Shown: piece by piece, positions 1 to 64,000 of the stretch
How the letters are laid out: the number at the start of each line of letters is the position of its first letter
How positions within the stretch are numbered: the stretch's first letter is position 1
Origin: Micromonospora sp. HM5-17
Lineage (GTDB): Bacteria > Actinomycetota > Actinomycetes > Mycobacteriales > Micromonosporaceae
Assembly (NCBI RefSeq): GCF_003762835.1
Contig: NZ_RJWA01000007.1
Coordinates: 62,001-126,000 of the forward strand
DNA: 64,000 nt
Reading direction: 5' to 3'
Position numbers and translations under genes: made by a program
The notes under the pieces: model-generated
What the model saw: the letters and a program-made list of their open reading frames with translations, nothing else
Told to the model about the DNA's origin: nothing
The model's database searches: none

Positions 1-247
1 CCCGACCGGTCGGGATCACCAGGGTCTCGCCGGGGAACGCCGCGGAGAGCGCGGCCCGGCGCTTGGCGTGGTTGGGCACCTCGGGGCGCGGGGTGACCGG
101 CAGTTCGGTGTCCCGCCACCCCTGTCGCATGAAGGCGAGGAACTTCTCCGGGAAGTCCGGGTCGTGTGACTCGGTCCTGGCCGTCCCGACCCGCGCCGAC
201 CCGGTCTGCGCCGGCTCCGCCGTGATGTCGGTCCGCTCCTCTGACAC
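1..247 (-). CDS. pepP: Aminopeptidase P family protein, N-terminal fragment (runs off the window)
   Basis: The first 82 codons of a gene that continues to the left of the window. The segment LPVTPRPEVPNHAKRRAAL followed by an alanine-rich stretch and ETLVIPTGR matches the N-terminal (creatinase-like) domain of bacterial Xaa-Pro aminopeptidases, which release the first residue from peptides with proline in position 2. The metal-binding C-terminal domain is outside the window, so activity cannot be judged. The GTG start is chosen because GGGAGGAGCG lies 4-5 nt upstream. The first ~30 residues are polar and variable. The family call is by recognition of this short region only. Confidence 0.75.
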   Translation of the reverse strand, partial: MSEERTDITAEPAQTGSARVGTARTESHDPDFPEKFLAFMRQGWRDTELPVTPRPEVPNHAKRRAALSAAFPGETLVIPTGR

Positions 248-462
248 TGCCGCTCCTCCCTCGCGTCGTCCCGGTGATCCCGGTCGCTTACGTTCCCGGC
301 CTCGGTGAGCCGGTCCCGTCCGCGCCGCCGGTGTGGATCAACCCGTCGGGCCTGTAGCGACCGTACCGCGTCGACGCCGTGGCGGCAGCCCGGCGTCACC
401 CATGTTTCCGGCTGCCGCTGGTGCCGGCACGCCGCCGGGATCGGCGTGGAAAGATGACCGCC

Positions 463-2421
463 ATGTGCGGACTCCTGGCCTTCTTCAGCGCGCACGGCAA
501 CGCCGGCGCACACCGTGACGCCCTAGCCGGCGCATTGGAATGCCTGCACCACCGGGGACCGGACGAGACCGGGGTGGAGGTGATCTCGACCCCGGACGGC
601 TACACCGACGCCGTGTTCGCGCACAAGCGCCTGTCGATCATCGACGTGGCGCTCAGCCACGAACCGCTGCCGTACGCCAACGGCCGGTATCTGCTGACCT
701 TCAACGGCGAGATCTACAACTACCTGGAGCTGCGTGAGGAACTGGCCCGGGACTACGGCGCCCAGTTCGCCACCCAGGGCGACGGCGAGGTGATCGTCGC
801 CGGCTTCCACTACTGGGGTGAGCAGGTCCTCACCCGGCTGCGCGGCATGTTCGCGTTCGTGATCTGGGACCGACACCTGCGCCGGGCCTTCGGCGCACGG
901 GACTACTTCGGGATCAAGCCGCTGTACTACCTGCAGACCCGGGACGGCGTCTACCTGGCGTCGGAGAAGAAGGCCCTGCTGCCGTTCGCGCCCTCGGCGC
1001 ACCAGGGCGACGCGGGCGTGGACAGCGCCAACCTGTCGCACTACCTGACCCTCCAGTACGTCCCCGAGCCGGGGACCCTGCACCGCGGGATCAGCCGGAT
1101 CGGCTCGGGCGAGTACCTGACCTGGTCGCCCGGACAGCAGATCGAGATCCGCCGCTGGTACCGGCCGGTCTTCCGGCCCGCGCCCGTACCCGAGCCGGAG
1201 CGGCTCTACCACCAGATCCGCGAGACGCTGCGGGAGAGCGTCCGGATCCACATGCGGGCCGACGTGCCGGTCGGGGCCTTCCTCTCCAGCGGTATCGACT
1301 CCACCGCCGTGGTGGCGCTGGCCCGGGAGTTCAACCCGAACATCCTGACCTTCACCGTCGGCTACGACGTGCCGGGCTACTCGGAGATCGAGGTGGCGCA
1401 GGACTCCGCCCGGCACCTGGGGGTCACCACCATCCCGACCAAGATCGGGCCGTACGACATGATGAACGCGCTGCCGAAGATCGTCTGGCACCTGGACGAC
1501 CCGGTGGCGGACCCGGCCCTGGTGCCGCTCTACTTCGTGGCCAAGAAGGCCGCCGAGCACGTCACGGTGGTCCTCTCCGGCGAGGGGGCGGACGAGTTCT
1601 TCGGCGGGTACACCATCTACCGGGAGCCGCTGTCGCTCGGCGCGGTCACCAACCTGCCCGACCCGGTGCAGAAGGGGCTGCGGGCGGTCTCCAAGGCGAT
1701 CCCGCAGGGGGTCAAGGGCAAGAGCTTCCTGGAGCGCGGCACCACCCCGATCGAGCAGCGCTACTACGGCAACGCGCGGATGTTCACCGAGGAGGAGAAG
1801 CAGAAGCTGCTGCGCCGCTACGACCCCTCGGTGCGGTACACCGACGTCACCGCGCCGATCTACGCGGAGTGCAGGGAGCTGGACGACGTCACCAAGATGC
1901 AGTACGTCGACCTCTACACCTGGCTGCGCGGCGACATCCTGGTGAAGGCGGACCGGATCTCGATGGCGCACTCGCTGGAGGTGCGGGTGCCCTTCCTGGA
2001 CCGCGAGGTCTTCGAGGTCGCGGCCGGTATTCCGGTGGAGCTGAAGCTGCCGCCACGCTCCGACACCACCAAGTACGCCATGCGGCAGGCGCTGAACGGC
2101 GTGGTCCCGCCGGCCATCGTGAACCGGCGCAAGCTCGGCTTCCCCACCCCGACCCGGGTCTGGCTGGCCGGGGAGATGTACGAGTGGGCCCGGCACATCT
2201 TCTCGGTCTCCGGCGCGGGGGAACTGCTCGACCTGTCGTACGCGATGCGCCTGCTCGACGAGCACAAGCGGGGCGAGGCAGACCACTCGCGTAAGGTCTG
2301 GACCGTGCTGATCTTCTGCATCTGGCACGCGATCTTCGTGGCTCGCACCCTCGACCCCGGGATCGAGCGCAACCAGTCGGCGCTGCTCACCAAGCCGGTC
2401 GTGGGCTCGATGGTCCGCTGA
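463..2421 (+). CDS. asnB: Asparagine synthase (glutamine-hydrolysing)
   Basis: A 652-residue class B asparagine synthetase. It converts aspartate, ATP and glutamine to asparagine and glutamate in the cytosol. The start is fixed by chemistry: the family needs Cys directly after the initiator Met (N-terminal nucleophile of the glutaminase domain), and ATG at 463 gives Met-Cys-Gly-Leu-Leu; an upstream in-frame ATG at 454 would bury it. GGAAAG lies 8 nt upstream. The glutaminase domain covers about residues 1-220 (RDYFGIKPLYY is typical). The synthetase domain follows, with a pyrophosphate loop LSSGIDST (the usual SGGLDS has Ser for the first Gly) and LSGEGADEFFGGY. It stands alone and converges on the LPMO gene. 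Length is normal for actinobacterial AsnB. Some homologues act in secondary metabolism or cell-wall amidation, but nothing nearby suggests that here. Confidence 0.95.
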   Translation: MCGLLAFFSAHGNAGAHRDALAGALECLHHRGPDETGVEVISTPDGYTDAVFAHKRLSIIDVALSHEPLPYANGRYLLTFNGEIYNYLELREELARDYGAQFATQGDGEVIVAGFHYWGEQVLTRLRGMFAFVIWDRHLRRAFGARDYFGIKPLYYLQTRDGVYLASEKKALLPFAPSAHQGDAGVDSANLSHYLTLQYVPEPGTLHRGISRIGSGEYLTWSPGQQIEIRRWYRPVFRPAPVPEPERLYHQIRETLRESVRIHMRADVPVGAFLSSGIDSTAVVALAREFNPNILTFTVGYDVPGYSEIEVAQDSARHLGVTTIPTKIGPYDMMNALPKIVWHLDDPVADPALVPLYFVAKKAAEHVTVVLSGEGADEFFGGYTIYREPLSLGAVTNLPDPVQKGLRAVSKAIPQGVKGKSFLERGTTPIEQRYYGNARMFTEEEKQKLLRRYDPSVRYTDVTAPIYAECRELDDVTKMQYVDLYTWLRGDILVKADRISMAHSLEVRVPFLDREVFEVAAGIPVELKLPPRSDTTKYAMRQALNGVVPPAIVNRRKLGFPTPTRVWLAGEMYEWARHIFSVSGAGELLDLSYAMRLLDEHKRGEADHSRKVWTVLIFCIWHAIFVARTLDPGIERNQSALLTKPVVGSMVR

Positions 2422-2503
2422 GGGCGCCGAGGCATAGCTCCCGCCCGAGATCAGCTGACCGCAGGCCAGCGCGGCGCGGGCGGCGGCGACGCGGACCGGC
2501 CAG

Positions 2504-2536
2504 GACGGGCCCGACGCCGATGGCGCCGGGCCCGTC
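2504..2536. terminator. Bidirectional terminator-like hairpin between asnB and the LPMO gene
   Basis: GACGGGCCCG (2504-2513) pairs perfectly with CGGGCCCGTC (2527-2536), and inside it CGCC/GGCG pairs around a GAT loop after one A/C mismatch. It lies between two convergent genes and has no U-tract, as is common in high-GC actinobacteria. Confidence 0.6.
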
Positions 2537-2554
2537 GCGGTGGTGCGGTGGTGG

Positions 2555-3625
2555 TTACGGGCTGGTGCAGGTCGGTGTCGGCGCCGTGCCACTGGTGCCG
2601 CTGCCGACGAAACCGAACGTGGCGCTCGCCCCGGGAGCGAGGCTGCCGTTGTGCGCGACGTTGCGGACGGTGACCGTGTTGCCGCTCTGGCTGTGCTCAC
2701 CGTTCCAGAGGCTGCCGATGGTCTCGCCGTTGGCGAAGGTCCAGCGGGTGGTCCAGCCGTTGATCGCGGTCGTGCCGGAGTTGCGGACCGTCACCTCCGC
2801 CTGGAAACCGCCGGACCAGCTGCCGGTGAGCCGGTAGGTGGCGGTGCAGGCCGCCGATCCGCCCGGCGTCGTCGGCGGCGTGGTGGGCGGGGTGGTCGGC
2901 GGGTTGCTCGGGCCGCCGCCCGGCCCGATCCCGGTCACCTCACCGTTGCCGCCGTCGAAGACCACGTCGGAGCAGCCGAAGAAGTTCTCCTGGCTGTCCG
3001 AACGGACCCAGCGGGAGTAGATGATGTGCCGCCCGCTCTTGTTGCTCGGCAGCCGGCCGGTGAAGTAGTAGTGGCCGTCGTTGGAGCCGACCGAGCCGCG
3101 CTGCGGCGGGTTGGTCACGGTCAGGAACGGCTCCGACTCCAGGTCACTCCAGGCCAGCGGCCGGGTCGGGCTCCAGCTGTCCCGGGTCACGTAGAAGTAG
3201 AAGGTGCCCGGGTGGTGCGCCCAGTTGCTGTACCGGAACTCCATGGTGGCGCCGGCGGTCAGGTGGGTCAGCGGCCAGTCGGTACGGGCCAGGTCGTACC
3301 CGCTGAAGCTGGTGTTCCCACCGCTGCACAGCTGCCCGTCCGGGATGTAGCCAACGGTCCGGCCGCCCGCGTCCGAGCGCAGCACGCTGAACCAGTTGTA
3401 GAGCGAGTTGGCGCCGCTCTGTGCCACCGCGGCCGCGCAGGCCGGGTTGTTGGGGATGATCTGCCCGGTCGGGCTGAGCCCGTCCCGCCAGCAGAGGTAG
3501 GTCCGGCTGCCGGGCACCATGGCGGCGCCGTGGGCGGCGGCCGGAGTGGGATTCACCGCAGCGAGCACGCCGGCGGTGAGCGCAGCCACGGCACCGAAGA
3601 CCGCGACTCTGCGAAGACGTTTCAC
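2555..3625 (-). CDS. Secreted lytic polysaccharide monooxygenase (AA10) with C-terminal CBM2 module
   Basis: A 356-residue copper monooxygenase that cleaves crystalline chitin or cellulose oxidatively outside the cell. The GTG start follows AAAGGAGA at proper spacing and gives a Sec signal peptide (KRLRR, hydrophobic core, PAAA) cleaved before His32. That histidine would be the N-terminal ligand of the histidine brace; the second ligand lies in NWAHHPG (His137/His138). The catalytic domain spans about 32-225, followed by a Pro/Thr linker with repeated PPTT and a cellulose-binding module family 2 domain from about 259, bounded by cysteines (SAACTATYRL to PTPTCTSP). The reading frame is intact. 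Whether the substrate is chitin or cellulose cannot be told from the sequence; the NgcEFG/NagK genes in the same window make chitin plausible. Confidence 0.93.
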   Translation of the reverse strand: MKRLRRVAVFGAVAALTAGVLAAVNPTPAAAHGAAMVPGSRTYLCWRDGLSPTGQIIPNNPACAAAVAQSGANSLYNWFSVLRSDAGGRTVGYIPDGQLCSGGNTSFSGYDLARTDWPLTHLTAGATMEFRYSNWAHHPGTFYFYVTRDSWSPTRPLAWSDLESEPFLTVTNPPQRGSVGSNDGHYYFTGRLPSNKSGRHIIYSRWVRSDSQENFFGCSDVVFDGGNGEVTGIGPGGGPSNPPTTPPTTPPTTPGGSAACTATYRLTGSWSGGFQAEVTVRNSGTTAINGWTTRWTFANGETIGSLWNGEHSQSGNTVTVRNVAHNGSLAPGASATFGFVGSGTSGTAPTPTCTSP

Positions 3626-4119
3626 CGAGTTCTCCTTTATGGGCAGTGCCGCAGCCACGCGAGGCGACGCTGCGGACAACCTGGGATGACCCGCGATGGG
3701 CGCGGGCGCCCGCTACCGACACTGGGTGCGATCTCGCCGCTCTGCCCCGCAGAGGTGGTGGGCTGGGGTCTGCCGACGGGCAGGTGGCGGGCACGACGCA
3801 CGGTCCGATGACGGATGTGTGCCCTTTCGCGTGGCCCCTGTCGGCACCCGGCGCGCAGCGCGTCAGCCCCCGCACTGGCTCGGTACGACCAATCGCATCA
3901 TGGATCAGCGACGGATGCAATAGGCATGTTTCAATGCTGGATCATCTCTCCGCTCGGCGGCGCCGGCGCCTGCCGGCCAGCCCCGGACCCGGGCGGTATG
4001 GTCCGGGCCGGGCGCGGGAGCGGGCGCGTCCGCCCGGAACGGCCGGTGTGTCATGGTCGGGAGGCCGGGCGGCGCCCGACGGATCACGAGACTGGTGGCC
4101 GGGCCGGTAGGGAGGTCAG
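3626..4119. other. Long intergenic region between divergent LPMO and sugar-kinase genes
   Basis: 494 bp with no convincing gene in either strand. It contains an AT-richer pocket at about 3888-3955, unusual for this DNA, in which GGATCAG and CTGGATC flank a stretch with TTGCAT/TTGAAA-like elements on the minus strand; this is the likely control region for the inducible LPMO gene. No exact promoter pair or known operator could be fixed by eye. Confidence 0.4.
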
Positions 4120-5130
4120 ATGCGGTACGCGGTGGTGCTCGGCGAGGCGCTCGTCGACCTGCTGGACGGAGAGTGTGCCGGTGTGCCGGTGTACCGGCAG
4201 GCGGTCGGTGGGGCGCCGCTCAACGTCGCCGTCGGGGTGGCCCGGCTGGGCGGCGCGGTGGAGTTCGTCGGGACGCTCGGCGACGACGTCCTCGCCGGAC
4301 GGATCCGGGACCTGCTCACCGCGGCCGGGGTCGGCCAGCGCGGCGTCCGGGAGAAGGCCGTCGCCACCACGCTCGGGGTGGCCACGTTCTCCGGTGCCGA
4401 GCCCGACTTCCGGTTCTACGGCACCCCGCCGTCGTACGGGCTGCTCGAGCCGGAGGACCTCGACGTACCCCTGGTGGCGGGCGCGGCGGTGGTCTACGCC
4501 GGCTCGATCGCGCTGCTCTGCCCGCCGGTGCTCGCCGCCGCCCGGCGGGCCTGGACGCTCGCGACCGGCTGGCGGGTCTTCGACCCCAACGTCCGGCCCC
4601 GACTGCTGCCGGACGCGGCGGCGGTGGCCGAGGCGCGGGCGGTGGTGGAGGAGTTCGCCTCCTCGGCCGACCTCGTGAAGCTGAGCGTCGCCGACGCCGA
4701 GACGCTCTACGGCCCGGACGCGCCGGCCGTGCCCGGCAGCGGGTCCGCGTGGCCGGGAACGGCCGGGAGCGACCGGTTCGCCGAGGCGGTGGCGGAGCGG
4801 CTGCGGTCGCTCGGCGCCGGCACGGTCGTGGTCACCAGCGGTCCCAGGGGCGCGCTGGTGTCGGCGGGCCGGGACGGGGCCGCCCAGTGGCTTCCCGCGC
4901 CGGTGGTCGAGGCGGTCGACGCGACCGGCGCGGGCGACTCCGTCATGGCGGCGCTGATCGCGGAGCTGCTCGCCGCCGGTCTGCCGACCGACCCGAGCGG
5001 CTGGCGGGAGCGGGTACGCTTCGCCCTCCGGGTCGCCGGGCTGGTCTGCGAGTCGCCCGGCGGGGCGGTCGCGATGCCCACCCGGGCCGACGTCGCCCGC
5101 CGCTTCCCGGACGCCCCCGACCACCGCTGA
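4120..5130 (+). CDS. PfkB-family carbohydrate kinase (fructokinase-like)
   Basis: A 336-residue ribokinase-fold kinase that phosphorylates a sugar or nucleoside with ATP. The N-terminal GEALVDLL and the substrate-loop region GGAPLNVAVGVARLGG are typical of fructokinases and related enzymes. The C-terminal signature DATGAGDSVMAALI contains the catalytic base Asp273 and the anion hole. Start ATG follows GGGAGG at 4 nt. It is monocistronic: the next gene runs in the opposite direction. Fructokinase is the commonest annotation for this branch, but the exact sugar is not settled by sequence. Confidence 0.85.
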   Translation: MRYAVVLGEALVDLLDGECAGVPVYRQAVGGAPLNVAVGVARLGGAVEFVGTLGDDVLAGRIRDLLTAAGVGQRGVREKAVATTLGVATFSGAEPDFRFYGTPPSYGLLEPEDLDVPLVAGAAVVYAGSIALLCPPVLAAARRAWTLATGWRVFDPNVRPRLLPDAAAVAEARAVVEEFASSADLVKLSVADAETLYGPDAPAVPGSGSAWPGTAGSDRFAEAVAERLRSLGAGTVVVTSGPRGALVSAGRDGAAQWLPAPVVEAVDATGAGDSVMAALIAELLAAGLPTDPSGWRERVRFALRVAGLVCESPGGAVAMPTRADVARRFPDAPDHR

Positions 5131-5261
5131 CCGTCGGGCCCGCCCGATTCCGCCCGGCCACGGTCCCGGCTGGCAGGCTCCGGTCCGGCGCCGCCGGGCC
5201 GCGGTCACGGCTGTCGGCGTCATCGGGACGCGATCGGCGCGACCGTCACGATCGAACGGGC

Positions 5262-6092
5262 TCAGAGACCGCCGTGCAACTCGGCGTAGCCGCGCCGGAC
5301 GGCGGTCAGCGCCACCTCGGGATCGAACGGCGCGTGCCGGGCGATCTTCTCGGCCGGGGAGTGGTCGGCGTCGCCGTCGCGGATCAGCCACGCCAACGCG
5401 GCCAGGTCCTCGTGCTGGCGCTGGACGAAGTCCTGACCGACGACCGCGCCGTGCCCGGGAACCACGACCGAGTCCGGTGTGGTGAGCCGGAGCAGCGCGG
5501 CGACCGTCTCCACCCAGTCCAGCGGGTACGCGTCCTCGAACGCCGGCGGGCCGCTCTCCTCGATCAGGTCACCCGCGACCAGGACGTCGGCGTCCGGCAC
5601 CTGCACCACCAGGTCCCCCTCGGTGTGGCCCCGGCCCAGATGACGCAACACCACCGGCCGGCCGCCGACGTCGACCGTGGTCTCAGACTGCACCGGGTGG
5701 GTGGGGGCGAGGATTCGCGTCCGGGCCACCTCGGTGGCGAGCGCCGGCTCGGCGGGGAGCACCTCGTCGTACGCCTGCCGGCGGACCAGCTCCGGGTGGT
5801 CCCGCAGCAGCGCGCAGGTGAGCTGATGGGCGTAGATCGGGCTGGGCGGGTCGCCGACCAGGGTCGCGTTGCCGAAGCAGTGGTCGAAGTGGTGGTGGGT
5901 GTTGACCAGGATGAACGGGTCCGGCGTGAGGCTGCGGGCGGCGGCGGCCAGCTCGGCGGCCTGGGCGGCGGTGGAGAGGGTGTCCACCACCAGCGCCGCC
6001 CCGTCCCCGACGACCAGGGTCACGTTGACGTCGAGCATCGGCTGGCGCAGGACGTACACCCGGTCGGCGATCTCGGTGAACGCGACGGTCAC
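5262..6092 (-). CDS. MBL-fold metallo-hydrolase
   Basis: A 276-residue metallo-beta-lactamase-fold hydrolase. The zinc motif is clear: NTHHHFDHCFGN (HxHxDH), a later His in HLGRGHTEGDLVV, an Asp in VLVAGDLIEE, and a terminal PGHG. The GTG start follows GGAGG by 5 nt. The family includes glyoxalase II-like thioesterases, lactonases, quinoprotein-relay-like hydrolases and lactamases; TEGDLVV and PGHGAVV resemble the cyclase/hydrolase type. Nothing in the neighbours fixes a substrate. The thioesterase-like gene lies 70 bp upstream on the same strand and could be cotranscribed. Confidence 0.85.
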   Translation of the reverse strand: MTVAFTEIADRVYVLRQPMLDVNVTLVVGDGAALVVDTLSTAAQAAELAAAARSLTPDPFILVNTHHHFDHCFGNATLVGDPPSPIYAHQLTCALLRDHPELVRRQAYDEVLPAEPALATEVARTRILAPTHPVQSETTVDVGGRPVVLRHLGRGHTEGDLVVQVPDADVLVAGDLIEESGPPAFEDAYPLDWVETVAALLRLTTPDSVVVPGHGAVVGQDFVQRQHEDLAALAWLIRDGDADHSPAEKIARHAPFDPEVALTAVRRGYAELHGGL

Positions 6093-6162
6093 GGCGCCTC
6101 CGTCCCGGGTTCGGCGGCGCGATTCGGCGCGGAGTCGCGGATGACGGCCACGCGTCGCGCGG

Positions 6163-6597
6163 TCATGCCGACCCGAGCGCCCGGGCCACGAACCGCTGCC
6201 GGTCGACCAGGACCCGCTCCACCCGCCCCTCGGCCACCGTCGTCGACCCCTCGGTCACGGCCACCTCGAAGAGCAGGCGCCGTCCGTCGACCTTGGCCAG
6301 CCGCGCCTCCGCCACGGCGGTCCGGCCGACCGGCGTCGGCACCCGGTGGTCGAGTTCCACCCGCATCCCGACCGTGGTCATTCCGGCCGGGAGCCGGCTC
6401 GCGGTCGCGGCCACCGTCGCCGCCTCGGCCAGCGCCAGCACCCGCGGGGTGCCCAGCACCGGGACGTCGCCCGAGCCGACCGCCTGCGCGGTGTCGGCGT
6501 CGGCCACGGTCAGTTCGACCCGGGCGGTGAGGCCCGGTGGGAAGACCTGCTCCGGCTGGTGCGGCTCGGACTGCGCCGCGGACGGTTCCTGCTCCAT
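6163..6597 (-). CDS. Hotdog-fold thioesterase, fluoroacetyl-CoA thioesterase (FlK)-like
   Basis: A 144-residue hotdog-fold protein. Segments VPVLGTPRVLALAEAATVAA and TTVGMRVELDHRVPTPVG match the FlK-like thioesterase family, small dimeric enzymes that hydrolyse acyl-CoA thioesters. ATG at 6597 is chosen although the frame is open further upstream: a TAGGCT box lies 7 nt before it, as expected for a leaderless transcript, and there is no Shine-Dalgarno sequence. The name is structural; most relatives do not act on fluoroacetyl-CoA. It may share a transcript with the MBL gene downstream. Confidence 0.75.
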   Translation of the reverse strand: MEQEPSAAQSEPHQPEQVFPPGLTARVELTVADADTAQAVGSGDVPVLGTPRVLALAEAATVAATASRLPAGMTTVGMRVELDHRVPTPVGRTAVAEARLAKVDGRRLLFEVAVTEGSTTVAEGRVERVLVDRQRFVARALGSA

Positions 6598-6604
6598 GAG
6601 GCAG

Positions 6605-6610
6605 AGCCTA
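6605..6610 (-). promoter_or_regulatory. -10 box for leaderless thioesterase mRNA
   Basis: TAGGCT (minus strand) followed by 7 nt and ATG. It fits the actinobacterial TANNNT -10 consensus for transcripts that start at the initiation codon. No clear -35. Confidence 0.5.
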
Positions 6611-6782
6611 GGGCCTGAGCCCTCGTGATCATGGACGACCGGAGAGGTCGCGGCCGAGGGATCGCCCACCTCCCGCACCGCCGGACGGCCGGGCGGGGCC
6701 GGCGCTCCGCTTCCCGCCGGACGGCGTCCCCCGGCTGTCCCTCCCGCGGCCCCCGGCGCCGGCGCCGTTAACCTGGACGGCG

Positions 6783-7985
6783 ATGCGCGCCACCGTCACG
6801 GACACTCCACCCGCCATCCCATCCGGTCCCACCGGCCGCTCCGGCGTGGACCAGGGCCGCCGGCGGTTCGTCGCCATGTCGATCTGGGCGGTGGCCTTCG
6901 TCACCTGCTGGCTGCTGATCGGGCTCCCCACCGACCCGCTCTACGCCTTCGCCTGGCTCTGGACCGCCACCATCGCGTGGCGCAGCGACCGGCCGTGGCG
7001 GACCCACCTCGGCTTCGCCCGGGACTGGCTCCCGGTGGTGCTGCTGCTCGCGGGGTACAACCTCTCCCGGGGGTTCGCCGACAACGGGGCGACCCCGCAC
7101 GCCATGGAGCTGATCGCCGCCGACCGCTGGATGTTCGGGTGGGTCCTCGACGGCCAGGTGCCGACGATCTGGCTTCAGCGGCACCTCTACGACCCGGACG
7201 GCATCCACTGGTGGGACGTCCTGGTGAGCTGGGTGTACTTCTCCCACTTCGTGGTCACCCTGACCGCCGCGGTGGTGCTCTGGCTGCGCAACCGCGCCCG
7301 CTGGGCGGCGTTCATGCGCCGCTGGGGCTTCCTCTGCGCCGCCGGCCTGGCCACCTACTTCCTCTACCCGGCGGCGCCGCCGTGGTGGGCCGCCCAGTAC
7401 GGGATGCTGCCGGAGGTGGCCCGGATCTCCACCCGTGGCTGGCGGGAGTTCGGCATGCACGGCGCCGGCAACCTGCTCAACGCCGGCCAGATCGCCGCCA
7501 ACCCCGTCGCCGCGATGCCGTCGCTGCACACCGCCTGGGCGCTCTTCGTGGTCGTCTTCTTCCTCGGCGCGACCCGGCGTCGCTGGTGGCCACTCCTGCT
7601 CAGCTACCCGCTGGCGATGACCTTCACCCTGGTCTACGCGGGTGAGCACTACGTGATCGACGTACTGGTGGGTTGGGCGTACGTCGGGCTGACCTTCCTG
7701 GTCGTCGGGCTGGCCGAGCGGTGGTGGGCGGCGCGGACGGCGCGCCGTCTCGGCGGTCCCGCGCCGACGCCGGAGGACGGTGGAACCCGACCCGGGCCCG
7801 CCGGCGACAGCCCCGGGCCGGAGGCGTCCGGGTCAGAGCCGGAAGCGGCGCCGGCGGGAGCGTCGGCGGGTGGCGTGTCGGGAGCATCGGAACCGGGGGC
7901 TGGGTCGTCGTCGGCCGGCGGGGCCGGCCGGACGGCGACCGCCGAGGAGCCGGGGCCGGAGCAGACGGTCAGCCTCGGCCGCTGA
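6783..7985 (+). CDS. PAP2-family membrane phosphatase (AUR1/inositol-phosphotransferase-like)
   Basis: A 400-residue polytopic membrane protein. About six hydrophobic segments lie in the first 320 residues. The PAP2 active-site motifs are visible: AAMPSLHTAWA (central histidine) and YAGEHYVIDVLVG (nucleophile-activating His and Asp). The arrangement matches the PAP2_3 branch, which includes yeast AUR1-like inositol phosphorylceramide synthases and actinobacterial phosphatidylinositol-type enzymes; the reaction is either lipid phosphate hydrolysis or head-group transfer. The C-terminal ~80 residues are a low-complexity Gly/Pro/Glu tail, probably cytosolic. TAACCT stands 8 nt before the ATG, so a leaderless start is likely. 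Its last 17 nt overlap the convergent PH-domain gene. Confidence 0.85.
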   Translation: MRATVTDTPPAIPSGPTGRSGVDQGRRRFVAMSIWAVAFVTCWLLIGLPTDPLYAFAWLWTATIAWRSDRPWRTHLGFARDWLPVVLLLAGYNLSRGFADNGATPHAMELIAADRWMFGWVLDGQVPTIWLQRHLYDPDGIHWWDVLVSWVYFSHFVVTLTAAVVLWLRNRARWAAFMRRWGFLCAAGLATYFLYPAAPPWWAAQYGMLPEVARISTRGWREFGMHGAGNLLNAGQIAANPVAAMPSLHTAWALFVVVFFLGATRRRWWPLLLSYPLAMTFTLVYAGEHYVIDVLVGWAYVGLTFLVVGLAERWWAARTARRLGGPAPTPEDGGTRPGPAGDSPGPEASGSEPEAAPAGASAGGVSGASEPGAGSSSAGGAGRTATAEEPGPEQTVSLGR

Positions 7986-9399
7986 GCCGGGCGGCCCGGG
8001 CCCGCGCCGTCAACTCCGCCGCCAGCGCCCACGCCTCGTGCACGTCCCGGTCCTGCGCCGCCGCGCTCAGCCCGCCCGCCGTGTCCACGTACACGGTCGC
8101 CAGCCGGAGCCACCGCTGCACCGGCCCCTGCACCACCCGGACACTCTGGATCCGGGCGTACGGCACGATGACGAGCTCCCGGGTCAGCAGTCCGGACCGG
8201 ACCGCGAAGACCCGGGCGGAGATCCCGGCGCCGAGGGCGGTACGCGCCAGCGGGTGGACCCAGCGGGCCCGGGCCGGCGGCGGGGTCAGGGCGCGGGAGA
8301 TCGCCACCCCGGGCAACACCTCGGCGACGATCCGCTGCGCGGTGGCCAGGTCGCCGACCGGAAGAAGCCGGTCCGGATGGTTCGCGCCCTCCAGGTCGCC
8401 GATTGCGTACCCGGCCACCGAGATACGCATCCGCAGCCAGCCCTTCAGCCGCCAGAGCAGCGGCCAGGTGACGTTCACCGCCTGCAACCGGTTCAGGGGT
8501 ACGGCCTGCGCCCGGGTCTCCAGCAGCCCGTGCCGGACCCGGAGCGCGGCGTCGTCCCGGGCCAACTGGAACCCCCAGTCGTCCAGGACCCGCCGGATCG
8601 GCTGGAGGATCACCCCGGCCATCGCGGTGAGGGTGCTGGCGACGGCGATGAACGACCAGGAACCCTCGGTGAAGAACTGCACCAGCACGAACGCGACCCC
8701 GAACGGCAGGAAGAACGCCTGCGGGGTGAGCAGCTGGCTGACCAGCAGATCCCGGTTCGCGACGGTGTGCAGGTGCCGGCCGGGGAGCGTACCGGCGCCG
8801 ATGACGACCCCCGGCAGCCCCGGCACCGGTACGGCGGGCGGTGCCGGAGGCCCGCCCGGCGCCGGCTGGCCGGGCGCCGTCGCGTGGTCGGGGGCGGTTG
8901 CGTGGTCGGGCGCCGCCGGCGTCGGGGCGACGGCCTCGGCCGCCGGGGTACGCCCGGCCAGCGTCAACAGGCGTTCCCGCAGGGTGACCGCGTCGGCCAC
9001 CGTGAGGTACGCCAGCGGCGCCTCCGTCTTGCCGCCGCCAACCACCTCCAGCCGGAGTTCGGCCAGGCCGGTGAGCTGGGCGAGCAGCGGTCGGACCACC
9101 TCGACCGCCTGGAGGCGTTCCAGCGGGATCGCCCGGGTGCGCCGCCACAGCAGCCCCTCGTGGATCCGTAGCTCCCGCCCGACCACGTGGTAGCCCGTGT
9201 AGTACCAGCTGATCACCGACAGCACCAGTGCGCCGAGCACCAGCACCGCCACCAGTACGGCGAACCAGCCGAGCCCGACCCGGGACAGGGTGGACCAGGA
9301 GAGCGCGGCGACGATCACCACGAGCGACTTGGCGCCGTGTAGCAGCGGGCTCAGCGGATGGAGCCGTTGTCGGGGCTCGGCGGCCTGGTCGACGCTCAC
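7969..9399 (-). CDS. PH-domain membrane protein (YdbT-like)
   Basis: A 476-residue membrane protein with repeated bacterial PH (bPH2) domains. Each unit has paired hydrophobic helices followed by a beta-rich stretch such as RELRIHEGLLWRRTRAIPL, ALRVRHGLLETRAQAVPL and TRELVIVPYARIQSVRV: three such units are visible. GTG start follows GGGCGGAGGG and overlaps the upstream PH gene by GTGA, so the two are translationally coupled. A Pro/Ala linker (about residues 155-195) with repeated DHATAP separates the first and second units. The pair resembles the B. subtilis ydbS-ydbT operon, linked there to resistance to certain peptides; the function here is not known. Confidence 0.85.
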   Translation of the reverse strand: MSVDQAAEPRQRLHPLSPLLHGAKSLVVIVAALSWSTLSRVGLGWFAVLVAVLVLGALVLSVISWYYTGYHVVGRELRIHEGLLWRRTRAIPLERLQAVEVVRPLLAQLTGLAELRLEVVGGGKTEAPLAYLTVADAVTLRERLLTLAGRTPAAEAVAPTPAAPDHATAPDHATAPGQPAPGGPPAPPAVPVPGLPGVVIGAGTLPGRHLHTVANRDLLVSQLLTPQAFFLPFGVAFVLVQFFTEGSWSFIAVASTLTAMAGVILQPIRRVLDDWGFQLARDDAALRVRHGLLETRAQAVPLNRLQAVNVTWPLLWRLKGWLRMRISVAGYAIGDLEGANHPDRLLPVGDLATAQRIVAEVLPGVAISRALTPPPARARWVHPLARTALGAGISARVFAVRSGLLTRELVIVPYARIQSVRVVQGPVQRWLRLATVYVDTAGGLSAAAQDRDVHEAWALAAELTARARAARLSGRG

Positions 9400-10208
9400 A
9401 GACCCTCCGCCCGGTCCTCGCCGAGGGCGGTCAGCCGGTCCCGAAGCCGGGAGGCCTCGGCCGGACGCAGACCGGGCACCCGGGCGTCGCTCGCCGCGGC
9501 GGCGGTGTGCAGCTGCACGGTGGCCAGGTTGAAGGCCCGTTCCAGCGGTCCGGCGGTGACGTCGACGAACTGCATGCGGGCGTACGGCACGATCGACAGC
9601 CGCCGGATCAGCAGGCCGTGCCGGACCAGCAGGTCGTGGTCGCGTTCGGCGTACCCCCAGGCGTGGACCGCGCGCACGATGACGGTGAGCCGCCACAGCG
9701 TGAGCAGGACGGTCAGCACGAGACCGAGGACGAAGAGCCAGTGCCCGGTCAGGACGAGGCCGATCCCCAGACCGACGAGTACGACGAAGACACCGGCACC
9801 GAGCCGCAGCGCCTCGACCCAGATCAGGTCTCGGGAGACCGGCTGCCAGCGGACCGTCTCCGGCCACGGCTCCAGCGGGTCCGTCGGCTCGGCCGCCCCG
9901 GCCGTGACCGGTGCGGCGCCGGCGTGCGGTGGCCCGGCGGGTGTGGCGGCGGGCGGCGGCATCGGGGCTACGGTGCCGGCCGATGGTGCCGGGGGCGTGG
10001 CGTTGCTCGGTGGCGGTCCGGGGGGTGTCTCGTCCGCCGGCGACGGCACGCTGCCGTGCCAACCGCCACCGGTCCCGGGCCCGGGCGGGGCATCCGAACC
10101 CGGTCCTGGCCGGTCGACGGCCCCCGGCTGGTCACCACCGCGCGGTCCGTCGAGGTGGCCAAAGTCGCGTGCCTCGCCCCGTCCGCTCACGTCGCTGTGC
10201 TCGTTCAC
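9396..10208 (-). CDS. PH-domain membrane protein (YdbS-like)
   Basis: A 270-residue protein with one bPH2 domain. About 120 disordered Pro/Gly/Ala residues come first, then two hydrophobic helices (about residues 130-185) and the PH core, including RHGLLIRRLSIVPYARMQFVDV. It is the first gene of the coupled ydbS-ydbT-like pair. The GTG at 10208 is chosen because it is the first plausible start after the upstream small gene; GAGG lies a little farther upstream than usual, so a start slightly inside the disordered region is possible. Confidence 0.75.
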   Translation of the reverse strand: MNEHSDVSGRGEARDFGHLDGPRGGDQPGAVDRPGPGSDAPPGPGTGGGWHGSVPSPADETPPGPPPSNATPPAPSAGTVAPMPPPAATPAGPPHAGAAPVTAGAAEPTDPLEPWPETVRWQPVSRDLIWVEALRLGAGVFVVLVGLGIGLVLTGHWLFVLGLVLTVLLTLWRLTVIVRAVHAWGYAERDHDLLVRHGLLIRRLSIVPYARMQFVDVTAGPLERAFNLATVQLHTAAAASDARVPGLRPAEASRLRDRLTALGEDRAEGL

Positions 10209-10227
10209 GTCGCGCGCCTCGCTCGCC

Positions 10228-10458
10228 TCACACGTCGAGCGTAGGCGATCGTTCGGCCGGGACGACCTCACGGAGAAAGCCGCGCGCGCCGAGAAAGTCG
10301 CTGAGCGACTGCCGGTGCTCGGCGCAGGCGAGCCAGGTCTTCCGCCGCTCCGGCGGGTGTAGCCGCGGATTGTTCCAGCGTAGAGCCCACTGCGCCGACG
10401 CGCGGCAGCCCCGGGCGGAACAGATCAGCGGTTCCTCGACGGGGGACCGGTCGCTCAC
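10228..10458 (-). CDS. Conserved small actinobacterial protein with Cys pairs
   Basis: A 76-residue protein, too short to stand out among overlapping frames but very typical of a family conserved in actinobacteria. Key pieces are LICSARGCRASAQWALRWNN, HPPERRKTWLACAEHR and SLSDFLGARGFLREV. Cys13, Cys18 and Cys45 with His49 could bind zinc. Such proteins have sometimes been labelled acetone carboxylase in databases, which is probably a propagated error. GTG start; the gene ends 20 nt before the ydbS-like start, so the three genes form one minus-strand operon diverging from moxR. Function unknown. Confidence 0.75.
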   Translation of the reverse strand: MSDRSPVEEPLICSARGCRASAQWALRWNNPRLHPPERRKTWLACAEHRQSLSDFLGARGFLREVVPAERSPTLDV

Positions 10459-10603
10459 GGCGGCGAGTGTACGCCGCACCCGGCGGTGCGTCGGGTTCGA
10501 GAATCCTGGTTCTCCCTTCGCAGTCGCTCGAGCGGACGTGCGAGAGTTGGAGCCGGCGCATTTGCCGACGCATCTGATCCCGTGACCCTGCTGTGGAGGA
10601 CCG

Positions 10604-11761
10604 GTGGCCCAGCCGACCACGCCCGACGCTCCGACCCCGCCCGACGTCTCCCGTGGTGCCCCCGGCCCGGGCGCGACGACGCCGGCCGAGGACGCCACCC
10701 TGCTCGAACGCGCGTTGTTCGAGGTCAAGCGGGTGATCGTCGGGCAGGACCGCATGGTGGAGCGGATGTTCGTCGCCCTGCTCGCCCGGGGGCACTGTCT
10801 CCTCGAAGGGGTCCCCGGCGTGGCGAAGACCCTCGCGGTGGAGACGCTCGCCAAGGTGGTCGGCGGCACCTTCGCCCGGGTCCAGTTCACTCCGGACCTG
10901 GTGCCGGCGGACCTCGTCGGCACCCGGATCTACCGACAGTCGAGCGAGAAGTTCGATGTCGAGCTGGGACCCGTCTTCGTCAACTTCCTCCTCGCCGACG
11001 AGATCAACCGGGCGCCGGCCAAGGTGCAGTCGGCGCTGCTCGAGGTGATGTCCGAGCGGCAGGTCTCGATCGGCGGCCAGACCCACCCGGTGCCCAACCC
11101 GTTCCTGGTGATGGCGACCCAGAACCCGATCGAGCAGGAGGGCGTCTATCCGCTGCCCGAGGCGCAGCGGGACCGGTTCCTGCTGAAGATCATCGTCGGG
11201 TATCCGACCGACGCCGAGGAACGGGAGATCGTCTACCGGATGGGCGTCAGCCCTCCGGAACCGGCCTCGGTCCTCACCCCGGTCGACCTCATCGCGCTCC
11301 AGCAGAAGGCCGACCAGGTCTTCGTCCACAACGCGCTGGTCGACTACGCCGTACGGCTGGTCGTCGCCACCCGTACCCCGGCCGAGCACGGCATGCCGGA
11401 CGTGGCCCAGCTGATCCAGTACGGCGCCAGCCCGCGCGCCTCGCTCGGCATCGTCCGGGCCACCCGCGCGCTCGCCCTGATGCGCGGCCGCGACTACGCC
11501 CTGCCGCAGGACGTCCAGGACATCGCCCCCGACATCCTGCGGCACCGGCTGGTGCTCAGCTACGACGCGCTCGCCGACAACATCCCGGCCGACCACGTCG
11601 TGGATCGGGTGATGTCGACCATCCCGCTCCCGTCGGTCGCGCCCCGGCAGCACGCCAACCCGCCGGCCGGCCCCGTACCCGGGGTCCCGCTCGGTCCCAC
11701 GCCCGGTCACACGTCCCCACCGGTCTCCGGCCCGGCCTGGCCGGGGCGCCCGCCGGCATGA
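10604..11761 (+). CDS. MoxR-family AAA+ ATPase
   Basis: A 385-residue AAA+ chaperone-like ATPase. The Walker A motif is GVPGVAKT, Walker B is LLADEINRA, and sensor-type MATQNPIEQEGVYPLPEAQRDRF is diagnostic of MoxR proteins. It is thought to assist assembly or metal insertion of partner complexes, together with VWA proteins. The GTG start follows TGGAGGA. N-terminal 25 residues and the C-terminal 45 are Pro/Gly-rich. It overlaps the DUF58 gene by ATGA, and that one overlaps the VWA gene the same way: a three-gene translationally coupled operon. Confidence 0.95.
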   Translation: MAQPTTPDAPTPPDVSRGAPGPGATTPAEDATLLERALFEVKRVIVGQDRMVERMFVALLARGHCLLEGVPGVAKTLAVETLAKVVGGTFARVQFTPDLVPADLVGTRIYRQSSEKFDVELGPVFVNFLLADEINRAPAKVQSALLEVMSERQVSIGGQTHPVPNPFLVMATQNPIEQEGVYPLPEAQRDRFLLKIIVGYPTDAEEREIVYRMGVSPPEPASVLTPVDLIALQQKADQVFVHNALVDYAVRLVVATRTPAEHGMPDVAQLIQYGASPRASLGIVRATRALALMRGRDYALPQDVQDIAPDILRHRLVLSYDALADNIPADHVVDRVMSTIPLPSVAPRQHANPPAGPVPGVPLGPTPGHTSPPVSGPAWPGRPPA

Positions 11762-12750
11762 GGGGGCGTACGGCGACCGGCGCCGACCCGGGCCACCTGG
11801 TCGGCACGGCCACGGACGCCAACCCGGGGCGGGCCGAGGCGGTCCTCTCCCGACTGCAGCTGCTGGTCACCCGGAAGCTGGACGGGCTCCTCCAGGGCGA
11901 CTACCTCGGGCTGCTGCCCGGCCCCGGCACCGAGGCGGGGGAGTCCCGGGAGTACCGCCCCGGCGACGACGTCCGGCGGATGGACTGGCCGGTCACCGCG
12001 CGGACGACGGTGCCGCACGTCCGGCAGACCGTCGCCGACCGGGAGCTGGAGACCTGGCTGGCGGTGGACCTCTCGGCCAGCCTCGACTTCGGCACCGGCC
12101 GCTGCCTGAAGCGGGATCTGGCGGTCGCCGCCACGGCGGCGATCGTCCACCTGACCGCCCGGGGCGGCAACCGGGTCGGCGCGGTGATCGGCAGCGGTGG
12201 CTCCGGCGCCGCGTTCGGGGGTCCCGGCACCCCGGGCGTGCTGCGGCTGCCCGCCCGGACCGGCCGCAAGGAGGCGCAGGGCCTGCTCCGCACCATCGCC
12301 GGGGCCGCGATCCGACCCGGCCGGGCCGACCTCGGCGCCCTCATCGACGCGCTCAACCGGCCGCCCCGGCGGCGCGGGCTGGCGGTGGTCATCTCGGACT
12401 TCCTGGCCCCGCCCGAGCAGTGGGGACGACCGATCCGCAAGCTCGGCGTCCGGCACGACGTGCTCGCCATCGAGATCGTCGACCCGCGTGAGCTGGAGCT
12501 GCCGGATGTCGGGGTGCTGCCCGTCGTCGATCCCGAAACCGGCGAGCTGCACGAGGTGCAGACCGCCGACCCACGGCTGCGGCAGCGGTACGCCGCCGCG
12601 GCCGCCGCCCAACGCACCGCGATCGCCCACGCGCTGCGCGCCGCCGGCGCGGCGCACCTGCGATTGCGGACCGACTCCGACTGGCTGCTGGACATGGTGC
12701 GTTTCGTCGCCGCACAGCGACACGCGCGTACCCGGGGGACGACACGATGA
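11758..12750 (+). CDS. DUF58 domain-containing protein
   Basis: A 330-residue partner of the MoxR ATPase. ESREYRPGDDVRRMDWPVTAR is the hallmark of DUF58, followed by a degenerate von Willebrand A fold (AVDLSASLDFG, then VVISDFLAP). The ATG overlaps the moxR stop as ATGA and the gene ends in the same overlap with the VWA gene. Function in the operon is inferred to be assembly of a cell-surface or membrane complex. Confidence 0.92.
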   Translation: MRGRTATGADPGHLVGTATDANPGRAEAVLSRLQLLVTRKLDGLLQGDYLGLLPGPGTEAGESREYRPGDDVRRMDWPVTARTTVPHVRQTVADRELETWLAVDLSASLDFGTGRCLKRDLAVAATAAIVHLTARGGNRVGAVIGSGGSGAAFGGPGTPGVLRLPARTGRKEAQGLLRTIAGAAIRPGRADLGALIDALNRPPRRRGLAVVISDFLAPPEQWGRPIRKLGVRHDVLAIEIVDPRELELPDVGVLPVVDPETGELHEVQTADPRLRQRYAAAAAAQRTAIAHALRAAGAAHLRLRTDSDWLLDMVRFVAAQRHARTRGTTR

Positions 12751-13697
12751 TCCGTTTTCTCGAACCGTGGTGGCTGCTGGCCGTGCTGCCGGTGCTCGCC
12801 CTCGCCGCGGCGTACGTCTGGCGGCAGCTGCACCGCCGGACGTACGCGATGCGGTTCACCAACGTGGAACTGCTCCGTACGCTCGCCCCGAAGGGCCTGG
12901 GCTGGCGCCGGCACGCCGCCGCCGGCGTCTTCCTCCTCGCGCTGCTGGTCCTCGCCACCGGCATGGCGCGCCCGTCCGTGGACCGGAAGGAGCCGCTGGA
13001 ACGGGCGACGATCATGCTCGCCATCGACGTCTCGCTGTCGATGGAGGCCGACGACGTCGCACCGAACCGGCTGCAGGCGGCCCAGGAGGCGGCCAAGCAG
13101 TTCGTCGCCGAGCTGCCGCCGACGTACAACCTCGGGCTGGTGGCGTTCGCCAAGTCGGCGAACGTGCTCGTCCCGCCGACCAAGGACCGGGCTGCGGTGA
13201 CCCAGGCGATCGACGGCCTGGTACTGGCCGAGGCGACCGCGACCGGGGAGGCGGTCTTCACCTGCCTGGAGGCGATCCGCTCGGTGCCGGCCGACGGCGC
13301 CCAGGGGATTCCGCCGGCCCGGATCGTGCTGCTCTCGGACGGTTACCGGACCGCGGGGCGCTCGATCGAGGAGGCGGCAGCGGCCGCGCAGGCGGCGAAC
13401 GTGCCGGTGTCGACGATCGCATTCGGCACGGACTCGGGCCAGGTGGACATCGGGGGCCAGGTGCAGCGGGTGCCGGTGGACCGGCTGGCGCTGGCGGAAC
13501 TCGCCGAGACCACCCAGGGGTTCTTCTACGAGGCGGCCTCGGTGGGCGAGCTGAAGCGGGTGTACCAGGACATGGGGAGCTCGATCGGGTACCGGACCGA
13601 GCCCCGCGAGATCACCCACTGGTACGCGGGAATCGCGCTGCTGCTGGCGCTCTGCGCGGCGGGGCTGAGTCTGCTCTGGACCTCCCGGCTGGTCTGA
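12747..13697 (+). CDS. VWA-domain membrane protein (BatA-like)
   Basis: A 316-residue membrane-anchored von Willebrand factor A protein. Hydrophobic segments flank the domain (about 8-25 and 55-75 at the N-terminus, 293-313 at the C-terminus). The MIDAS metal site is intact: AIDVSLSMEADD (DxSxS), a Thr in LAEATATGEAV and an Asp in LLSDGYR. It is the last gene of the MoxR-DUF58-VWA operon and is followed directly by a strong hairpin. Such VWA proteins are thought to be clients or effectors of MoxR ATPases. Confidence 0.92.
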   Translation: MIRFLEPWWLLAVLPVLALAAAYVWRQLHRRTYAMRFTNVELLRTLAPKGLGWRRHAAAGVFLLALLVLATGMARPSVDRKEPLERATIMLAIDVSLSMEADDVAPNRLQAAQEAAKQFVAELPPTYNLGLVAFAKSANVLVPPTKDRAAVTQAIDGLVLAEATATGEAVFTCLEAIRSVPADGAQGIPPARIVLLSDGYRTAGRSIEEAAAAAQAANVPVSTIAFGTDSGQVDIGGQVQRVPVDRLALAELAETTQGFFYEAASVGELKRVYQDMGSSIGYRTEPREITHWYAGIALLLALCAAGLSLLWTSRLV

Positions 13698-13701
13698 GGC
13701 C

Positions 13702-13762
13702 GGTATCGCGCCTCGTATCCGGCCGGTCTGCCGTCAACCGGTCGGATACGAGGCGCGATGCC
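13702..13762. terminator. Very long perfect-stem hairpin ending the MoxR operon
   Basis: Left arm 13702-13727 and right arm 13737-13762 form a 26-bp stem with two G-U wobbles and no mismatch; the central 17 bp (13705-13721 with 13743-13759) are perfect. The loop is 9 nt. It lies 5 nt after the VWA stop codon and also faces the end of the minus-strand microprotein gene, so it probably terminates both. Confidence 0.8.
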
Positions 13763-13798
13763 CGGAATCGGAGCTGGCCGGCTGGTCGATCGGGCCGG

Positions 13799-13885
13799 TC
13801 ACGGGGTCGCGCGGACGAGCATGAAGAGCACCACGACCCAGGCCGCGGCGAGGGTGAAGCCCAGCGGGGCAACGTAACGGTTCAT
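13799..13885 (-). CDS. 28-residue single-span membrane microprotein
   Basis: A short ORF below usual annotation limits: MNRYVAPLGFTLAAAWVV followed by VLFMLVRATP. A single hydrophobic helix (about residues 5-24) is framed by Arg3 and Arg25, as in small membrane proteins. ATG follows GGAG (CCGGAGAGTGAATC) at suitable spacing. It lies alone, convergent with the MoxR operon across the long hairpin. Function unknown. The helix, the ribosome site and the gene-like position are the evidence; chance cannot be excluded for so short a frame. Confidence 0.55.
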   Translation of the reverse strand: MNRYVAPLGFTLAAAWVVVLFMLVRATP

Positions 13886-14004
13886 GATTCACTCTCCGGG
13901 TGGCGACTGAGATCCCCCGTGCCGGCGCGCAGCACCGGGCGACGGGTGAATCTGGGGGTCAGTGGACGCGCACACGAAGTCGTGGCCGGGCACTCCACAC
14001 CGAA

Positions 14005-14022
14005 ACCCCGGACGTCCGGGGT
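14005..14022. promoter_or_regulatory. 18-bp perfect palindrome (operator candidate)
   Basis: ACCCCGGACGTCCGGGGT is fully self-complementary. It lies about 120 bp upstream of the 28-residue microprotein start. Without a loop it is more like a dimeric-repressor site than an RNA terminator. GC-rich palindromes do occur by chance here. Confidence 0.35.
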
Positions 14023-14114
14023 GCGCGCAGCACACGAGCACTCCCCGATGACGGCCAGGGATCAACGCTGTGGCGTGGAGCGAGGCAGAGTCAGTCGGCC
14101 AGGCGAGTCATGGC

Positions 14115-14168
14115 TCAGGCAGACTGACGAACGGCCCGGCCACGACTGGGAGGATCGCTATCTCGCAC
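14115..14168 (-). CDS. Possible 17-codon ORF with perfect ribosome-binding site
   Basis: GTG start, peptide VRDSDPPSRGRAVRQSA. It is preceded by GGAGGTGATC, a full match to the 16S rRNA 3' end, 8 nt from the GTG. It lies 40 nt after the acyltransferase stop, on the same strand. GATCGCT/AGCGATC (14153-14159 and 14169-14175) can fold over the start codon, so translation may be regulated. Such a short frame is weak evidence; it may be a small peptide, a leader or nothing. Confidence 0.25.
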   Translation of the reverse strand: MRDSDPPSRGRAVRQSA

Positions 14169-14208
14169 AGCGATCACCTCCACCATGTCGACGGGCCGGG
14201 AACGCGAG

Positions 14209-15540
14209 TCATCGTACACCCGGGCGGTCACCCCCCCGAAATCGGCGGGGCCGGTCCGGACTGTCGGCGATCCGACCCGCGGGCTGCTCCGGTGACCGGG
14301 GCGCCGGACCGTCGGCGGGCCGGCCCACGAGCGCGCCCAGGACCAGGGCGAACAGCGGCAGCCAGGCCAGCCGGGCGACGATCCATCCGGGGCCGTCCGG
14401 AGCGGTGTGCAGTCCGGGTACGCCGGCCGATCCGACCAGCCCGGCACCGAGCGCGGCGAGTGCGGTGACCCCGAGCAGCACCCCCTGGTGCCAGAGGTAG
14501 ATCCGCGGCGCGGCGGCGGTGAGCCGGGCCACCGGACGCCACCGTCGTGGCGAGGCCAGCCGGCGGCCCAGCGCGGGGCGGAGCAGCAGTGCCGCGCCGA
14601 CCTGGGCGAGCGCCAGGCAGACGGTGAAGAGCGACGGCGGATCGAGGTTGGACCTGCCGGCGCCGGGGATCCCGACCGCGCTGACCGGATAGCCACCGAC
14701 CAGCACCAGGCCGGCCATCCCGGCGGCGCCGCCGAGGAGCAGGAACCATCCGGTACGCCGGGTCGGACCGTCGCCCGACCCCGTCCCGGTCGTACCGAGC
14801 CGGTCGGTCGCCAGCGCCATGCCCAGCAGGTACGGCACCAGCCAGGCGGCGAGCAGCGCCATCGGCACCCGCCACCCGCCGGACCCCGGCCCGTCGCCCA
14901 GCCGACCGGCCAGATCGGTGATGGCGACCAGGACCACCGCCGGTGCCGTCAGCCGCAGCGGACCGTGCCGGCGCAGGGCGCGGGCCAGCGGGCCGGTCAG
15001 CGCGACGAGCACGGTCAACGGCAGCAGGAACCAGAGCGGGCTGACCAGGAGCGTGCCGGCGGTACGCAGGGTCGTGCCCGGCACACCGAGCACCGCCGCC
15101 CCGGCCAACACCGCCGTCCCGACGCCGAGCAGCGCCCCGACCGGCCGGACCAGCCGACCGAGTCGACGCCGCAGCCACCACCCGACGTCGTGCCCACGCC
15201 CGTGGGCGGAGTCGAGGGAGCGGGCCGAGGCGTACCCGCTGAGGAAGAAGAAGAGTCCGAGCGTCTGGAACAGCCAGGTCACCGGCGCCAGTTCGGGCAT
15301 GGCGCGCAGCGGGCTGGCGGTACGCAGCGACCCGTCCGGGGCCAGCACCAGGCCGGTGACCAGCCAGTGACCGAGTACCACCCCGACGATCGCGTAGGCC
15401 CGCACCGCGTCCACGCCACGGTCCCGTGCTCCCGTGCCGGTCGGGTGCGTCAAACTGGCCGGGTGTGTCGGACCGGCCCAGCTCGTCGGACTGGTTGTGC
15501 GCGTCGGACCGGTACGGCTCCTCGGTGCGGCGGGGCTCAT
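14209..15540 (-). CDS. Acyltransferase family 3 membrane protein
   Basis: A 443-residue integral membrane acyltransferase (about ten hydrophobic segments). The family transfers acyl groups to extracytoplasmic sugars or to small molecules. The catalytic region is GVDAVRAYAIVGVVLGHW, then WLFQTLGLFFFLSGYASARS, and the later RIYLWHQG motif. ATG overlaps the stop of the DUF1023 hydrolase gene (ATGA), so the pair is coupled. It is a paralogue of the protein at 34144-35502, sharing WLFQ, FFxxGGYA/SGYA, SLDS, GRLxRP and PPSL segments in the same order. Confidence 0.88.
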   Translation of the reverse strand: MSPAAPRSRTGPTRTTSPTSWAGPTHPASLTHPTGTGARDRGVDAVRAYAIVGVVLGHWLVTGLVLAPDGSLRTASPLRAMPELAPVTWLFQTLGLFFFLSGYASARSLDSAHGRGHDVGWWLRRRLGRLVRPVGALLGVGTAVLAGAAVLGVPGTTLRTAGTLLVSPLWFLLPLTVLVALTGPLARALRRHGPLRLTAPAVVLVAITDLAGRLGDGPGSGGWRVPMALLAAWLVPYLLGMALATDRLGTTGTGSGDGPTRRTGWFLLLGGAAGMAGLVLVGGYPVSAVGIPGAGRSNLDPPSLFTVCLALAQVGAALLLRPALGRRLASPRRWRPVARLTAAAPRIYLWHQGVLLGVTALAALGAGLVGSAGVPGLHTAPDGPGWIVARLAWLPLFALVLGALVGRPADGPAPRSPEQPAGRIADSPDRPRRFRGGDRPGVR

Positions 15541-16469
15541 CGCGTCGCCACCGACAAGGTCGGTGCCGGCGCGGCGGTCCCGCCCCCGCCGAGGCTGACC
15601 AGGGCGGTCGCGTGCAGCGTGGCGCTGCCCGGCACCAGGTAGCCGTCGTGCCCGGTGACCCCGCCGACCGGCAGGTGCCGCGCGCCGAAGGCCGGATCCG
15701 CCGGCCGTACCCCGTGCCCGAGGTCGCCGATCCGCAGCGGAGGGATCCGGCGGATCCAGTCGTCCGGCGCCTCCGCCGCCCAGACCTCGGCCCGGGTACC
15801 CAGGCGGTCGACCCGGTCCGTGCCCATTCCGACCCCGCCCAGGCTGACCAGGGCGGTCACCTGGGACGGCAGGGCGGACGCGGCCAGCCCGACCACCAGC
15901 GCCCCGTAACTGTGCCCCACCAGGGTCACGGTCGCCCCGGGACGGTGCCGGACCAGGGTGGTCACCAGCGCGACCAGGGCCCGCGCACCGTCCCGGGCCC
16001 GGTCGGGGCGGGCGGCCGCCAGCCCGAGCCCGTCCGGCGGGTCGTAGCCCAACCAGGCCAGTACGGCGACCCGGGCCGCGGGCGCGGTGGCCCGGAGTTC
16101 GGCGTACAGGGCGCGGGCCTGGGCGGCCGGGGCTCGGCGAGTTACCCCGCCCAGACCCTGGTCGAAGGTCCGCACCGTGGTGCCCACCCCGGGAACCAAC
16201 ACCACGATCCGGTCGGCGTTGCCGAGGTCGCCGAGGACCTCCACGATCCGACCGTCGCCGTGCGGGTCGAAGACCAGGAACGACCGGCCGGCGGCGGCCC
16301 AGTCGGCGTACGGCGACCCGGCGGCCCGCATCCGCGCCGCCACCTGCGGGTAGCGCTCCACGAACCCGACCGGCACCGTCACCGGGTTCGCCCGCACGGG
16401 TGGCGGCACCAGCACTCCCAGGGCGAGCAGGCCCGCCACCGCACCGCGTACCCCTCGTCGCCGCAGCAT
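15537..16469 (-). CDS. Secreted alpha/beta hydrolase, DUF1023 family
   Basis: A 310-residue alpha/beta hydrolase. The nucleophile elbow is GHSYGAL, preceded by AWLGYDPPDG and followed by SLGGVGMG, the pattern of DUF1023 proteins. The ATG at 16469 is chosen over an upstream GTG because it has GGAGGGAGG 7 nt before it and starts a clean signal peptide (MLRRRGVRGAVAGLLALGV then PPPVRA). The product is probably exported. It is coupled by ATGA to the acyltransferase gene. Substrate unknown; an ester or amide is expected. Confidence 0.85.
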   Translation of the reverse strand: MLRRRGVRGAVAGLLALGVLVPPPVRANPVTVPVGFVERYPQVAARMRAAGSPYADWAAAGRSFLVFDPHGDGRIVEVLGDLGNADRIVVLVPGVGTTVRTFDQGLGGVTRRAPAAQARALYAELRATAPAARVAVLAWLGYDPPDGLGLAAARPDRARDGARALVALVTTLVRHRPGATVTLVGHSYGALVVGLAASALPSQVTALVSLGGVGMGTDRVDRLGTRAEVWAAEAPDDWIRRIPPLRIGDLGHGVRPADPAFGARHLPVGGVTGHDGYLVPGSATLHATALVSLGGGGTAAPAPTLSVATR

Positions 16470-16610
16470 CCGTCGCCTCCCTCCGCCGGACCCGTCGCGC
16501 CGCCACGCCGGGCGACCCGGATCGGTCTCCCGCGCAGGATGCGGGTCCGGCCGGGGGTGGGTCGTCACCCCAGGGACGGGATACCGGAGGGTGAGGCGGA
16601 GCCCGAGGTA

Positions 16611-16682
16611 CTACTCACCGACCGCGTGCTACCCGTCGGCCGGGCACTACTCACCGGCCGGGTGCTACTCGCCGGCCGCGAC
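16611..16682. repeat. Four tandem 18-bp units at the response-regulator 3' end
   Basis: Imperfect 18-bp units start at 16611, 16629, 16647 and 16665 (first unit CTACTCACCGACCGCGTG). On the minus strand every unit ends with the triplet TAG in the same frame. The last unit holds the final five codons and stop codon of the response-regulator gene, so the other three look like duplications of the gene's end. Confidence 0.85.
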
Positions 16683-17329
16683 GAGGCCGGACTCGTACGC
16701 GACGACGACGGCCTGGGCCCGGTCCCGCAGGTTGAGCTTGGCCAGGATCCGGCCGACGTGGGTCTTCACCGTCTGCTCCGCGACCACCAGTTCGGCGGCG
16801 ATCTCGGCGTTGGAGCGCCCTCGGGCGATCAGCCGGAGGACCTCGGTCTCCCGGGGGGTGAGCGCGGCCAGCGAGGTGGGCCGGGGGCGGTCCCGGCCGG
16901 GCCGGGCGGCGAACTCGGCGATCAGCCGACGTGTCACCGCCGGGGCGAGCAGCGCGTCCCCGGCGGCGACGACCCGGACCGCGTGTACCAGTTCGGCGGC
17001 GGGGGCGTCCTTGAGCAGGAAGCCGCTCGCCCCGGCCCGCAGCGCCTCGTAGACGTAGTCGTCGAGGTCGAAGGTGGTGAGGATGAGCACCCGGGGCCGC
17101 TCCCGGTCCGGCCGGTTCCCGACCAGTTGCCGGGTGGCGGCCAGCCCGTCCAGCACCGGCATCCGGACGTCCATCAGAACGACGTCCGGGTCCAGCCGCC
17201 GGGCGGCGGCGACCGCCTCGGCCCCGTTGGCCGCGTCGCCGACCACCAGCAGGTCGGGCTGGGCGGCGAGCAACGCGCCGAAGCCCTCCCGCACCATCGC
17301 CTGGTCGTCGGCGATCAGCACCCGAATCA

Positions 17330-17330
<1 letters not shown>
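16665..17330 (-). CDS. NarL/FixJ-type response regulator
   Basis: A 221-residue response regulator. The receiver domain has Asp8-Asp9, phosphoacceptor Asp54 (VVLMDVRMP), Thr in ILTTFDL and Lys in FLLKDAPA. The C-terminal LuxR-type helix-turn-helix reads LTPRETEVLRLIARGRSNAE then VKTHVGRILAKLNLRDR. It follows the sensor kinase with a one-base TGATG overlap, so the two are coupled. Targets are unknown; an inverted repeat upstream of the kinase gene (18664-18682) resembles sites used by such regulators. Confidence 0.95.
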
Positions 17331-19502
<2,172 letters not shown>

Positions 19503-19559
19503 CGGCCCGACCCGTCACCCCTGGAATCCATCGAGCCCGAGCGCAGGGAGGATCTGTAC

Positions 19560-20330
19560 GTGTCTGGACTGCTGGCCGGCAAGCGGCTGCTGGTCACCGG
19601 GGTCATCACCGACCAGTCGATCGCGTTCTCGGTGGCGAAGCTCGCCCAGGAGAACGGCGCCACGGTCGTGCTCACCGGGTTCGGCCGGATGTCGCTGGTC
19701 GAGCGGATCGCCAAGCGACTGCCCGAGCCCGCCCCGGTGATCGAACTCGACGTCACCAACCGCGAGCACCTCGACACGCTGGCCGACCGGGTCCGCGCGC
19801 ACGTCGACGGGCTGGACGGGGTGGTCCACTCGATCGCCTTCGCACCACAGAGCTGCCTGGGCGGCGGTTTCCTCGACGCACCGTGGGAGGACGTGGCGAC
19901 CGCCGTGCAGGTCTCGACGTACTCGTACAAGGCGCTGGCGGTGGCGGCGCTGCCGCTGATGGGGCCGGGCGGCGCCGTGGTCGGGCTCACCTTCGACGCC
20001 AGCCGGGCGTGGCCGGTGTACGACTGGATGGGTGTGGCCAAGGCCGGCCTGGAGTCGGCGTCCCGGTACCTGGCCCTGCACCTGGGCAAGAAGGGGATCC
20101 GGAGCAACCTCGTCTCCGCCGGGCCGCTGCGCACCATGGCGGCCAAGTCGATCCCCGGTTTCGAGCGGTTCGAGAACGCCTGGGCGGAGCGTGCCCCGCT
20201 GGGCTGGAACCTCACCGACCAGGAGCCGGCCGCCCGGGCCTGCCTGGCCCTGCTCTCCGACTGGTTCCCCGCCACCACGGGCGAGATCGTCCACGTCGAC
20301 GGCGGCTACCACGCCCTCGGCGCCTCCTGA
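19560..20330 (+). CDS. fabI: Enoyl-ACP reductase (FabI/InhA)
   Basis: A 256-residue NADH-dependent enoyl-ACP reductase. Motifs line up closely with mycobacterial InhA: VTGVITDQSIAF, Ser91 in VVHSIAFAPQ (equivalent of InhA Ser94), and the catalytic Tyr154-x6-Lys161 in YDWMGVAK. SAGPLRTMAAKSI is the substrate-loop region. GTG follows GGGAGGA by 8 nt. It completes the FASII elongation pair with fabG and is followed by a dispersed hairpin repeat that may end transcription. Confidence 0.95.
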   Translation: MSGLLAGKRLLVTGVITDQSIAFSVAKLAQENGATVVLTGFGRMSLVERIAKRLPEPAPVIELDVTNREHLDTLADRVRAHVDGLDGVVHSIAFAPQSCLGGGFLDAPWEDVATAVQVSTYSYKALAVAALPLMGPGGAVVGLTFDASRAWPVYDWMGVAKAGLESASRYLALHLGKKGIRSNLVSAGPLRTMAAKSIPGFERFENAWAERAPLGWNLTDQEPAARACLALLSDWFPATTGEIVHVDGGYHALGAS

Positions 20331-20334
20331 GGTG

Positions 20335-20386
20335 TAAGGAAGGGCCCCTTCTTATCGCTTTTGGTAGATGAAGGGGCCCTTCCTAA
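20335..20386. repeat. Dispersed inverted repeat (AAGGAAGGGCCCC family), copy 1
   Basis: Left arm 20337-20351 and right arm 20370-20384 (AGGAAGGGCCCCTTC and its complement) form a 15-bp perfect stem around an 18-nt loop containing ATCGCTTT. A related copy is at 53551-53600, with the same TATCGCTTT in the loop. It lies between inhA and the ferrochelatase gene and may act as a terminator. Confidence 0.8.
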
Positions 20387-20416
20387 CCTGTCGCCCGGCG
20401 GGGGGACAATGGTGTC

Positions 20417-21445
20417 ATGGCGTACGACGCGGTGGTGCTGATCTCGTTCGGCGGCCCTGAGCGGCCCGAAGACGTCCTGCCGTTCCTGGCCAACGTCACC
20501 CGCGGCCGGAACGTGCCACCGGAGCGGCTGGCCGAGGTCGCCGAGCACTACCAGCACTTCGGCGGGGTCTCGCCGATCAACCAGCAGTGCCGGGACCTGC
20601 TCGCCGCGATCCGGGCCGACTTCGCCGCACACGGCCTCGACCTGCCGGTCTACTGGGGCAACCGGAACTGGCACCCGATGCTCGCCGACACGGTGGCCCA
20701 GATGCGTGCGGACGGGGTCCGCTCCGCGCTCGGCTTCGTGACCAGCGCGTACTCCGGCTACTCCTCCTGCCGTCAGTACCTGGAGGACATCGCGTCGGCC
20801 CGCGCGGCGGTCGGTCCGGACGCCCCACGGATCGACAAGCTGCGGCAGTACTGGGACCACCCCGGATTCGTCGAGCCGCACGTGGACGCGGTCACCGCCG
20901 CCCTGGGCACCCTCGACCCGGATCGGCGGGCCACCACCCGGCTCGTCTTCACCGCCCACTCGATCCCGGTCTCCATGGCGGCCACCGCAGGGCCGGAGGG
21001 TGGGCGGTACGAGGCGCAGCTGCGCGAGACGGCCGCCCTGGTCGCTGCCGCGGCCGCTCCCGACCTGCGGTACGACCTGGTCTGGCAGAGCCGTTCCGGT
21101 CCGCCGCACGTTCCGTGGCTGGAACCGGACATCAACGACCACCTGCGGACCCTGCCCGAGCAGGGGGTCACCTCGGTCGTGGTGAGCCCGATCGGGTTCG
21201 TCTCCGACCACCTTGAGGTGATCTGGGATCTCGACACCGAGGCGGCGGCCACCGCCAAGCAGCTCGGCCTGGACTACGTCCGGGCCGCCACCCCCGGCAC
21301 CGACCCCCGGTTCGTGGCGATGGTCCGGGAACTGGTGACCGAGCGGCTTAACCCGGGCGACACGGTCCCGCGACGTCGGCTCGGTACGCTGCCCGCCTGG
21401 GACACCTGCGCGGTCGGTTGTTGCCAGCCGCCCCGGCGGTCCTGA
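20417..21445 (+). CDS. hemH: Ferrochelatase
   Basis: A 342-residue ferrochelatase that inserts Fe2+ into the haem precursor. In actinobacteria the substrate is normally coproporphyrin III (the enzyme is then called CpfC). LISFGGPERPEDV starts the fold; FTAHSIP is the metal-site histidine motif. Cys118 and a C-terminal cluster DTCAVGCC (Cys331, 335, 336) fit the [2Fe-2S] cluster known in actinobacterial enzymes. ATG at 20417. Monocistronic by spacing: 86 bp after inhA with a hairpin between, and 168 bp before the HAD gene. Confidence 0.95.
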   Translation: MAYDAVVLISFGGPERPEDVLPFLANVTRGRNVPPERLAEVAEHYQHFGGVSPINQQCRDLLAAIRADFAAHGLDLPVYWGNRNWHPMLADTVAQMRADGVRSALGFVTSAYSGYSSCRQYLEDIASARAAVGPDAPRIDKLRQYWDHPGFVEPHVDAVTAALGTLDPDRRATTRLVFTAHSIPVSMAATAGPEGGRYEAQLRETAALVAAAAAPDLRYDLVWQSRSGPPHVPWLEPDINDHLRTLPEQGVTSVVVSPIGFVSDHLEVIWDLDTEAAATAKQLGLDYVRAATPGTDPRFVAMVRELVTERLNPGDTVPRRRLGTLPAWDTCAVGCCQPPRRS

Positions 21446-21613
21446 CCCGGCCCCCGGCGTGCGACGAAGCCGAGCACCCGGTATCCGGCGTACCGCCGAC
21501 CGCGTTCCGGCCCGTCCGGCGCCGGGCGGGTCACCACGCCGAAACCCCTCGGCCATGATCAGGAGAGCGATGAACCAGTCAAGCCAGCGAGTCATCCGGC
21601 CCGGAGGCGGATC

Positions 21614-22393
21614 ATGATGGAGCGCAAGCCGGTGGAGAGCTGGCTCACCGACATGGACGGCGTGCTGGTGCACGAAGGGCAGCCGGTGCCGGGTGCGCCC
21701 GAGTTCATCCGGCGGCTGCGCGCCTCCGGCAAGCGGTTCCTGATTCTCACCAACAACTCGATCTACACCGCCCGGGACCTCCAGGCCCGGCTGAACCGGA
21801 TGGGGTTCGACGTACCCGAGGAGGCGATCTGGACCGCCGCCCTCGCCACCGCGCAGTTCCTGGCCGACCAGCGGCCCGGCGGCACGGCGTACGTCATCGG
21901 TGAGGCGGGGCTCACCACCGCGCTGCACGCGATCGGGTACGTCCTCACCGACTACGCCCCGGACTACGTGGTGTTGGGGGAGACCCGCACCTACAGCTTC
22001 GAGGCGATCACCAAGGCGGTCCGGCTGATCGACGGCGGGGCCCGGTTCATCTGCACCAACCCCGACCCGACCGGGCCGTCGATCGAGGGTGCGCTGCCCG
22101 CGGCCGGTTCGGTCGCCGCGATGATCTCCAAGGCGACCGGGGTGGAGCCGTACTTCGTCGGCAAGCCCAACCCGATGATGATGCGCTCCGCGCTCAACAC
22201 CATCGACGCGCACTCGGAGACGACCGCGATGATCGGCGACCGGATGGATACCGACATCCTCTGCGGTCTGGAGGCCGGGCTGGAGACGATCCTGGTGCTG
22301 ACCGGGATCAGCACCCGGGCGGAGGCGGAACGGTACCCCTACCGTCCCTCGCGGATCGTCAACTCGGTCGCCGACCTGATCGACGAGATCTGA
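21614..22393 (+). CDS. HAD-IIA family phosphatase (NagD-like)
   Basis: A 259-residue haloacid dehalogenase-superfamily hydrolase. The nucleophile motif is DMDGVL, motif II is LILTNNS, and motif III/IV is GKPNPMMM followed by MIGDRMDTDI. The class IIA cap and NPDPTG match NagD/p-nitrophenyl-phosphatase-like enzymes, which dephosphorylate sugar phosphates or nucleotides in the cytosol. ATG-ATG start; GGAGGCGG lies just upstream. The natural substrate is not known, and NagD itself has no proven role in amino-sugar use. Confidence 0.9.
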   Translation: MMERKPVESWLTDMDGVLVHEGQPVPGAPEFIRRLRASGKRFLILTNNSIYTARDLQARLNRMGFDVPEEAIWTAALATAQFLADQRPGGTAYVIGEAGLTTALHAIGYVLTDYAPDYVVLGETRTYSFEAITKAVRLIDGGARFICTNPDPTGPSIEGALPAAGSVAAMISKATGVEPYFVGKPNPMMMRSALNTIDAHSETTAMIGDRMDTDILCGLEAGLETILVLTGISTRAEAERYPYRPSRIVNSVADLIDEI

Positions 22394-22495
22394 CCCGGGC
22401 CGGCGGGGCACCACGGCGCCCACCCGGGTCCCGGCGGCGTCGGGCGGGATTGCCCGCCGCGGGGCGGGGAAGTCGGCGGCGGGGAGGTGGTGCCG

Positions 22496-22795
22496 ATGCG
22501 GCGCGGCACGAGGAGCAACGGAATCCCGGAGCGGCTGAGGTCAGGACGGAACCGGACGAAACGCCGACGGCTCGCGTTCGCCCGTCGGGCCGAGGAGTTC
22601 GCGGCGCAGGTCGGCGTACTCCTGGGCCGGAAGGCCACCAAGGCGGGGCGCAAGCGCCCGCTCCGTACCGAGCGGGGCGGCCGGCACACGACGCGCAGCG
22701 TGAGCGCGGTGACCCGGGGCATCAGGGGAGTCCGGATCCGCAGCCGACACGGCCGGCGGGTCGGCCTCGGCCGCAAGCGGGTCCGACCCGGCTGA
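22496..22795 (+). CDS. Small, very basic hypothetical protein
   Basis: A 99-residue protein unusually rich in Arg/Lys (about a third of residues), with no recognised domain. Third codon positions are almost all G or C, as in real genes here, and GGGGAGG lies 8-11 nt before the ATG; a GTG 9 nt upstream is an alternative. A middle stretch AEEFAAQVGVLLGRKATKAG may form a helix. Basic proteins like this can bind nucleic acid. A minus-strand frame also spans it, so the call is tentative. It precedes another basic small ORF by 28 bp. Confidence 0.45.
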   Translation: MRRGTRSNGIPERLRSGRNRTKRRRLAFARRAEEFAAQVGVLLGRKATKAGRKRPLRTERGGRHTTRSVSAVTRGIRGVRIRSRHGRRVGLGRKRVRPG

Positions 22796-22823
22796 GGTCG
22801 GGTACGCGATCGGAAAGGAGCCT

Positions 22824-23045
22824 GTGATGGGCGGCCATACCGGGAGGAACCCGAACCGGAGCGAGTCGGCCCGGATCCGCGGCCACGCGGGCAGCGGCGC
22901 CCGGGGCCGGCAGGGGGTCTCGATCGAGAAGTCCGAGAAGCAACGGCGCCAGCGGGCCGCCACCGGTACGGCCTCGACCGAGCGCGACCACGGCCGCGCC
23001 ACGGTGAGCCGGGGTGGACGACGGCACACCCAGGGCACCGGGTGA
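22824..23045 (+). CDS. Small basic hydrophilic hypothetical protein
   Basis: A 73-residue (GTG at 22824) or 72-residue (ATG at 22827) protein with a strong ribosome site GGAAAGGAG. It is rich in Arg, Gly, Ser and Gln and contains VSIEKSEKQRRQRAATG; it has no hydrophobic core and is probably disordered. GC at third positions is very high. It probably shares a transcript with the preceding basic protein. No homologue recognised. Confidence 0.5.
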   Translation: MMGGHTGRNPNRSESARIRGHAGSGARGRQGVSIEKSEKQRRQRAATGTASTERDHGRATVSRGGRRHTQGTG

Positions 23046-23238
23046 CGTCACCGGGGAAGCACGCGGGCAGGCACACCCGGGTGGAAACCGGGCCGGCACG
23101 GCGGCCGGTTGCCCCGCGCCGCCAGGGCGAGCGTGGCGCGTTGGACAGGCCCGGGGTGAGAGCGGCGCATGCCCAGGCCGGGCGAGCGGCGCGTTGTGTA
23201 GGCCCGGGGGGGGCGAGCGCGGCGGGCGCGTTGCAGGG

Positions 23239-24030
23239 CTAGGACGAGAGCGGCGCGTTGCAGGCCGCGACGATTGCCCGCCGGCAGGCGGCGGTGAGCG
23301 GACGCAGCGCCGCGTCGCGCTGCTGCGCCTCGTAGGCGTTCACCGCGCCGCCCGGGGCGACGTGCTCGGCCAGGGCGAGGACCTGGTCCAGTACGCTCGC
23401 CCGGGCGAACAGCCGCCGGGCCCGCGGATCGAAGCCGGGCGGCAGGTCGATGGCGCTGTCCGGCCGGCGTAGCGCGGCGAGGGCGCCGGCCAGTTCCGGA
23501 CGCCACTGGGCGACGTCGAGCCGGGTCAGTGCGGCGGTCGCCGTGGCGAGGGTGGTCGCGAGCTCCGCCTCCGCCTCGGCGGCGCCGGGACCGCCCAGCG
23601 AGGCGGCCGGGGCATCCTCCGGCAGCGGGTAGACCCGCCAGAGGACCGTCTCGAAGGTCATCCCGGAGCCGGAGGTGTGCGTGCGGACCTCCGGGATCAC
23701 TCCCAGGCCGCGGGCCACCACCGCCTCGCCGGCGAGGAGCGCCGCGGCCGTGAACGGGCCGGGGCCGGGCAGCCCGCGCGGGTCGCCGGGAGCGGGCAGC
23801 ACCAGCCGGATCTCGTCGGGCGAGAGCTTGGAGAAGGCGGCGAGCGCCTCGCGCAGTGGCACGTCGGTCCAGGTGCCGGGAGCGTCGGCGACGAGGTGCT
23901 CCTCGCCGTGCTCGATCTCGTCGGCGACCTCGTCGTACGGCACCAGGCCGGCACGCCAGGCGCGTACCCAGGCCACGAAGCGGCTCGAGCGGCGAGCCGC
24001 CAGGGTCGCCGCGCCCGTTGCGGGGGACAT
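23239..24030 (-). CDS. Conserved actinobacterial hypothetical protein
   Basis: A 263-residue soluble protein without a recognised catalytic motif. The N-terminal part (RSSRFVAWVRAWRAGLVPYD, then EIEHGEEHLV) and the later QRDAALRPLTAACRRAI look like a conserved actinobacterial family. ATG at 24030 is chosen because TACCCT lies 6 nt before it (leaderless mRNA) and no ribosome site is seen; the frame is open farther upstream. It diverges from the DUF3097 gene 98 bp away. Confidence 0.7.
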   Translation of the reverse strand: MSPATGAATLAARRSSRFVAWVRAWRAGLVPYDEVADEIEHGEEHLVADAPGTWTDVPLREALAAFSKLSPDEIRLVLPAPGDPRGLPGPGPFTAAALLAGEAVVARGLGVIPEVRTHTSGSGMTFETVLWRVYPLPEDAPAASLGGPGAAEAEAELATTLATATAALTRLDVAQWRPELAGALAALRRPDSAIDLPPGFDPRARRLFARASVLDQVLALAEHVAPGGAVNAYEAQQRDAALRPLTAACRRAIVAACNAPLSS

Positions 24031-24036
24031 GCGGCT

Positions 24037-24042
24037 AGGGTA
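24037..24042 (-). promoter_or_regulatory. -10 box of a leaderless promoter
   Basis: TACCCT (minus strand), 6 nt before the ATG at 24030. On the other strand TACCGT (24115-24120) stands 8 nt before the divergent ATG at 24129, so both genes of this pair probably lack leaders. Confidence 0.45.
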
Positions 24043-24128
24043 CGTGCTCGATCCGGCTCTGTCTCGGGTGCCGGTGTGGCGGCGTGCTGGCGTCACCAAT
24101 CGCCAACGGTGCACTACCGTCGCCCTTC

Positions 24129-24944
24129 ATGGCACGGATGTACGGCGACGACGTGCTCGCCGGGAACTGGCGACGGCGCACGGTCGTACCCGAGGTGGAG
24201 GCCGAGCTCGATCTGGTGGTGGAGGACGCCGACTCGGGCTTCTGCGGCGCGGTGGTGGGTTTCGAGGCCGGTGCGGTGGTGCTGGAGGACCGGCACGGCC
24301 GGCGGCGGCACTTTCCGCTGCTGCCGGCCGCGTTCCTGCTCGACGGCAAGCCGGTGACCCTGCGTCGGCCGGCGCCCAGACCCGCGCCGGCGGCCCGGCG
24401 ACGCCGCACCGCCTCCGGCTCCGTCGCGGTGGACGGGGTACGGGCGCGGGTCGCCCGGGCCAGCCGGATCTGGGTCGAGGGGGTGCACGACGCCGCCCTG
24501 GTGGAGCGGATCTGGGGCGACGACCTGCGGATCGAGGGCGTGGTGGTGGAGCCGCTGGACGGCGTCGACACGCTCGCCGAACGGATTCGGGAGTTCGGAC
24601 CCGGCCCCGGGCGACGGCTGGGCGTCCTGGTCGACCACCTGGTCGACGGGTCGAAGGAGAGTCGGATCGTAACCGCGGTCACCTCGCCGTACGTCCTGGT
24701 CACCGGCCACCCGTACGTCGACGTGTGGCAGGCGGTGAAGCCCGCCGCGGTCGGGATCCCGGCGTGGCCCGTGGTGCCGCCGGGACGGCCGTGGAAGGAG
24801 GGGGTCTGCGCCGCGCTCGGGGTGGCCGAGCCGGCCGAGCTGTGGCGGCGGATCCTGTCCCGGGTGGACAGTTTCCACGACGTGGAAACCCCGCTGATCA
24901 ACGCGATGGAGCGGCTGATCGACTTCGTGACCGAGCCGTCCTGA
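24129..24944 (+). CDS. DUF3097 family protein (Toprim-like region)
   Basis: A 271-residue protein of a family confined mostly to actinobacteria. MYGDDVLAGNWRRRTVVPE opens the typical N-terminal domain. The second half has WVEGVHDAALVERIWGDDLR then EPLDGVD and GVLVDHLVDGSKE, which looks like a Toprim fold: a conserved Glu followed by a DxD-like pair (here Asp-His). Toprim domains occur in topoisomerases, primases and RNase M5, so a nucleic-acid role is possible. The ATG is supported by leaderless spacing. No partner genes nearby. Confidence 0.85.
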   Translation: MARMYGDDVLAGNWRRRTVVPEVEAELDLVVEDADSGFCGAVVGFEAGAVVLEDRHGRRRHFPLLPAAFLLDGKPVTLRRPAPRPAPAARRRRTASGSVAVDGVRARVARASRIWVEGVHDAALVERIWGDDLRIEGVVVEPLDGVDTLAERIREFGPGPGRRLGVLVDHLVDGSKESRIVTAVTSPYVLVTGHPYVDVWQAVKPAAVGIPAWPVVPPGRPWKEGVCAALGVAEPAELWRRILSRVDSFHDVETPLINAMERLIDFVTEPS

Positions 24945-25006
24945 GCCGCCCCGCCCGGCGCGGGGCGATTGCGCGCGGAGGTGGCGAAGGTCGAGGTCGC
25001 GAGGTG

Positions 25007-25537
25007 TCAGTCGATCGGCCCGTCGGTCAGCGCGCGCTGCATCAGCACGGTGTCGACCCAGCGTCCGTGCTTGTGGCCGACGGCGACGAGGCGGCCGACC
25101 TCGACGAAGCCGAAGCGCCGGTGCAGGGCTGGCGAGGCGTCGCTGCCGCTGTCGGCGATGACCGCCACCATCTGCCGGGCCCCGGCCGCCGCGCAGGCCG
25201 GTAGCAGGGCGCCGAGCAGAGCCCGCCCCAGCCCGAGTCCGGTGCGGTCGGGCGCGAGGTAGATCGAGTCCTCGACCGTGTGCCGGTACGCCGGCTTGGG
25301 CCGGTACGGCCCGGCGTAGGCGTAGCCGGCGACGTCGCCGTGGACCGTCGCCACCAGGAACGGCAACCCGCGCCCGGTCAGGTCGTCGAGCCGCTGTCGC
25401 CAGTGGTCGACGGTCGGGGCGACCTCGTCGAAGGTGACCACGCTGGTGGTGACGTAGTGGGCGTAGATCTGGGCGACGGCGTCCAGGTCGGCGGGGACCG
25501 CCGGCCGGACGAGGTGGTCGCGCGTGGACAGCCCCAC
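25007..25537 (-). CDS. GNAT N-acetyltransferase (phosphinothricin/methionine-sulfoximine type)
   Basis: A 176-residue acetyl-CoA-dependent acetyltransferase. RPAVPADLDAVAQIYAHYV opens the fold; the acetyl-CoA loop is RTGLGLGRALLGALL; and SDASPALHRRFGFVEVG with KHGRWVDTVLMQRAL is characteristic of the PAT/bar-like subgroup acting on methionine sulfoximine and related amino acids. The GTG follows the stop codon of the serine-hydrolase gene without a gap (TGA then GTG), so the two are cotranslated. Detoxification is the usual role; the true substrate is unproven. Confidence 0.88.
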   Translation of the reverse strand: MGLSTRDHLVRPAVPADLDAVAQIYAHYVTTSVVTFDEVAPTVDHWRQRLDDLTGRGLPFLVATVHGDVAGYAYAGPYRPKPAYRHTVEDSIYLAPDRTGLGLGRALLGALLPACAAAGARQMVAVIADSGSDASPALHRRFGFVEVGRLVAVGHKHGRWVDTVLMQRALTDGPID

Positions 25538-26887
25538 TCAGTCCCCGTCGGGATCCCGGGTGAAGACGAAGGTGGCGATGTCCAGTGCGGTGACCGCACC
25601 CGTCGCGTCCCGGCGGGCCGTGAGCACCTCGCCGTCGTTCATCCCCGATCGGCCGCGCCACCGGCCGGTGGCGTCCCGGCCGAACCGCCAGGGTACGGCG
25701 CCGGGAGGGATCAACGGTGTCCAGACCAGCTCGTCGGTCTCCGGGTCCCAGCTCACCTCCAGCTCCCGGCCCATCCACCACCACCGGCCGGTGAGTTCGG
25801 CGATCTCCGGTGGCGGCGGTGCGGCGGCCGGACGCCACGGCCGAACGGCGGGAGCGGGCTCCAGGTCGAGCACCGTGGTGAGCACCTGCCGGCCCAGCGG
25901 GGAGAGCGCCCCGGTACGGAAGCCGTACGCGTTGGCGAAGCCGACGACGCCGGTTCCGGAGGGCCGGTGTACCGAGAGGGTCGCCACGTAACCGGGCATC
26001 GAGCCGCCGTGACCGACGTACACGCGGTCGCCGACGCGGTGCAGCTCCAGGCCGAGGCCGTAGCCGGCGGTCCAGGAGTCCAGGTCGGCGATGGCCGCCG
26101 GGGTGCACATCTCGGCGAGGGTCGCGGGGGCCAGCACCCGCGGGTCCGGGTCGGCGAGGAACGCGGCCCAGCGGGCCAGGTCACGGGTGCTGGCCCAGAG
26201 CTGGCCGGCCGGGGCCATCGCTCCCGTGTCGGTCCGCGGCTCCTCCCGGAGGGTCCCGTGCCAGGGGTGGACGACGTAGCCCCGGGCGAACGGCTCGGTC
26301 GCCTGGTAGGAGGTGCGGGTCATTCCCAGTGGCTCGAGCAGCCGCTCCCGGACGAGCTCCCACCACGGCTGCCCGGTGACCCGTTCCAGTACCGCCCCGA
26401 GCAGCCCGTACGCGAGGTTCGAGTAGTGGAAGGTGTGGTGCGGCGGATGGGCCAGCTTGTCCGGGGTGAGCCCGGCCAGCAGGGTGTCCAGATCGGACCC
26501 GGCGGACCGCTCCCACCAGTCTCCGTCGGGCTCACGCTGGAGGCCGCCGACGTGGCTGAGCAGCTGGCGCAGCCGGAGCGTACCGAGCGGGGTGCCGGGC
26601 AGGTGCCGCTCGAGCGGATCGTCGAGGTCGAGCCGGCCCTCGTCCCGCTGCCGCAGCAGGAGCACGGCGGTCATCGTCTTGCTGATGGAGCCGATCCGGT
26701 ACTGGAGGTCGGGGTCCGGTACGGGGGTCTCGCCGGCGGTGGCGACGTGGATCAGCCGGCCGCCGCGCAGTACGCCGATGATCAGCGACGGGGCCCGGCC
26801 GTCGGCCTGGGCCTGCGCGACGAGCGTGTCGATCCGCCGGACGGTCTCCGGCAGCAGGGGGTGGGGTTCCGTCGACGACGGGGCCAC
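25538..26887 (-). CDS. Serine hydrolase, beta-lactamase class C family
   Basis: A 449-residue serine beta-lactamase-related protein. The active-site SxxK is in GSISKTMT, the YxN motif is HYSNLAYG, and HGGSMPG near residue 330 replaces KTG. A C-terminal ~110-residue beta-rich domain follows. There is no signal peptide, so it is probably cytosolic and more likely an esterase/peptidase than an antibiotic resistance enzyme. GTG at 26887 is chosen for GAGGAGG 8 nt upstream; the open frame extends farther. First gene of a pair with the acetyltransferase. Confidence 0.88.
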   Translation of the reverse strand: MAPSSTEPHPLLPETVRRIDTLVAQAQADGRAPSLIIGVLRGGRLIHVATAGETPVPDPDLQYRIGSISKTMTAVLLLRQRDEGRLDLDDPLERHLPGTPLGTLRLRQLLSHVGGLQREPDGDWWERSAGSDLDTLLAGLTPDKLAHPPHHTFHYSNLAYGLLGAVLERVTGQPWWELVRERLLEPLGMTRTSYQATEPFARGYVVHPWHGTLREEPRTDTGAMAPAGQLWASTRDLARWAAFLADPDPRVLAPATLAEMCTPAAIADLDSWTAGYGLGLELHRVGDRVYVGHGGSMPGYVATLSVHRPSGTGVVGFANAYGFRTGALSPLGRQVLTTVLDLEPAPAVRPWRPAAAPPPPEIAELTGRWWWMGRELEVSWDPETDELVWTPLIPPGAVPWRFGRDATGRWRGRSGMNDGEVLTARRDATGAVTALDIATFVFTRDPDGD

Positions 26888-27100
26888 GTCGTGCCTCCTC
26901 GGGGCGAGTATGGGCGCCTTACCCGATTCCGGGGGGCGAGCCCGGTCGGTCGGCCGGTCAGGCCCGCGGCCGGGCCGTGGGCGGCCGGTCGCCGGAGCCA
27001 TCCGTCGGAGGGAGCGCCGGGACGGTCACGCCGTCGCGATCGTACCCGTGGCGATCTTCACGAGTGGTGGCGACGTGCGCGACCGTGCGACGATCGACGC

Positions 27101-27571
27101 GTGGAGCCGCTCCTGTGGATCGTGTTGGGCGTCGTCCTCGCCGTGGCGGAGATCTTCACGACGACGCTCTTTCTCATCATGCTCGGGATCGGGGCGTTCG
27201 CGGCGGCCGGGGCGGCGGCGCTGGGGGCCCCGGTGCCGGTACAGGCGGTGGTCTTCGCGGTGGTCTCCGCGCTCACCCTGCTCTTCGCCCGGCCGGCCAT
27301 CCAGCGTCACCGGCGGCCGGCGCTGACCGCGGAGGAGCAGGCCTTCGGGGTACAGGCGATCGTCGGCAGTACGGCGGTGGTGCTGGAGCGGGTCGACGCC
27401 GAGCGCGGGGTTGTCAAGATCGACGGGGAGATCTGGACGGCGCGCTCCTACGATGCCAGCCAGGTGCTGGCGCCCGGGGAGCGGGTCCGCGTGGTCGAGG
27501 TCAGGGGCGTGACCGCCCTGGTCTGGCGGGACGAGTTCGCGACGAGTGAGAGACGGGATACCGAGAGGTGA
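27101..27571 (+). CDS. NfeD-like membrane protein
   Basis: A 156-residue short NfeD protein. Two to three hydrophobic helices (residues 3-70) are followed by an OB-fold: FGVQAIVGSTAVVLERVD, then VKIDGEIWTARSYD and LVWRDEF. Such proteins pair with SPFH proteins in membrane microdomains. The GTG start at 27101 lacks a clear ribosome site. It overlaps the SPFH gene by GTGA, confirming a two-gene operon. Confidence 0.9.
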   Translation: MEPLLWIVLGVVLAVAEIFTTTLFLIMLGIGAFAAAGAAALGAPVPVQAVVFAVVSALTLLFARPAIQRHRRPALTAEEQAFGVQAIVGSTAVVLERVDAERGVVKIDGEIWTARSYDASQVLAPGERVRVVEVRGVTALVWRDEFATSERRDTER

Positions 27572-28689
27572 GCGGTGTGACTAACGTGATCGGTCTGCTG
27601 GTGGGCGCCGTGGCCCTGATCGCGGTGATCACCCTGATCCGGGCGGTGCGGATCGTGCCCCAGCAGCGCGAGGACGTGGTCGAACGGCTGGGGCGGTACC
27701 ACCGCACCCTCACGCCCGGGCTCAACCTGCTGGTGCCGTTCATCGACTCGGTCCGCGAGAAGGTGGACATGCGGGAGCGGGTGGTCAACTTCCCGCCCCA
27801 GCCGGTGATCACCTCCGACAACCTCGTCGTGTCGATCGACACCGTGCTCTACTTCAAGGTCGTCAACGCCGTGCAGGCGACGTACGAGATCTCCGACTTC
27901 CTCCAGGCGATCGAGCAGCTGACCGTGACCACCCTGCGGAACGTGATCGGTTCGCTCGACCTGGAGCGGGCGCTGACCAGCCGGGAGGAGATCAACCGTC
28001 ACCTCTCCGGGGTCCTCGACGAGACGACCGGACGCTGGGGCATCAAGGTGACCCGGGTTGAGATCAAGGCGATCGAGCCGCCGCCCAGCATCCGGGACTC
28101 GATGGAGAAGCAGATGCGGGCCGAGCGGGATCGGCGGGCCGCGATCCTGAACGCCGAGGGGCACAAGCAGGCGCAGATCCTGACCGCCGAGGGTGAGAAG
28201 CAGGCCGCGGTGCTGCGCGCCGACGGTGAGCGGCAGGCCCGGATCCTCCAGGCGGAGGGGCAGGCCAAGGCGATCCGGACCGTCTTCGACGCCATCCACC
28301 AGGCCAACCCGAGTCAGAAGGTGCTCGCCTACCAGTACCTGCAGGCGCTTCCGCAGATCGCGAACGGGCAGGCGAACAAGGTCTGGATCGTGCCGGCCGA
28401 GCTGACCAAGGCGCTCGAGGGGCTCGGCGGCGCACTCGGCGGGCTGGGCCAGATGGTCGGCGACGAGCCGCACCCCTCGGTCGACTCCGGTGCCGTCGCG
28501 CGGGAGGCGGCGGAGGCGGCCGAGGCCGCGGCCGCGGCGGCCCAGGAGGTCACCGACGAGGTACGCACCGCCGAGGCGCAGGCGAGCTCCGGATCGGGAC
28601 CGCAGCAACTGCCGGCGCCCGAGCCGATCTCGCCGGCCAGCCTCGTCGGCGACTCCACTGTGGAGAGCCGTACCCCGGACCACGCCTGA
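27568..28689 (+). CDS. SPFH/Band 7 membrane protein (QmcA/stomatin-like)
   Basis: A 373-residue SPFH-domain protein. An N-terminal membrane helix (about 5-25) is followed by the Band 7 domain: RIVPQQREDVVERLGRYHRT, DSVREKVDMRERVVNFPPQP and EIKAIEPPPSI. A helical region with repeated A-E-G-x-K-Q-A units (about 190-235) mediates oligomers. The C-terminal 70 residues are Ala/Glu-rich. GTG at 27568 overlaps the NfeD stop; a GTG at 27577 has better spacing to AGAGGTGA and could be the true start. Membrane scaffold role inferred from family. Confidence 0.92.
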   Translation: MSGVTNVIGLLVGAVALIAVITLIRAVRIVPQQREDVVERLGRYHRTLTPGLNLLVPFIDSVREKVDMRERVVNFPPQPVITSDNLVVSIDTVLYFKVVNAVQATYEISDFLQAIEQLTVTTLRNVIGSLDLERALTSREEINRHLSGVLDETTGRWGIKVTRVEIKAIEPPPSIRDSMEKQMRAERDRRAAILNAEGHKQAQILTAEGEKQAAVLRADGERQARILQAEGQAKAIRTVFDAIHQANPSQKVLAYQYLQALPQIANGQANKVWIVPAELTKALEGLGGALGGLGQMVGDEPHPSVDSGAVAREAAEAAEAAAAAAQEVTDEVRTAEAQASSGSGPQQLPAPEPISPASLVGDSTVESRTPDHA

Positions 28690-28863
28690 TCCGACCGGAA
28701 ACCGGACCGGCGACGCACGGCGGGGCGTATCGCCGAAGGGCGTCCGGCGCGCCCCGGCACCTGACACCATCGGTCCTAGGCGACGGGTGGTGACCAGAGC
28801 CGGGGCGTCGTACGGTCGGCGTCCGCGCCCACCCGCGAGAGCAGCCAGGCGAGGTGACGGCGC

Positions 28864-29745
28864 GTGTTGCACCCCTCGAACCGTCCGAGCGATCCGGAGG
28901 AGTTCGCCACGCGACGCCCACCCGGGGCGGCCCGGGCGCGGCGAGCGGCGTCGGCCCCGGACGGCACCGGAAGGGCGATCGGCTACAAGGTCGACCCGGT
29001 CTCGGGGCGGTGGCCGTACGGGGGGTTCGCCGTGCTCCGCTTCACACACGAGCGGACGCCGGGCCGGCCGGCCAGCGACGCGACCTGGGCCTGGTCCGTA
29101 CGGCGCATCGCCCGGCGGGCCGTCTGGATCCTCCCGGCGTACGCCGTCGTGTACGGATCGGTGACGCTGGTCGGCGCGGGGGACGCCCCCTTCCGGACCC
29201 AGGCCCGGCTGCCGCACCTGCTCGGCTGGGTCACCGCGATCTGGCTGGGCGTCGTCGCCGCCTCCGCGGTCGCCGGGCTGCTGGTCGCCGCCCGGACCCG
29301 GGTCGTTGCCGTCGCCGGGCTGGTGATCGGCGTCGCGGGCGCGATGCTGCTGCTCCCGTTCGGCGGCCTGCCGGAGCAGTCCGCGCCCTACGGGACCGCC
29401 GGCCGGGTCGTCGCCGTCGTCGGCGCCACGCTCTACACCCTCGGCTGGGGGCTGACCGGGCTGGCCCTGTTCCGGTCGGGGATCTTCACCCAGGCCGACG
29501 GCGTCCTCGTGATGGTCGCGGCCCCGATGCTCGGCCTGGGCGGGATGGTCGCGGCGGCCCTGCACAGCCTCGGCGCGTTCCTCGTGCTCGCCGCCGGGAT
29601 CGGGGTGGCGTGGCGGGCCGGGCGTCTGGTGCCGAGGGTGGGCCGCGCGGCGCTGACCCGGGCGAGCAACCCGGACGCCGTGGCCGCCCATGTCCCCGCC
29701 GGCGACGGACTGCCGGTCGTCGCCCCCCAGCCCGCCACCTCCTGA
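28864..29745 (+). CDS. Hypothetical polytopic membrane protein
   Basis: A 293-residue protein. About 80 polar residues are followed by roughly six hydrophobic helices (WILPAYAVVYGSVTLV, AIWLGVVAASAVAGLLVAA, VAVAGLVIGVAGAMLLL, VVAVVGATLYTLGWGLTGL and others). GTG follows GAGGTG by 7 nt. No family recognised. The N-terminal part contains YGGFAVLRFTHERTPGRP. Isolated by 170-210 bp on both sides. Confidence 0.7.
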   Translation: MLHPSNRPSDPEEFATRRPPGAARARRAASAPDGTGRAIGYKVDPVSGRWPYGGFAVLRFTHERTPGRPASDATWAWSVRRIARRAVWILPAYAVVYGSVTLVGAGDAPFRTQARLPHLLGWVTAIWLGVVAASAVAGLLVAARTRVVAVAGLVIGVAGAMLLLPFGGLPEQSAPYGTAGRVVAVVGATLYTLGWGLTGLALFRSGIFTQADGVLVMVAAPMLGLGGMVAAALHSLGAFLVLAAGIGVAWRAGRLVPRVGRAALTRASNPDAVAAHVPAGDGLPVVAPQPATS

Positions 29746-29958
29746 CCGGCGTTCGCCCCCGAGCCCGACGTCCCGGAGCACCGTCCGGCGCGCCGACAGA
29801 CGCGACGGGCGTGGCCCGTGGTGCTCCGCCCGCGGCGGCCGGCGCGGCTCGCGGTGATGCCCGCCGCGGCCGGCACAGCCTGCGGTGCTCCGCCCGGACC
29901 GGTGCTCCGCCCGTCCCCGCCCGCGAGCGCCGACCGGGGGCGGGAGAGAATCAGCGGC

Positions 29959-30876
29959 GTGCCCGACCTACCGGCCTCCCCGTCCGACGATCGGGGCGCC
30001 TCGCCCGACGATCCGGGCGCTCCGTCCGCCCTCCGCACCGCCACGGTCTCCGCCGACGTGGACGCGGGTGGCGTCGAGGAAATCACCGACCCGGACGACC
30101 CACGGATCGGCGACTACCGGGCGCTGACCGACGTCGAGCTGCGTACCCGGTGGGAACCCCCGCACGGGCTCTTCATCGCCGAGGGCGAACTGGTGCTGCG
30201 TCGGGCGCTCCGGGCCGGCTACCGGCCGCGCTCCTTCCTGGTCGACCGCAAGCGGGTCGACCAGCTCGCCGGCGTGGCGACCGGGGGTGCCCCGGTCTAC
30301 GCCGCCAGTCCCGCCGTCCTCGAGCGGGCGACCGGTTTCCACGTGCACCGGGGCGTTCTCGCGTCGTTCCACCGGCGGGAGCTGCCGACCCCGACCGAGG
30401 TGCTGGCCGGGGCCCGCCGGGTGGCGGTGCTGGAGGACGTCAACAACCACACCAACCTCGGCGCGATATTTCGGGGCGCGGCCGCGCTCGGGGTCGACGG
30501 CGTGCTTCTCTCGCCCTCGTGCGCCGACCCGCTCTACCGGCGCAGCGTACGGGTCAGCATGGGCGAGGTCTTCGCGGTGCCGTACGCCCGGCTGGAGCCC
30601 TGGCCGGGCGGCCTGGAGCTGGTCCGGGCGGCCGGGTTCACGGTGCTGGCGTTGACCCCGGCCGCGGATGCGCTGCCGATCCAGCGACTCCCCCCGGCCC
30701 AGCGGGCCCGGGCCGCGCTGCTGCTCGGCGCGGAGGGGCCGGGGCTGTCCCGGTCCGCGCTCACCGCGGCCGACGCCCGGGTGGCGATCCCGATGCGTCG
30801 CGGGGTGGACTCGCTGAACGTGGCGGCGGCCGCCGCCGTCGCCTTCTGGGAGCTGGGCCGGGACGACCCGGTGTAG
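29959..30876 (+). CDS. TrmH/SpoU-family RNA 2'-O-methyltransferase
   Basis: A 305-residue SPOUT methyltransferase that methylates ribose 2'-OH of rRNA or tRNA with S-adenosylmethionine. Motif 1 is NNHTNLGAIFRGAAALG, motif 2 is LLLGAEGPGLS and motif 3 is IPMRRGVDSLNVAAAAAVAF. An L30e-like substrate-binding domain precedes it (GLFIAEGELVLRRALRAGY). GTG at 29959 (GVPDLP) is chosen over more upstream starts because the earlier sequence is repetitive and not family-like. The target nucleotide is not known. Confidence 0.9.
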   Translation: MPDLPASPSDDRGASPDDPGAPSALRTATVSADVDAGGVEEITDPDDPRIGDYRALTDVELRTRWEPPHGLFIAEGELVLRRALRAGYRPRSFLVDRKRVDQLAGVATGGAPVYAASPAVLERATGFHVHRGVLASFHRRELPTPTEVLAGARRVAVLEDVNNHTNLGAIFRGAAALGVDGVLLSPSCADPLYRRSVRVSMGEVFAVPYARLEPWPGGLELVRAAGFTVLALTPAADALPIQRLPPAQRARAALLLGAEGPGLSRSALTAADARVAIPMRRGVDSLNVAAAAAVAFWELGRDDPV

Positions 30877-30923
30877 GTGCGGGGCACGGACGGCGGACGT
30901 GCCGGGGCGGCTCACCGGGGCGG

Positions 30924-30929
30924 TACCGT
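30924..30929 (+). promoter_or_regulatory. -10 box of a leaderless promoter
   Basis: TACCGT, 7 nt before GTG at 30937. It decides the start of the PucR gene between two nearby GTG codons. Confidence 0.45.
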
Positions 30930-30936
30930 CGTGCGC

Positions 30937-32664
30937 GTGTTTCCGACCGTGCGTGAGGTGCTCGCGCTCGATCCGGTCCGGCACGGCGGGCCTCGGGTGG
31001 TCGCCGGGGAGGCCGGGCTCGACCGGCTGGTCCGGTGGGTGCACGCCGCCGAGGTGCCGGACATCGCCGCGCTGCTCAGCGGTGGCGAGTTGGTTCTCAC
31101 CACCGGGATCGGGCTCCCCGCCGACGACGCCGGCCTGCGCGCGTTCATCGACGAGCTGGCCGACGCCGGCGTCTCCGGGCTCCTGGTCGAGCTGGGCCGG
31201 CGGTACCGGGGTGCGGTGCCGCGGAGCATGGTGGTGGCGGCGGAGCGGTGCGGCCTGCCGCTGGTGGAACTGCACCGGGTCACCCCGTTCGTCCCGATCA
31301 CCGAGGCGGTGCACGCGCTGATCGTCGACGCTCAGCTCACCGAACTGCGGGCCACCGAGGAGATCCACCAGCGCTTCACCGAGCTGTCGGTGGAGGGCGC
31401 CGAGCCGGCGGAGGTGGTCCGGCAGGCGGCCGAGCTGGCCGGCTGCCCGGTGGTGCTGGAGAACCTGTCTCGGCAGGTGCTCGGGTACGCCACCGCCGGG
31501 CAGAACGCGGAACTGCTGCTACGGGGCTGGGAGCAGCACTCCCGGCGGATCCGGCAGACCGGGCGGACGGCGTACGACCCGGACGCGGGCTGGCTGGTGA
31601 CCATGGTCGGCGCCCGGGGGCAGGACTGGGGGCGGTTGCTGCTGCGCTGGCCGGGTGACCTCTCGACGGGCGCCGGGACCCCGCCGACCCGGCTCACCAT
31701 CCTGCTGGAGCGGGCCGCCTCCACCCTGGCGCTGGGTCGGCTCATCCGGCGCGACGCGGAGGGGCTGGAGCGGCAGATCCACCGCAATCTCCTCACCGCG
31801 CTGCTCGACCACGCGAGGCCGGTGGACGAGGTGGCGCTGCGGGCGCGTGCCCTTGGCGTACCGCTGGACCGGCGGCACCTGGTCGGCGTCGTCGTCCGCT
31901 ATCGGGCCGACGATCCGGGGGCGTCCGCGGTCGGCCAGGCCCGGCTCCGCGACCTGGCCGAGGCGGTCAGCCAGGCGCTGCGGGACGCCGGGCTGACCGG
32001 ATTGTCGAGCACGCTGGACGACCAGGCGGTGGGGGTGCTGCTGGCGCTGCGCGGCGCCGCCGAGGAGGAGCCGGCGTTAACCGCCTTCGCGACCGCGTTG
32101 GACCGGGTCCGCGAGGGCGGGGACGCGGTGGCCGGAGGACGTGACGGCCCGGGCACCGCGTCGGGCGGCCGCGACGACCCGGCGACCGGGGTACGCACCC
32201 CCGCGCCCCGCCCCGGTGGGGTGATCGTGGCGGCCGGCTCGGGGGTCGGCACCCTCCGGGAGGCGCGTCGCTCCCTGATCGAGGCCCGTCAGGTCGCCGA
32301 CGCGGCCCGCCGCGGCCGGCGTGACCTGAAGGTCTTCCGGCTGCCGCAGGTGGGGCTCGCCGGCCTGCTGCACCTGCTCCGGGACGAGCCGAGGCTGCAG
32401 ACCTTCGTCGAGCGGGAACTCGGCCCGCTGCTGGCGTACGACGCCGAACACCCCCGGGAACAGCTCCTCGGCACGCTCCGCGCCTACCTGGAGAACGGGC
32501 GGAACAAGTCGGCGGCGGCCGCCGCGGCCCACCTGTCCCGCCCGGCGTTCTACGAACGGCTGGCCCGGATCGGGCGGATTCTCGGGGTCGACCTGGACTC
32601 GGTCGACGACTGCCTCTCGCTGCACGTCGCCCTGCTCGCCCTGGACGCCGTGCGGGACGGCTGA
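30937..32664 (+). CDS. PucR-family transcriptional regulator
   Basis: A 575-residue regulator. The N-terminal PucR domain begins PTVREVLALDPV and contains VRWVHAAEVPDIAALLSGGELVLTTG (in two pieces). A GGDEF-like CdaR domain follows (about 270-440), interrupted by a Gly/Arg/Pro insert. The C-terminal helix-turn-helix reads LGTLRAYLENGRNKSAAAAA then HLSRPAFYERLARIGRIL. Such regulators control purine, proline or other catabolic genes by binding a small ligand. GTG at 30937 fits a leaderless start after TACCGT; GTG at 30931 is the alternative. It is close downstream of the methyltransferase gene, but no target operon is obvious. Confidence 0.9.
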   Translation: MFPTVREVLALDPVRHGGPRVVAGEAGLDRLVRWVHAAEVPDIAALLSGGELVLTTGIGLPADDAGLRAFIDELADAGVSGLLVELGRRYRGAVPRSMVVAAERCGLPLVELHRVTPFVPITEAVHALIVDAQLTELRATEEIHQRFTELSVEGAEPAEVVRQAAELAGCPVVLENLSRQVLGYATAGQNAELLLRGWEQHSRRIRQTGRTAYDPDAGWLVTMVGARGQDWGRLLLRWPGDLSTGAGTPPTRLTILLERAASTLALGRLIRRDAEGLERQIHRNLLTALLDHARPVDEVALRARALGVPLDRRHLVGVVVRYRADDPGASAVGQARLRDLAEAVSQALRDAGLTGLSSTLDDQAVGVLLALRGAAEEEPALTAFATALDRVREGGDAVAGGRDGPGTASGGRDDPATGVRTPAPRPGGVIVAAGSGVGTLREARRSLIEARQVADAARRGRRDLKVFRLPQVGLAGLLHLLRDEPRLQTFVERELGPLLAYDAEHPREQLLGTLRAYLENGRNKSAAAAAAHLSRPAFYERLARIGRILGVDLDSVDDCLSLHVALLALDAVRDG

Positions 32665-32722
32665 GCGGCCCCACCGCGGCGACGCTCCCCGCGCGGTCCG
32701 CCGACGCCGGCGGCGAGGGTGG

Positions 32723-34072
32723 TCAGGAGATCGCGGTGACCGCCTTGGCGTAGGCCGGCGGGACGAAGTGCGGACCGGACGGGGTGAAGACGTCGGAGGA
32801 GCGTGCCGCCTGCCACGCCTCGGTCGGGATGGCCGCGCGGAGGGTCTGCACGACCGCCGCGTCCCGCCAGTCGGGGTGCTCGGCGACCAGTCCGAGCGCG
32901 ACCACCGACTCCTCCACCTCGCCGACGCACTCGAACGGCTTGTGTGCCTCCAGGCCGAGCAGTTCGAGGTAGCCCGGGGTCTGGGCCGGGTCGGCGAGCA
33001 GGTCGGTGCCGAAGATCCGTACCAGCCGCTCGCGGGGCATGAACGGCGCCAGGGCCAGGAAGATGAACCGGCACTTCGGGCAGTCGCCGCACCAGCGGGC
33101 GCTCGGATCGCGCAGCTTGAACGCGGCGTTGCAGCTGGTCACCACGGCGTCGTACCGGGTGAACCGGGCGAACAGTCGGGCGATGTGCAGCTCGGAGAGG
33201 GGGCGCAGCAGCGAGAAGTACGGCTCGGTCAGCCCGGCGTGCCCGGCCAGCGCCGCCCGCAGCAGCCCCTCGGCCTCGACACCCTTCGACCACTGGTGGT
33301 TCACCTCGTGACCGTTCCAGACCAGGTTCGGGTCGGAGGCGGACCGCTCGTTCGACATCACGACCGGGCCGAGCCCGTGCAGGACGGCGGTGGCGACCGC
33401 GATCAGCGAGTTGATCGCGGTGACCGGTACGTGCCCGTTACGGGCCCCGGCCGCGTTCAGCTCGAGCAGCGCCGGGTCGATGCGGCGCCGGGCGGCCAGC
33501 GGGGTGAGCCCCGACGCGTCGAAGACCGAGGTGATGATGTGGTTGGGGTTGACCGAGAACGGCACCGGGTCGAACCCGGCCCGGCGCAGCGCCTCCAGGC
33601 TGACGATCGAGTCCTTGCCGCCGCCGACGGCCGAGAGCGGCCGCCGGTCGGAGGTGTCCACGGCCGCGGGCTCGGCCGGCCGGCCCGGTGGCACGGTGGG
33701 GACCAGCTCCAGGACGTGCGGCAGGTCGTTGCGGTAGGCGTACTCGGCGAGTCCCTTGGTGTAGAGGGCGGTGACCAGCGCGGTGGCGGCCTCGCCCAGT
33801 GGCGCCGGCAGCAGCAGCCGCGGCGGTGCCGCGGCCTTGTAGTAGCTGACCCCGGCGGCGAGGTGCAGCAGCTCCAGCACCCGGTCGAGGGTTTCGCGGG
33901 CCTGCGGCGTGGGCGGGGCGCTGGGGACCGGAAGGGTGACTGTCTCGGTGAACCGCAGCTCGCCGTCCGGGCCGGTCAGCGCGTAGTCGAGGGTGACCTC
34001 GCCGGTGGCCGGATCGATCGAGCGGGAGGGGAAGGAAAAGGACTCCATCCGCCGGAGCTGTCCGTTGCGCAC
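32723..34072 (-). CDS. murL: MurL-like UDP-MurNAc-L-Ala-L-Glu epimerase
   Basis: A 449-residue protein matching the MurL family, which epimerises the terminal L-Glu of UDP-MurNAc-L-Ala-L-Glu with ATP, an alternative to glutamate racemase for peptidoglycan. The key ATP-pyrophosphatase-like motif is SAVGGGKDSIVSLEALRRAG (about residues 148-167). Other conserved blocks are SNERSASDPNLVWNGHEVNH and CNAAFKLRDPSARWCGDCPK, whose cysteines may form a metal site. GTG at 34072 is preferred because TACTAT lies 5 nt upstream (leaderless). ATG at 34048 (441 residues) is the alternative, without a ribosome site. Function is from family recognition, not tested. Confidence 0.75.
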   Translation of the reverse strand: MRNGQLRRMESFSFPSRSIDPATGEVTLDYALTGPDGELRFTETVTLPVPSAPPTPQARETLDRVLELLHLAAGVSYYKAAAPPRLLLPAPLGEAATALVTALYTKGLAEYAYRNDLPHVLELVPTVPPGRPAEPAAVDTSDRRPLSAVGGGKDSIVSLEALRRAGFDPVPFSVNPNHIITSVFDASGLTPLAARRRIDPALLELNAAGARNGHVPVTAINSLIAVATAVLHGLGPVVMSNERSASDPNLVWNGHEVNHQWSKGVEAEGLLRAALAGHAGLTEPYFSLLRPLSELHIARLFARFTRYDAVVTSCNAAFKLRDPSARWCGDCPKCRFIFLALAPFMPRERLVRIFGTDLLADPAQTPGYLELLGLEAHKPFECVGEVEESVVALGLVAEHPDWRDAAVVQTLRAAIPTEAWQAARSSDVFTPSGPHFVPPAYAKAVTAIS

Positions 34073-34077
34073 AGGCA

Positions 34078-34083
34078 ATAGTA
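34078..34083 (-). promoter_or_regulatory. -10 box TACTAT of a leaderless promoter
   Basis: TACTAT on the minus strand, 5 nt before the murL-like GTG at 34072. It is one of the few AT-rich hexamers here and close to the TAnnnT consensus. No -35 was recognised 17-18 nt upstream. Confidence 0.5.
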
Positions 34084-34143
34084 GTCCACCGGTCCGGCGG
34101 CGCGGGTCGGGGCTGGGGGAGTTTGTCTGGTTCGGCCGCCCGC

Positions 34144-35502
34144 TCAGCCCGGCGGCGCGGCCGGTACCGCGCGGAGCAGTCGGAGCAGGGCGGCGCCGGC
34201 GACGTACGCGGCGAGGGCGCCGGTCGGCAGGCCGAGCGGGTAGCCGGCGCCCTCCTTCGGGGCCACGCTGTTGCCGAAGAGTCCGGCCGCGGTCGCGCCG
34301 AAGCCGAGCACGATCAGCAGCAGCCGGGGCCCCGGCCGGGCGAGGGTGTGGGCGACGGCGGCCGGGAGCCATCCGGGGCGGCGTTCGGCACGGCGGGCGG
34401 CGCGCAGCTCGATCCGGCCGAAGGCCGCGACCAGCGCCGCGAGGACGACGGTGAGCATGGCCAGCCAGGCGATCCGCCAGAGCCACCAGGCCGTACTCCC
34501 CACGGGTGGGGTGGGGAGGGCACCGAGCGCGTCCAAGGCCCCGGCCAGCAGGATCACCGCGGTGAGGTGCCAGAGGAAGATGGTCAGCACCACGGTGTTC
34601 AGCCCGACCACCACGGTCCACGGGCGGGGCCGGTGCAGCCACCGTTCGACGGGGCCGTGGAGCAGCACGATCAGGCCGAGCTGGGCGGTGGCCAGGGCGA
34701 GCAGGGCGAGGCTGGGCGGCGACATGTTCTGGATGCGCTGGTCCGGCTGGTTGATCATGCTGGTCGGGTAGGGACCGACCAGGGTCAGCAGCGGCAGGGC
34801 GACCAGGCCGACCACCAGCAGCGGCATCCCGACCCGGGGGCGCATCGGCAGCGCCCCGGTCCGCCAGGCGAACCCCACCTGGTGCATGGCGAGCCAGCCG
34901 AAGAGGTAGTTGCCGTACGACAGCCAGCCCTGCGCGAGCAGTCGACCCAGGTCACCGAGGGTGACCAGCCCGAGCAGCACCACCGGCACCGCCAGGCCGA
35001 ACCGCCGGTGCAGGGCGTACGTCACCGGGGCGAGCAGCACCACGCAGAGGTACGCGGAGAGGAACCAGAGCGGGATCGTGGCGTACCAGACGACGGTGCG
35101 GACCTGGGTCGGCTCGGCGCCGAGCAGCCGGGCCAGCAGGGCGACACCGGCGAGCAGGACCAGCAGCGCGGTGGTGGGGCGGATCAGTCGGCCGCTGCGG
35201 TCGCGTAGCCACTCGCCCGCCCCGGCGCCGCGGGCGCGGTACGAGTCGAGCGAGGCGGCGTTGGCGTAGCCCCCGACCAGGAAGAACAGCGGCAGGACCT
35301 GGAACAGCCACGTGCCGGGGCGCGCCCAGACCAACTCCTCCAGGGCGTTGTGGCCGCGCAGCCGTCCGGCCGGGTCGTGGTCGAGGACGGCGATCAGCCA
35401 GTGGCCGAGGACCACCATCGTGATCGCCACCGCGCGGAGCAGATCGACGTAGCGTTCCCGTCGGGCGGGCGTGCGGCCGGCGAGCTCCCGCAGGCGGCGC
35501 AT
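34144..35502 (-). CDS. Acyltransferase family 3 membrane protein (paralogue)
   Basis: A 452-residue membrane acyltransferase with about ten helices. YVDLLRAVAITMVVLGHWL and WLFQVLPLFFLVGGYANAAS, then SLDSYRARGAG and GRLIRPTTA, form the typical N-terminal half; NTVVLTIFLWHLT is the late motif. It shares the motif order of the protein at 14209-15540. Role inferred: O-acylation of a cell-surface glycan or lipid. Its end lies 71 bp before the murL-like start, on the same strand, so cotranscription is possible. Confidence 0.88.
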   Translation of the reverse strand: MRRLRELAGRTPARRERYVDLLRAVAITMVVLGHWLIAVLDHDPAGRLRGHNALEELVWARPGTWLFQVLPLFFLVGGYANAASLDSYRARGAGAGEWLRDRSGRLIRPTTALLVLLAGVALLARLLGAEPTQVRTVVWYATIPLWFLSAYLCVVLLAPVTYALHRRFGLAVPVVLLGLVTLGDLGRLLAQGWLSYGNYLFGWLAMHQVGFAWRTGALPMRPRVGMPLLVVGLVALPLLTLVGPYPTSMINQPDQRIQNMSPPSLALLALATAQLGLIVLLHGPVERWLHRPRPWTVVVGLNTVVLTIFLWHLTAVILLAGALDALGALPTPPVGSTAWWLWRIAWLAMLTVVLAALVAAFGRIELRAARRAERRPGWLPAAVAHTLARPGPRLLLIVLGFGATAAGLFGNSVAPKEGAGYPLGLPTGALAAYVAGAALLRLLRAVPAAPPG

Positions 35503-35798
35503 GGCGTCAGGCTATCGACCCGGCCGGGGTCGTCGGTGTGCAATTCGGTAACCGGCCTCGTCGGCGAACCCGCGCCCGCCACGTAGCGACCGGTGGATTG
35601 CCGGTCCGTAACGGTTCGGCCGCCGGGTCTTGCTGCGGGCACCCACTTCCGTAAGAATCCTTCAGTAACTTTCGGTTAAGTGAAGACAAGCAACCTCGAC
35701 ACGAGCACACCGTTACTAGCCCGATGACCCCTGCCTCGATGGCGGGCGCCGACCCCACCGGTCACGGCGTCCACCCGGGCCGGAACCGAGGAGAAGCG
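35503..35798 (+). promoter_or_regulatory. Control region upstream of the first ngcEFG operon
   Basis: 296 bp between the divergent acyltransferase and ngcE genes. It holds an AT-rich island at about 35648-35715. Within it CTTCA-g-TAAC-tttcg-GTTA-ag-TGAAG (35660-35685) is an imperfect palindrome. CTTCAGTAA recurs in the nagK-rpiR intergenic region (40346-40354), and GTAAGAA is shared too. It is a candidate operator of the RpiR-type regulator. Confidence 0.5.
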
Positions 35799-37214
35799 AT
35801 GAATAGGCGTGACATTCTGCGTCGTACGGCGGCGGCCGGCCTCCTGGCGACCCCCGCCGCCGGTCTGCTGACCGGCTGTGCCCTCGGCGGCGGCGACGAG
35901 GAGGATAGCGGCGGCGAGACCTACGTGGGGACCAAGACCGCGGAGAACCCGCTCGGGGTGAAGGAGGATGCCCCGCTCGAGGTCGTCATCTTCAACGGTG
36001 GCTTCGGCGAAGAGTATGCCAAGGCCCACGAGGCGATGTACAAGGAGCGGTACCCGAAGGCCGAGATCAAGCACTCGGCGACGCAGGAGATCAACAAGAC
36101 CCTGCAGCCGCGCTTCGTGGACGGCACCCCGCCGGATGTGGTGAACAACTCCGGGGCCGGGCAGATCGACTTCAACGGCCTGGTCTCGCAGAACGCCCTC
36201 GCCGACCTCGGCGAGCTGCTGGACGCGCCGAGCCTCGACGTGCCCGGCAAGACCGTGCGGGAGACCCTGCTCCCCGGCGCGGTCGACGTCGGCTCCTACG
36301 ACGGCAAGTTCCTGGTCCTCAACTACACCTACACCGTCTACGGCATCTGGTACTCCACGAAGCTCTTCGCCGACCGTGGGTGGGAGTACCCGAAGACCTG
36401 GGACGAGCACATCGCGCTCTGCCGGGAGATCAAGAAGGCCGGGATCGCGCCCTGGACGTACGCCGGCAAGCACCCCCGCTACATGAGCTGGCCGGTTCTC
36501 TCCACGGCGGTGAAGCTCGGCGGCCTGGACGTCGCCAAGGCCATCGACAACCTGGAGCCGAACGCCTGGAAGTCCGAGGCGATGAAGGCGGCGGCGGACG
36601 CGTGGTACCAGATCGTCAAGGACGGCTTCATCCTCGAGGGGTCGCCCGGCCTCGACCACATCCAGTCCCAGACCGCGTGGTGCCAGGGCAAGGCCGCCTT
36701 CATCTCCTGCGGCTCCTGGCTGGAGAGCGAGCAGAAGAACGTCACGCCCCCCGGCTTCAACATGTCGGTGGCGCCGACGCCCAGCCTGAGCAGCGGCGAC
36801 AAGCTGCCGTTCGAGGCGATCCGCGGCACCGCCGGCGAGCCGTTCATGGTCCCGGCCAAGGCCAAGAACCGCGCCGGTGGGCTGGAGTACTTCCGCACCA
36901 TGCTCTCCATGAAGGGTGCGCAGGACTTCACCCGGAAGGTCTCCAGCCTGACCGTGGTCGCCAACTCCACCCAGGGCATCGAGCTGCCGTTCGGGCTCTC
37001 CAGCGTGGTCAAGGCGCTGGAGGCCTCCGGCGCCAACGGGTTCAACTGGGTCTACAACAACTACTACCGGAAGCTGGAGCGCGAACTGGTCGACGCCGCC
37101 TGCGGCGAGTTCTTCAGCGGCCGGAGCACCCCGGCGGAGTTCCTGGACGCGTGCCAGAAGGGCGCCGACCAGATCGCCGCCGACAGCAGCATCAAGAAGT
37201 ACCGGCGCGCGTAG
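35799..37214 (+). CDS. ngcE: N-acetylglucosamine/diacetylchitobiose ABC transporter, substrate-binding lipoprotein (copy 1)
   Basis: A 471-residue extracellular solute-binding lipoprotein. The start ATG follows GAGGAG; it gives a twin-arginine-type signal (MNRRDILRR) and lipobox LTGC with Cys27. NPLGVKEDAPLEVVIFNGG and the C-terminus ADSSIKKYRRA are hallmarks of NgcE, which delivers GlcNAc and chitobiose to NgcFG. It is the first gene of an operon with ngcF and ngcG. A hairpin behind it probably keeps its level above that of the permeases. There is no ATPase gene here; related systems use a shared MsiK-type ATPase encoded elsewhere. Confidence 0.92.
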   Translation: MNRRDILRRTAAAGLLATPAAGLLTGCALGGGDEEDSGGETYVGTKTAENPLGVKEDAPLEVVIFNGGFGEEYAKAHEAMYKERYPKAEIKHSATQEINKTLQPRFVDGTPPDVVNNSGAGQIDFNGLVSQNALADLGELLDAPSLDVPGKTVRETLLPGAVDVGSYDGKFLVLNYTYTVYGIWYSTKLFADRGWEYPKTWDEHIALCREIKKAGIAPWTYAGKHPRYMSWPVLSTAVKLGGLDVAKAIDNLEPNAWKSEAMKAAADAWYQIVKDGFILEGSPGLDHIQSQTAWCQGKAAFISCGSWLESEQKNVTPPGFNMSVAPTPSLSSGDKLPFEAIRGTAGEPFMVPAKAKNRAGGLEYFRTMLSMKGAQDFTRKVSSLTVVANSTQGIELPFGLSSVVKALEASGANGFNWVYNNYYRKLERELVDAACGEFFSGRSTPAEFLDACQKGADQIAADSSIKKYRRA

Positions 37215-37229
37215 TCGGGTCACGTCGTC

Positions 37230-37256
37230 GGGGGTCGGCCGGCCGGGCCGGCCCCC
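37230..37256 (+). terminator. Intercistronic hairpin between ngcE and ngcF
   Basis: GGGGGTCGGCC (37230-37240) pairs with GGCCGGCCCCC (37246-37256): an 11-bp stem with one G-U pair and 5-nt loop, 16 nt after the ngcE stop. Such hairpins after binding-protein genes commonly reduce read-through or protect the upstream mRNA. Confidence 0.65.
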
Positions 37257-37314
37257 AACGACCGGTTGTCGCGGGACACGGCTTCCCGCGTGGAGTGGGC
37301 AGGATGTCGTTCTC

Positions 37315-38220
37315 GTGAAACATGGCAAGTACCCGCTGATCATCACCTTCCTGGTGCCGCCGCTGCTGCTGTACGGCATCTTCGTGATCTCGCCGTACCT
37401 GCAGGCCTTCCAGATCTCCACCACCGACTGGCTCGGATACTCGTCGAGCGCCAACTTCGTGGGGCTGGAGAACTTCGCCACCCTGCTCCGCGACGAGTAC
37501 CTCTGGAACGCGGTCAAGAACAACCTGATCCTGCTGATCCTGCTGCCGATCCTCACGATCGCGCTCGGCCTCTTCTTCGCCACCATGCTCAACATGGGCG
37601 GCCGGCGCGGCACCGCCGGGGTGGTCGGCGTTCGGGGCAGCTCCGTCTACCGCCTGGTCTACTTCTTCCCCCAGGTCCTCTCGGTGGTGATCATCGCCTA
37701 CGTCTGGAAGGAGGTCTACAACCCGAACAACGGCCTGCTCAACGGTGCGCTGCGCGCGCTGGGCCTGCCCACGCCGACCTGGCTCGGCGATCCCCGGACC
37801 GCCTTCTGGGCCGTACTGGCGGTGATGGTGTGGAGCAACGTCGGCTTCTACGTGGTCCTCTTCGGCGCGGCGATGCAGTCCATCCCCCGGGACATCTACG
37901 AGGCGGCGCTGCTCGACGGCTCCTCGCGGTGGACGACCCTGACCCGGGTCACCATCCCGCTGCTCTGGGACACCGTCCAGGTGGCCTGGATCTACCTCGC
38001 CATCGCCGCGCTGGACGGCTTCATCCTGGTCCAGCAGATGACCGACGGCGGTCCGAACCACTCGTCCGACGTGATCGGCCTGCGGATGTACAACACCGCG
38101 TTCGGCAGCGAGACCAAGTTCGGGTACGCCTCCGCGATCGGCGTGGTGATGTTCTTCCTGACCCTGTCGGTGGCGGTGCTGGCCCTGCGCGCCGCCCGGC
38201 GTGAGCGAATCGAGTACTGA
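37315..38220 (+). CDS. ngcF: N-acetylglucosamine ABC transporter permease (copy 1)
   Basis: A 301-residue permease with six membrane helices, starting KHGKYPLIITFLVPPLLLYG. The ATPase-contact EAA loop is YEAALLDGSSRWTTLTRVTIPLL. GTG start with AGGA farther upstream than usual. It overlaps ngcG by one base (TGATG) and works with NgcE and NgcG in GlcNAc/chitobiose import. Confidence 0.92.
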   Translation: MKHGKYPLIITFLVPPLLLYGIFVISPYLQAFQISTTDWLGYSSSANFVGLENFATLLRDEYLWNAVKNNLILLILLPILTIALGLFFATMLNMGGRRGTAGVVGVRGSSVYRLVYFFPQVLSVVIIAYVWKEVYNPNNGLLNGALRALGLPTPTWLGDPRTAFWAVLAVMVWSNVGFYVVLFGAAMQSIPRDIYEAALLDGSSRWTTLTRVTIPLLWDTVQVAWIYLAIAALDGFILVQQMTDGGPNHSSDVIGLRMYNTAFGSETKFGYASAIGVVMFFLTLSVAVLALRAARRERIEY

Positions 38221-39143
38221 TGACCACCGTCGACACCTCCTCGCCGGTCGGGTCGGCCGCGCCGGCCGCGTCGGCCACCGACCCCCGCCGGAAGGGCGAC
38301 CGGGCACCGCGCCGGGAACTCGGCCTGCTCAACGCCTTCTCGCACGCCTTCCTGGTGCTCTGGGCGCTGCTGACCACGCTGCCGCTGCTCTGGGTCGTCA
38401 TAGGCTCGTTCAAGAGCGACGCGGAGATCCTCTCCGACCCGTGGGGCCTGCCCGGCGCGCTGCGCTTCGAGAACTGGGCCCGGGCCTGGACGGAGGCGCG
38501 GATCGGCCAGTACTTCTTCAACAGCGCCGTGGTGGTCGCCGGCTCGTTGACGCTGACGATGCTGCTCGGCGCGGCCGCCGCGTACGTCTTCGCGCGGTTC
38601 GAGTTCCGGGGCCGGCAGTTCCTCTACTACCTCTTCGTCGGCGGCATGATGTTCCCGGTCTTCCTGGCCCTGGTGCCGCTGTTCTTCGTGGTCCGCGACG
38701 TCGGGCTCTTCAACACCTGGACCGGCCTGATCCTCGTCTACGCCGCGTACTCGCTGCCCTTCACGGTCTTCTTCCTCACCGCGTTCTTCCGGACCCTGCC
38801 GACCTCGGTCGCCGAGGCGGGACTGATCGACGGGTGCGGGCCCTTCCGGCTCTTCTTCCAGGTGATGCTGCCGATGGCCCGACCGGGGCTGATCAGCGTC
38901 GGCATCTTCAACTTCCTGAGCCAGTGGAACCAGTTCATCCTCCCCCAGGTGCTGATGCAGGGGGACGAGTCGAAGTGGGTGCTCGCCCAGGGGTTGGCGG
39001 CGCTGGCGATCAGCCAGGGCTACCAGGGCGACTTCAGTGGGCTGTTCGCCGGACTCACCCTGGCGATGCTGCCGGTGCTGGCCGTCTACGTCGTCTTCCA
39101 ACGCCAGATCCAGGCTGGACTGACCGCCGGACACCTGAAGTAG
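38220..39143 (+). CDS. ngcG: N-acetylglucosamine ABC transporter permease (copy 1)
   Basis: A 307-residue permease with about six helices. The EAA loop is VAEAGLIDGCGPFRLFFQVM, followed by LPMARPGLISVGIFNFL; ends in QIQAGLTAGHLK. The ATG overlaps the ngcF stop. It ends the first ngcEFG operon and converges on the nagK gene 56 bp away. Confidence 0.92.
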   Translation: MTTVDTSSPVGSAAPAASATDPRRKGDRAPRRELGLLNAFSHAFLVLWALLTTLPLLWVVIGSFKSDAEILSDPWGLPGALRFENWARAWTEARIGQYFFNSAVVVAGSLTLTMLLGAAAAYVFARFEFRGRQFLYYLFVGGMMFPVFLALVPLFFVVRDVGLFNTWTGLILVYAAYSLPFTVFFLTAFFRTLPTSVAEAGLIDGCGPFRLFFQVMLPMARPGLISVGIFNFLSQWNQFILPQVLMQGDESKWVLAQGLAALAISQGYQGDFSGLFAGLTLAMLPVLAVYVVFQRQIQAGLTAGHLK

Positions 39144-39199
39144 CAGGTCCGGAACCGGTCCGCCCCCGGTGACGCCCGCGCCGCCCCGCCGCCGGGTGG

Positions 39200-40207
39200 T
39201 CAGGGCTGGGCACCCGCGACCGCGTTCGACGCCAGCAGGCGCCGGTGCAGCCCCGCCGGGTCCCCGACCTCGGGAAGGCTTCGGGCGGCGAGCCAGGCGG
39301 CGGCGAGCGCGCCGTCGCCGGCCTGGCGCAGCGGCGCCGCCGGCCAGCGGGCGGCCAGCGCCGGGCGGATCGCCTCGGCGAGCGGGGTGGCACCGGTGAG
39401 CAGTCCGCCGCCGAGCACGATCGGGCTGGCGTCACCCGCGGGGCGGATCTGGCCCACGCTCGCGGTGAGCAGCCGGGCGGCCTCCGCGACGATCGCCGTC
39501 GCCGACGGGTCGCCGGCCCCGGCGGCGTCCAGCACCAGCGGGGCGAGCCGGGCCAGCTCGACCGCGGGACGCCGGGTCACCGCCTGGACGAGCGTGTCGA
39601 CCGTGTCCCGGGGGCGGGGCGCCACCTCGGTGGAGCCGAGCAGTTCGGTGAGGACGCGGGTGCCGATCCGGTCCGGCGGCTGTCCGGCGTCGAGTCCGAC
39701 GAGGGTGTGCCGGACCGCCTCCCGGCCGAGCCAGAAGCCGCTGCCGGCGTCGCCGAGCAGCCAGCCGTACCCGTCGGCGGTCCGGCCCAGGGTCAGGTCG
39801 CGGACCTCGGCGGCGATGGCCCCGGTGCCGGCGATCAGGATCGTCCCGTCCGGCGCGGCGGTGCCGGAGGCGTACCCGACCAGGGCGTCCCCGACCATGT
39901 CGTACGGGCAGCCGAGCCCGGCGTCGCGCCACGCCCGGTCGAACGCGGCCCGGCTGGCGGGATCGGCGAGTACCCGACCCATCCCGGCCAGCCCGATGAC
40001 GCCTGCCCGGGCCCGCCGCGGGTCGAGGCCGGCGAGTGCGGCCTCGAGAGCGATCCGGATCTGCTCGGCGGCGCGTTCGGCGCCGTGGCTGGTGGGGTTG
40101 CCGCCCCCGCCCCGTCCGCTGCCCAGCCGTTCACCGGAGAGCGAGACGACGGCGGCCCGGGTCGACGTACCGCCGACGTCGAGCCCGACTACCACGGCCT
40201 CCGACAT
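39200..40207 (-). CDS. nagK: N-acetylglucosamine kinase (BadF/BcrA ATPase family)
   Basis: A 335-residue ASKHA kinase. The phosphate-1 motif is GLDVGGTSTRAAV, the adenosine/phosphate-2 region is DGTILIAGTGAIA, and LLGDAGSGFWLGREAV is typical of N-acetylglucosamine kinases. It converts GlcNAc to GlcNAc-6-phosphate. ATG follows GGGAGGG. It stands between the two ngcEFG operons, antiparallel to them and divergent from the RpiR gene, so it fits imported GlcNAc (or GlcNAc released from chitobiose) as substrate. Its product would feed NagA/NagB, which are not in this window. Confidence 0.88.
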   Translation of the reverse strand: MSEAVVVGLDVGGTSTRAAVVSLSGERLGSGRGGGGNPTSHGAERAAEQIRIALEAALAGLDPRRARAGVIGLAGMGRVLADPASRAAFDRAWRDAGLGCPYDMVGDALVGYASGTAAPDGTILIAGTGAIAAEVRDLTLGRTADGYGWLLGDAGSGFWLGREAVRHTLVGLDAGQPPDRIGTRVLTELLGSTEVAPRPRDTVDTLVQAVTRRPAVELARLAPLVLDAAGAGDPSATAIVAEAARLLTASVGQIRPAGDASPIVLGGGLLTGATPLAEAIRPALAARWPAAPLRQAGDGALAAAWLAARSLPEVGDPAGLHRRLLASNAVAGAQP

Positions 40208-40289
40208 CCGGTCCCTCCCGTCCGCCTCGATGTGGCGTCCATGCTGGTCGGCCCGACCGCCGGAGGCAAGATCCGTCGAGGCCGTGCCG

Positions 40290-40402
40290 GGGCCGAGCCA
40301 GGTAACAGTTTGAAAACTTCACTCATTGTCTTGACAAGCGGGGGGCTTCAGTAAGAACTTTTACCACTAACAGTTAACTTCCTTTTCCGAAAGGCGTGGC
40401 TC
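40290..40402. promoter_or_regulatory. Divergent nagK-rpiR promoter/operator region
   Basis: An AT-rich island in the 195-bp gap. TTGACA at 40331-40336 is a perfect -35 for the rpiR side, followed 15-18 nt later by TAAGAACT. The overlapping palindrome TTGTC-TT-GACAA (40326-40337) gives TTGTCA as the corresponding element for nagK. TTTGAAAACTTCAC (about 40307-40320) and CTTCAGTAAGAACTTTTAC (from 40346) resemble the quasi-palindrome upstream of ngcE; AGTTAACT also occurs near 40372-40379. Confidence 0.55.
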
Positions 40403-41365
40403 ATGGTCGAGCCGGAGGTAGACACCACCGCGGGAACCGCGGTGGTCGATGCCGGGCGCGACCTACGGGCCGCCGCCGGCCTCTCGCCGGCGGACAGCGT
40501 GCTGGTCCGGGTCCGGGCCCGGCTGACCGAGTTCACCGGCGCCCTCCGACGCGTCGCCGAGCAGGTGCTGAGCGATCCGGCCGGCGCGGCCCGGGCGACC
40601 ATCGTCGAACTCGCCGAGCGGAGCGGGACCTCCCCGGCGACCGTCACCCGGTTCTGCCGGGCGATGGGCTTCGAGGGGTACGCCGACCTCCGGCTCGGCA
40701 TCGCCGCCGAGACCGGGCGGGCGCACACCGCCGGCTGGACCGTCGACATCGGTCGGGAGATCCAGCCCACCGACCCGCTGGAACGCGTGCTCGGCCAAAT
40801 CATCGCGGCCGACACCCGGGCCATGCACGACACCGCCACCCTGCTCGACCTGCGCGAGGTCGAACGGGCCGCCGACGCCATCGCCGGCGCGAGCCGGGTG
40901 AACATCTTCGGCGCCAGCGGCAGCGCCCTTGTGGGCGAGGAGATGCAGCTCAGCCTGCACCGCATCGGAGTCGCCGCGTGGGCCTGGAAGGACGTACACG
41001 AGGGACTCTCCGGCGCCGCGCTGCTCCGCCCGGGCGACGTCGCGCTGGGCATCTCCCACACCGGCCAGACCCGCGAGACCATCGAGACCCTGGCCGAGGC
41101 GGGCAGCCACGGGGCCACCACCGTGGCCCTCACCGGCTTCCCCCGCTCGCCCCTGGCCGAGCTGGCCGACATCGTCCTGCTCACCGCGAGCCAGTCCACG
41201 ACCTTCCGGCCGGACGCGCTCTCCGCCCGGCACCCGCAGCTTGTCGTCCTCGACGTGCTCTACATCGCCGTCGCCCAGCGGACCCACGACCGTGCCCACG
41301 CCGCGTTCCAGCGGACGGCCCGGGCCGTGGGCGGGCACAAGGCGGCGAGGGAGGGGCGGCCATGA
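40403..41365 (+). CDS. MurR/RpiR-family transcriptional regulator
   Basis: A 320-residue regulator. The N-terminal HTH_6 domain (about 35-110) includes AERSGTSPATVTRFCRAMGF. The C-terminal SIS sugar-phosphate isomerase domain (about 150-290) has NIFGASGSALVGEEM and GISHTGQTRETIETL, which bind a phosphosugar. It probably senses GlcNAc-6-phosphate or a relative and controls nagK and ngcEFG. ATG preceded by GAAAGG. The second ngcEFG set follows 228 bp downstream on the same strand. Confidence 0.9.
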   Translation: MVEPEVDTTAGTAVVDAGRDLRAAAGLSPADSVLVRVRARLTEFTGALRRVAEQVLSDPAGAARATIVELAERSGTSPATVTRFCRAMGFEGYADLRLGIAAETGRAHTAGWTVDIGREIQPTDPLERVLGQIIAADTRAMHDTATLLDLREVERAADAIAGASRVNIFGASGSALVGEEMQLSLHRIGVAAWAWKDVHEGLSGAALLRPGDVALGISHTGQTRETIETLAEAGSHGATTVALTGFPRSPLAELADIVLLTASQSTTFRPDALSARHPQLVVLDVLYIAVAQRTHDRAHAAFQRTARAVGGHKAAREGRP

Positions 41366-41537
41366 CGCCGCCACCGCGCACCGACCGTCGCGCCGGGCCG
41401 GCGTCCCGCCGGCGGAGCCGACCGTCACCGTCGGACCGGAGGTTCCCCCCATCCGTCTCCGGTCCGATGTCCCCGACGCCGGACCGGGAGCCGGTCCCGG
41501 CGCCGCTGGGACACGCACTTCGCACCGCTGGCCGGTC

Positions 41538-41566
41538 CGGGCCGGCCGGGGACTCGGGCCGGCCCG
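41538..41566 (+). terminator. Hairpin between rpiR and the second ngcE
   Basis: CGGGCCGGCC (41538-41547) and GGCCGGCCCG (41557-41566) form a perfect 10-bp stem with a 9-nt loop, ending about 28 nt before the ngcE2 start. It may terminate the rpiR transcript in part or set the level of read-through into ngcEFG2. Confidence 0.5.
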
Positions 41567-41593
41567 ACCCGACTCTCGATTGAGGAGATGAAG

Positions 41594-43084
41594 ATGTCCG
41601 CAACCCCCGACACCTCGCCGGCGTACCCGTCGACCGGCACCGCGGCCCCGTCGGCCGCGCCGGGCACCACCCGCCGTACCGTGCTGCGGCGGGCCGCCGC
41701 GGCCGGCCTGCTCGTCACCCCGGCAGCCGGGCTCCTCGGCGCCTGCGCGACCGGCGGCGACGGCGGCAACACCGAGCAGGCCACCGGCGAGAAGACCGCG
41801 CAGAACCCGCTCGGGGTCAAGGAGGACGCCGAGCTGGAGGTGGTCATCTTCAACGGCGGGTACGGCGACAAGTACGCCACCGACGTGCACGAGAAGCTGT
41901 ACCAGCAGGCCTTCCCGAAGGCGAAGATCACCCACCAGTCGACCCAGGCGGTCTCCACGGTGCTGCAGCCGCGGTTCGCCTCGGGCAACCCGCCGGAGTT
42001 CGTCAACAACTCCGGCGAGAAGTTCCTCGACTTCGGTGCCCTGGTCAACGACGGCCAGCTTCAGGACCTGACCGAGATGTGGGACGCGCCGTCGGTCGAC
42101 GACCCGAACAAGAAGGTCCGGGACACGGTCATCCCGGGCGTGGTCGAGCAGGGCATGTTCAACACCCCGGACGGGCAGCGCAAGCCGTACGTCCTGTACT
42201 ACGTCTCGACCGTCTACGGCATCTGGTACTCCGGCAAGCTCTTCAAGGAGAACGGGTGGACCGCCCCCACCACCTGGGAGCAGTTCACCGCGCTCTGCGA
42301 GCAGATCAAGTCCAAGGGGATCACGCCGTTCGGCTACGCCGGGGCGAACGCGGCGTACTACATGTGGAACGTGATCCTCTCCCAGGCGGCCAAGGTCGGT
42401 GGGCCGGAGATCCTGCGCAACATCGACAACCTGGAGCCCGACGCCTGGAAGGCCGACGCGGTCATCCAGGCCGCCCGGGCCTGGGCCGAGATCGGCAAGA
42501 ACTTCTCGGACAAGAGCTTCGAGGGGCTCAAGCACACCGACGTACAGCTGCGGCAGAACCAGTACAAGCTCGCCTTCTACCCCAGCGGCGACTGGCTGGA
42601 GAACGAGCAGAAAAAGGACACGCCGCCGGGCTTCGAGTACCAGATCATGCCGATGCCGAGCCTCACCGCGGCCGACAAGATGCCGCACGGGGCGATCCGG
42701 GCGGCGGCCGGCGAGGGCTACTTCGTCTCGGCGAAGAGCAAGAACCCGCGCGGCGGCATGGAGTACATGCGGCAGATGCTCTCCAAGGCGGGTGCCCGGG
42801 GCTTCACCGAGACCGTCGGCGCCGCCACCGTGGTGCCGGCGGGGAGCGAGGGCTACCAGTTCCCGCCCGGGGTGGCCAGCTCGCAGGCCGCGCTGAAGGC
42901 GGCCGGACAGAACGTCTTCAACATGATGTTCGACAACTGGTACAAGGAGCTGGACACTGAGGCCCGGACCGCGACCAACGAGCTGATGTTCGGCCGCGCC
43001 TCGGCCGAGCAGTGGGCGGAGCGGATCCAGAAGCGGGCCGACGCCATCAAGAACGACAGCAGCATCGCGAAGTTCACGCGCTGA
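41594..43084 (+). CDS. ngcE: N-acetylglucosamine/diacetylchitobiose-type ABC transporter, substrate-binding lipoprotein (copy 2)
   Basis: A 496-residue solute-binding lipoprotein. TRRTVLRRAAAAGLL is a twin-arginine signal, with lipobox LGAC at Cys51. NPLGVKEDAELEVVIFNGG and the end NDSSIAKF match NgcE. ATG at 41594 is spaced 6 nt from GAGGAG; ATG at 41588 is too close. It is a diverged paralogue of the protein at 35799: strongly alike at both ends and around TVYGIWYS and NLEPDAWK, different in the middle. Its sugar may therefore differ. Confidence 0.9.
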   Translation: MSATPDTSPAYPSTGTAAPSAAPGTTRRTVLRRAAAAGLLVTPAAGLLGACATGGDGGNTEQATGEKTAQNPLGVKEDAELEVVIFNGGYGDKYATDVHEKLYQQAFPKAKITHQSTQAVSTVLQPRFASGNPPEFVNNSGEKFLDFGALVNDGQLQDLTEMWDAPSVDDPNKKVRDTVIPGVVEQGMFNTPDGQRKPYVLYYVSTVYGIWYSGKLFKENGWTAPTTWEQFTALCEQIKSKGITPFGYAGANAAYYMWNVILSQAAKVGGPEILRNIDNLEPDAWKADAVIQAARAWAEIGKNFSDKSFEGLKHTDVQLRQNQYKLAFYPSGDWLENEQKKDTPPGFEYQIMPMPSLTAADKMPHGAIRAAAGEGYFVSAKSKNPRGGMEYMRQMLSKAGARGFTETVGAATVVPAGSEGYQFPPGVASSQAALKAAGQNVFNMMFDNWYKELDTEARTATNELMFGRASAEQWAERIQKRADAIKNDSSIAKFTR

Positions 43085-43104
43085 TCGACCGGAGCGGAGT
43101 GATC

Positions 43105-44013
43105 ATGCGGCAGGGCAAGTACCCGTTCGTGATCGGCTTCCTCGCGGTGCCGGTGACGCTCTACTCGGTCTTCGTGGTCTCGCCGTACCTCCAGGCGTTC
43201 TGGCTCTCGATGACGGAGTGGCGAGGGATCGGGGCACCACGGTGGATCGGCTTCGCCAACTTCGAACGGCTGTTCTCGGACGAGGTGTTCTGGAAGGCGG
43301 TACGGCACCACGGCGTACTCCTGCTTGCCCTGCCGCTGATCACCATCGCCATCGCGCTGTTCTTCGCCTTCATGCTCAACGTCGGCGGCGGCAGCCGGGG
43401 CGGGCAGCGCGTGGGGGTCCGCGGCTCCGGGTTCTACCGGGTCGTCTTCTTCTTCCCGCAGGTGCTCGCGGTCGCGATCATCGCGGTGCTGTTCCAGATG
43501 GTCTACCGTCCGGACGAGTCCGGTCTGATCAACGGCGTGCTGATGAAGCTCGGACTCGATCCGATCTTCTTCCTGATCAACCCGAACCTCGCCCTCTGGT
43601 CGATCATCGCGGTGCTGGTCTGGCAGGCGGTCGGCTTCTACGTGGTGCTCTTCTCGGCGGGCATGGCGTCGATCCCGGCGGAGATCTACGAGGCGGCCGA
43701 ACTGGACGGCGCCAGCCGGATCACCATGTTCTTCCGGGTGACGATCCCGCTGCTCTGGGACACCCTCCAGGTGGCCTGGGTCTATCTCGGGATCGCGGCC
43801 TTCGACGCCTTCGCCATCGTCGCGGTCCTCTCGGTGGACAGCGGCGGGCCGGACGGGGCCACCACCGTGCTGGCGATGGAGATCTACCGCAACGCCTTCG
43901 TCTACAGCAAGTACGGCTACGCCTCCGCGATGGGCGTCGCGCTCTTCTTCCTGACCATCACGTTCGCGGCGCTGACGCTGCGGGTGTCCAAGCGGGAAAG
44001 CGTCGAATACTGA
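43105..44013 (+). CDS. ngcF: N-acetylglucosamine-type ABC transporter permease (copy 2)
   Basis: A 302-residue six-helix permease beginning RQGKYPFVIGFLAVPVTLYS. EAA loop: YEAAELDGASRITMFFRVTIP. ATG preceded by GGAG. 20 nt after ngcE2, one nucleotide before the ngcG2 gene, so tightly cotranscribed. Clear paralogue of the permease at 37315-38220. Confidence 0.9.
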   Translation: MRQGKYPFVIGFLAVPVTLYSVFVVSPYLQAFWLSMTEWRGIGAPRWIGFANFERLFSDEVFWKAVRHHGVLLLALPLITIAIALFFAFMLNVGGGSRGGQRVGVRGSGFYRVVFFFPQVLAVAIIAVLFQMVYRPDESGLINGVLMKLGLDPIFFLINPNLALWSIIAVLVWQAVGFYVVLFSAGMASIPAEIYEAAELDGASRITMFFRVTIPLLWDTLQVAWVYLGIAAFDAFAIVAVLSVDSGGPDGATTVLAMEIYRNAFVYSKYGYASAMGVALFFLTITFAALTLRVSKRESVEY

Positions 44014-44014
44014 C

Positions 44015-44953
44015 ATGGGGCCGCAGATGACAACGACGACGACGGACCGGCCGGCGGCGGGCCGGGGGAGCGCGGCAGGCCCGGCCAGCACGTCGGGCCG
44101 GGCCCGCTTTCGGCGGATCAGGTCCGAGGTACGGGTCCTCACCGGCCTGGGTCACGTGGCGCTGGCGGTCTGGGCGGTGCTGGTGATCGTCCCGATCCTT
44201 TGGACGTTCCTGGCCTCCTTCAAGAACACCACCGAGATCTTCAGCAGCCCCTGGACCATGCCGGCGGAGCTGCGCTGGGAGAACTGGGGTCGGGCCTGGA
44301 ACGAGGCCCGGGTGGGGCGCTACTTCGTCAACAGCGTCATCGTGGTGGGGCTCGGCGTGGCCGGCACCATGCTCTTCGGTGCGATGGCCGCGTACGTGCT
44401 GGCCCGCTACACGTTCATCGGCAACCGGTTCATCTACTTCCTGTTCGTCTCCGGCCTGGCGTTCCCGGTCTTCCTGGCCCTGGTGCCGCTCTTCAAGGTC
44501 GTCGAGAACCTGGGACTGCTCAACACCCACACCGGGGTGGTACTGGTCTACATCGCCTACTCGCTGCCGTTCACGGTCTTCTTCCTGGCGGCCTTCTTCA
44601 AAACCCTGCCAACCTCGGTCGCCGAGGCCGGCATGATCGACGGATGCTCGCACACCCGGCTGTTCTTCCAGGTCATGCTCCCGATGGCCCGGCCGGGGCT
44701 GATCAGCGTCGCGATCTTCAACGTGATCGGGCAGTGGTCGCAGTACCAGCTCCCGCTGGTCCTGCTCGCGGGTGACGAGGACAAGTGGGTCCTCACCCAG
44801 GGCATCGCCGACATCTCGGTCAGCGCGGGCTACGAGGCGGACTGGGCCGGGCTCTTCGCCGCGCTCAGCATGGCGATCCTGCCGATGATCGTCGTGTACG
44901 CGATCTTCCAGCGGCAGATCCAGTCCGGGCTCACCGCCGGGGCGCTGAAGTAG
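44015..44953 (+). CDS. ngcG: N-acetylglucosamine-type ABC transporter permease (copy 2)
   Basis: A 312-residue permease. EAA loop: VAEAGMIDGCSHTRLFFQVM; C-terminus QIQSGLTAGALK, nearly the same as the first copy. About 45 N-terminal residues are polar. ATG at 44015; ATG at 44027 is possible. A hairpin follows the stop. Confidence 0.9.
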   Translation: MGPQMTTTTTDRPAAGRGSAAGPASTSGRARFRRIRSEVRVLTGLGHVALAVWAVLVIVPILWTFLASFKNTTEIFSSPWTMPAELRWENWGRAWNEARVGRYFVNSVIVVGLGVAGTMLFGAMAAYVLARYTFIGNRFIYFLFVSGLAFPVFLALVPLFKVVENLGLLNTHTGVVLVYIAYSLPFTVFFLAAFFKTLPTSVAEAGMIDGCSHTRLFFQVMLPMARPGLISVAIFNVIGQWSQYQLPLVLLAGDEDKWVLTQGIADISVSAGYEADWAGLFAALSMAILPMIVVYAIFQRQIQSGLTAGALK

Positions 44954-44975
44954 CCCGGCCGGGGCCGGCACGCTG

Positions 44976-45006
44976 GCGTCGCCGGTCGGTTCCCGGCCGG
45001 CGACGC
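44976..45006 (+). terminator. Terminator-like hairpin after the second ngcEFG operon
   Basis: GCGTCGCCGG (44976-44985) pairs with CCGGCGACGC (44997-45006), a perfect 10-bp stem with an 11-nt loop, 22 nt after the ngcG2 stop. No U-tract. Confidence 0.6.
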
Positions 45007-45136
45007 GGCCGACCTGCGGATTCGGCGACCGGAGACCACCACGCCGTGGTACGACTCCTGTGACGTCGGGCGTGGGGGCGCCGCCTCGGCCCCCCGGGTG
45101 GGACCGGCGGGCCGATGAAGGGTCGGGAACGGGCGG

Positions 45137-46315
45137 ATGACGAGGGGCAGACACTCCGCGCTGATCCGTGACCAGGGCACGGCGCAGCGGGCCACCCCGG
45201 TGGAGCTCTTCTACGATCTGGTCTTCGTCTTCATCCTGGCCCGGCTGGCCGAGTCGTTGATCGAGAACCTGCACCCGCTCGGCGCCTACCGGACCCTGCT
45301 GCTGCTCCTGGCGGTCTGGTGGGTCTGGTCGTACACCAACCTGACCACGGAGACGCTGGACTCGCGGCGGCCCGCCGTGCAGATGCTGATCATCACGATC
45401 ATGTTCGGCAGTCTCCTCATGGCGACCGCGATGCCCGAGGCATTCGGCTCACGGGGCATCATCTTCGCCGCCGCCTACGCCGGGATCCACCTGCTCCGCA
45501 GCATCGTGCTGGCGGTGATCCTGCGGCACCACCGCCTACGCAACCGCCCGCGGTGTGGGATCTTCTGGTTCGGCCTCTCCGGCCTCGTCTGGATGGCGGG
45601 CGCCCTGGTCGACGGTACGGCGCGGATCCTGCTCTGGCCGGCCGCCCTCGGCCTGGACTACCTCGGGCCCTCGATACGGTGGCCCACCCCGTGGATCGGT
45701 CGCTCGCCCGCCTGTGAGTGGCACACCGCCGGTGAGCACCTGGCCGAGCGGTACCGGCAGTTCATGATCATCGCCCTCGGCGAGACCGTGCTCACCACCG
45801 CCCGGACGCTTCGCGCCAACGAGTACGACCTGGAGCGGCTCGCCGCGGGCGGGGTCGCGTTCAGCATCACCGTGCTGCTCTGGTGGGTCTACTTCTACCG
45901 GGCCCGGGAGAAGCTCGGGACCGCGATCACCAGCTCCGCCGACCCGGCCCGAGAGACCACGTGGGCCGGGTACGGCCATCTGATCATGGTGGTCGGCGTC
46001 GTCGTCACCAGCGCCGGCGACGAACTGCTCATCACACATCCGTTCGGCGACACCCACGCAGGTTCGGTGGCCACGTTCGTGGGCGGTCCCGCGATCTTTC
46101 TCGTCGGGCGTACCCTGCTCGGGCACGAGATCTTCGTCCATGTCGCCCGGCCCTGGCTGGTCGGGCTCGGCGTGCTGATCGTCATGGCACCGGGCATGGT
46201 CTTCCTCCCTCCGCTGGCCGTCGCCGGGTGCGTGGCGCTCGTCCTGCTCGGCGTCATCATCGCCGACGCCGTCGGCTCGGCAGCGCGGCGTCCGGCGGGG
46301 CGGCCGCACCGGTGA
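45137..46315 (+). CDS. Low temperature requirement protein A (LtrA) family
   Basis: A 392-residue membrane protein with about ten helices. TPVELFYDLVFVFILARLAE and the pair of EHLAERYRQFMIIALGETVL are diagnostic of LtrA. The family was named from Listeria growth in cold; the biochemical function is unknown. ATG at 45137 lacks a good ribosome site. Monocistronic. Confidence 0.9.
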   Translation: MTRGRHSALIRDQGTAQRATPVELFYDLVFVFILARLAESLIENLHPLGAYRTLLLLLAVWWVWSYTNLTTETLDSRRPAVQMLIITIMFGSLLMATAMPEAFGSRGIIFAAAYAGIHLLRSIVLAVILRHHRLRNRPRCGIFWFGLSGLVWMAGALVDGTARILLWPAALGLDYLGPSIRWPTPWIGRSPACEWHTAGEHLAERYRQFMIIALGETVLTTARTLRANEYDLERLAAGGVAFSITVLLWWVYFYRAREKLGTAITSSADPARETTWAGYGHLIMVVGVVVTSAGDELLITHPFGDTHAGSVATFVGGPAIFLVGRTLLGHEIFVHVARPWLVGLGVLIVMAPGMVFLPPLAVAGCVALVLLGVIIADAVGSAARRPAGRPHR

Positions 46316-46352
46316 GGCGGGCCTGTCGGCCGGTGCGGGCAGAATCGCCGAC

Positions 46353-48245
46353 GTGTTGGTGGCGGTGGTCGCGGAGGAGGACGGGGGCGGCGGCTCGCTC
46401 CAGCCGGTGCACCCGGACGGCCGCCCGGCCGGTGCGGCGGAGCGGGTCCCGGACCTGGTGGCGGCGATCGCGGCCCGGGAACGCCGGGAACACCCCCGCT
46501 GGGTGTGGGCCTCGACCGCGGCCATCTATCCGAGGCTGCTCCGGGCCGGGGTTCGGGTCGACCGCTGCCACGACGTCGAACTGACCGAGGCGCTGCTGCT
46601 CGGCTACGCCGGCCGCTGGGGTGAGCCGCGCACGCTGCCCGCCGCGTGGGCCCGGCTGACCGGTGCCCCGGTGCCGGCGGACCCGCCGCCCCGGGCCGCG
46701 GCGCCCCCGGGCGATCACCAGGGCGCCCTCTTCGAGGTGGCCGCGGGTCCGCCGTCACCCGGACTCGACGCGCTGGTCCGGGTCTACGCCGACCAGCAGA
46801 TCCGGATCAACGCGACCGCGCACCCGGGACGTTTCCGGCTGCTGGTCGCCGCCGAGTCGGCCGGCGCGCTGATCGCGGTCGAGATGGGGGCGACCGGGCT
46901 GCCGTGGCGGGCGGACGTCCACGACGCGCTTCTGGTCGAGCTGCTCGGCGAACCGTCGCCGGTCGGCGGGCCACCGCGGCGGCTGGCCGAGCTGGCCAGC
47001 CGGATCGCCGGGGCGTTCGGCGTACGGCAGCTGCATCCGGAGTCCCCGGCAGAACTGCTCCGGGCCTTCGCCCGGGCCGGGTACGACCTGCCCAACACCC
47101 GGTCCTGGGTGCTGCGCGGGGTGGACCACCCGGCGGTGCCGCTGGTCCTGGAGTACAAGGAGCTCTACCGGATCTGGACCGCCCACGGCTGGGCCTGGCG
47201 GCAGGCGTGGGTTTCCGACGGGCGCTTCCGCCCGGAGTACGTTCCGGCCGGGGTGGTCTCCGGCCGGTGGGCGACCCGGGGCGGCGGGGCGTTGCAGATC
47301 CCGAAGGTCATCCGGCGGGCGGTCCGGGCCGACCCGGGGTGGCGGTTGGTGGTCGCCGATGCCGGGCAGCTGGACCCCCGGGTGCTGGCGGCGGTCTCCG
47401 GCGACACCCGGCTCGCCGCCGCCGCTGGCTCCGGCGACCTCTACGCGGCGCTGGCCCGGGAGAGCTTCGGGGGTGACCGGGCCCGGGCCAAGCTGGCCCT
47501 GCTCGGCGCCATGTACGGCCAGACCGGCGGCGAGGCGATCCCGGCGTTGGCGGTGCTGCGCCGCAACTACCCGACCGCCTTCGAGTACGTCGAGGCGGCG
47601 GCCCGGACGGGTGAGGCCGGCGGGCTGGTCCGCTCCTGGCTGGGGCGTACCTGTCCGCCGTCGTCCGTCACGGTGCGCGAGTCGGAGGACGGGACGGGGT
47701 CGGTCCTGGAGGCGGCCGAGGTCGACCCGTTCGGCCCCCGGGCCCGGGCCGCGGCCCGGGCCCGGGGGCGTTTCACCCGCAACTTCGTGATCCAGGCGAC
47801 GGCGGCGGAGTGGGCGTTGACCCTGCTGGCGGTGCTCCGTAACCGGCTGGCCGAGCTGGGGACGGATCCGGTCGGCGCGGCGCCGCCCGTCACCGATGTC
47901 GGGCTGGTCGCGGGGGCGACGGGGCTGGTCGCGGACGAGGCGGGGACGGCTGGGCTGGGTCGGGACGGTGCGGCGGCGGCCGGGCTGGTCGCGGATGGTG
48001 CGGCGGAGGCCGGGCCGGGTCGGGGCGGCGCCGGCGCGGGCGGGACCGGGTCACCCCGCGGCCCGGAACTCGTCTTCTTCCAGCACGACGAGGTCCTGGT
48101 GCACTGCCCGGCCGAGCAGGCCGACCAGGTCGCCGCGGCGGTACGCCAGGCCGCGGCCCAGGCCGGGCGGCTGCTCTTCGGCGACACCCCGGTCCGGTTC
48201 CCGGTGGACGTCTCCGTGGTCGAGTGCTACGCGGATGCTGTCTAG
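46353..48245 (+). CDS. Family A DNA polymerase-like protein (bifunctional 3'-5' exonuclease/DNA polymerase type)
   Basis: A 630-residue actinobacterial PolA-related protein without the 5'-nuclease domain. Motif A reads LVVADAGQLDPRVLA (DYSQIELR in Pol I), motif B ARAKLALLGAMYGQTGG, and motif C FFQHDEVLVH. The N-terminal third replaces the exonuclease domain and lacks obvious DEDD residues. A repeat-rich insert (about 515-565, units like GLVADGA) sits between motifs B and C. The family is widespread in actinobacteria besides true PolA; a repair role is a guess. GTG start with CAGAAT 7 nt upstream. Confidence 0.88.
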   Translation: MLVAVVAEEDGGGGSLQPVHPDGRPAGAAERVPDLVAAIAARERREHPRWVWASTAAIYPRLLRAGVRVDRCHDVELTEALLLGYAGRWGEPRTLPAAWARLTGAPVPADPPPRAAAPPGDHQGALFEVAAGPPSPGLDALVRVYADQQIRINATAHPGRFRLLVAAESAGALIAVEMGATGLPWRADVHDALLVELLGEPSPVGGPPRRLAELASRIAGAFGVRQLHPESPAELLRAFARAGYDLPNTRSWVLRGVDHPAVPLVLEYKELYRIWTAHGWAWRQAWVSDGRFRPEYVPAGVVSGRWATRGGGALQIPKVIRRAVRADPGWRLVVADAGQLDPRVLAAVSGDTRLAAAAGSGDLYAALARESFGGDRARAKLALLGAMYGQTGGEAIPALAVLRRNYPTAFEYVEAAARTGEAGGLVRSWLGRTCPPSSVTVRESEDGTGSVLEAAEVDPFGPRARAAARARGRFTRNFVIQATAAEWALTLLAVLRNRLAELGTDPVGAAPPVTDVGLVAGATGLVADEAGTAGLGRDGAAAAGLVADGAAEAGPGRGGAGAGGTGSPRGPELVFFQHDEVLVHCPAEQADQVAAAVRQAAAQAGRLLFGDTPVRFPVDVSVVECYADAV

Positions 48246-48353
48246 TTCAAAGGCTGATGCGGCATAGCTCCAAAATAGTCCGTTTAGTGCCGATACTTGG
48301 CTCGCGCCTGCTCGTTGGGTCCGGTGTGCGCGCGGCGGGAGCCGCGCGGGCGA

Positions 48354-48413
48354 CGTCGTGCGGCCCGGGGCTCGCACGAACGGCGTCGCGCGGCCCGGGG
48401 CTCGCGCGACCGA
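48354..48413. repeat. Two tandem 30-bp units
   Basis: Units 48354-48383 and 48384-48413 are 26 of 30 identical and centred on CGGCCCGGGGCTCGC. They fill the space just before the MobA-like gene. If the frame upstream of GTG 48420 were translated, each unit would encode ten residues, but that extension looks unlike family members. Confidence 0.8.
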
Positions 48414-48419
48414 CGGAAG

Positions 48420-49046
48420 GTGACGCAACTGAGCCGGACTGCAGGAATGATCATTGCCGCGGGCGGAGGGCGCCGGATCGGCGGCCCGGAGGCGTTGTTG
48501 CACCGGGGCGGACGACCGCTGGTGAACCACGTGCTCGAGACCATGCGCGAGGCGGGGTGCGGCCCCGTCGTCGTGGTCCTCGGGGCCGCGGCCGAGCAGG
48601 TACGGGCCACCGCCGACCTCTCCGAGGCGATCGTGGCGGTCAACCGCTCCTGGGGCACCGGGATCGGGTCGTCCATCCGGCTGGGCCTGGACCAGCTGTC
48701 CGATCCGCGGACCGAGGCGGTGGTCGTGGTCCCGGTCGACATGCCGGGGCTGACCGTCGCGGCGGTACGCCGGGTCGCGGCGCTGCCGTACCCGGAAGCC
48801 CTGGTCTGCGCCACCTACGGCGGACTGCGGGGGTACCCGATGCTCTTCGGCCGTCGGCACTGGGCCGGGATCGCCGCCCTCGCCAACGCCGACGTCGGGG
48901 CGCGGCCGTACCTGATGGCGCACAAGGACGAGATCGTCGACATCGCCTGCGACACCGTGGCGGACGGCAGCCGGGCGAACACCCCGGAACTGCTCGCCGC
49001 CTGGGGGCTGACCGTGCCGGTACCGACGCAGCGGGTGGCGGTGTGA
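48420..49046 (+). CDS. MobA/MocA-like nucleotidyltransferase (NTP_transf_3)
   Basis: A 208-residue nucleotidyltransferase. The nucleotide-binding loop is GMIIAAGGGRRIGGPEALL, and VPVDMPGL carries the metal-binding Asp. The family transfers CMP or GMP to molybdenum cofactor or activates other small molecules. There are no molybdenum-enzyme genes nearby. GTG at 48420 is chosen by family N-terminus; the open frame reaches 48297 through a repeat. The 55 bp after the polymerase stop are AT-richer (TTCAAA, TTTAGT, GATACT), a possible promoter. Confidence 0.82.
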   Translation: MTQLSRTAGMIIAAGGGRRIGGPEALLHRGGRPLVNHVLETMREAGCGPVVVVLGAAAEQVRATADLSEAIVAVNRSWGTGIGSSIRLGLDQLSDPRTEAVVVVPVDMPGLTVAAVRRVAALPYPEALVCATYGGLRGYPMLFGRRHWAGIAALANADVGARPYLMAHKDEIVDIACDTVADGSRANTPELLAAWGLTVPVPTQRVAV

Positions 49047-49085
49047 ACCGGCCCAGCCGGCGGCGTCCCGACCGGTTGGCGCGGC

Positions 49086-49091
49086 TAGCCT
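49086..49091 (+). promoter_or_regulatory. -10 box TAGCCT of a leaderless promoter
   Basis: TAGCCT, 7 nt before GTG 49099. The same hexamer occurs 6 nt before the acetamidase ATG (55512-55517, minus strand). Confidence 0.45.
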
Positions 49092-49098
49092 GGGACCG

Positions 49099-50181
49099 GT
49101 GTCCGAACCCCTCCCCGTATCCGTCGCCGCACCGGCCGATTCCGGTGGGCCCGGCCGCCCACCGGCGGATCTGGTCGGCACCGACGCGTCCGCCGAGGCC
49201 CTGACCCACAACGCCCTCAACGCCGCGACCGGTGGCATCTGGCGGGTGACCCGGAACGGGCGCTCGGCGGTGCTGAAGATCGCGACGCCGGGTCGGGACC
49301 GAGGCCTGCCGCAGTGGGCCAGCAGCGACGACCCCGGGCACTGGAACTACTGGCGCCGCGAGCTGCTCGCCTACCGGAGCGGACTGGCCGCGACCGCGTT
49401 CGCCGAGGGCGGCGTCCGGGCGCCGGAGCTGCTCGACACCGTGGCGCGGCCGGACGGCTCGGTCGGGCTCTGGCTCGCCGACGTGCCCGGCCGGACCGGC
49501 GGGGCCTGCCGGCCGGACGACCTGGGTGACCTCGCCGCCCGGCTCGGCACCGCGCAGGCCGCCCGGATGGCGGACCTTCCCGACCACCCGTGGCTGGCCC
49601 GGGACTGGCTCCGCGACTACGTCCTCTCCCGGGACGTCACCGAGCCGGTGGACTGGGATCATCCGGTGGCGGTCCGGTGGTGGCCGGCGCGGCTACGCGA
49701 CCGGCTGCGTCGACTCTGGGAGCGGCGCCGCGATGTCCTCGCCGCCACCGACCGTCTGCCCCGGACGCTCTGCCACCACGACGTCTGGCCGATGAACCTG
49801 GTCGTCGACGCCGACGGGCCGGTGCTGCTCGACTGGGCCTGTGTCGGACCCGGTCCGGTCGGCGAGGACGCCGCCAACCTGATCCTGGACACCTTCTTCG
49901 ACGGCCTCGTCGACGTCGCGCTGCTCGACGAGGTTGCCACGGCGGTGATCGACGGCTACACGGCCGGGATGCGCGGAGTGATCGCCGCGGACGAGGTACG
50001 CCGGGCCATCCGGCTGACCGCGGCGGCGAAGTACTGCTGGTTGGCGCCCCGGATGCTGAACCTCGCGGCCGGTGCCGGTGGCCGCGTCGCCGCGACGTAC
50101 GACCGGCGCGGCCAAGCGGAGGTCTTCGCCGCCCGGGCACCGCTGCTCGCCCTGCTCACCGACTGGCTGGCCGCCGACTGA
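49099..50181 (+). CDS. Aminoglycoside phosphotransferase (APH)-fold kinase
   Basis: A 360-residue kinase-like protein. The catalytic loop is CHHDVWPMNLVV (HxDxxxxN) and the metal-binding Asp is in LLDWACVGPGPVGED. Lys in RSAVLKIATPG is the ATP-lysine. The family phosphorylates antibiotics, sugars or choline; nothing here indicates a resistance role. The GTG is supported by TAGCCT 7 nt upstream and no ribosome site. Confidence 0.85.
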   Translation: MSEPLPVSVAAPADSGGPGRPPADLVGTDASAEALTHNALNAATGGIWRVTRNGRSAVLKIATPGRDRGLPQWASSDDPGHWNYWRRELLAYRSGLAATAFAEGGVRAPELLDTVARPDGSVGLWLADVPGRTGGACRPDDLGDLAARLGTAQAARMADLPDHPWLARDWLRDYVLSRDVTEPVDWDHPVAVRWWPARLRDRLRRLWERRRDVLAATDRLPRTLCHHDVWPMNLVVDADGPVLLDWACVGPGPVGEDAANLILDTFFDGLVDVALLDEVATAVIDGYTAGMRGVIAADEVRRAIRLTAAAKYCWLAPRMLNLAAGAGGRVAATYDRRGQAEVFAARAPLLALLTDWLAAD

Positions 50182-50336
50182 GCCCATCGGGTCGTACCGA
50201 TCCGGGCGATGGTGCCGGCCGGACGGCCGAGCCCGCCGGACGGGTCGGACCCGGCCGGCAGACGCCGGCGGTCGGGGAGCGTTGCCGCCGGAGACCCGGC
50301 CGGATCGCGGCGCCGGCGCCCCGACCGGACCCCGGG

Positions 50337-51146
50337 TCAGGCCTCGCCGTTGAACCGCCGCAGCAGCGTGGGGATGAGCAGACCGGCCGCGGAGACCAGC
50401 GCGATGACGGTGAAGACCGTCCGCAGCACCGTCTTCTCCACCTTCCCACCGGCGGTGATGGCGATCTTGTTCGGCAGACCGATCATCATCCACATCCGAC
50501 GCTTGATCGGGATCGGCCACAGGATCGGTACGCCGTTGCGGGTGATCATGTCACCGAGGATGTGGACGAAGCAGCCGACACCCATCGCCAGGCCGAGCAT
50601 CGGGTAGCCCCGGTCGCCGGGCAGGTGCAGGTAGGTGAAGTACGCCGCCGCCGCCGACAGCAGCGTGATGACGACCCAGCCGGCGCGCTTCGCCCACTCG
50701 TCGAAGAGCCCCCGCAGCGCCAGCCCGATCATGAAGAAGAGGATGCTGATGACGGCCCACTTCCCGTACGCGTTGCAGAGCGCGGTGGTACCCCAGCCGA
50801 CCAGCACGGTGAACGGCAGGGTGTGGGTCAGGGTGCGGTGGCCGTTGTCGCGGTCGGGATCCCGCTTCTGCCGGGTGGCGTGGTACACGCCGAGCGAGAT
50901 CTTCTCCACCACCTCGGCGATGAAGAGCGAGACCACGCCGAAGGTGCGGGCGACGGTGGCACCACCCTTGTTGGCGGTCACCTTGCCGGACATGTCGAGG
51001 TCGGGGAAGAGCGCTCCGCCCGCGCAGACCGCGGTGCCGACCGCGATCGCCAGCGGCGACTGCTCGTAGCCCGCGAACTGGTCCAGCGCCCACGAGCCGG
51101 CCAGCCAGACCGCCGCCCCGGACAGGGCATGGGATGGCCCCATCAT
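50337..51146 (-). CDS. YdjM-type membrane-bound metal-dependent hydrolase
   Basis: A 269-residue membrane protein with about six helices. MGPSHALSGAAVWLAG, FPDLDMSGK and HRTLTHTLPF contain the conserved His/Asp residues of the YdjM family; HILGDMIT carries another. ATG-ATG start with GGGGGAGG about 10 nt upstream. The substrate is unknown (phospholipid hydrolysis has been suggested for relatives). Convergent with the APH gene. Confidence 0.88.
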   Translation of the reverse strand: MMGPSHALSGAAVWLAGSWALDQFAGYEQSPLAIAVGTAVCAGGALFPDLDMSGKVTANKGGATVARTFGVVSLFIAEVVEKISLGVYHATRQKRDPDRDNGHRTLTHTLPFTVLVGWGTTALCNAYGKWAVISILFFMIGLALRGLFDEWAKRAGWVVITLLSAAAAYFTYLHLPGDRGYPMLGLAMGVGCFVHILGDMITRNGVPILWPIPIKRRMWMMIGLPNKIAITAGGKVEKTVLRTVFTVIALVSAAGLLIPTLLRRFNGEA

Positions 51147-51331
51147 CGTTTCGTATCCTCCCCCGGCACCCACCAGATGGCCGCAGACACTGTGCCAAAC
51201 GGGGACGCGGCGTTCAATCACCTCTTGATCCACACAAGACCGCTCGGCGTGTCGTGCCCCCGCGGCACCCGGGCCGGGCCGCGCGTCCACCCGCGGCGCC
51301 GCATGTCGACGGTACGGGCGGTGCCGTCCGG

Positions 51332-53431
51332 TCAACCGGCCGGGCGGAAGCTGGACCGCACCATCCGCAGGTGGTCCTGGTTGACCCCCCAGTCGAACTC
51401 GCGGGTCAGCCAGGAGACCGTGTACGCCCGGCGTCCCGAGGCGTTGATCAGCATCCGTACCGCGTGCACGCGTTCGCCCTGCGGATTGATCCACCGGCAC
51501 TCCCACACCGCACCGCCGCCCTGGATGTCGAGCGGCCCGATCTCCACCTGCTCGTAGCCGGCGAGGGCGCCCTGGGCCAGCAGTTGGCGCTCCTTCTCCC
51601 GCCAGTACGCCTCGGCGTCGGAGGTCGGCGGGGTGGCGGGGTCGACGCTCAGCACCCGGGCCGTGCCGTCGACGGGCTCCCGGAAGCAGGCGACCGTACC
51701 GTCCGTGTAGTGAAGCCAGCCGATCGGGACGGCGATCCGGAACCCCGACGGGTCGGTGTACCAGGTCCAGTTCTCGATCAGGCCGGACCGCTCGTCCGGC
51801 GGGCGCGGGGCGGCGGTGACCGGGACGCCTCGGACGTCCCCGAGCGCGCACGGGAACCCGCCCGGACCGGTGGCGGCCGGGGTCCCGGACCGGTTCGCGA
51901 CCGGCTCGGCCCCGGCGCCGAGGTGGGCCCGGACCGCGAGGGCGGTGCCGAGCGCGGCCACCACGGCGCAGGTCAGCCCGGCCGCCAGCAGGCGCGCGGC
52001 GTGCCGGCGCGCCCAGCCCGGCAGGCGAGATCCGGCGCGTCCGGCCCGTACCGGTGCGTCCGCCGGCGACGGCCACGTGGCCTGCTCCGCCGGTCGGCCC
52101 GGTCCGGTCCCCTCCGGCGGGTCGGCGCCGTGGCGTCGATTCCGTTCGGCGTCCGGTGCTGGCGGAACCGCCCGGCGCCGCCGGAACGGCCGGATCCACG
52201 GCCTCGACCCGGGCCGGCCGTCCGACCCGGGAGGCGCGTCCGACCCGGGAGGCGCGTCCGACCCGGGAGGCGCGTCCGACCCGGGCCGCGTTCCCGGTCG
52301 GGCTCCCGGCTCGGGCGGCGTCGCCGGTCGGACGCCCGGCCCAGGCCGCGCTGCCGGCCCGGATCGCGCTGTCGCCTCGGGCCGCGCTGTCGCCTCGGGT
52401 CGCGCTCCCGGCTCGTGCCGCGGGCGCGGTTCGGGCTGTAGGCGCGGTTCGGGCTGTAGGCGCTGGTTCGGGGTACGGCGGCGTCGGCTCGGTCGGCGGG
52501 TGGCCGGTGTGGCCCGGTCGGTGCCGAGCCCTGGCGAGTCGGTCGCCGGAGTCTCCAGGGGAGGGTGGGCGAGGGAGCGGGCGAGAGCCAGCGGGTGCCG
52601 GGCGGCGCGGGCCGGTGGCGGGTCGACGATTCGGCGCAGCAGCCGCTCGACCTCGTCGGCGGTGAGCCGCTGCCGGGGGTCACGGCGCAGCAGCCCGGCC
52701 AGGACCGGCCGGAGCGGGCCGGCCCGGGTGGTGGGGTCCGGCGGAGCCACCGCCAACGCGGTGAGGGTCGCCATCGCCGTCGGCCGGCTGTACGGGGAAC
52801 GTCCCTCCACCGCCGCGTACAACGTGGCGCCGAGCGACCACAGGTCGGACTCGACGGTCGACGAGCCGTCGGCGGCTCGCTCGGGGGAGACGTACTGGGG
52901 CGAGCCGAGCACGACGCCGTCCCGGGTGAGGGCGCCGTCCCCGCCGTCCACGGTGGCGAGTCCGAAGTCGGTGAGGACCACCCGGCCGTCGTCGGCGATC
53001 AGAACGTTGTGCGGCTTCACGTCGCGGTGCAGCACCCCGGAGGCGTGCGCGGCGCGCAGCGCGGCGAGGATCGCGAGGCCGACCTCGGCGGTCCGGCGCG
53101 GGGTCAGCGGACCGTCGGTGTCGAGCACCTGCTGCATCGAGCGGGACGGGACGTACTCCATGACGATCCACGGGGAGTCGGCGGAGTACAGCACGTCGTA
53201 GACGCGGACCACGTTGGGGTGGTTCAGCCGGGCGGCCGTCCGCGCCTCCCGTAGGGTCCGGGCGCGTAACTCGGCCCGCTCCTCCGGGGTCATCCACCCC
53301 GGCGGGATCACCTGCTTCATCGCGACCGGGCGGTGCAGCATCTCGTCGCGGGCGAGCCAGACCCGGCCCATCCCCCCGCTGCCGATGGTGTGCAGCAGCA
53401 GGTAGCGATCCGCGATCCGTACCTCCGGCAC
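51332..53431 (-). CDS. Membrane Ser/Thr protein kinase with extracytoplasmic sensor domain
   Basis: A 699-residue Hanks-type kinase. The Gly loop is IGSGGMGRVW, ATP-lysine Lys39, catalytic HRDVKPHN with Asp137, and DFGLA with APE-like YVSPERAADG. A 190-residue Pro/Arg-rich linker with repeated PPGSDA, ARPEAT and LQPEP units leads to one membrane helix (about 480-502). The outside domain (~195 residues) has no PASTA repeats; it contains WYTDPSGFRIAVPIGW and WRWINPQG-like segments (CRWINPQG) found in other actinobacterial kinases. GTG 53431 follows AGAGGGG. Its ligand and targets are unknown. Confidence 0.92.
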   Translation of the reverse strand: MPEVRIADRYLLLHTIGSGGMGRVWLARDEMLHRPVAMKQVIPPGWMTPEERAELRARTLREARTAARLNHPNVVRVYDVLYSADSPWIVMEYVPSRSMQQVLDTDGPLTPRRTAEVGLAILAALRAAHASGVLHRDVKPHNVLIADDGRVVLTDFGLATVDGGDGALTRDGVVLGSPQYVSPERAADGSSTVESDLWSLGATLYAAVEGRSPYSRPTAMATLTALAVAPPDPTTRAGPLRPVLAGLLRRDPRQRLTADEVERLLRRIVDPPPARAARHPLALARSLAHPPLETPATDSPGLGTDRATPATRRPSRRRRTPNQRLQPEPRLQPEPRPRHEPGARPEATARPEATARSGPAARPGPGVRPATPPEPGARPGTRPGSDAPPGSDAPPGSDAPPGSDGRPGSRPWIRPFRRRRAVPPAPDAERNRRHGADPPEGTGPGRPAEQATWPSPADAPVRAGRAGSRLPGWARRHAARLLAAGLTCAVVAALGTALAVRAHLGAGAEPVANRSGTPAATGPGGFPCALGDVRGVPVTAAPRPPDERSGLIENWTWYTDPSGFRIAVPIGWLHYTDGTVACFREPVDGTARVLSVDPATPPTSDAEAYWREKERQLLAQGALAGYEQVEIGPLDIQGGGAVWECRWINPQGERVHAVRMLINASGRRAYTVSWLTREFDWGVNQDHLRMVRSSFRPAG
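52219..52290. repeat. 18-bp tandem repeat inside the kinase linker
   Basis: Units of CGTCCGACCCGGGAGGCG at 52219, 52237 and 52255 are identical and a diverged fourth starts at 52273. They encode repeated PPGSDA-type hexapeptides in the disordered linker. Unit length is a multiple of three, so copy number could vary without a frameshift. Confidence 0.9.
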
Positions 53432-53550
53432 CGGCGGTTTCCCCTCTGTTACCCGCCGTAACACGATAGCGAGTGGACCATGCCTGACGCATCCTTCGGA
53501 AGGCGTCGGTACAGCTCCGCCCACTGATCGCCACCGCACCGCCGGGGTGC

Positions 53551-53600
53551 AAGGAAGGGCCCCCTACTATCGCTTTCTGTCGTACAAGGGGCCCTTCCTA
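53551..53600. repeat. Dispersed inverted repeat (AAGGAAGGGCCCC family), copy 2
   Basis: AGGAAGGGCCCC (53552-53563) pairs with GGGGCCCTTCCT (53588-53599), a 12-bp perfect stem with a 24-nt loop containing CTATCGCTTTCTGT. It lies upstream of the kinase gene and downstream of the membrane-protein gene at 53627. The layout matches copy 1 at 20335-20386. Confidence 0.8.
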
Positions 53601-53626
53601 ACACGTACGGCGAGCCGCAGGGTCTG

Positions 53627-54457
53627 CTAGCGGTGCCGTACCAGCAGGACGCCGGCCGCGAAGATCGCCGCCGGCACCCCGACCAGCGCCACGAACAGTG
53701 CCGGCACCCTGAAGAGTGGGTGCTCCAGTTGCTGGGGGGAGAACGCCCAGTCGCCGAGGGCGGCGTCGGCCAGGACGACCAGCGCCGCGACCGGTACGAA
53801 GAGGACGGCGAGCCGTCGGCGTAGCGGTGCCGCAAGGGTGGCGACCGTGACCACCAGGGTCAGTACGGCCACCACGACTCCGGCGGCGTAGAGCGCGACC
53901 ACCAGCTCCGACGAGGCGGAGAGGCCGAACGAGCCGTCGCCGCGCTGCGCGTTCAGGCTGGGGGCGTGAACGTACAGGGTCGGCTCGCCGAGCTTATTGA
54001 GCAGAAAGATGCCGTCGATCAGGACGAGAGCCGCAACGACGGGGAGCAGGCGCCATACCCGGAGCACTGCCACCGCCCGGCGGGACGGTGCCGGGACCGT
54101 CAACGCGGCGGCGGCGATGAGGGTGGGGGCCACCCGCCACAGGGAGCCGATCGCCATGACCGGGTCGGCGCCGAAGCGCGACACGAGCAGCACCACCTCG
54201 GCGACCGCCGCGGTCCAGGCGAGTACGGCGGCCGACCGGCGCAGCCCGACCAGTATGGCGGCGCAGACCACGGCCCAGCCTGCGAAGCGGAGCCGGTCGC
54301 CGAGGTCGCTCGGCCCGGCGTGCCAGATCGAGATCTCCGCGCCAGCGGCCGTGATGATCGTGTGACCGGCGAAGGTGAGGAGGACGAGGGCGGCCAGCAG
54401 ACCGCTCACCGCGGCAGTGTCGGCCCAGGCCGGCTCGGTGAACCCCCGCATCGTCAC
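53627..54457 (-). CDS. Hypothetical polytopic membrane protein
   Basis: A 276-residue protein with seven or eight hydrophobic helices, for example VSGLLAALVLLTFAGHTII and LLPVVAALVLIDGIFLLNKL. A short loop with APSLNAQRGDGSFGLSAS lies outside the helices. GTG (MTMRGF) start; a second ATG is two codons in. No family recognised. Possibly transcribed toward the repeat at 53551-53600. Confidence 0.72.
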   Translation of the reverse strand: MTMRGFTEPAWADTAAVSGLLAALVLLTFAGHTIITAAGAEISIWHAGPSDLGDRLRFAGWAVVCAAILVGLRRSAAVLAWTAAVAEVVLLVSRFGADPVMAIGSLWRVAPTLIAAAALTVPAPSRRAVAVLRVWRLLPVVAALVLIDGIFLLNKLGEPTLYVHAPSLNAQRGDGSFGLSASSELVVALYAAGVVVAVLTLVVTVATLAAPLRRRLAVLFVPVAALVVLADAALGDWAFSPQQLEHPLFRVPALFVALVGVPAAIFAAGVLLVRHR

Positions 54458-54578
54458 GGCGAGCCGGGCCCGTAGGCCGGCGCCAACCAGGTTGACGGCC
54501 TCACCCGCGCAGAGTCGGCCGCGCAGACGCGGGTACGCAGATCCGGGTACGCAGATCCGAGCGCGCAGACTCGGGCGC

Positions 54579-55505
54579 TCAGGCCACGGCGCCGTCGCGG
54601 AGCACGGCGTGCGCGCCGACGATCTGGTTGACGATCTGCGTCACCCGGACGTCGACCGCGACGCTGGCCAGGGCCACCGCATCGGGGCGGCTGACCCCGT
54701 ACAGCCGCTGGAGCAGCGTCAGCATCGACGACAGCGCGGCGTAGGTCGCGTCGTCCAGCGTCGCCCCGACGCCCATGGTCAGCCAGGCGTCGGCGGTCCG
54801 GGCGACCGGACCGGTGACCGGAAAGTCGTCACGGACGGTGAAGGTCAGGGTCACCTCGTCCATCGGGCACTCGATGGCGGTGCCGCCGATCTCTCCGTCC
54901 CCCTGCGCGGCGTGGCCGTCGCCGACCGAGAAGAGGCCGCCGTCGACCGGGATCGGCAGCAGCAGGGTGCTGCCGGCGGTCAGCTCCTTGCAGTCCAGGT
55001 TGCCGCCACAGGGCCGGGGCGGGACCGTGGAGTGCCGTCCGGGCTCGGCCGGCGGCATCCCGAGCACCCCCATGAAGGGACGCAGCGCGACGGTGTGGCC
55101 GTGCTGGTTGCGGCCGGTCATCGTCGCGACGTCGAGTTCCCAGGCGTGCACCACGCCCTCCTGCTCGACGCCGTACCGCTCGTTGAACCCGCTCGGCCAC
55201 CCGCCGGCCACGGTGGTGCCCCAGGCGCCCGGGATGACCGCGTCGATGCGTACCTCGAGGGTCTGGCCGGCGCGGGCCCCGCGGACCGCGACCGGACCGA
55301 CGAGGGCGTGGCCGTGGTCCGGCCGGTACTGCGGAACCCGGGGCCGATCCCGGTTGCGCCCGCCCGGGTACGGGCCAGCCGACCACCAGCAGTCCAGGGT
55401 GCGGTAGGTGACGGTGTCACCGGGGTCGATGGTGAGCACCGGCGCGAAGTCGGGGGAGAAGTGACCGTGCAGGGTGTCGTCGCCCGGGATGAGGGAGTGT
55501 CGCAT
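54579..55505 (-). CDS. Acetamidase/formamidase family protein
   Basis: A 308-residue FmdA/AmdA-family amidase that releases ammonia from formamide or acetamide. Conserved pieces: DPGDTVTYRTLDCWW, NQHGHTVALRPFMGVLGM, GGNLDCKELTAGSTLLLPI and VGDGHAAQGDGEIGGTAIE, which carry the metal-binding His/Asp/Glu residues. ATG 55505 is preceded by TAGCCT at 6 nt (55512-55517), so a leaderless mRNA is likely. Monocistronic. Confidence 0.92.
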   Translation of the reverse strand: MRHSLIPGDDTLHGHFSPDFAPVLTIDPGDTVTYRTLDCWWSAGPYPGGRNRDRPRVPQYRPDHGHALVGPVAVRGARAGQTLEVRIDAVIPGAWGTTVAGGWPSGFNERYGVEQEGVVHAWELDVATMTGRNQHGHTVALRPFMGVLGMPPAEPGRHSTVPPRPCGGNLDCKELTAGSTLLLPIPVDGGLFSVGDGHAAQGDGEIGGTAIECPMDEVTLTFTVRDDFPVTGPVARTADAWLTMGVGATLDDATYAALSSMLTLLQRLYGVSRPDAVALASVAVDVRVTQIVNQIVGAHAVLRDGAVA

Positions 55506-55511
55506 CTGCGC

Positions 55512-55517
55512 AGGCTA
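55512..55517 (-). promoter_or_regulatory. -10 box TAGCCT of a leaderless promoter
   Basis: TAGCCT on the minus strand, 6 nt before ATG 55505; same hexamer as at 49086. Confidence 0.45.
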
Positions 55518-55661
55518 GTTGCTGTGCACCGCCTGGGGTAGCGGCGCGACGGCCCCGGGTCACCGGCCAACCGGCCGGCCCGCGTCGTCCCGGGGATGCG
55601 TGAGGTCCACGACCCGGAGACCGAACTGGATCGTCGGGCCCGGAGACCGCACCCTGGAGGC

Positions 55662-56606
55662 ATGGACGACGTGCTCGTGGTCGGCGCCGGCGTGGTCGGG
55701 CTGACCTGCGCGGTGCGGCTCGCCGAGGCCGGGGCCCGGGTACGGGTGATCACGGCGGACGAGCCGGCGGAGACGGTGTCCCGGATCGCCGCCGCGGTCT
55801 GGTATCCGACCCGGACCGACCCCGATCCCCGGGTGCTCGACTGGGCGGGGCAGACCTTCGACGAACTCGCCGCGCAGGCAGCGCGGGGGGTGCCCGGCGT
55901 GGTGATGCGGCCGACCCGGATGCTGCTGCGCGCGGAGGTTTCCGACCATCCGTGGTGGTCGGCCGCCGTACCGGACTTCCAGATCGTCCCGCCCGCACCC
56001 GGCTACGCCGGCGAGTGGCGGTTCACGGTGCCGAGCGTGGAGATGGCGCCGTACCTGGAGTGGCTGCGGGAACGGCTCGCCGGGCTCGGCGTCCCGGTAC
56101 GCCGGCAGCGCATCCGAACCCTGCGCGAGGTGGCCGGGCTCGCGCCGGTCGTGGTGAACGCGACCGGGCTGGCGGCGGGGCGGCTCGCCGACGACCCCGC
56201 CGTGTATCCGGTGCGGGGACGGATCGTCGTGGTCGCCAATCCGGGCCTTTCCACCTCGCTGCGCGACGAGGGACATCCGGCCGGCCCGACGTACGTCCAC
56301 CCGCGCAGCCGGGACGTGGTGCTCGGCGGCACCTTCGAGCCGTACGAGACGGACACGGCACCGGACGAGGAGGTGGCCCGGGCCATCGTGGCCCGATGCG
56401 TCGCGCTCGTCCCGGAACTGGCCGGGGCGCCGGTGCTCGGCCAGCTCACCGGGCTGCGGCCGGCGCGGCACGGTGGCCCCCGGGTGGCCCTGGACCCGTC
56501 CGGCCCGGACGGGATCCGCCTGATCCACAACTACGGGCACGGTGGTGCCGGGGTGACCCTGGCCTGGGGCTGCGCGGCCGAGGTGGTGGCGCTGGCCAGC
56601 CGCTGA
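55662..56606 (+). CDS. FAD-dependent D-amino-acid oxidase
   Basis: A 314-residue oxidoreductase of the DAAO family. The FAD-binding motif is VLVVGAGVVGLTCAVRLAEAG, followed by AAAVWYPTRT; the C-terminal HNYGHGGAGVTLAWGCA is the DAAO signature, and YVHPRSRDVVLGGTFE supports it. It oxidises D-amino acids to keto acids with H2O2. ATG 55662 is chosen because the fold begins there; GGAGG is only a base or so away, so an upstream start at 55596 cannot be ruled out. Confidence 0.9.
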   Translation: MDDVLVVGAGVVGLTCAVRLAEAGARVRVITADEPAETVSRIAAAVWYPTRTDPDPRVLDWAGQTFDELAAQAARGVPGVVMRPTRMLLRAEVSDHPWWSAAVPDFQIVPPAPGYAGEWRFTVPSVEMAPYLEWLRERLAGLGVPVRRQRIRTLREVAGLAPVVVNATGLAAGRLADDPAVYPVRGRIVVVANPGLSTSLRDEGHPAGPTYVHPRSRDVVLGGTFEPYETDTAPDEEVARAIVARCVALVPELAGAPVLGQLTGLRPARHGGPRVALDPSGPDGIRLIHNYGHGGAGVTLAWGCAAEVVALASR

Positions 56607-56612
56607 CGGTGT

Positions 56613-56690
56613 CGGACGACGGCCGCCTGTCGGGGGTTCCGACGACGGCCGTTGGTCGAGGGTTCGGACGACGGTGGTGTGCCGGCGGTT
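56613..56690. repeat. Three tandem 26-bp units at the GGDEF/EAL gene 3' end
   Basis: Imperfect 26-bp units start at 56613, 56639 and 56665 (core GGACGACGG...GGGGTT). The third ends at the first base of the TGA stop of the minus-strand gene. The unit is not a multiple of three. Confidence 0.75.
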
Positions 56691-58708
56691 CAGGAGACGG
56701 TCGCGGAGACGCCGTCCGGGCTGCCGACCCGCTCCATCAGCGTCCGCAGCGGCTCCGGCCGCCCCAGGTGGTAGCCCTGCCCCCGGTCGACGCCGAGCCG
56801 GCGCAGCACCGGCACCAGTTCGGGCCGGTCGATGTGCTCGGCCACGGTCCGCATCCCGAGCCCGTGTGCGGCCCGGACCACGGCGTCGATCAGGATCGGA
56901 TCCGAGCCGCCGTGGTCGGCGTGCCGGACGAACTCGCCGGCGATCTTCACGGTGCTGAACGGCAGGTGCTTCAGATAGACGAACGAGCCGTACCCGGCGC
57001 CGAAATCGTCGAGACTGAACCGGCATCCGGCCGAGGTCAGCGTCGAGGCGAGCCGGCGGGCCGCGTCCAGGTTCTCGATCGCCGTCGTCTCGGTGATCTC
57101 CAAACCGAGCTGGGTGGCGGGTACGCCGGCGGCGGTCAGGGTGCCGACCACCCAGTCCCCGAAGCTCGGATCCTCCAGCGAGCGGCTGGAGATGTTGACG
57201 TCGAAGCGCAGGTCCATCCCGGCAGCCCGGGCCGAGGCGAGGGCGCGGGTGGCGGTCTCCACGACCCACCGGTCCAGCTCGTAGATCATGTCGCCGCGTT
57301 CGAGTGCGGGCAGGAACTCGCCGGGACCGATCTGGCGGCGCTGGTCGTCCCGGACCCGCAGCAGCAGTTCGTAGCTGCGGATCCGCTCGTCGGTGAGGTC
57401 GATGATCGGCTGGGCGTCGAGTTGGAGCTGCCCGGTCTCCAGGGCTCGGCGGACCCGCGACACCACGTGCACGCGTTCGGCGGCGAGCCGCTGCTGTTCC
57501 GGGGCGAAGAGGCGGGCGCGGTTGCGGCCCTCGCCCTTGGCCTGGTAGAGCGCCAGGTCGGCGTGGGCGAGCAGCAGCGTGTCGTCGTCGGTACTGTCGA
57601 GCGGGGCCGCCCCGATGCTCAGCGTCACCCGCAGCGGCTCGTCGTGTACGGCGAGCGGGGTGCGGGCCACCAGGTCGCAGAGCCCGGCGCCGACGGCGAG
57701 CGCCTGATCCGCGTCACAGGACGGAAGCAGGACGGCGAACTCGTCTCCGCCCAGCCGGCCCAGCACCGCCTCGGCGGGAAGGTGCTCGGTCAGCAGCCGG
57801 GCCAGCAGGCGGAGCACCTCGTCGCCGACGGTGTGCCCGCGTAGGTCGTTGATGTCCTTGAAGTTGTCGATGTCGAGCAGCAGCAGCGCGGCCGTCGTCC
57901 CGCCGGCGGCGGTCAGTTCACTCATCCGGGCGGTGAGGGCCCGTCGGTTCGGCAATCCGGTGAGCGGATCGTGCGTCGCCAGGTACGCCAACTCGTCCTG
58001 GGCCTGGCGGATCTCGGTGATGTCGTGCGCCGTCCCCAGCATCCGCAGTGGCTGGCCGGACTCGTCGGTGAAGACCTCGCCGTAGCATTGCAGCACCCGC
58101 ATCTGCCGGCCGTCGGCCCGGTACATCCGGTGCACGTAGGTGAACGACGAGCCGTCCCGGATCGCCTGGTCGAGGGCGGCCTCGACCAGACCGAGGTCGT
58201 CGGGGTGGATCATCTCCCGGTAGGTCGGGTAGTCCAGGTCGGTCTCCGGAGCCAGCCCGATCATGGCCTTGAGGGTGGGGGACCAGACCACCTGGTCGGT
58301 CGGGAGATGCCACTCCCAGGTGCCGACCCGGGCCAGTTGCTCGATGCGGTTGAGCCGCCAGGCGTAGTCGTCCGCGCGGTGCTGTGCGGCCCGCTCGTCG
58401 GTGACGTCGGTGAACTCGTACAGCAGCGGCACGGGATCGCCGTCCTCGGCCGGGACTCCGGGTGCGCGCCGACAGGTCACCCGGAAATGCCGGGTGCTGC
58501 CGTCGGCCGCCGGACACCGCAGCTCGACCGGAGGCCCGTCCGGGACCGCGGTCGCGAACGGCAGTACGTCGAGACTGTCGCCGATGAGCTGCTCCAGCCG
58601 CCGTGCGGCGTCGTTGCGCCAGAAGACCACGCCCTGCTCGGAGGTGATCAGCAGCGGTGTGGAGACGGCGTCGAGCAGCGCGGCGGGCGCACTCGGCTGT
58701 GCGGGCAC
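56690..58708 (-). CDS. PAS-PAS-GGDEF-EAL cyclic-di-GMP protein
   Basis: A 672-residue signalling protein. Two PAS domains (about 10-115 and 120-240) sense an unknown signal. The cyclase A-site is RLGGDEFAVL, so diguanylate cyclase activity is possible. In the phosphodiesterase domain the name motif is SYELLLR (EAL changed to ELL) but the catalytic Glu is kept, as are NIS, EITET, LDDFGAGYGS, KIAGEF and GQGYHLGRP. There is no membrane helix. GTG 58708 follows GGGAGGCTC; upstream frame is not family-like. Balance of synthesis and breakdown is unknown. Confidence 0.9.
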   Translation of the reverse strand: MPAQPSAPAALLDAVSTPLLITSEQGVVFWRNDAARRLEQLIGDSLDVLPFATAVPDGPPVELRCPAADGSTRHFRVTCRRAPGVPAEDGDPVPLLYEFTDVTDERAAQHRADDYAWRLNRIEQLARVGTWEWHLPTDQVVWSPTLKAMIGLAPETDLDYPTYREMIHPDDLGLVEAALDQAIRDGSSFTYVHRMYRADGRQMRVLQCYGEVFTDESGQPLRMLGTAHDITEIRQAQDELAYLATHDPLTGLPNRRALTARMSELTAAGGTTAALLLLDIDNFKDINDLRGHTVGDEVLRLLARLLTEHLPAEAVLGRLGGDEFAVLLPSCDADQALAVGAGLCDLVARTPLAVHDEPLRVTLSIGAAPLDSTDDDTLLLAHADLALYQAKGEGRNRARLFAPEQQRLAAERVHVVSRVRRALETGQLQLDAQPIIDLTDERIRSYELLLRVRDDQRRQIGPGEFLPALERGDMIYELDRWVVETATRALASARAAGMDLRFDVNISSRSLEDPSFGDWVVGTLTAAGVPATQLGLEITETTAIENLDAARRLASTLTSAGCRFSLDDFGAGYGSFVYLKHLPFSTVKIAGEFVRHADHGGSDPILIDAVVRAAHGLGMRTVAEHIDRPELVPVLRRLGVDRGQGYHLGRPEPLRTLMERVGSPDGVSATVS

Positions 58709-59004
58709 TGAGCCTCCCGTGGAGATCGGCCGGATCCAGGCGGGGACACCGGGCGCGCACGACCGGCCGTGAGGCCACCGAGTGTACGGAGACGAATCGC
58801 CGTCGCCAACCACTGATCCGGACCCCGGAGCAGCGAGGTTGGCGTCGACCAGCGGCGCGGAGCCGGGACCGGGAATCGACGGCGGTCGTCAGGGCTGGCC
58901 GGGTGGGGCCCGCGGACGATCGCCATCGCGCAGCGGCGGAACTCCTCGGCCGGATACCGCTGGCGGCCTCGGGGCTGGCCGGCCCGGGTCTCGTCGACCA
59001 GCCG

Positions 59005-59436
59005 TCAGACTGTCGGCGGCAACGCGCTCACCTGGACCAGATAGGACATTGACTCGGCCGGTTCCTCCCGGTAGGAGACGCGCTGGATCTGCCGGTCGTC
59101 CACGTAGAGGGTGACGTCGGCGAGCACCCCGAGGTGCGCCAGCCCGATGGCGGCCGCCCGCTTCTTGTCCTGGAGCACCGCGCCGATCCCGCCGATCAGC
59201 GCCGCCACGTCGGCCGTACGTCCTCCGGGTGGGCACCGTAGGACGATGTCGAGGGCGACGGGTCCGGTCAGCGCCATCCACCCGCTGCGTTGCGCGGCGT
59301 CACAGGCGGCCCGGAGCAGGGCCCGGACGCGGCTCGCCTGACGGTGTCCGGCCGCGAAGAGGGACAGTGCCTCGGTCCTGACCGGGGGCGGGCCGCTGAC
59401 CTCGAACGACAGCGTGAGCACCCGGGTGTCCTGCAC
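59005..59436 (-). CDS. Hypothetical protein, possibly RusA-like fold
   Basis: A 143-residue protein with an excellent ribosome site AAGGAGG 8 nt before GTG. Its pattern ALDIVLRCPPGGRTADVAAL, then GVLADVTLYVDDRQIQRVSY recalls RusA Holliday-junction resolvases, where a DxDN motif is followed by DD-x-Q. The asparagine and some acidic residues are missing, so if related it may be inactive. No domain is certain. It precedes the GGDEF/EAL gene by 296 bp on the same strand. Confidence 0.6.
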   Translation of the reverse strand: MQDTRVLTLSFEVSGPPPVRTEALSLFAAGHRQASRVRALLRAACDAAQRSGWMALTGPVALDIVLRCPPGGRTADVAALIGGIGAVLQDKKRAAAIGLAHLGVLADVTLYVDDRQIQRVSYREEPAESMSYLVQVSALPPTV

Positions 59437-59834
59437 GACGGCACCTCCTTCGACATCGATCCTGCCGAACGGATCGCGGGGGCGAAGCGGTTCACCCGAT
59501 CGGGGCGGGACCCGCTGATCGGGCGCGGCGGCCCGGGGCGTCCCGGCGCGGGCCGGGTGCCCGACAGAGCCGGCGTCGTTCGGCGTGGTGCGCGTCCGGG
59601 GCGGGTCGGCGTCGACGGCGACCGTCGCGGGCCGGAGGTAACGACCACGGTAGCGGAGGCGCGGGCGAGCCGGAATACCACAGTGGAGACCTCGCCGCCG
59701 TCCGGTAGCCCGCGCCCGGCCACCAGCCCCGGGCGGAGAGCGAGACGAACCGAGAGCGAGGAAGAGGCGATCGGAGAGGCAGGACGAGACGACCTGAGGG
59801 GGAGGGAGGGGCGATCTCGAGAGGGAGAGCGAGG

Positions 59835-59920
59835 CGACCCGAGCGGGATGGTGAGGCGACCGGGGCGGAGAGCGGGGCGACCCGAGCGGGATGGTGAGGC
59901 GACCGGGGCGGAGAGCGGGG
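59835..59920. repeat. Perfect 43-bp tandem duplication
   Basis: 59835-59877 is repeated exactly at 59878-59920; each unit begins CGACCCGAGCGGGATGG. Perfect identity suggests recent origin. Confidence 0.95.
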
Positions 59921-59938
59921 CGATCGGAGAGGAAGAAG

Positions 59939-60116
59939 GAGGAGAGCGGAGCGACCGGTGAGGAAAAGGATGCGTTCTCCGAGAACGACGAGGCGGGCGG
60001 GGCGGAGGGCGAGCTGCCCCGGGCGGAGAGCGCGGTGATCCGGGCAAACCGCCCGGACGGTGTCTCGGGGCGCAGGGAGCGGCCTCTTCTTCCTCACCGG
60101 TCGCTCCGCTCTCCTC
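59939..60116. repeat. 27-bp perfect inverted repeat, 124 bp apart
   Basis: The arm 59939-59965 (starts GAGGAGAGCGGAGCGACC) is exactly complementary to 60090-60116. The 124-bp spacer holds the CGTTCTCCGAGAACG palindrome. No transposase is present, so it is not an identified insertion element. Confidence 0.92.
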
Positions 60117-60356
60117 GACGGCGCCTCAGGGCGCAGGGAGCGGTCCCGAGGCGTCGCAGCCGACGAGGACCTTGGGAGGGACGTACCGGGGCCGGAGTGA
60201 CCGGGTGTCGACGGGCTCGCCGGCGTCGGCGGGATCCGGGAGCGGACGGCCGACCGGCCGGCCCTCGCGGAACCATCCGTGCCCGCCGGTCCGGCCACGT
60301 AGCGTGACCGTTGTGGGTAGGGGACCGGCGGCGGCCCGGGGCGGCGGGAGCTGAGC

Positions 60357-61256
60357 GTGGTCGTGGCGGCGATACTGCTGGCGCTCGCCGCCGCCGGCTG
60401 TTGCGCGCTCGGGGCGGCGTTGCAGCAGCGGGCCGCCCGGATGGAGCCGCCGCACGCGACGTTCGACCCCCGGCTGTTCGTCCGGCTGCTGCGTCGACGG
60501 CGGTGGCTGCTCGCCAAGGTTCCCGATCTCGTCGGCACCGGCCTCCAGGCCCTCGCCCTCCGGTTCGGGCCGATCACCCTGGTCCAGCCCCTGATGATCA
60601 CCGGCATGTTCCTGGCGATCCCCCTGGAAGCCGCGCTGGACCATCGCCGGCCCCATCCCCGGGACGTCGCCGCGGTCACCTGCTGCGTACTCGGGCTGGC
60701 GGCCTTCCTCGTCGCCGCGCGACCCCAGGCGGGCGTACCGGAGCCCTCGGTGATGGGCTGGCTCGGGGTGGGACTGGTCGGGGGCGCCCTGTTCGGGCTC
60801 TGCCTCGCCCTCGCCTGCAGGGCCACCGACGACGCCCTCCGGGGCACCCTGCTCGGGATCGCCAGCGGGCTGCTGTACGCCGGCACGGCGTCGCTGCTCA
60901 AGACGTTCGCCGGGCGGGCCTTCGCCGACCCGATCGCCGCGCTCGCCGACTGGCACCTCTACGCCCTCGCCGTCACCGGGATCTCGGCGGTGGCGCTCAA
61001 CCAGAACGCCTTCCAGAACGGCCCGCTCGCCGCGCCGCTGACCGCGATCACCCTGGTGGACCCGGTCGCCAGCATCGTGGTCGGGGTGACCGCCTTCCAC
61101 GAGAGGCTCGCCTTCGGCGGCCTGCGGCTGTTGGTCGAGGTCCCCGCCGTGCTGGCGATGGTGTTCGGGATCTGGCTGGCCGGCACCCGGCCCACCGGGC
61201 GCGAGGGCTTCGAGGGCGGCGCCGCGACCAGCGGGACCGAGGCCACCGGCCGGTGA
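60357..61256 (+). CDS. DMT-family/NIPA-like membrane protein
   Basis: A 299-residue membrane protein with nine or ten helices. RFGPITLVQPLMITGMFLAI and QNGPLAAPLTAITLVDPVAS are the two homologous halves typical of EamA-related transporters. GTG follows GGGAG by 8 nt. Substrate unknown. Gene stands alone. Confidence 0.8.
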   Translation: MVVAAILLALAAAGCCALGAALQQRAARMEPPHATFDPRLFVRLLRRRRWLLAKVPDLVGTGLQALALRFGPITLVQPLMITGMFLAIPLEAALDHRRPHPRDVAAVTCCVLGLAAFLVAARPQAGVPEPSVMGWLGVGLVGGALFGLCLALACRATDDALRGTLLGIASGLLYAGTASLLKTFAGRAFADPIAALADWHLYALAVTGISAVALNQNAFQNGPLAAPLTAITLVDPVASIVVGVTAFHERLAFGGLRLLVEVPAVLAMVFGIWLAGTRPTGREGFEGGAATSGTEATGR

Positions 61257-61483
61257 CCCCGGGGTACCCGGTGGGCGCGGACGACGCCGGGCCGCGGGTC
61301 TCCCCGCCGGGACCGGCGGCACCTTGGGCGCGAGCGGACCGGCGGCACCTTGACGTGACCGGAGCTAGCGACGCCTCGGGCGCGGCCGGCGGCCGGGGCC
61401 GGTCACCGGACCGGTGGCCCGGACGAGGGCTTTCGACCCGCCCGGACCACCGGCGCCCGACCGACTACCCGGAACGCCGCGGA

Positions 61484-63517
61484 CTATGCCTCCGCGACCC
61501 GGTCCGGCACCGCCGCGTACGCCGTCCCGGGCGCCCCGGGCGCGGCCGGAGCGGGGAGCAGCCAGCCAAGGAGGTCGGCCAGGACGGCGAGGCCGTCCCG
61601 GCTCAGCACCGACTCGGGGTGGAACTGGACGCCCGCGTACGTCGTCCCGCGCAGCGCGTGCACCGCGCCGTCGGCGGCCTCCCGGGCCAGCCGTACCGGC
61701 CCGTACGGGCCGGTGACCTCCGCGGCCTCGGCCACCGCCGTGTAGCTGGAGTAGAACCCGACCCGTCGGACCGTCCCGAACAGGTCGATGTCGCGGTGCA
61801 GTCCCTGGTACGGCATGACCCGGCGGCGCAGCGTCAGCCCGAGCCGACCGGCCAGGACCTGGTGCCCGAGACAGACCCCGAGCGTCGGGTGGCCGGCCCG
61901 GAGCAGCCGTTCGACCGTGGCGTCCAGTGCGGCCATCTTCGGGTCGGTCAGGTCGCTCGGGTCGCCGGGGCCCGGGCCCACCACGGTCACGTCGGCGGCG
62001 GTCGGATCCAGGCCGGCCCCCAGCTCGGTCCAGGCGTGGACGTCGACGGACGCCCCGAGCGCCCGTAGTTGGTGGGCGAGCATGCCGGTGAAGGTGTCCT
62101 CGGCGTCGATGACGAGGACCCGGCGACCGGCGAGCCAGGGCAGCACCGTGGCCTCCGGCCTCCGCTGTTCGAGCCAGAACGGCGCCAGAATGTCGTTGCG
62201 CGCCGCCAGCGCCGCGCGTACCGCCGGATCCTCGGCGAGCCGGACCTCCGCCGCCACCGTGGTCTCGGCGGGTTCGCGGCGCGTCTCGGTGGCTGCCCGG
62301 CCCGGTACGGCGGGTTCGCGGCGTATCCCGGTCGCTGCCCGGCCCGGCGCGGCCGGACCCAGCCCCAACGCGGCCAGCACCCCGGCGGCCTTGGCGTGGG
62401 TCTCGGCGACCTCGCCGGCCGGGGTGGAGTGCCGTACCAGGGTCGCCCCGACCGACACCCGCAGTGCGCCGGCCGGGGAGAGCTCCGCGGTCCGGATCAG
62501 GATCGGCGCGTCCAGGGTCTGCCGGCCGGTGTCGTCGACGCCCAGCAGCGCGAGTACGCCCGCGTAGTAGCCCCGACCGCGCCGCTCGTGCCGGGCGATC
62601 ACCCGGCAGGCGTTCTCCATCGGGCTGCCGGTGACGGTGGGGGCGAACATGGTCCGGCGCAGAACCTCCCGGACGTCCAGCGAACCCCGCCCGGCGAGCA
62701 GGTACTCGGTGTGCACGAGGTGCGCCATCTCTTTCAGGTACGGCCCGAGCACCTGGCCGCCGTGCTCGGCGACGGTCGCCATCATCTTCAGTTCCTCGTC
62801 GAGCACCATGTAGAGTTCGTCGATCTCCTTCGGGTCCGCGAGGAACTCCAGCAGCGCCGCCCGATCCGCCGCCGCGCCCGGGTGTCGGAAGGTCCCGCTG
62901 ATCGGGTTCATCATGACCAGGCCGTCCTCGACGCTCACGTGGCGCTCCGGCGACGCGCCGACCAGGGTCCGGTCGCCGGTGTGCACCAGGAACGTCCAGT
63001 AGGCCCCCCGCTCGTCGGTCAGCAGCCGGCGTAGCGCGGCCGTCGCGGCCGGCAGGGGCGGACCGGCCAGCGTGCCCCGGTACGAGCGGTGGATCACGAA
63101 GTTGGCTCCCTCGCCCCGGCCGATCTCGTCGCGGAGCACCCGGTCGACGGTCGCGGCGTACTCGGCGTCGGAGATGTCGAACCCGCCGTCGCGGACCGGC
63201 ACCGTGGTGTCGGGCAGCGCGGCCAGCGCCTCCGCCAGCGGGACCCGCTCGTGCCCGGCGAGCACGAGGCAGGCCAGCGGGGCACCGTCGTCGGCACAGG
63301 CGAACCCGCGCTCGGCGATCTGCCGGTACGGCACCAGGGCCAGCGTGCGGGGGCCGGCCGGGCCGGGCTCCAGGGGGATGTCGGCGAGCCGGTCGACGGT
63401 GCGCAGGGTGCCGGTGAAGACCTCGAGGCCGGCGGCGCCCTCCCGCCGTATCAGGGCGAACGGTCCCGGGTCGGCGCCGGTGGCGACCGTGTCGAGCAGG
63501 TGTCGGAGCAGTGTCAT
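61484..63517 (-). CDS. Fused anthranilate synthase-type protein (TrpE-TrpG / PhzE-like)
   Basis: A 677-residue fusion of a chorismate-binding domain (about 110-385) and a class I glutamine amidotransferase domain (about 463-655). Chorismate site: ISGTFRHPG, FAPTVTGSPMENACRVI and YYAGVLALLG. Amidotransferase triad: Cys549 in LGVCLGHQVLAGRLG, His633 and Glu635 in FHPESV. The N-terminus resembles PhzE (2-amino-2-deoxyisochorismate synthase) and the anthranilate synthase group together. The linker holds a duplicated 14-residue unit. The Trp attenuator upstream favours anthranilate/tryptophan supply. No other trp or phz genes are adjacent. ATG 63517, GAGGGG upstream. Confidence 0.9.
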   Translation of the reverse strand: MTLLRHLLDTVATGADPGPFALIRREGAAGLEVFTGTLRTVDRLADIPLEPGPAGPRTLALVPYRQIAERGFACADDGAPLACLVLAGHERVPLAEALAALPDTTVPVRDGGFDISDAEYAATVDRVLRDEIGRGEGANFVIHRSYRGTLAGPPLPAATAALRRLLTDERGAYWTFLVHTGDRTLVGASPERHVSVEDGLVMMNPISGTFRHPGAAADRAALLEFLADPKEIDELYMVLDEELKMMATVAEHGGQVLGPYLKEMAHLVHTEYLLAGRGSLDVREVLRRTMFAPTVTGSPMENACRVIARHERRGRGYYAGVLALLGVDDTGRQTLDAPILIRTAELSPAGALRVSVGATLVRHSTPAGEVAETHAKAAGVLAALGLGPAAPGRAATGIRREPAVPGRAATETRREPAETTVAAEVRLAEDPAVRAALAARNDILAPFWLEQRRPEATVLPWLAGRRVLVIDAEDTFTGMLAHQLRALGASVDVHAWTELGAGLDPTAADVTVVGPGPGDPSDLTDPKMAALDATVERLLRAGHPTLGVCLGHQVLAGRLGLTLRRRVMPYQGLHRDIDLFGTVRRVGFYSSYTAVAEAAEVTGPYGPVRLAREAADGAVHALRGTTYAGVQFHPESVLSRDGLAVLADLLGWLLPAPAAPGAPGTAYAAVPDRVAEA
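62271..62354. repeat. 42-bp tandem duplication in the anthranilate synthase linker
   Basis: 62271-62312 and 62313-62354 are about 85% identical and encode repeated PGRAAT-RREPA 14-residue units. In frame, so length changes would be tolerated. Confidence 0.85.
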
Positions 63518-63575
63518 CGGGTCGTTCCCCTCGCTCGGGGCCGTCCGGCGGGGCCGGAAGCGGGGAGGAACGCCG

Positions 63576-63640
63576 GCGGCCGCCGCGTGGGCGGCCGCGT
63601 GGAAGACTACGCGCGGAGGTCGGCCGCCACAGTGGCGGCC
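63576..63640 (-). promoter_or_regulatory. Tryptophan attenuator: mutually exclusive hairpins
   Basis: On the minus strand four complementary segments follow one another: 1 = 63640-63633 (GGCCGCCA, overlapping and just after the Trp codons), 2 = 63629-63621 (TGGCGGCCG), 3 = 63598-63590 (GCGGCCGCC), 4 = 63584-63576 (GGCGGCCGC). Segments 1:2 pair over 8 bp, 3:4 over 9 bp, and 2:3 over 8 bp as the competing antiterminator. Stalling at the Trp codons would cover 1 and allow 2:3; finishing the leader at its stop would cover 2 and allow the 3:4 terminator. It lacks a U-tract. Confidence 0.75.
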
Positions 63641-63666
63641 CACCAGGACTGACGTCGCGCGAGCAC
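63607..63666 (-). CDS. Trp attenuator leader peptide
   Basis: A 19-codon ORF starting GTG, peptide VLARRQSWWAATVAADLRA with adjacent Trp codons, ending TAG. It lies about 90 bp upstream of the fused anthranilate synthase gene and begins 6 nt after TAGACT, so it is probably translated from a leaderless mRNA, as are several Trp leaders known in actinobacteria. The tandem Trp codons in a GC-rich, Trp-poor setting and the hairpins are strong combined evidence. Confidence 0.75.
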   Translation of the reverse strand: MLARRQSWWAATVAADLRA

Positions 63667-63672
63667 GGGCCG

Positions 63673-63678
63673 AGTCTA
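63673..63678 (-). promoter_or_regulatory. -10 box TAGACT for the attenuated transcript
   Basis: TAGACT on the minus strand, 6 nt before the leader GTG. TTGACC lies immediately upstream of it (too close to act as its -35). Confidence 0.6.
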
Positions 63679-63920
63679 GGTCAACCACCGCCCCGGAGCC
63701 GCCCGCTCCCACCAGATGGGCGGCCCGTGGCCCCGTGAGCCGGCAGGACCAGGGCGACGGGCGCCCGGCGCCGCCGGACGTCCCACCGCCCGCGTCACGA
63801 GCGCCCGGCGACCGCCGGCCCGCGTCGCGACCGCCCGGTCGGCCGGCGGTGTCGCCCCGCCGGCTCAGGCCTGCGCGACCGCGACATCAGCGGCACCCGG
63901 AGCGGGTACGGTTTCCGTCG

Positions 63921-64000
63921 ATGAGGATTCTCGCTCTCGACCTGGGTACGTCGTCGGTACGCGGCCTGGTGCTGGATGCCGGCGCCCGGCCGCTGCCGGA
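63921..64000 (+). CDS. FGGY-family carbohydrate kinase, N-terminal fragment (runs off the window)
   Basis: The first 26 codons of a gene continuing to the right. MRILALDLGTSSVRGLVLDA is the phosphate-1 loop of FGGY kinases (gluconokinase, xylulokinase, glycerol kinase); the subgroup cannot be told. TACGGT lies 8 nt before the ATG, and no ribosome site is seen. Confidence 0.8.
   Translation, partial: MRILALDLGTSSVRGLVLDAGARPLP

Follow-up and report, generated by a model that had tools for sequence, protein, structure and literature searches.

The window, a stretch of 64,000 nucleotides from Micromonospora sp. HM5-17, carries on its reverse strand a gene of the fused anthranilate synthase type and, upstream of it, a short leader region with a -10 box, a leader peptide ORF and four RNA segments of alternative pairing (Table 1).

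Table 1. Positions of the leader elements and of the fused gene in the window
Feature	Position	Strand	Basis or remark
-10 box TAGACT (TAnnnT)	63673-63678	-	Read directly; TAnnnT 6-7 nt 5' of the leader start in 110/111 loci
Leader peptide ORF VLARRQSWWAATVAADLRA*, GTG start, 19 codons + TAG (63609-63607)	63607-63666	-	
Two adjacent Trp codons TGG TGG, proposed sensor	63640-63645	-	Direct reading; comparison of loci
Outer stem, 5' arm CGCGCG, codons 2-4	63656-63661	-	Partner 63610-63615
Outer stem, 3' arm, directly 5' of the leader stop	63610-63615	-	Fold and 50-leader alignment
Segment 1	63633-63640	-	Direct reading and fold
Segment 2	63621-63629	-	63622-63629 pairs with segment 1; 63621-63628 with segment 3
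Segment 3	63590-63598	-	Direct reading and 50-leader alignment
Segment 4, 3' arm of the proposed terminator	63576-63584	-	Direct reading
Fused anthranilate synthase, Chorismate_bind + GATase, 677 aa, PhzE-like	61484-63517	-	Domain and structure-sequence matches

Leader region and fused gene in the window

An earlier sequence-only reading of this DNA had described TAGACT, 6 nt and a 19-codon GTG ORF with two adjacent Trp codons, which proved exact on re-reading: TAGACT (63678-63673, reverse strand) is followed by CGGCCC and then by GTG at 63666. The three mutually exclusive helices that it had proposed, 1:2 (8 bp), 2:3 (8 bp) and 3:4 (9 bp), were likewise confirmed. Helix 1:2 is formed by GGCCGCCA/TGGCGGCC with a 3-nt loop, helix 2:3 by GGCGGCCG/CGGCCGCC, and helix 3:4 by GCGGCCGCC/GGCGGCCGC with a 5-nt loop, and their placement, as read and as computed, fits control by a ribosome. 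The unconstrained fold of the window leader (-57.3 kcal/mol; z -2.34) contained helices 1:2 and 3:4 together with five of the six pairs of the outer stem, which encloses 1:2. Since 5 of 200 shuffles folded as well or better, the fold by itself is mildly unusual in GC-rich DNA. The attenuator had been called complete; this stood for the leader, the Trp codons and the three helices, but not for the end of the terminator, where the T-run is absent (CGGCGTTCCT). The Rfam release 15 covariance models gave no match to positions 63400-63800 up to E 10.

The downstream ORF encodes both a Chorismate_bind and a GATase domain, in agreement with the claim that the leader precedes a fused anthranilate synthase gene. 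Its closest solved structure was PhzE (3r74, 559 bits), whose fused chorismate-binding and amidotransferase domains it shares, and its match to TrpE-clade3 (TIGR01815) was 155 bits, below the curated cut-off of 739. An ordinary trpE was found elsewhere in the genome (NF010086, 810 bits; cut-off 693), followed on its strand by IGPS, trpB and trpA, and therefore the fused gene is a second such enzyme in this genome. The trpD gene (TIGR01245, 350 bits) lies apart from the trpE operon. Between the leader and the fused gene, the sequence CCCC-GAGCGA-GGGG (63527-63540, reverse strand) could mask the ribosome site of the gene.

Conservation of the leader and the computed switch

The leader was compared in a close set of 111 loci holding the gene (105 distinct, since the window's own gene is counted twice as L003 and L006 and some other genomes are duplicates). 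The named relatives, taken from the best 80 of at least 526, were Micromonosporaceae (Plantactinospora, Micromonospora, Salinispora, Actinoplanes, Asanoa and others) and two Pseudofrankia. An ORF with two adjacent Trp codons (WW) behind TAnnnT was present in 110 of the 111 loci, with a spacing of 6 nt (49 loci) or 7 nt (61 loci), the lone exception being a Pseudofrankia locus, L096, with Trp-Arg. In a wider set, composed of loci from the searches and 100 chosen places in further genomes and skewed to Micromonosporaceae, 185 of the 242 distinct fused genes had the WW leader 6-8 nt after TAnnnT. When these upstream regions were shuffled with dinucleotide content kept, 1 of 4,840 shuffled sequences had it. 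The sequence-only reading had suggested looking for WW codons before orthologous genes, and both sets showed them. Judged from these sequences, the conservation of the leader is not chance; it is this comparison across loci that settles that the leader is real rather than fold noise of GC-rich DNA. In L096 and in two further close relatives missed by the WW rule, L147 and L170, the leader persists with a single Trp codon, followed by CGG (Arg). Each of the three stands beside relatives with two Trp codons.

For the structural comparison, 50 leaders were selected from 73 representatives; both Trp codons were invariant in this alignment, the rows of which had been picked for having the leader. 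Helix 1:2 was paired in 98.9% of cells, in a register with one bulged base, and helix 3:4 in 97.3%, a figure that counts as unpaired the cells of one terminator (L017) misplaced by MAFFT. The outer stem was paired in 88.3% of cells, its innermost pair in 25 of the 50 leaders, and helix 2:3 in 88.5%, its eighth pair in 6. The majority of relatives have helix 1:2 with one bulged base and helix 2:3 with seven pairs.

Three covariation analyses of the same alignment, which covers Micromonosporaceae and Pseudofrankia, yielded 0, 1 and 0 pairs, not beyond shuffles. The compensatory stem changes that the sequence-only reading had looked to within Micromonosporaceae were not found, the stems being nearly invariant there. 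Because the stems barely vary, covariation within the family is uninformative, and such constancy of the segments is expected if each must fit two partners. RNAalifold chose a long-range fold of 1:4 with 2:3 for the 50 leaders; no covariation supported it, and it was rejected.

Compensatory changes do appear in the terminator stem across families. The arms differ by family (GCGGCC/GGCCGC, GCGACC/GGTCGT, AGACC/GGTCT and GAAGGCC/GGCCTTC) with pairing kept. A set of 62 distinct arm pairs gave 248 cells, of which 222 were paired and 26 were changed on both sides, compared with maxima of 207 paired and 15 double-change cells in 1,000 shuffles; this count omits 9 of the 185 leaders, which have no CCGCC/GGCGG core, and the column shuffles ignore relatedness. 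A TTT within 10 nt 3' of the terminator was present in 50 of the 185 leaders, so that most relatives are, like the window, without a U-tract.

The effect of a translating ribosome on pairing was computed for 174 of the 185 leaders, the 11 without a recognisable core motif being omitted, and a helix was scored as formed at P >= 0.5. The ribosome was assumed to bar the 12 nt that begin with the A-site codon and, at the stop codon, an additional 14 nt before the P-site codon; in the stall model all bases upstream were barred. For helix 2:3, pairing was computed on transcripts that stop short of segment 4. This helix formed in 172 of the 174 leaders when the last Trp codon occupied the A site, the exceptions being L144 and L146, compared with 3 with the stop codon in the A site and 8 with no ribosome. 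After segment 4 was added, the number of leaders in which helix 3:4 reached 0.5 was 152 at the stop codon and 173 with no ribosome. For the window leader, the probability of helix 2:3 was 0.995 when stalled and <0.001 at the stop codon, where that of helix 3:4 was 0.84. In 162 of the 174 leaders the spacing between the last Trp codon and segment 2 is the same; the position of the stop codon varies, 5' of segment 2 in some lineages and 3' in others.

Distribution among fused genes and other tryptophan genes

By the rule of WW behind TAnnnT, 57 of the 242 distinct fused genes have no leader. A tree was built with 200 rows remaining from 240 after removal of near copies, two short fragments having been dropped beforehand. 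On this tree, which was made by a quick method and has some long branches and only a midpoint root, presence or absence of the leader required 5 changes; shuffled labels needed 47.4 on average, and 0 of 500 shuffles were as low. One group, of cluster-type homologues, consisted of 47 rows with no WW leader, and the window gene lies outside it. The match of one member of this group (L214) to PhzE was 745 bits, compared with 559 for the window gene and 543 for a Streptomyces-like homologue. Neighbourhoods were sampled for five members of the group, and phenazine-type precursor genes were present in three of them: an isochorismatase and a PhzG-like protein near L266 (4 proteins scanned), and a class II DAHP synthase each near L267 (5) and L269 (2). 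None of these types was found among the proteins scanned near L265 (3) and L270 (2). The automatic choice of ORFs took the wrong strand in some GC-rich stretches, trpE included, so that each neighbourhood is a sample.

The two leaders with a single Trp codon, L147 and L170, sit inside the main leader group. In one family, f7, 5 of 10 tree rows have no leader; the six f7 sequences that were read (L231-L234, L237 and L238) have no WW leader and carry TAnnnT 6-8 nt 5' of the gene's own start, and these upstream regions look as if the leader had been excised.

A model, R1, was built solely from the leaders of fused genes and searched against the window's genome and 41 genomes of the family. In the window's genome it recovered the window site (E 4e-12), and the next match (E 0.10) was before trpS (309 bits; cut-off 177), on contig C3 at about 1500-1620 of the reverse strand. 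There, a leader MRMTTNGWWAP stands behind TACCGT, with similar segments and with TTT after the terminator. The family genomes gave 68 matches up to E 0.5, of which 39 at E <= 0.01 lie before the fused gene (25, by position), trpS (8), trpD (3) and TrpE-clade3 genes (2), or at a contig end (1, with a WW leader). The two TrpE-clade3 fused enzymes scored 893 and 837 bits (cut-off 739), and no leader-bearing PhzE-like gene was found in their two genomes. Of the 29 weaker matches 7 were checked; six precede trpS, one of these being the site in the window's genome, and the seventh, L318, has no leader. When 20 R1 regions were read, 17 had a WW leader behind TAnnnT, two (L306 and L317, read by eye) had a WW leader with no such box, and L318 had none.

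In three Micromonosporaceae genomes (L300, L301 and L311) a stand-alone trpD follows a WW or WWW leader, and WWW leaders precede the TrpE-clade3 fused anthranilate synthases L304 and L315, which belong to another family than the window gene. The trpD of the window's genome has no leader of this kind upstream, and R1 gave no match on the contig that carries it together with the trpE operon (C45).

On balance, these distributions favour a view in which Micromonosporaceae use one attenuator design as a Trp regulon that follows function and not ancestry, covering PhzE-like and TrpE-clade3 enzymes, separate trpD and trpS, and separating primary-metabolism from cluster-type fused enzymes, with a terminator lacking a U-run in the lineage of the window.

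Known attenuators and the proposed mechanism

In S. lividans, according to the available text of PMC8079986, trpL1 precedes trpE (SLIV_27120) and trpL2 precedes trpS, both being leaderless from RNA-seq, and the mean distance from the -10 box to the start site is 6.3 nt. The 6-7 nt spacing of TAnnnT in 110 of 111 loci fits this mean, if the start lies where we place it. The window element resembles trpL1 in its monocistronic anthranilate synthase gene, its hairpins and its leader peptide with a Trp run, probably also leaderless; trpL1, as described there, has three Trp codons and two hairpins followed by a uridine-rich stretch, whereas the window leader has two Trp codons and no such stretch. 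The peptide of L125, a Streptomyces-like homologue with 55% identity to the window gene, is MFAHSTQNWWWTAHPAAH, one residue apart from trpL1 as given in that text, MFAHSTRNWWWTAHPAAH. The terminator arm of the Streptomyces-like homologues, so named because the genus is suggested by the trpL1-like peptide, is GAAGGCCGCCC, compared with GCGGCCGCC in the window. Since these homologues carry a near-trpL1 peptide, the window element is best read as the same device before an orthologous gene. Similarly, the Trp leader before trpS in the window's genome resembles trpL2, although it has two Trp codons and trpL2, as described, one.

Trp-dependent attenuation has been studied experimentally at the anthranilate synthase of S. 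venezuelae (Lin, Paradkar and Vining 1998, as cited in the available parts of PMC1262725 and PMC4833913) and, by the same cited literature, in C. glutamicum. The S. venezuelae system, by its description, is like the control proposed for the window in being Trp-dependent and in acting at a fused anthranilate synthase; PMC5958127 and PMC5897657 both mention that fused enzyme, the latter calling it an anthranilate synthase in the part available. Classical actinobacterial trp attenuators are described in PMC1262725 by UGG repeats and a complementary triple gGCC-rGCy-GGCC, and segments 2, 3 and 4 of the window are similarly built on GGCC and its complement. However, the Corynebacterium and Streptomyces cases in the available text all have poly-U, which the window does not and which weighs against its terminator; that text makes no mention of Micromonospora. 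A literature search found nothing on trp leader-peptide attenuation in Micromonospora; the 1998 report and one of 2015 that treats actinobacterial Trp attenuators (reference 17 of PMC4833913, in the part available) may cover the family. The kind of control is already known and may be seen here in another group of soil bacteria, priority being subject to those two reports. A search on SCO2117 found nothing. The TrpE3 of S. coelicolor is presumably the fused enzyme. TrpE3 is called the central enzyme of the pathway in that species in the available text of PMC5036795, which cites work on fused enzymes.

In our assessment, the window element is with high probability a ribosome-mediated Trp attenuator of actinobacterial type. 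It would serve a stand-alone enzyme that duplicates, beside the ordinary trpE, the first step on the way to tryptophan. Transcription would start at or adjoining the leader GTG, and the ribosome would load on the leaderless end. When charged tRNA-Trp is ample, the ribosome would reach the stop codon and cover segment 2, so that helix 3:4 would form and transcription would presumably end. When charged tRNA-Trp is short, it would stall at the two Trp codons and cover segment 1, segment 2 would pair with segment 3, the terminator would be blocked, and the fused anthranilate synthase would be made. The leader very probably raises enzyme output at low tryptophan. The claim of the sequence-only reading that the gene is under Trp attenuation by stalling appears supported, at the level of sequence and modelling, by the WW codons, the spacing, the three helices, the computed switch and the other Trp genes; from these we infer the leaderless start, stalling, termination, Trp response and anthranilate as product. 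The points that count against an attenuator are the T-run absent from the window, the within-family covariation likewise absent, helix 3:4 forming at the stop codon in 152 of 174 leaders and not in all, the stall-test exceptions L144 and L146, the six f7 sequences and the mild fold. The U-tract was taken as a usual but non-defining feature of the class.

A functionless chance ORF among GC-rich hairpins deserves almost no credence: GC-rich DNA folds easily, as the 5 equally good shuffles of 200 show, but chance does not account for a leader in 110 of 111 loci, nor for one in 185 of 242 genes when shuffling yields it once in 4,840. A better case can be made, though we think it rather unlikely, that Trp is sensed by stalling and the output is not intrinsic termination, with helix 3:4 acting through Rho or with access to the ribosome site being controlled. 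The window has no T-run, TTT follows the stem in just 50 of 185 leaders, and the gene's ribosome site was mostly paired in 92 scored leaders (median unpaired 0.2; 72 below 0.3), a count in which GC content is uncontrolled. Against it, the arms of helix 3:4 covary across families, T-runs end other leaders, and trpL1 has its two hairpins and uridine-rich stretch (PMC8079986, available text).

It is improbable, in our estimate, that the enzyme works as PhzE does, supplying ADIC to a secondary metabolite, and that its gene merely borrows Trp control. Protein sequence alone does not separate an anthranilate synthase from an ADIC synthase, and why PhzE stops at ADIC is not visible in it (PMC5958127, in the part available); moreover, the closest solved structure is PhzE 3r74 at 559 bits. 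However, leader-bearing genes stand apart from the 47-row group with no leader, a member of which matches PhzE at 745 bits; among its five sampled neighbourhoods, few proteins of which were scanned, two encode a class II DAHP synthase, and a third encodes both an isochorismatase and a PhzG-like protein; and in S. venezuelae the fused enzyme is regarded as an anthranilate synthase (PMC5897657, available text). The anthranilate role proposed for the window enzyme follows the Streptomyces case and this separation from the no-leader group.

With attenuation of Trp genes as the preferred reading, a control known experimentally from Streptomyces would extend to a family rich in natural products. The leader may serve as a sequence sign by which fused anthranilate synthases that supply tryptophan can be told from paralogues in biosynthetic clusters, a distinction that the protein sequence by itself does not give, and a terminator functioning with no U-run would, if true, give a handle on how transcription ends in actinobacteria.

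Two further features of the window concern annotation. The frame of the fused gene is open through the entire leader up to a GTG at 63712 (61484-63712, reverse strand), so that automatic annotation may report a protein of 742 aa and thereby conceal the attenuator. On the forward strand, a divergent frame (63921-64000) starts with MRILALDLGTSSVRGL, which we take to resemble the start of a sugar kinase.
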